A DNA stretch of 11,577 nucleotides, from positions 1 through 11,577 of the forward strand of contig JAPLSP010000416.1 in NCBI GenBank assembly GCA_026398575.1. The letters run 5' to 3'. The DNA is from Candidatus Sumerlaeota bacterium (GTDB lineage Bacteria > Sumerlaeota > Sumerlaeia > JADFCT01). This document shows positions 1-11,577 of this stretch, piece after piece (within the stretch, counting starts at the first letter, position 1; each line of letters starts with the position of its first letter). Made by a program: the position numbers and the translations under genes. A model generated the notes under the pieces. That model was not told where the DNA came from. It did not search any database and was given only the letters and a program-made list of their open reading frames with translations.

Positions 1-114
1 TATCCAAGCGGCATCAAAGTATCGGATGAGGAAATGGCAAAGATAAATATTCAAAGCGACTCATTTCATGGCGAATGGAACTACATAATCTGCCCGAACC
101 AACGCATAGAGTGA
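1..114 (+). pseudogene. C-terminal tail of an ISAzo13-like transposase (cut by the window edge)
   Basis: The first frame is open from base 1 to a TGA at 112-114 and gives 37 residues. It contains a KVSDEEM stretch at residues 6-12 and an SFHGEWNY stretch at 21-28. From memory these resemble the conserved C-terminus of ISAzo13-family transposases, which carry an FHG[ED]WNY-type motif shortly before the stop. The rest of the gene lies outside the window, so whether the element is intact cannot be judged. The right end of the element should lie within the next ~70 bases, because the SGNH hydrolase stop is at 185, but I could not identify a terminal inverted repeat without its partner. The family call rests on motif memory only. 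Confidence 0.55.
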
Positions 115-184
115 GATACTTATTTTAAGACGGGCTCTTAGTAAGAAATACGTGATCGTAATTCTGAATCAGAGCACTAAAGCC

Positions 185-1027
185 TTACGGCTTCGGTCCG
201 ACGAGTTTGGCCAGTTCCGGCTCCATTGCTTCGGACCAGATTTGGTAGCCTTTGGCGTTCGGATGCAGGAAATCGGGCATGATGTCTTTGGTCAGCGTGC
301 CGTCGTCTTTCAGGAATTTCTTTCCGATGTCGAGATAGAAAACCATCTTTCCATCCGCGAGCTTCGAGGCGATCTCGCTGGCTTTGGCGTTTTTCACGCG
401 CTGGGCGGCATCGGCTTTTTCGGCGCGCGGGAAGATGGCCAGCAGCAGGATTTTCGTATCCGGCAGCTTCGTCCGCAGTTTCTCGACGATGGCCTTGATG
501 CCGTCGGCAATTTCTTCGGCGGTGTTGTCTTTGGAATTGTTGGTGCCGATCATGATGACGGCGGCCTTGGGCTTGATGCCGTCAATCTCGCCGTTATCGA
601 GCCGCCACAGGACGTGCTGCGTGCGGTCGCCGCTGATGCCCAGGTTGACGGCATTGCGCTTGCCATAATACTCTTCCCACACTTTCTTTCCCGATCCTTC
701 CCATCCTTGCGTGATCGAATCGCCGACGAAAATAAACTCTGCATTGCCCTTCTTGACGTTCGCCAAAATCGCCTCATGCCGCGTCATCCATTTGGCGTCT
801 TTAGGAACCGGTTTGGTGGCCGAGGCAGGCGCCGCGGCGGGCTTGTCTTTCGCTGCATCTTTCTGTTGCGCCGCCGCGGCGGCGGGCTTGTCCTTCGCCG
901 CGTCTTTCGGCTTGTCTTTCTGTTGCGCCTGGATTGTCAGCATCGCCGCGCAGGCCAAAACAAGAACCCACGCCAGCAAACGCCCTCTCGCCACCACTTG
1001 CTTCAACTGACTCATCATTTGCTCCAT
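185..1027 (-). CDS. Secreted SGNH/GDSL-family hydrolase with Lys/Ala/Pro-rich linker
   Basis: A 280-residue exported esterase/acetylhydrolase-like protein of the SGNH superfamily. A hydrophobic signal segment (about 17-34) ends in a probable AQA cleavage site. A low-complexity Lys/Ala/Pro/Gln linker (35-80) contains a twice-repeated KDKPAAA motif. The catalytic domain (about 81-278) has all expected blocks: GDS with nucleophile Ser104, Gly130 in NLGISGD, GTNN at 161-164 with the oxyanion Asn163, and D252-x-x-H255 near the C-terminus. The GDRTQHVLWRL stretch is typical of the PAF-acetylhydrolase-like subgroup, which often deacylates carbohydrates or lipids; the true substrate is unknown. It is last in the minus-strand series, 176 bp after the permuted sugar-binding protein, which suggests a role with sugar uptake. 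AAGGA lies about 9 nt before the ATG at 1027, but the in-frame ATGs at 1018 and 1015 are also possible (GGAG precedes 1015). A small hairpin (AAGCC-GTAA-GGCTT) spans the stop codon. Confidence 0.9.
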   Translation of the reverse strand: MEQMMSQLKQVVARGRLLAWVLVLACAAMLTIQAQQKDKPKDAAKDKPAAAAAQQKDAAKDKPAAAPASATKPVPKDAKWMTRHEAILANVKKGNAEFIFVGDSITQGWEGSGKKVWEEYYGKRNAVNLGISGDRTQHVLWRLDNGEIDGIKPKAAVIMIGTNNSKDNTAEEIADGIKAIVEKLRTKLPDTKILLLAIFPRAEKADAAQRVKNAKASEIASKLADGKMVFYLDIGKKFLKDDGTLTKDIMPDFLHPNAKGYQIWSEAMEPELAKLVGPKP

Positions 1028-1102
1028 CCTTTCTATTCCTTAAAATATTGGTCCACATTTCCTTTTTCAATCGCCGCGCTCACAAGCGGGCTCCGCCTTT
1101 TA

Positions 1103-1200
1103 GTTTGGCGCTGAAGGGTAGGCCGTCCCGCTCCGTCGGGCGGCAACAGCGCGCCAAGGCCGCCCGACGGAGCGGGACGACCTACCCTTCGGCGCCAAAC
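1103..1200. repeat. 42-bp-arm near-perfect palindrome just after the permuted binding-protein gene
   Basis: Bases 1103-1144 and 1159-1200 are inverted copies of each other over 42 positions with two non-Watson-Crick positions (1112 and 1123), around a 14-nt loop. The outer arm reads GTTTGGCGC and the inner arm is very GC-rich (GTCCCGCTCCGTCGGGCGGC). The palindrome begins 3 nt beyond the stop codon of the permuted binding-protein gene and fills half of the gap before the SGNH hydrolase. It could act as a transcript-end hairpin or mRNA 3' stabiliser. No T-run follows it, so it is not a classical Rho-independent terminator. It could also be a mobile palindromic repeat unit. Confidence 0.9.
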
Positions 1201-1203
1201 CGC

Positions 1204-2214
1204 TCAGGACCCAACCTTTTTGGCGGCGAGACGCTTGACGATGTATTCGCCGGCCAGCGCGGCGCCGGCTTCGTTGTCCGTGGCGACGTGCGCGCGCACC
1301 GCGGGATGCTCGACGCGCGTATCCACCGTGACGATGGGGATGCCGGCCTTCTGCGCCTTGTCAAAGGTGTCTTTGAGTCCGCGCGAATCCACGGCGCCGA
1401 CGAGGAGGCCGTCCACCTTGCTCAGGATCGCGTTATCGAGCGCGGCCTTTTGCTGGTCCATTTCCGGCTTGGCCGCGGTCAGGTCTTTGAAAGTGACGTC
1501 CAATTCCCTGGCGGCCTTGTCGGCGGCGTCCTTCATTGTTATCCAGAAAGGAGTGGTCGAAGAAAAGCCGACGTAGGCGATGGTGAAGCTTTTCTTGCCG
1601 GCGGTCGCGCTCGTCTGGCCGCTGCCGGCTTCCGGTATCGGCGCGTCCAAATATTTGTCCACATTACTCTTTTCAATCAGCGTAGGGGCGATGGGCGTAT
1701 TGGCCGGAACGGTCTCGCCTTTCAGAATCTTGACCAGCAATTGCAGTCCCTGCCGGCCCATTTCTTCCGGATGCTGCATCACGGTGGCGTCCACTTCGCC
1801 CGCCTTCACCGCTTTCATGGCGTCTTTGTTGCCGTCGAATCCCACGAGGACAATCTGCCCCAACTTGCCCTTGCCTTTGACAACCTGTTTGGCGGCGAGG
1901 ATCATCGGATCGCAGGCGCCGAAGATCGCTCCGAGATCGGGCTGGGCCGTCAGTTCGGCTTGAGTGATTTCATTGGCTTTGCTGTCGCTCCAGTCCGCCG
2001 GGCGGAAGATGACCTGCATCCCGGCCTTCTTGCAGGCGTCCTCGACGCCTTTGCGCCGCGCGTCGCCGGTCTGGTGTCCGACCGTTCCGCCCAGGATCAG
2101 GACCTTCGCATTCGGAGCAGACTCCTCTTTCGAACACCCCATCATCACCGCTGCAAAGGCGATGGCCGCCGCAAGCGCAATGCCTGCTGTCAGGCTGGTT
2201 CTCAGTTTAGACAT
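1204..2214 (-). CDS. Circularly permuted sugar ABC-transporter substrate-binding lipoprotein
   Basis: A 336-residue periplasmic binding protein of the RbsB-like type I fold (Peripla_BP_4 group) with its halves in reversed order. A signal peptide (1-26) ends in MMGC, so Cys27 is the likely lipidated residue. Residues about 36-189 match the C-terminal part of the neighbouring binding protein (KVLILGG, RRKGVE, FRPADW, KANEITQ, CDPMI, GEVDATV, SIAPTLI-like, NVDKYL). A linker rich in Gly, Ser, Thr, Pro and Ala (190-206) follows. Residues about 208-333 match the normal N-terminal part (AYVGFSST, DNAIL, KVDGLL, GAVD, VEHPAV, AGEYIVKR). The chain then stops at KKVGS, where the normal protein runs straight into KILILGG. 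One uninterrupted frame, a strong AAAGGAGGA ribosome site and a signal peptide argue for a functional gene. It probably feeds the RbsC-like permease upstream; the ligand is unknown. Confidence 0.92.
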   Translation of the reverse strand: MSKLRTSLTAGIALAAAIAFAAVMMGCSKEESAPNAKVLILGGTVGHQTGDARRKGVEDACKKAGMQVIFRPADWSDSKANEITQAELTAQPDLGAIFGACDPMILAAKQVVKGKGKLGQIVLVGFDGNKDAMKAVKAGEVDATVMQHPEEMGRQGLQLLVKILKGETVPANTPIAPTLIEKSNVDKYLDAPIPEAGSGQTSATAGKKSFTIAYVGFSSTTPFWITMKDAADKAARELDVTFKDLTAAKPEMDQQKAALDNAILSKVDGLLVGAVDSRGLKDTFDKAQKAGIPIVTVDTRVEHPAVRAHVATDNEAGAALAGEYIVKRLAAKKVGS

Positions 2215-2240
2215 CCTCGGATTCCTCCTTTTAAGAATAA

Positions 2241-2282
2241 CGCCAGCTTCCAGGGCAAATCCGCTTGCCTTGGAAGCTGGCG
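2241..2282 (-). promoter_or_regulatory. Leader hairpin upstream of the permuted binding protein
   Basis: Bases 2241-2258 and 2265-2282 are inverted copies over 18 positions with one mismatch (a possible wobble) and a 6-nt loop. On the minus-strand transcript the stem ends about 15 nt before the AAAGGAGGA ribosome site of the gene starting at 2214. The bases after the stem (TTATTCTT) are U-rich but interrupted. It could be a processing or stability hairpin or a leaky terminator/attenuator after the small lipoprotein gene. Its function is not shown by the sequence. Confidence 0.6.
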
Positions 2283-2356
2283 CCCTTCTCTTTCACATCT
2301 GAGCTTCTCATTTACAGGGAAGCCGGAAAATAACACTCGACAGTCGCTTTAGCGTT

Positions 2357-2515
2357 TCACGGCCTGGTCGCAGTGCCGCTGGTTACGGGAGTCTTTGTAA
2401 CCGCAGGAGTCTTTACGGGCGTAGGAGGCGTTGTCTCTGTCTTATCGCATCCCATGGTCACCATCGTAAAAGCCATCAACGTCGCAAACGCTACTGCCAT
2501 CGCCATCTTCTTCAT
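2357..2515 (-). CDS. Small lipoprotein: signal peptide plus Pro/Thr linker only
   Basis: A 52-residue gene. A Lys-Lys start and hydrophobic stretch (4-20) lead to TMGC with Cys23 as the likely lipidated residue, then DKTETTPPTP and a Thr/Pro/Val/Lys tail to the stop, with no folded domain. A strong AAAGGAGGA ribosome site sits 7-8 nt before the ATG at 2515, and a consensus-like promoter lies about 70 nt upstream, so it is likely translated. The AF..V.MGC[DS]K stretch resembles the front of the permuted binding protein made from the next gene. It may be a remnant of an ancestral binding-protein gene that kept only its signal and linker, or a genuine small lipoprotein like entericidin-type peptides. 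Asp at position +2 after the Cys would favour inner-membrane retention under the E. coli rule, which may not hold here. Confidence 0.7.
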   Translation of the reverse strand: MKKMAMAVAFATLMAFTMVTMGCDKTETTPPTPVKTPAVTKTPVTSGTATRP

Positions 2516-2564
2516 TTCTGTCTTCCTCCTTTGTTGAATCTATCCTATGCGGAGCCCTCACTCT

Positions 2565-2580
2565 AGGAACTCTCGTTCCT
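2565..2580 (-). promoter_or_regulatory. Leader hairpin capped by a GAGA (GNRA) tetraloop
   Basis: On the minus strand the sequence reads AGGAAC-GAGA-GTTCCT, a perfect 6-bp stem with a GNRA-type tetraloop. It sits a few bases after the predicted start of transcription (near 2586) and about 50 nt before the small lipoprotein gene. It may stabilise the 5' end of the transcript. The stem and loop are seen directly; the role is inferred. Confidence 0.45.
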
Positions 2581-2593
2581 TATTCCGGGTAAG

Positions 2594-2623
2594 AAAATAC
2601 CGAATCCTTCGGCGCTTTGTCAA
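2594..2623 (-). promoter_or_regulatory. Sigma70-like promoter for the small lipoprotein and permuted binding protein
   Basis: On the minus strand a perfect -35 box TTGACA (2618-2623) is followed by an 18-nt spacer and a -10-like TATTTT (2594-2599), putting the start near 2586. The -10 matches the consensus at 4 of 6 positions. The spacer contains the palindrome CCGAA-GGA-TTCGG (2600-2612), which could be an operator between the two boxes. This would let the second binding protein be expressed separately from the upstream transporter genes. Confidence 0.5.
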
Positions 2624-2655
2624 GCGATCAAATAAGAAATGGCAAAAAAACATCG

Positions 2656-3771
2656 TCAGGGCGCCAGATACTGATCCACGTTGTTTTTATCAATCAAGGT
2701 GGGCGCAATGGAAACCATGGTGTCAATCTCTTCGCCGTTAAGGAGCTGAACCATCATCTCCATGCCCTGCCTTCCCATGCGCGCCGGGTCCTGGCGCACG
2801 GTGGCGTCCACTTCGCCGGACTTGATCGCCTTGAGGCAGGCGGGGATGCCGTCATAGCCGACCAGCAGAATTTTGCCGCCCAGACCTTTGCGCTTTACGG
2901 CTTGTTTGGCCGTCATGATCATCGGATCGCAGGCGGCAAAGATGCCGGTGATGTCCGAGTGCGTCGCCAACTCATTCTGGGTGATTTCGTTGGCCTTGTT
3001 TTCCAGCCAGTCGGCGGGGCGGAAGAGAACTTCGATCCCGGCTTTTTTGCACGGCTCTTCGACGCCCTTGCGGCGATGCTCGGCGGCCATCGAACCGAGG
3101 TTGCCGCCGAGGATGAGAATCTTGCCCTTGCCGTTCATGCGCTTGACGATGTAGTCGCCCGCCAGCCCCGCGCCCGCCACTTCGTCCGTATAAAGGCGGC
3201 TGAAAACCGCCGGATGCTCGCCGACCCATTCGCCAACGGCGATGACGGGGATGTTGGCGGCCTTGGCCTTGTCGAGCGAATCCGTCAAGCCGCGCGGGTC
3301 CACGGCGCCGAGCAGCAGGCCGTCCACTTTTTTCAGGATGGCGTTATCTATCGCGGATTTCTGTTCGATCACGTCGGGCTTGGTCGCCGTCAGGTCCATG
3401 AAGTTGACGCCGAGTTTTTTGGCCGATTCCTGCGCGCCAGTTTTGACCGTCAGCCAGAAGGCGTTGGTCGAGGAATAGCCGATATAGACGATCGCAGGCG
3501 GTTTGGTTTTAGTGTCTATCGCCGGGCGCTTGACTTTGGGGACGGCGGGCTTGACTTCAGAAACGGCGGGCTTGGTTTCAGGGGCAGCGGGCTTGGTTTC
3601 AGGGGCAGCGGGCTTGGCTTCAGGGGCAGCGGGCTTGGCTTCAGGGGCAGCGGGCTTGACGCCGGGCGCTGGCGCGCCGTTTTCCGGCGCCGCGCTCATT
3701 TTGTCCACCCCTATCCCTATCATCGCCAGCGCCATCAGAAGCGCCGGAAATCCTATGATTCGGGGGTGCAT
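2656..3771 (-). CDS. Sugar ABC-transporter substrate-binding protein (normal domain order)
   Basis: A 371-residue periplasmic binding protein of the RbsB-like CUT2 type. A signal peptide (about 5-26) ends in MSA-AP, a type I site without a lipobox Cys. An unusually long Pro/Ala/Lys linker (about 27-92) has repeated KPAAPE[AT] heptads. The binding fold runs in the usual order. First comes the N-terminal part (93-216: YIGYSST, DNAIL, KVDGLLLGAVD, GEHPAV, AGDYIVKR), then the C-terminal part (217-369: KILILGG, RRKGVE, FRPADW, KANEITQ, CDPMI, GYDG, GEVDATV, SIAPTLI, NVDQYL). It follows the permease by 233 bp. By eye it is roughly 60% identical to the permuted gene in the shared C-terminal segment. 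AAAGGA precedes the ATG by about 9 nt. The Cys-Asp-Pro-Met motif corresponds to the Asn-Asp-Glu-Met region of RbsB; the ligand cannot be predicted. Confidence 0.93.
   Translation of the reverse strand: MHPRIIGFPALLMALAMIGIGVDKMSAAPENGAPAPGVKPAAPEAKPAAPEAKPAAPETKPAAPETKPAVSEVKPAVPKVKRPAIDTKTKPPAIVYIGYSSTNAFWLTVKTGAQESAKKLGVNFMDLTATKPDVIEQKSAIDNAILKKVDGLLLGAVDPRGLTDSLDKAKAANIPVIAVGEWVGEHPAVFSRLYTDEVAGAGLAGDYIVKRMNGKGKILILGGNLGSMAAEHRRKGVEEPCKKAGIEVLFRPADWLENKANEITQNELATHSDITGIFAACDPMIMTAKQAVKRKGLGGKILLVGYDGIPACLKAIKSGEVDATVRQDPARMGRQGMEMMVQLLNGEEIDTMVSIAPTLIDKNNVDQYLAP
3544..3669. repeat. 21-bp tandem repeat encoding the binding-protein linker
   Basis: Six consecutive 21-bp units start at 3544, 3565, 3586, 3607, 3628 and 3649. 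The middle four are nearly identical and the outer ones diverge. Each unit encodes one KPAAPE[AT]-like heptad of the linker between the signal peptide and binding domain of the normal-order binding protein. The unit length keeps the frame, so copy number could change linker length without breaking the gene. Confidence 0.9.
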
Positions 3772-3810
3772 GATTGTTTATCCTTTCGATCAAAGATTAT
3801 GAATCGCCAT

Positions 3811-3934
3811 GGACAGACACGGACTGACACCGACCTACACGGACCTACACGGACCTACACGGACGCGCTCCTTATAGCTGATCTTTGCCTGTCCGTGCCC
3901 GTCCGTGTCTGTCCGTGCCCGTCCGTGTCGGTCC
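3811..3934. repeat. Decameric repeats in inverted arrays between permease and binding protein
   Basis: The left array (3811-3864) has five 10-bp units of the type GGACCTACAC plus a partial. The right array (3891-3934) has four units of the reverse-complement type GTCCGTGTCT/GTCCGTGCCC plus a partial. The two arrays face each other across a 26-bp centre and can fold into a long imperfect hairpin; GGACAGACACGGAC on the left has an exact inverted match on the right. It fills most of the 233-bp gap and could define the 3' end of the permease message, but no T-run follows the stem. Confidence 0.85.
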
Positions 3935-3956
3935 AGCAAGCACCCCCGCCCCCGTC

Positions 3957-3996
3957 CCCCTGACCCCTGATCCCTGATCCCTGACCCCTGACCCCT
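3957..3996. repeat. Heptanucleotide tandem repeat, [CT]CCCTGA
   Basis: Five full 7-bp units and a partial sixth: CCCCTGA, CCCCTGA, TCCCTGA, TCCCTGA, CCCCTGA, CCCCT. The array ends 8 bp before the permease stop codon. It resembles in style the short tandemly repeated heptanucleotides described in cyanobacteria. No coding or regulatory role is visible. Confidence 0.9.
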
Positions 3997-4004
3997 CCCC
4001 CGCC

Positions 4005-4940
4005 CTACGCCCTCTGTCTTCGCTGCAAATAATCAATCCATACCGCGACGATGATCACGCATCCAATGGCGACCAGCTGCCAGTACGATCCGACGCCGCA
4101 CTGGATCAGCCCCGCATAGAGCGACTTGATGATCAGGACGCCGATGATGGTGCGCCCGACGCCGCCCATGCCGCCGAAAAGGCTCGTGCCGCCGATGACC
4201 GCCGCCGCGATGGCCTGCAACTCGTAGCCGTCGCCGCGGTTGGGCGTCGCAAAGTCGAAACGCGAAGTCTCGACCACCGCCGCCAGCCCCGCCAGCAGTC
4301 CGCCCAGACTGTAATACATCACGCGATAGCGCTTGACCGGCACGCCTGAAAGCCGCGCCACCTCCTCGTTGCCGCCGATGGCGAAGCAATTGAATCCGAA
4401 TTTGGTCTTCGCCAGCAAAAACGCCACGACGACCACGACCACAGCAGCAATGGTCACGGGAACCTTGTATCCGAAGCCAATCGCTTTGAAGGTATCGGGG
4501 AAGGCCGACATGTCGCGCCCTTCGCCGAGCATATTGGCGAACCCTCGCGCAATCATCATCGTGCCCAGCGTGACAATGAAGGACGGAACGCCCGTCCAAA
4601 TCACCGTCAGCCCGTTGAGCATTCCAATGAGCAGTCCGACAATCAGCCCGGAAGAAACCGCCATCCAGACAGGCGCCTTGGCCGTGAGAAACGCTCCCAC
4701 CACGCACGTCACCAGCGCCAGATTCGACCCGACCGAGAGATCAAGCCCGCCGGAGATCAACACGACCGTCGTCCCGACCGCCATGATCGCGAGCACAACG
4801 GATTGCTCCAGGAGGCCGCTGAAATTATCATAGGAACGATAGCTGGGCGCCAGAATGAGGAAAATCACCTCGATTAAAATCAAGCCCACAACGGCTTGGA
4901 GACTTTTTTTTATTTGCCGCATCATGGAACCAGATAACAT
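4005..4940 (-). CDS. Sugar ABC transporter permease, RbsC-like (CUT2)
   Basis: A 311-residue inner-membrane permease of the BPD_transp_2 (RbsC/XylH/MglC) family, near the usual family length of about 320. It has about eight to ten hydrophobic segments. Family landmarks are ISGGLDLSVGS (63-72), VTLGTM near 123-128, the cytoplasmic coupling motif GGNEEVARLSGV (189-200), which corresponds to the conserved GGNxxAAxxSGI of this family and contacts the ATPase, and the ELQAIAAAVIGGTSLFGG stretch (240-257). It would form a homodimeric channel with the ATPase encoded upstream and receive substrate from one or both binding proteins. AAAGG lies 8 nt before the ATG at 4940. It follows the antitoxin-like gene by only 18 bp, so the two are probably cotranscribed. 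Confidence 0.94.
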   Translation of the reverse strand: MLSGSMMRQIKKSLQAVVGLILIEVIFLILAPSYRSYDNFSGLLEQSVVLAIMAVGTTVVLISGGLDLSVGSNLALVTCVVGAFLTAKAPVWMAVSSGLIVGLLIGMLNGLTVIWTGVPSFIVTLGTMMIARGFANMLGEGRDMSAFPDTFKAIGFGYKVPVTIAAVVVVVVAFLLAKTKFGFNCFAIGGNEEVARLSGVPVKRYRVMYYSLGGLLAGLAAVVETSRFDFATPNRGDGYELQAIAAAVIGGTSLFGGMGGVGRTIIGVLIIKSLYAGLIQCGVGSYWQLVAIGCVIIVAVWIDYLQRRQRA

Positions 4941-4958
4941 ATTCAGCGCCTTTGACTA

Positions 4959-5219
4959 TCAGCATAATCCTAAGTTTTTCTTAATTTTCTTCCAAGGAAT
5001 CAATCCGGGCTCTTTGCGCGCCTCCTTAATCGCTTGGCGATCGAGCCGATCCTCTTCTTCTTTTGACAATCTTTCAAGCAGCGCGGCGTCTTCAATGGAA
5101 ATGAGAACGGCGACGTCTTTTTGCCTGCGGCTTAATACAAAGCGCTCGTTTTTGCGGGTCACGCGATCCAACAAGTCGCCCGTTTCGCGCCGAAGCGCCG
5201 TGGTTGATCTCCGAGTCAT
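4959..5219 (-). CDS. Orphan Phd/YefM-type antitoxin-like protein
   Basis: An 86-residue protein. The N-terminal part (5-50) has the Phd/YefM pattern: RRETGDLLDRV, then ERFVLSRRQKDVAVLISIEDAALLE, similar to the DNA-binding antitoxin fold with R-x-x-K-x-VAVL-x-S-x-ED. The tail (about 60-85) has the ARKEPGLIPWKKIKKNLGL style seen in antitoxins paired with ParE/RelE toxins. The frame is open to 5255, but the ATG at 5219 is preceded by GGGAGAA and starts the conserved region. No toxin gene is adjacent: the next gene downstream is the permease, 18 bp away. It sits between the transporter ATPase and permease, and may be a leftover of a toxin-antitoxin pair or a regulator that was captured there. Confidence 0.8.
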   Translation of the reverse strand: MTRRSTTALRRETGDLLDRVTRKNERFVLSRRQKDVAVLISIEDAALLERLSKEEEDRLDRQAIKEARKEPGLIPWKKIKKNLGLC

Positions 5220-5288
5220 TTTCTGTTTCTCCCATCCAGTTTTCGCTAACGTCAACTTCCCAAGTATGAATAACGCCCGGCGTGGCCG

Positions 5289-6815
5289 TCAAGCCCCGAT
5301 GGCCACACGCAAGATGTCCTCTTCCTGCGCCTCGCCGCGCTGGAATTCCTTGCGGATTTTTCCGCGATGCATCACCAGGATGCGGTGGCTCATTTCGAGC
5401 GCCTCGGTATAGTCCGATGTCATCATCACGATCCCGACGCCCTGTTCGAGCAGTTCGCGCATGATGCGGTAAACTTCGGCGCGGCCCTTGATGTCAATCC
5501 CGCGCGTCGGCTCGTCGAAGAGCAGGACCTTGCACCGCGCCCCCAACCATTTGGCCAGTACGATTTTTTGCTGGTTGCCGCCGGAGAGCTGGCCGGCGTT
5601 CGTATCGCGTCCCGGCGCTTTGACTTGCAGTTCGCGCATATACCCGTCAACTTCCGAGTCAATCCGGCGATGGCGCGTCAGGCCGCCCGGACTTAAGCGG
5701 TCAATGTTCGGCAGCGCGTAGTTGTTGCGAATGCTCTGGTCCAGAATCAGCCCCTCGGTCTTGCGGTTTTCAGTCAGGTAGGCGATCCCGTTGCGAATGG
5801 CGCGCGAGGGAGTGCGGTGACGGACTTTTTTTCCGTGAACGATAATCTCGCCCGCGTCATACAAGTCCACGCCCGCGATGGCACGCGCCAGCTCGGTCTT
5901 GCCCGCGCCCATCAATCCCGTGACGCCGACGATCTCGCCGCGCCGCACCGAGAAGGATATGTCATCCAGGCGCCGCCCCTGGCTCAGATGCTCGATGCGC
6001 AGCGCCTCATCCGCCGCCGGCGCGGGGAGGTCGGGATATTGCTTCTTCACCTGTCCGCCGATCATTTTTTCGATCATGCTGTCGAGCGTCAGTTCGCTGA
6101 TCGGATACGTCCCGGCGTTATGCCCGTCGCGCAGGATCGTGACGCGGTCGCCCAGTTCATAGACCTCGGCATAGCGGTGCGAGATGTAGATGAATCCAAC
6201 CTGATGGCTCTGCTTGAGCTTGTTGATAAGGTCGAACAAGTCATGCCGCGAGCGGTCTTCGAGGACGTCGGTCGGCTCGTCCAGAACGAACGCCTTCGCT
6301 TCGGTCACCAGCGCGCGCGCGATCTCGACCATCTTCTGCTGTGTGACGCTGAGCCGCCCGACGATCTCATGGGGATCGAGGTCAATGTGGAAGCGCTTGA
6401 GGTATTCGCGCGCGCGGGAGTAAAGCGCGCGCTTATCCACCAGGCCCAGCGCCCTGACCGCCATCGGCTCCATCCCCAGGAACATGTTGCGCGCGATGTC
6501 AATCTGCGGGACGAGGTTGATTTCCTGGTAAATGAAGCGCAGCCCTTTGTCGAGCGGGACCTGCGGGGAAGTGATCTCGACGCGCTCGCCCTGGATGAAG
6601 ATGTCGCCTTCGTCATGCGAATACGCGCCGCTCAGGACTTTGATGAGCGTGCTTTTGCCCGCGCCGTTTTCGCCGAGCAGAATATGAACTTCGCCGGGGA
6701 GCAATTCGAAATCCACATGATCCAACGCCAGCACGCCGGGAAAACGCTTGACGATGCCTTTCATCTGGATGAGGGGCGGGGGCGCGGCGGGAGGCTGGAT
6801 GGATGGGGAAGTCAT
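5289..6815 (-). CDS. Sugar ABC transporter ATP-binding protein, RbsA/MglA-like (double NBD)
   Basis: A 508-residue cytoplasmic ATPase with two nucleotide-binding domains, the usual length for CUT2 ATPases. Domain 1: Walker A GENGAGKST (48-56), Q-loop Gln97, signature LSVTQ (155-159), Walker B ending VLDE (177-180), and H-loop ISHR with His213. Domain 2: Walker A GLMGAGKT (300-307), signature LSGGNQQ (410-416), and Walker B LLFDE (431-435). TSD in place of the H-loop His (466-468) is usual for the degenerate second half in this family. The frame extends to 6992, but the ATG at 6815 is preferred: it follows the HicB-like stop by 13 bp and precedes a short Pro-rich stretch and the first strand. 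There is no clear Shine-Dalgarno, so translation may be coupled to the gene before it. It partners with the RbsC-like permease. Confidence 0.94.
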   Translation of the reverse strand: MTSPSIQPPAAPPPLIQMKGIVKRFPGVLALDHVDFELLPGEVHILLGENGAGKSTLIKVLSGAYSHDEGDIFIQGERVEITSPQVPLDKGLRFIYQEINLVPQIDIARNMFLGMEPMAVRALGLVDKRALYSRAREYLKRFHIDLDPHEIVGRLSVTQQKMVEIARALVTEAKAFVLDEPTDVLEDRSRHDLFDLINKLKQSHQVGFIYISHRYAEVYELGDRVTILRDGHNAGTYPISELTLDSMIEKMIGGQVKKQYPDLPAPAADEALRIEHLSQGRRLDDISFSVRRGEIVGVTGLMGAGKTELARAIAGVDLYDAGEIIVHGKKVRHRTPSRAIRNGIAYLTENRKTEGLILDQSIRNNYALPNIDRLSPGGLTRHRRIDSEVDGYMRELQVKAPGRDTNAGQLSGGNQQKIVLAKWLGARCKVLLFDEPTRGIDIKGRAEVYRIMRELLEQGVGIVMMTSDYTEALEMSHRILVMHRGKIRKEFQRGEAQEEDILRVAIGA

Positions 6816-6828
6816 GGCGATGAATGCA

Positions 6829-7044
6829 TCATGCGGCGATGGCGATAAGGCCCGCTGTAGTTGCGAGCTGAGGGATTGGTTTGCCTTCTTCTTTGAGCGC
6901 TTCAATATATAGTTCGATAGCTTCCTGCATGAGCGCCTTTGTTTCCTCAAGAGTATCCCCGCACGCAATGCAGCCGGGCAAATCCGGCGCATAGGCGGAA
7001 TAATTTCTTCCGGCGCGTTCGTAGATGACTACATATTCGTTCAT
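6829..7044 (-). CDS. HicB-like (UPF0150) protein without an adjacent HicA
   Basis: A 71-residue protein of the HicB antitoxin fold: YVVIYERAGRNYSAYAPDLPGC (4-25) followed by TLEETKALMQEAIELYIEALKEEG (31-54) and a KPIP motif. It has no ribbon-helix-helix or helix-turn-helix extension, so it probably cannot bind DNA by itself. The ATG at 7044 is preceded by GGAGGA at 6 nt, a better start than 7074. The partner HicA normally lies directly next to such genes, but here there are only 46 bp to the preceding HicB. It ends 13 bp before the ATPase start. It may be a free-standing HicB or the survivor of a second HicAB pair. Confidence 0.85.
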   Translation of the reverse strand: MNEYVVIYERAGRNYSAYAPDLPGCIACGDTLEETKALMQEAIELYIEALKEEGKPIPQLATTAGLIAIAA

Positions 7045-7090
7045 TTTAGTTCCTCCAATTCCGCAAGAGGCCAATGAAATTGCACACAGG

Positions 7091-7414
7091 CTAATGAACT
7101 GCGGACTGCAAAAGAGTTTTTATCCACGTATTCAAACTCGCCTTTTCGGCACGTGCGCGCGATAGGAGCTTATGGTGAAGCGCAGGTTCCACGCGGACAA
7201 CAAATCTCCCAGAACATGCTTTCTCCGGTAATTCTCCACGTTCGGCGCAGAATTCGAGGTAGTCATCCACCGAATCGCGAAACGCCTTGCGCAGCTCTTT
7301 TACGCTGGCGCCTTGAAAAGTGACCACGTCGCGCAGACCGATAACTTCGCCATGAAAGACGCCGGCGTCATCGTCATAGTCCACGCTCGCCTTATATCCC
7401 TTATACTCCATCAT
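7091..7414 (-). CDS. hicB: HicB antitoxin with C-terminal ribbon-helix-helix domain
   Basis: A 107-residue antitoxin. The N-terminal HicB domain (1-60) has YKGYKASVDYDDDAGVFHGEV, GLRDVVTFQG and VKELRKAFRDSVDDYLEFC. The C-terminal segment (69-104), GRFVVRVEP followed by HHKLLSRARAEKASLNTWI, is an Arc/MetJ-type ribbon-helix-helix for DNA binding and autoregulation. GGGAG lies 6 nt before the ATG at 7414. That start codon lies inside the end of hicA (14-bp overlap), the usual HicA-HicB coupling. It would neutralise the HicA toxin and repress its own operon. Confidence 0.9.
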   Translation of the reverse strand: MMEYKGYKASVDYDDDAGVFHGEVIGLRDVVTFQGASVKELRKAFRDSVDDYLEFCAERGELPEKACSGRFVVRVEPALHHKLLSRARAEKASLNTWIKTLLQSAVH

Positions 7415-7664
7415 GTTGAACTCCCGCCTCATTGAGAAACCGTCGCACGGATCGAACCGCTCCTTTGCATGCTTCTTTGCGGGGATGCGGCCGGTGAAAA
7501 ACCGCGCGTACGCCATTCAGAGCCACGCGAATTCTTGAGCCACGGCCTTCTGAAACCTCCGCGTTCAACGCGATAAACAGCGATTCAATATCTGTCCACG
7601 CGATATCGGCGCGATCAGGCGTCTCGAGAATCTTGGCAAGAATTTTTTTATGCCGTGAATTCAC
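7401..7664 (-). CDS. hicA: HicA-family mRNA interferase toxin
   Basis: An 87-residue HicA toxin of the class whose members start MNSxHxKxLAxI. Starting at the GTG at 7664 gives NSRHKKILAKIL, matching that family start as I recall it; the longer TTG start at 7700 would add 12 unsupported residues. Further family hallmarks are IAWTDIESLF, GAEVSEGRGSR-like (here NAEVSEGRGSR), VRAVFHRPHPRKE with the conserved catalytic-region His, and VRRFLNEAGV at the end. HicA toxins have a double-stranded-RNA-binding-like fold and cleave mRNA. There is no clear Shine-Dalgarno before the GTG; a tiny upstream frame (7648-7713) overlaps the start and may couple translation. It overlaps hicB by 14 bp. Confidence 0.87.
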   Translation of the reverse strand: MNSRHKKILAKILETPDRADIAWTDIESLFIALNAEVSEGRGSRIRVALNGVRAVFHRPHPRKEACKGAVRSVRRFLNEAGVQHDGV

Positions 7665-7713
7665 GGGCGATTTTGATATCAGATTGTGGCGCCAGGTCAA
7701 GATAAATTGGCAT
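7648..7713 (-). CDS. Possible 21-residue leader frame overlapping nrfA stop and hicA start
   Basis: An ATG overlaps the nrfA stop codon in the arrangement TAATG and opens a 21-residue frame (MPIYLDLAPQSDIKIAREFTA) ending at a TAA 14 nt past the hicA GTG. Ribosomes ending nrfA could reinitiate here and deliver translation to the hicA GTG, which has no visible ribosome site. There is no homology that I recognise, and a frame of this length can occur by chance. Confidence 0.25.
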   Translation of the reverse strand: MPIYLDLAPQSDIKIAREFTA

Positions 7714-9137
7714 TAGGGCGTTGGCTTCGCTGGTTTGGGCGCGGCCAGCGCGTTCTGTCCGCGCCGGCAATAGTCCATGGCGATCGCCATCAGCCGCGCG
7801 CTTTCTTGTGGCGCGTGGAAGCCCATCGAGTTTTCGGCGTTGATGAAGTCTATCAGGAACTGCGCCTTGCGCTGCCAGTCGCGCGAAGCGGCTAGCGACT
7901 CATTCGCCGTCCCCGCGTCCATCGCCGCCTTAATCCCGGCGATCAAATCCATCAGCGCATTGAGCGACAAGTCCTGCAACTCAGCGGTGGTATTTTGGAT
8001 CCGCTCGACGCGGGCCTTGAGCTCGCTTTCGGGAAAACGATGGCAGGTTTGGCAGGCGTTGTTGACGTTGAGCAGCGGGCTTTGCACGTGGTGATCGCTG
8101 ATCTTGAGCGAACCGACGCGCTTATATGGCATGTGGCAATCGGCGCACGCCACGCCCGAACGCGCATGGATGCCCTGACGCCACAGCTCGAACTCCGGAT
8201 GCCGCGCCTTCTGGCAGGTTGCGCTGGTGATCGCGTGAGTCCAGTCGGTGATTTTTATTTCATCCAAATAAGCCTGCTCCTCATCGCCGCGCACGCCTTT
8301 GTTCCAGGGGAATGAGAGGATGCGCCCCTGCTTTTCGCCGGGCAGGACGTAGTTGACATGGCACTGCGCGCAGACGAAGGAACGCATCTCCTGCCGGGTG
8401 GCCATCGTGTTGACGTCGTAGTCCTTGACGCCTTCATGCTCTTTCAGCGCCTTGATGCCTTGCATGAAGGCGGGGCGGGAAATGCGCAACTGCATCGTGG
8501 CCGGATCATGACAGTCAATGCAGGCGATGGGATGCGTCACCAGCTTGCGCGCTTCCTTATAGGGCATGGCGCACATCTTCTCGAATCCCTTGACGAGGTC
8601 GCCGCCTCCCAGCTTTTTGTTCTCAACGTAATTGGAGGCGTGGCATTGGATGCAATTGCCATATTGAGGCTTTTTTTGGCGTTCGGTATAGGATTGATCA
8701 TCGAGCATATAGGCGTGGCCGCGCCGTTCGCGGTAGTCAATGGAGAAAGCATAGCCCGCCCACATCGTCTTCAGGCGCGGCTCCAGGTCGAGCCTCGAGC
8801 GGGCGACCGTCTTGCGCGGATCGGCCTGAGTCGGCGTGCGCGGCAGCGCCTCGCTTCCGCCGAAGCGCGTGCGGACCTGGTCCGTGGTCTTCAGGTAGCC
8901 GTCATACTGAAAAGGAAAATCCTTGCCCCATAACGCCGGGTCCTCTGTTTGGTCGTTGAGTTCGACGACCCGGAAGAAAGGATTCTTCGCCTCCTGTTTG
9001 CGCTCGAAGATATTGACCAGCAGCGCCGTGACCCCCAGCGCGGCAATTGCCGCGCCAATGGCCGTCAACGCCATGATCAGGATGATCTTGCGCAGCGAGA
9101 CGCTGATGGAAATTTTGTAGTCATGTTGCTCGCTCAT
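7713..9137 (-). CDS. nrfA: Cytochrome c nitrite reductase, pentahaem NrfA, atypical haem-1 and calcium-site residues
   Basis: A 474-residue periplasmic enzyme reducing nitrite to ammonium with six electrons. An uncleaved-looking hydrophobic N-terminus (about 17-44) anchors or exports it. The five haem motifs are CIQCH (162-166), CIDCH (206-210), CAQCH (256-260), CADCH (331-335) and CQTCH (362-366). Haem 1 is CXXCH, not the CXXCK of E. coli-type NrfA. Active-site context is conserved: WAGYAFSIDY with RRGH (138-141), Tyr263 in HVNY, and His313 in KARHPEFE. Two positions that are calcium ligands in classical NrfA are changed, Glu to Asn262 and Gln to Arg312. Further distal-haem histidines are present in SDHHV and GFHAPQE. 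The arrangement matches NrfA throughout, rather than octahaem Otr/Hao types. GGAAGGG lies 6 nt before the ATG. nrfH is directly upstream. Confidence 0.93.
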   Translation of the reverse strand: MSEQHDYKISISVSLRKIILIMALTAIGAAIAALGVTALLVNIFERKQEAKNPFFRVVELNDQTEDPALWGKDFPFQYDGYLKTTDQVRTRFGGSEALPRTPTQADPRKTVARSRLDLEPRLKTMWAGYAFSIDYRERRGHAYMLDDQSYTERQKKPQYGNCIQCHASNYVENKKLGGGDLVKGFEKMCAMPYKEARKLVTHPIACIDCHDPATMQLRISRPAFMQGIKALKEHEGVKDYDVNTMATRQEMRSFVCAQCHVNYVLPGEKQGRILSFPWNKGVRGDEEQAYLDEIKITDWTHAITSATCQKARHPEFELWRQGIHARSGVACADCHMPYKRVGSLKISDHHVQSPLLNVNNACQTCHRFPESELKARVERIQNTTAELQDLSLNALMDLIAGIKAAMDAGTANESLAASRDWQRKAQFLIDFINAENSMGFHAPQESARLMAIAMDYCRRGQNALAAPKPAKPTP

Positions 9138-9181
9138 GATTGACCCTTCCGCAGTAGTAGATAGCGTTTCAAGCAGAATCC

Positions 9182-9276
9182 TTGGAAATTGGACATTCCC
9201 TGTTGGAAATTGGACATTCCCTGTTGGATATTGGATATTCCCTATTGGACATTCCCTGTCGGATATTGGATATTGA
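9182..9276. repeat. Heptamer-based tandem repeat inside the nrfH-nrfA gap
   Basis: Two identical 21-bp units (9182-9202 and 9203-9223), a third variant (9224-9244) and partial copies up to 9276. Each 21-mer is itself three heptamers of the type TTGGAAA-TTGGACA-TTCCCTG. The array fills most of the 141 bp between the nrfH stop and the nrfA start and ends 2 bp before the nrfH stop codon. It has no open frame of note and no visible regulatory motif. Confidence 0.93.
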
Positions 9277-9278
9277 AC

Positions 9279-9758
9279 TTATTCCATGTGCCCAACGGAC
9301 GCATGGCACTTGATGCATGACAGCCGGTCTTTTCCGATGTGGCGGTAGTCTATCTCCTGCACAACGCGCTCATGACACCTGCGGCAGGCGTTCTCCGTGA
9401 TGGCGATGTTGCGGGGCGTGATCTGGATCGGCTCGTGGAAGCGCTGCGTCGTGAAAGCGAGCGAATGATGCCAGCCGTTGGAAGCCTTCGTCATGTACTT
9501 GCCGATGAAGTCGTGAGGCGTGTGGCAATCGTTGCAGACGGCCACTGCGTGATGGCTGCCCTTGGCCCAGGCGTCGAGGTGATTGCGCATGATGTGGCAG
9601 TTGGCGCAGATGGCCGGATCGTTTGAAATATAAGAGGCGCCTTTCGCATAAAAGAACGTATAGCCGCCGATTCCCGCGGCAAGACCAATGGCCAGTCCCA
9701 TCGCCACGGCGGCCATCGCGATTTTTTTATGGCTGGCCGTTTGCAGAAATCCCATCAC
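9279..9758 (-). CDS. nrfH: NrfH/NapC-family tetrahaem quinol dehydrogenase
   Basis: A 159-residue membrane-anchored cytochrome c that oxidises quinol and passes electrons to NrfA. An N-terminal transmembrane helix (about 13-38) is followed by four haem motifs: CANCH (51-55), CNDCH (75-79), CRRCH (125-129) and CIKCH (148-152). CANCHIM has the Met two residues after the haem His (Met57), the CXXCHxM arrangement that supplies the unusual haem-1 ligand in NrfH. The length is typical of NrfH and shorter than NapC (about 200). The frame starts GTG-ATG: AAAGGG precedes both, and the ATG at 9755 is the likelier start. It is the first gene of the minus-strand series and lies 141 bp from nrfA, separated by a tandem repeat. 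Confidence 0.93.
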   Translation of the reverse strand: MMGFLQTASHKKIAMAAVAMGLAIGLAAGIGGYTFFYAKGASYISNDPAICANCHIMRNHLDAWAKGSHHAVAVCNDCHTPHDFIGKYMTKASNGWHHSLAFTTQRFHEPIQITPRNIAITENACRRCHERVVQEIDYRHIGKDRLSCIKCHASVGHME

Positions 9759-9961
9759 TTCCCTTTCCGAAGCGCGATGGACCCAAGACCAAGCATCAAT
9801 AGAATCGAATCAAGTATCCAGGATTTTCGAATGTGGAATATTGGGGCGCTTGTCATGATAACCATAACGTCCCTGATTAATAATTCTCCGTAGAAGGAAG
9901 GCACAAGCGGAAAATGGGCGCTGTGTTATAGCTGGGCGCATTCCGGAATTCCATTGCCTTT

Positions 9962-10007
9962 CGCCACTACCGGGCCTTGTGCCGGTGGAGCGATGATTTT
10001 GCTCTAG
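9962..10007 (+). repeat. REP-like hairpin repeat, copy 1
   Basis: Reads CGCCAC, then the stem CTACCGG, loop GCCTTGTG, stem CCGGTGG, then the tail AGCGATGATTTTGCTCTAG. The tail has a near-exact inverted match (one difference in 21) in copy 4. Confidence 0.88.
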
Positions 10008-10027
10008 CAGTGACCGCTTTTTCTCGC

Positions 10028-10065
10028 CGCCACCACTGGGCCTTGTGCCAGTGGGGCGATGATTA
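10028..10065 (+). repeat. REP-like hairpin repeat, copy 2
   Basis: Same layout as copy 1: CGCCAC, stem CCACTGG, loop GCCTTGTG, stem CCAGTGG, then GGCGATGATTA. The stem differs from the other copies on both sides so that pairing is kept. Confidence 0.88.
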
Positions 10066-10092
10066 TCAGCCAAAATCGCGCGCTACCAACAT

Positions 10093-10131
10093 AAAATCAT
10101 CGCTCCATCGGCGCAAGGCCCGATGGTGGCG
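10093..10131 (-). repeat. REP-like hairpin repeat, copy 3 (inverted)
   Basis: On the minus strand: CGCCAC, stem CCATCGG, loop GCCTTGCG, stem CCGATGG, then AGCGATGATTTT. The core is identical to copy 4 and opposite in direction to copies 1 and 2. Confidence 0.88.
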
Positions 10132-10154
10132 TAGGACAAAATGGGAATACTATT

Positions 10155-10200
10155 CTAGAGCAAAACCATCGCTCCATCGGCGCAAGGCCCGATGGTGGCG
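10155..10200 (-). repeat. REP-like hairpin repeat, copy 4 (inverted)
   Basis: On the minus strand: CGCCAC, stem CCATCGG, loop GCCTTGCG, stem CCGATGG, then AGCGATGGTTTTGCTCTAG. With copy 1 it makes an outer inverted pair enclosing copies 2 and 3. Confidence 0.88.
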
Positions 10201-10266
10201 TGCTGGCCCTTAGTGAAAAATTCGACCGGAATTCTGGATTGTGCCTTTTAGAGCTTTATGGTCGCC

Positions 10267-10284
10267 GCCGCTTCTGCGGCTTTT
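10267..10284 (+). terminator. Weak terminator-like hairpin upstream of alr
   Basis: GCCGC-TTCT-GCGGC is followed by TTTT. The stem is only 5 bp and no plus-strand gene lies just upstream, so it would at most insulate alr from read-through. Confidence 0.25.
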
Positions 10285-10289
10285 CAGGG

Positions 10290-10317
10290 TTGCGCGGGGG
10301 GCGGGGCGCGGTATGAT
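10290..10317 (+). promoter_or_regulatory. Likely sigma70-type promoter of alr
   Basis: TTGCGC (10290-10295) and TATGAT (10312-10317) are separated by 16 nt, predicting a start near 10324 and a leader of about 40 nt. The -10 matches the consensus at 5 of 6 positions; the -35 is weaker and the spacer is almost all G/C. Confidence 0.42.
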
Positions 10318-10363
10318 TCGCGGCGCCGCATTTGATGCGCCATAAATTCTTAGGATAAACTCC

Positions 10364-11524
10364 ATGGCTCTCTCCGCCCAAATCTCCGCGTTCTACCCGG
10401 CCTGGATGGAAATTGATCTGGACGCCATCGCGCATAACCTGCGCCTGATGCGGCGGCAGGTGGGCGAAGCGACGATGATTTATCCCGTCGTAAAATCCAA
10501 CGCTTACGGACACGGCCTTGTTCCGGTTTCGCGGCGGCTGCTGGCGGAAGGCGCCGATGGCGTTTGCATTGCGCGGCTGTGGGAGGCCGACGCCCTGCGC
10601 CGCGCGGGCGTCGAATCGCCGATCGTATGCCTCACGTCCGTCTTCCCGGAGGAAGCGCGGCATGCCGTGGATTTGAATTTGGAGGTCGTCGTCTTCCGCA
10701 AGGAGGCTTCCGAGGCGTTGTCGCAGGCGGCGCGTGCGGCAGGCCGCACGATGCGTGTCCACGTCAAGGTGGACTGTGGCATGGGACGGCTGGGCGTCTG
10801 GCCGGATGACGCCGTCGAGTTCGCGCGATTTATCCAGCGGTTCGAAGGGCTGGAACTCTACGGTCTGATGAGCCACTTCTCGAACGCCGACGATGAAGAG
10901 GACGCCGTCAGCGTCCAGCAAATGGCGGTCTATGGCCAAGTGCGCAAGGCGTTCCATGACGCGGGGCTGCCGCCGATGGTCTGCCATCACTGCAACAGCG
11001 ACGCGACGATGCGCTTCGAGCCGTCGCGCAGACAGCTGGTGCGGCCCGGCATCGCCATCTATGGCTGCTATCCTTCGGACTGGTACCGCCGCCACTTCGA
11101 ACTCAAGCCAGCGATGTCCGTGCGCGCGCGCCTGGCAAGCCTGCGGCGCTTTCCGCCCGGTAAGGGGCTTTCGTATTCGCAGGAATTCGTCACGCGGCGC
11201 GACTCGCTCATCGGCGTCGTGCAATGCGGCTATGCCGACGGCTATCTGCGCGCGCTCAAAGGAAAAACTTCGATGCTCGTGCGCAGCGCGCGCGTCCCGG
11301 TCGTCGGCCGCATCTGCATGGAGCAATCGCTGCTCGATCTGACCGACGTTCCCCACGTTGAATATGGCGACATCGTGACGGTCCTGGGCGCGGACGGCGC
11401 CGCGCGCGTGACCGCCGAAGAACTTGGCGCATGGGCCGGAACCATCAACTACGAAATCGTCACGCATTTGGGGCGGCAGTTCCCGCGATTTTATTTTGAC
11501 AATGGGAAGTGCTGGGAAGAATAA
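10364..11524 (+). CDS. alr: Alanine racemase
   Basis: A 386-residue PLP enzyme interconverting L- and D-alanine for peptidoglycan. The N-terminal barrel starts at WMEIDLDAIAHNL (14-26), with the PLP lysine Lys44 in VVKSNAYGHG. KVDCGMGRLG (135-144), MSHFSNAD (169-176), CHHCNSDATM (207-216) and RPGIAIYG (227-234) are family landmarks. The C-terminal domain carries the second catalytic base Tyr290 in GYADGY and the substrate-contacting GRICMEQ (315-321), where most homologues have GR[VI]CMDQ. The length is normal for Alr (about 360-390). AGGA lies 8 nt before the ATG. It is transcribed away from the nrf genes and has no partner gene in the window. Confidence 0.95.
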   Translation: MALSAQISAFYPAWMEIDLDAIAHNLRLMRRQVGEATMIYPVVKSNAYGHGLVPVSRRLLAEGADGVCIARLWEADALRRAGVESPIVCLTSVFPEEARHAVDLNLEVVVFRKEASEALSQAARAAGRTMRVHVKVDCGMGRLGVWPDDAVEFARFIQRFEGLELYGLMSHFSNADDEEDAVSVQQMAVYGQVRKAFHDAGLPPMVCHHCNSDATMRFEPSRRQLVRPGIAIYGCYPSDWYRRHFELKPAMSVRARLASLRRFPPGKGLSYSQEFVTRRDSLIGVVQCGYADGYLRALKGKTSMLVRSARVPVVGRICMEQSLLDLTDVPHVEYGDIVTVLGADGAARVTAEELGAWAGTINYEIVTHLGRQFPRFYFDNGKCWEE

Positions 11525-11577
11525 GATCGAATGAGAGTAGATGCGATTAAATGATATAGAACACGGATGCGACGGAT

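What the first reader, a model, noticed from the sequence alone, without database searches (positions are those of the whole stretch)
1204..2214. A sugar-binding protein encoded in circularly permuted order beside its normally ordered paralogue
Aligning the two binding proteins segment by segment shows that residues about 36-189 of this protein match 216-369 of the neighbour, and residues about 208-333 match 93-216. The start of the permuted body (AKVLILGG) and its end (VKRLAAKK then VGS-stop) fall at one homologous point, VKRMNGKG-KILILGG in the neighbour, with no domain duplicated or missing. Known RbsB-type proteins run N-lobe, C-lobe, N-lobe, C-lobe; this cut lies just inside the C-lobe, between its first helix and the next strand. 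A lipobox signal peptide was placed in front of the new start, and a Gly/Ser/Pro/Thr linker joins the old ends. Engineered permuted binding proteins exist, but I do not recall a natural example beside its unpermuted paralogue. It may change how the receptor is tethered and docks on the permease.
Basis: partly seen in the sequence, partly recalled or inferred. Interest (0 to 1): 0.93.

Follow-up and report, generated by a model that had tools for sequence, protein, structure and literature searches.

The report
Lobe-swapped sugar-binding protein with debris
A bacterial gene encodes a sugar-transport binding protein with its two halves in swapped order, next to a normally ordered relative, and sequence debris just past its end suggests that it likely arose when the gene was doubled and then trimmed at both ends.

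Summary
The permutation is real. The protein at 1204-2214 (-) matches its neighbour (2656-3771) in two clean blocks in reversed order (59% and 57% identity), cut between helix alpha4 and strand betaF of the predicted models.

Natural precedents exist: Treponema pallidum TpMglB-2 (published 2016, another cut) and, by my alignments, PDB 5ER3 of Rhodopirellula baltica (top structural match, cut one strand-helix unit later).

New here is the likely origin. Three bases past the stop codon stands a 98-base palindrome, and beyond it, in frame, the end of a second C-lobe (IEKGNVDQYFKE-stop). The ORF's last codons (LAAKKV) match C-lobe helix codons in 18 of 19 bases. Relatives include double proteins with two nearly identical binding domains (21 of 21 checked), and one Chloroflexi operon of the same transporter type has such a protein. 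I conclude permutation by duplication: [N1-C1]-[N2-C2] lost N1 and C2.

The protein keeps 44 of 45 residues that are invariant in 24 relatives, so it is probably functional. No second permuted homologue was found in what was searched, and no reads were available. New variant of a known kind.

The parts
1204..2214 (-). permuted binding-protein gene, 336 aa; AGGAGG upstream at 2224-2229
2134..2214 (-). signal peptide up to Cys27 (MMGC), likely lipoprotein
   Evidence: read from the translation; no predictor run
1648..2106 (-). first block, residues 37-189: old C-lobe part from betaF to the old C-terminus (C1)
1585..1647 (-). linker, residues 190-210; resembles the linkers behind the lipid cysteine of normal relatives
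1219..1584 (-). second block, residues 211-332: old N-lobe part up to alpha4 (N2)
1212..1230 (-). LAAKKV codons, 18 of 19 bases identical to 1881-1899 (LAAKQV in the C-lobe block): probable scar of a second C-lobe
1103..1200 (.). 98-base palindrome, arms of 42 bases, 95% complementary, hairpin -96.2 kcal/mol
1033..1089 (-). remnant of a second C-lobe: PLVSAAIEKGNVDQYFKE-stop, in the frame of the permuted gene
   Evidence: weak
2656..3771 (-). normal-order RbsB-like binding protein (neighbour)
4005..4940 (-). ABC permease (BPD_transp_2)
5289..6992 (-). double ABC ATPase

Best explanation
The gene at 1204-2214 (minus strand) encodes an RbsB-like substrate-binding protein in circularly permuted order (second lobe, linker, first lobe), which likely arose from a tandem-doubled gene by loss of the first copy's N-lobe and the second copy's C-lobe, and which is predicted to fold into one two-lobed binding protein that would serve the neighbouring ABC permease. 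Shown by calls: the order, the collinearity with double proteins, the remnant of a second C-lobe behind a palindrome, the LAAKKV match, the conserved ATPase-permease-binding protein operon and the retained invariant residues. Predicted: the fold. Inferred: the history [SP-N1-C1-linker-N2-C2] with N1 deleted behind the signal peptide and C2 eroded at the palindrome; export as a lipoprotein tethered through the other lobe; sugar binding between the lobes; delivery to the same permease as the normal neighbour, perhaps with another sugar preference because the loop around residues 126-150 differs from that of the close relatives.
Against: The permuted order is seen on one contig only. No double protein of its own clade was found: P0121-P0141 are 38-45% identical to it over the alignment and sampled ones fall in another clade. 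The full-length profile gives the remnant only E 0.95, and its DNA match to the neighbour does not exceed shuffles. N1 left no detectable trace. Conservation may mostly predate the permutation. Two C2 scraps are short.
Confidence: 0.72

Rival explanations
1. A decaying remnant: a tandem double binding protein is being lost, and the leftover C-lobe plus N-lobe is a non-functional fragment that only happens to add up to one domain.
For: C2 is visibly eroded; the signal-peptide junction and the stop could be by-products of deletions; an unpermuted neighbour could do the work.
Against: 44 of 45 invariant columns kept; open frame with signal peptide and AGGAGG; both ends lie at one structural boundary, so each element is present once.
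Confidence: 0.15
2. Permuted by another route: two half-genes joined in new order (fission and fusion), or a C-lobe copy pasted in front of an N-lobe.
For: No double gene is seen in its own clade; fission and fusion is an accepted route (PMC3320104, passages).
Against: Double proteins occur in the family and in a related operon; C2 scraps follow N2 in the expected order and strand; no separate half-genes were seen in the 9 relatives' operons.
Confidence: 0.12
3. An assembly artefact of a normal or double gene.
For: One contig only; the palindrome is a typical misjoin point (general knowledge); near-identical tandem halves do trouble assemblies: P0010, on a 1460-base contig, begins with 38 residues that recur at its end.
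Against: Collapse of a tandem repeat cannot join the signal peptide in frame to betaF or end the ORF after N2 (reasoning); no repeat of 12 bases or more found in 1900-2660 spans the signal-peptide junction; the far side of the palindrome again holds a binding-protein tail in the same orientation and frame.
Confidence: 0.05

Closest known systems
TpMglB-2 (Tp0684) of Treponema pallidum, 'Type Ic / Cluster Bc' (PDB 5JX2, 6BGC)
   Same: Natural circularly permuted type I sugar-binding lipoprotein; four instead of three crossings between lobes would also result here (inferred). Foldseek ranks 9-11 for the model.
   Different: Its cut lies in the N-lobe after the third strand, with the C-lobe order unchanged (passages); here the cut lies in the C-lobe between alpha4 and betaF.
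PDB 5ER3, solute-binding protein of Rhodopirellula baltica
   Different: Cut one strand-helix unit later (inferred); about 21-23% identity; no paper on it in the library.
RbsB and other normal-order type I binding proteins
   Same: Both lobes and their conserved residues.
Double binding proteins P0121-P0141 and the one at L006/L012
   Same: C1-linker-N2 is collinear with the permuted protein.
   Different: Two whole domains; another clade.
Engineered RBP-CPC of Thermotoga maritima (PMC9815098)
   Same: N-terminus moved to residue 128, betaF first and alpha4 last: the same boundary as here (passages).
   Different: An isolated single lobe designed in the laboratory.

Membership tests
Type I (RbsB-like) substrate-binding proteins | Sequence homology over both lobes (Peripla_BP_4) | tested here: met
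   E 1.8e-50 in two stretches
Type I (RbsB-like) substrate-binding proteins | Canonical order, N-lobe start first | tested here: not met
Type I (RbsB-like) substrate-binding proteins | Binds a sugar and closes on it | not testable with these tools
   needs protein
Type Ic / Cluster Bc (TpMglB-2) | Circular permutation of the type I fold | tested here: met
   definition from passages
Type Ic / Cluster Bc (TpMglB-2) | Cut in the N-lobe after strand 3, C-lobe order unchanged | tested here: not met
   cut between alpha4 and betaF of the C-lobe
5ER3-like order | Collinear match across the junction | tested here: met
5ER3-like order | Same cut point | tested here: not met
   5ER3 keeps betaF and the next helix at its C-terminal side: neighbour 94-240 on 185-328
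Permutation by duplication | Tandem double form in relatives | tested here: met
Permutation by duplication | Double form in the same clade | tested here: inconclusive
   none found (capped at 7998 candidates, 120 of 148 listed)
Permutation by duplication | Traces of the removed copies at the locus | tested here: met
   second C-lobe scraps; none of the first N-lobe
Lipoprotein | Signal peptide with lipobox | tested here: inconclusive
   MMGC fits -1 Gly and +1 Cys only (pattern recalled); no predictor run

The most novel reading that the evidence does not exclude
A natural binding protein in which the two lobes have exchanged chain order exactly at the boundary of the ancestral half-size unit, caught soon enough after the event that the trimmed second C-lobe still lies as debris at the locus: a natural snapshot of circular permutation by gene duplication, with an unpermuted relative serving the same transporter next door.
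Probability: 0.6. Interest if true: 0.74.

Novelty: new variant of a known kind. Interest (0 to 1): 0.6.

Why it matters
Natural circular permutations are usually recognised long after the event (general knowledge). Here three stages of the textbook route appear in one transporter family: single gene, fused double gene and permuted gene, and the permuted locus still holds scraps of the missing half. It shows that the type I binding fold can be reopened at a third natural place, the alpha4/betaF boundary that engineers used to isolate a lobe, and it makes the question of what permutation changes (tethering, closing, docking) testable against a natural unpermuted neighbour.

Tried and rejected
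No whole genome is held for the window, so no other contig of the organism could be read. A genome-contig scan with the permuted protein confirmed no relative (27 stretches matched a pattern, none encodes one); with the normal-order alignment it gave 11 loci. The NrfA search meant to place the organism gave scattered names (Hydrogenedentes, Acidobacteriota, Verrucomicrobiales and others), so the taxon stays unknown; among the 9 loci L001-L009, ATPase and permease are most like those of a Planctomycetota MAG (77% and 67%). The palindrome was sought in 199 genomes of that phylum (5 with short partial matches) and in viral contigs (0): its family is unknown. No Rfam match at gathering score and no tRNA in the window. 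The small lipoprotein ORF (2357-2515) as the discarded original N-terminus was considered: its signal peptide resembles that of the permuted gene in protein (62, maximum of 300 shuffles 33) but not in DNA (22, shuffle maximum 26); left open. A self-BLAST for internal repeats printed none, not even the repeat in P0010, so it was replaced. TpMglB-2 is not among the sequence hits shown (60 of 78); nothing is concluded from that.

Full report
OBSERVATION. The minus strand of the window carries an ABC sugar-transport operon: double ATPase (5289-6992), permease (4005-4940), a normal-order RbsB-like protein (2656-3771) and the gene in question (1204-2214). The last two proteins match in two blocks in reversed order, 90 of 153 and 70 of 122 residues identical. 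Against a doubled neighbour the match becomes one path (score 810 against 483), while cross-matched halves score 40 and 25. This is circular permutation, not chance.

IS THE PERMUTED ORDER SEEN ELSEWHERE? The protein search gave 174 hits, of which 120 are listed. Of the 119 other than the query itself (the window's neighbour is one of them), 77 were classed as normal order by the script and 42 were read by eye from the printed blocks: 38 normal, 3 with one block only, and P0010, which carries a C-terminal piece in front of a whole normal domain; none permuted. The 54 unlisted hits were not seen. In the 9 genomes of L001-L009, 8 had normal order and one (Chloroflexi, L006/L012) a double protein of 630 residues. 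In 392 + 301 + 296 genomes of three phyla, 11 had a match at E 1e-25 or better; the only matches running across the junction were in that same Chloroflexi genome, in frames of 630 and 904 residues (these counts include G001, G006 and G009 again, and at most 5 or 7 candidates per genome were scored).

ORIGIN. Four observations point to a doubled gene. (1) Double proteins exist in the family: 21 of 21 checked (P0121-P0141) have two domains 90-100% identical to each other; the operons they lie in were not seen. The Chloroflexi one lies between a permease 61% and an ATPase 70% identical to the window's. The more distant long hits (P0142 onward) were not checked. (2) Three bases past the stop codon stands a 98-base palindrome (hairpin -96.2 kcal/mol, z -11.4), and beyond it, in the same frame, PLVSAAIEKGNVDQYFKE-stop. 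A profile of 32 C-terminal tails finds in 419 six-frame pieces the two intact genes and then this piece (E 0.0043; next 1.0). As protein it scores 45 against the permuted gene's C-end (maximum of 2000 shuffles 35) and 39 against the neighbour's (36). Its DNA matches the permuted gene's own C-end over 30 bases at 87% (score 40, shuffle maximum 23-24), but not the neighbour's beyond shuffles (21 against 24-25). A full-length profile gives it only E 0.95. (3) The last codons, LAAKKV, match the C-lobe's LAAKQV codons in 18 of 19 bases; 2000 codon shuffles reach at most 16, and 361 other 19-mers of the N half reach at most 15 against the C half. (4) The linker resembles the linkers behind the lipid cysteine in normal relatives: P0006 GQASAQPGKKAYT against GQTSATAGKKSFT (score 42, shuffle maximum 37; the best of 34 N-termini tried, not corrected for that). 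Together they fit [SP-N1-C1-linker-N2-C2] with N1 lost behind the signal peptide and C2 eroded to a helix scar and a tail on either side of the palindrome. This is the textbook route of permutation by duplication (PMC3320104, passages). Against it: no double protein of the gene's own clade was found, the order of events is inferred, and N1 left no trace that the lobe profile could find.

IS IT FUNCTIONAL? It keeps 44 of 45 columns invariant in 24 relatives, the one change being D to H where relatives read RQDP and it reads MQHP. Third-position GC equals that of its neighbours (0.77; 0.74-0.78 in five others). C-half codon differences to the neighbour are 48, 27 and 83 of 153 at positions 1, 2 and 3, but most of that divergence may be older than the permutation. 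AGGAGG lies upstream of the start codon. Both cuts fall at one structural boundary, so each element is present once. I conclude that function is likely, as a second binding protein of the same transporter; its loop GFDGNKDAMKAVKAG..TVMQHPEEMG looks more like the ribose-binding proteins aligned than like its closer relatives, so another sugar preference is possible (inference).

TRANSPORTER CONTEXT. In 7 of the 9 loci L001-L009 an ATPase 60-77% identical to the window's lies with a permease (51-67%) and the binding protein; in L007 and L008 the ATPase match is about 31%. The neighbour groups with P0025, not with the permuted protein, in both half trees, so the two window genes are old paralogues.

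COMPARISON WITH THE KNOWN. There are two: TpMglB-2, whose crystal structure, glucose binding and closing were measured and which its authors call Type Ic / Cluster Bc (PMC4990184; abstract and passages seen), and 5ER3, which my alignments show to be permuted and for which a whole-word search of the library listed only unrelated papers. The cuts differ: TpMglB-2 in the N-lobe, 5ER3 one strand-helix unit after the cut found here (inferred from aligned ranges). The boundary found here equals that of an engineered isolated lobe, RBP-CPC (PMC9815098, passages). Full-text searches for natural permuted or tandem binding proteins listed no paper with this cut or with locus debris, judged by titles and abstract starts only; most subscription papers are not held.

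VERDICT. Real, a new variant of a known kind; the debris at the locus is the most interesting part. The main weakness is that the permuted order rests on one contig.

Noticed in passing
2357-2515 (-): A 52-residue ORF between the two binding-protein genes: signal peptide, MGC, Pro/Thr-rich tail, stop. Its signal peptide resembles that of the permuted gene; no Pfam match. Possibly a discarded front end of a binding protein, or a small lipoprotein of its own.
   Followed up: partly
2234-2289: A second palindrome (25-base arms, 84% complementary) just upstream of the permuted gene; it also scans as a terminator-like site on the + strand.
   Followed up: no
4959-5255 (-) and 6829-7700 (-): A Phd/YefM-type antitoxin gene between ATPase and permease, and HicA/HicB-type genes upstream of the ATPase: toxin-antitoxin genes inside and beside a sugar operon.
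   Followed up: no
P0121-P0141; L006/L012; G006:C169: Double binding proteins whose two halves are 90-100% identical within each protein, and a 904-residue frame in the Chloroflexi genome that matches repeatedly: repeat homogenisation in periplasmic binding proteins.
   Followed up: partly
3521-3688 (-): The neighbour's signal peptide is followed by a repeated KPAAPE-type linker (21-base repeats) and has no cysteine there, so the two binding proteins are probably tethered differently.
   Followed up: no
3810-3935: Repeats of a 10-base unit in inverted arrangement (GGACAGACAC... and its complement) between permease and neighbour gene.
   Followed up: no
7713-9137 (-) and 9279-9758 (-): Ammonia-forming nitrite reductase NrfA and a NapC/NirT-type small cytochrome.
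   Followed up: partly
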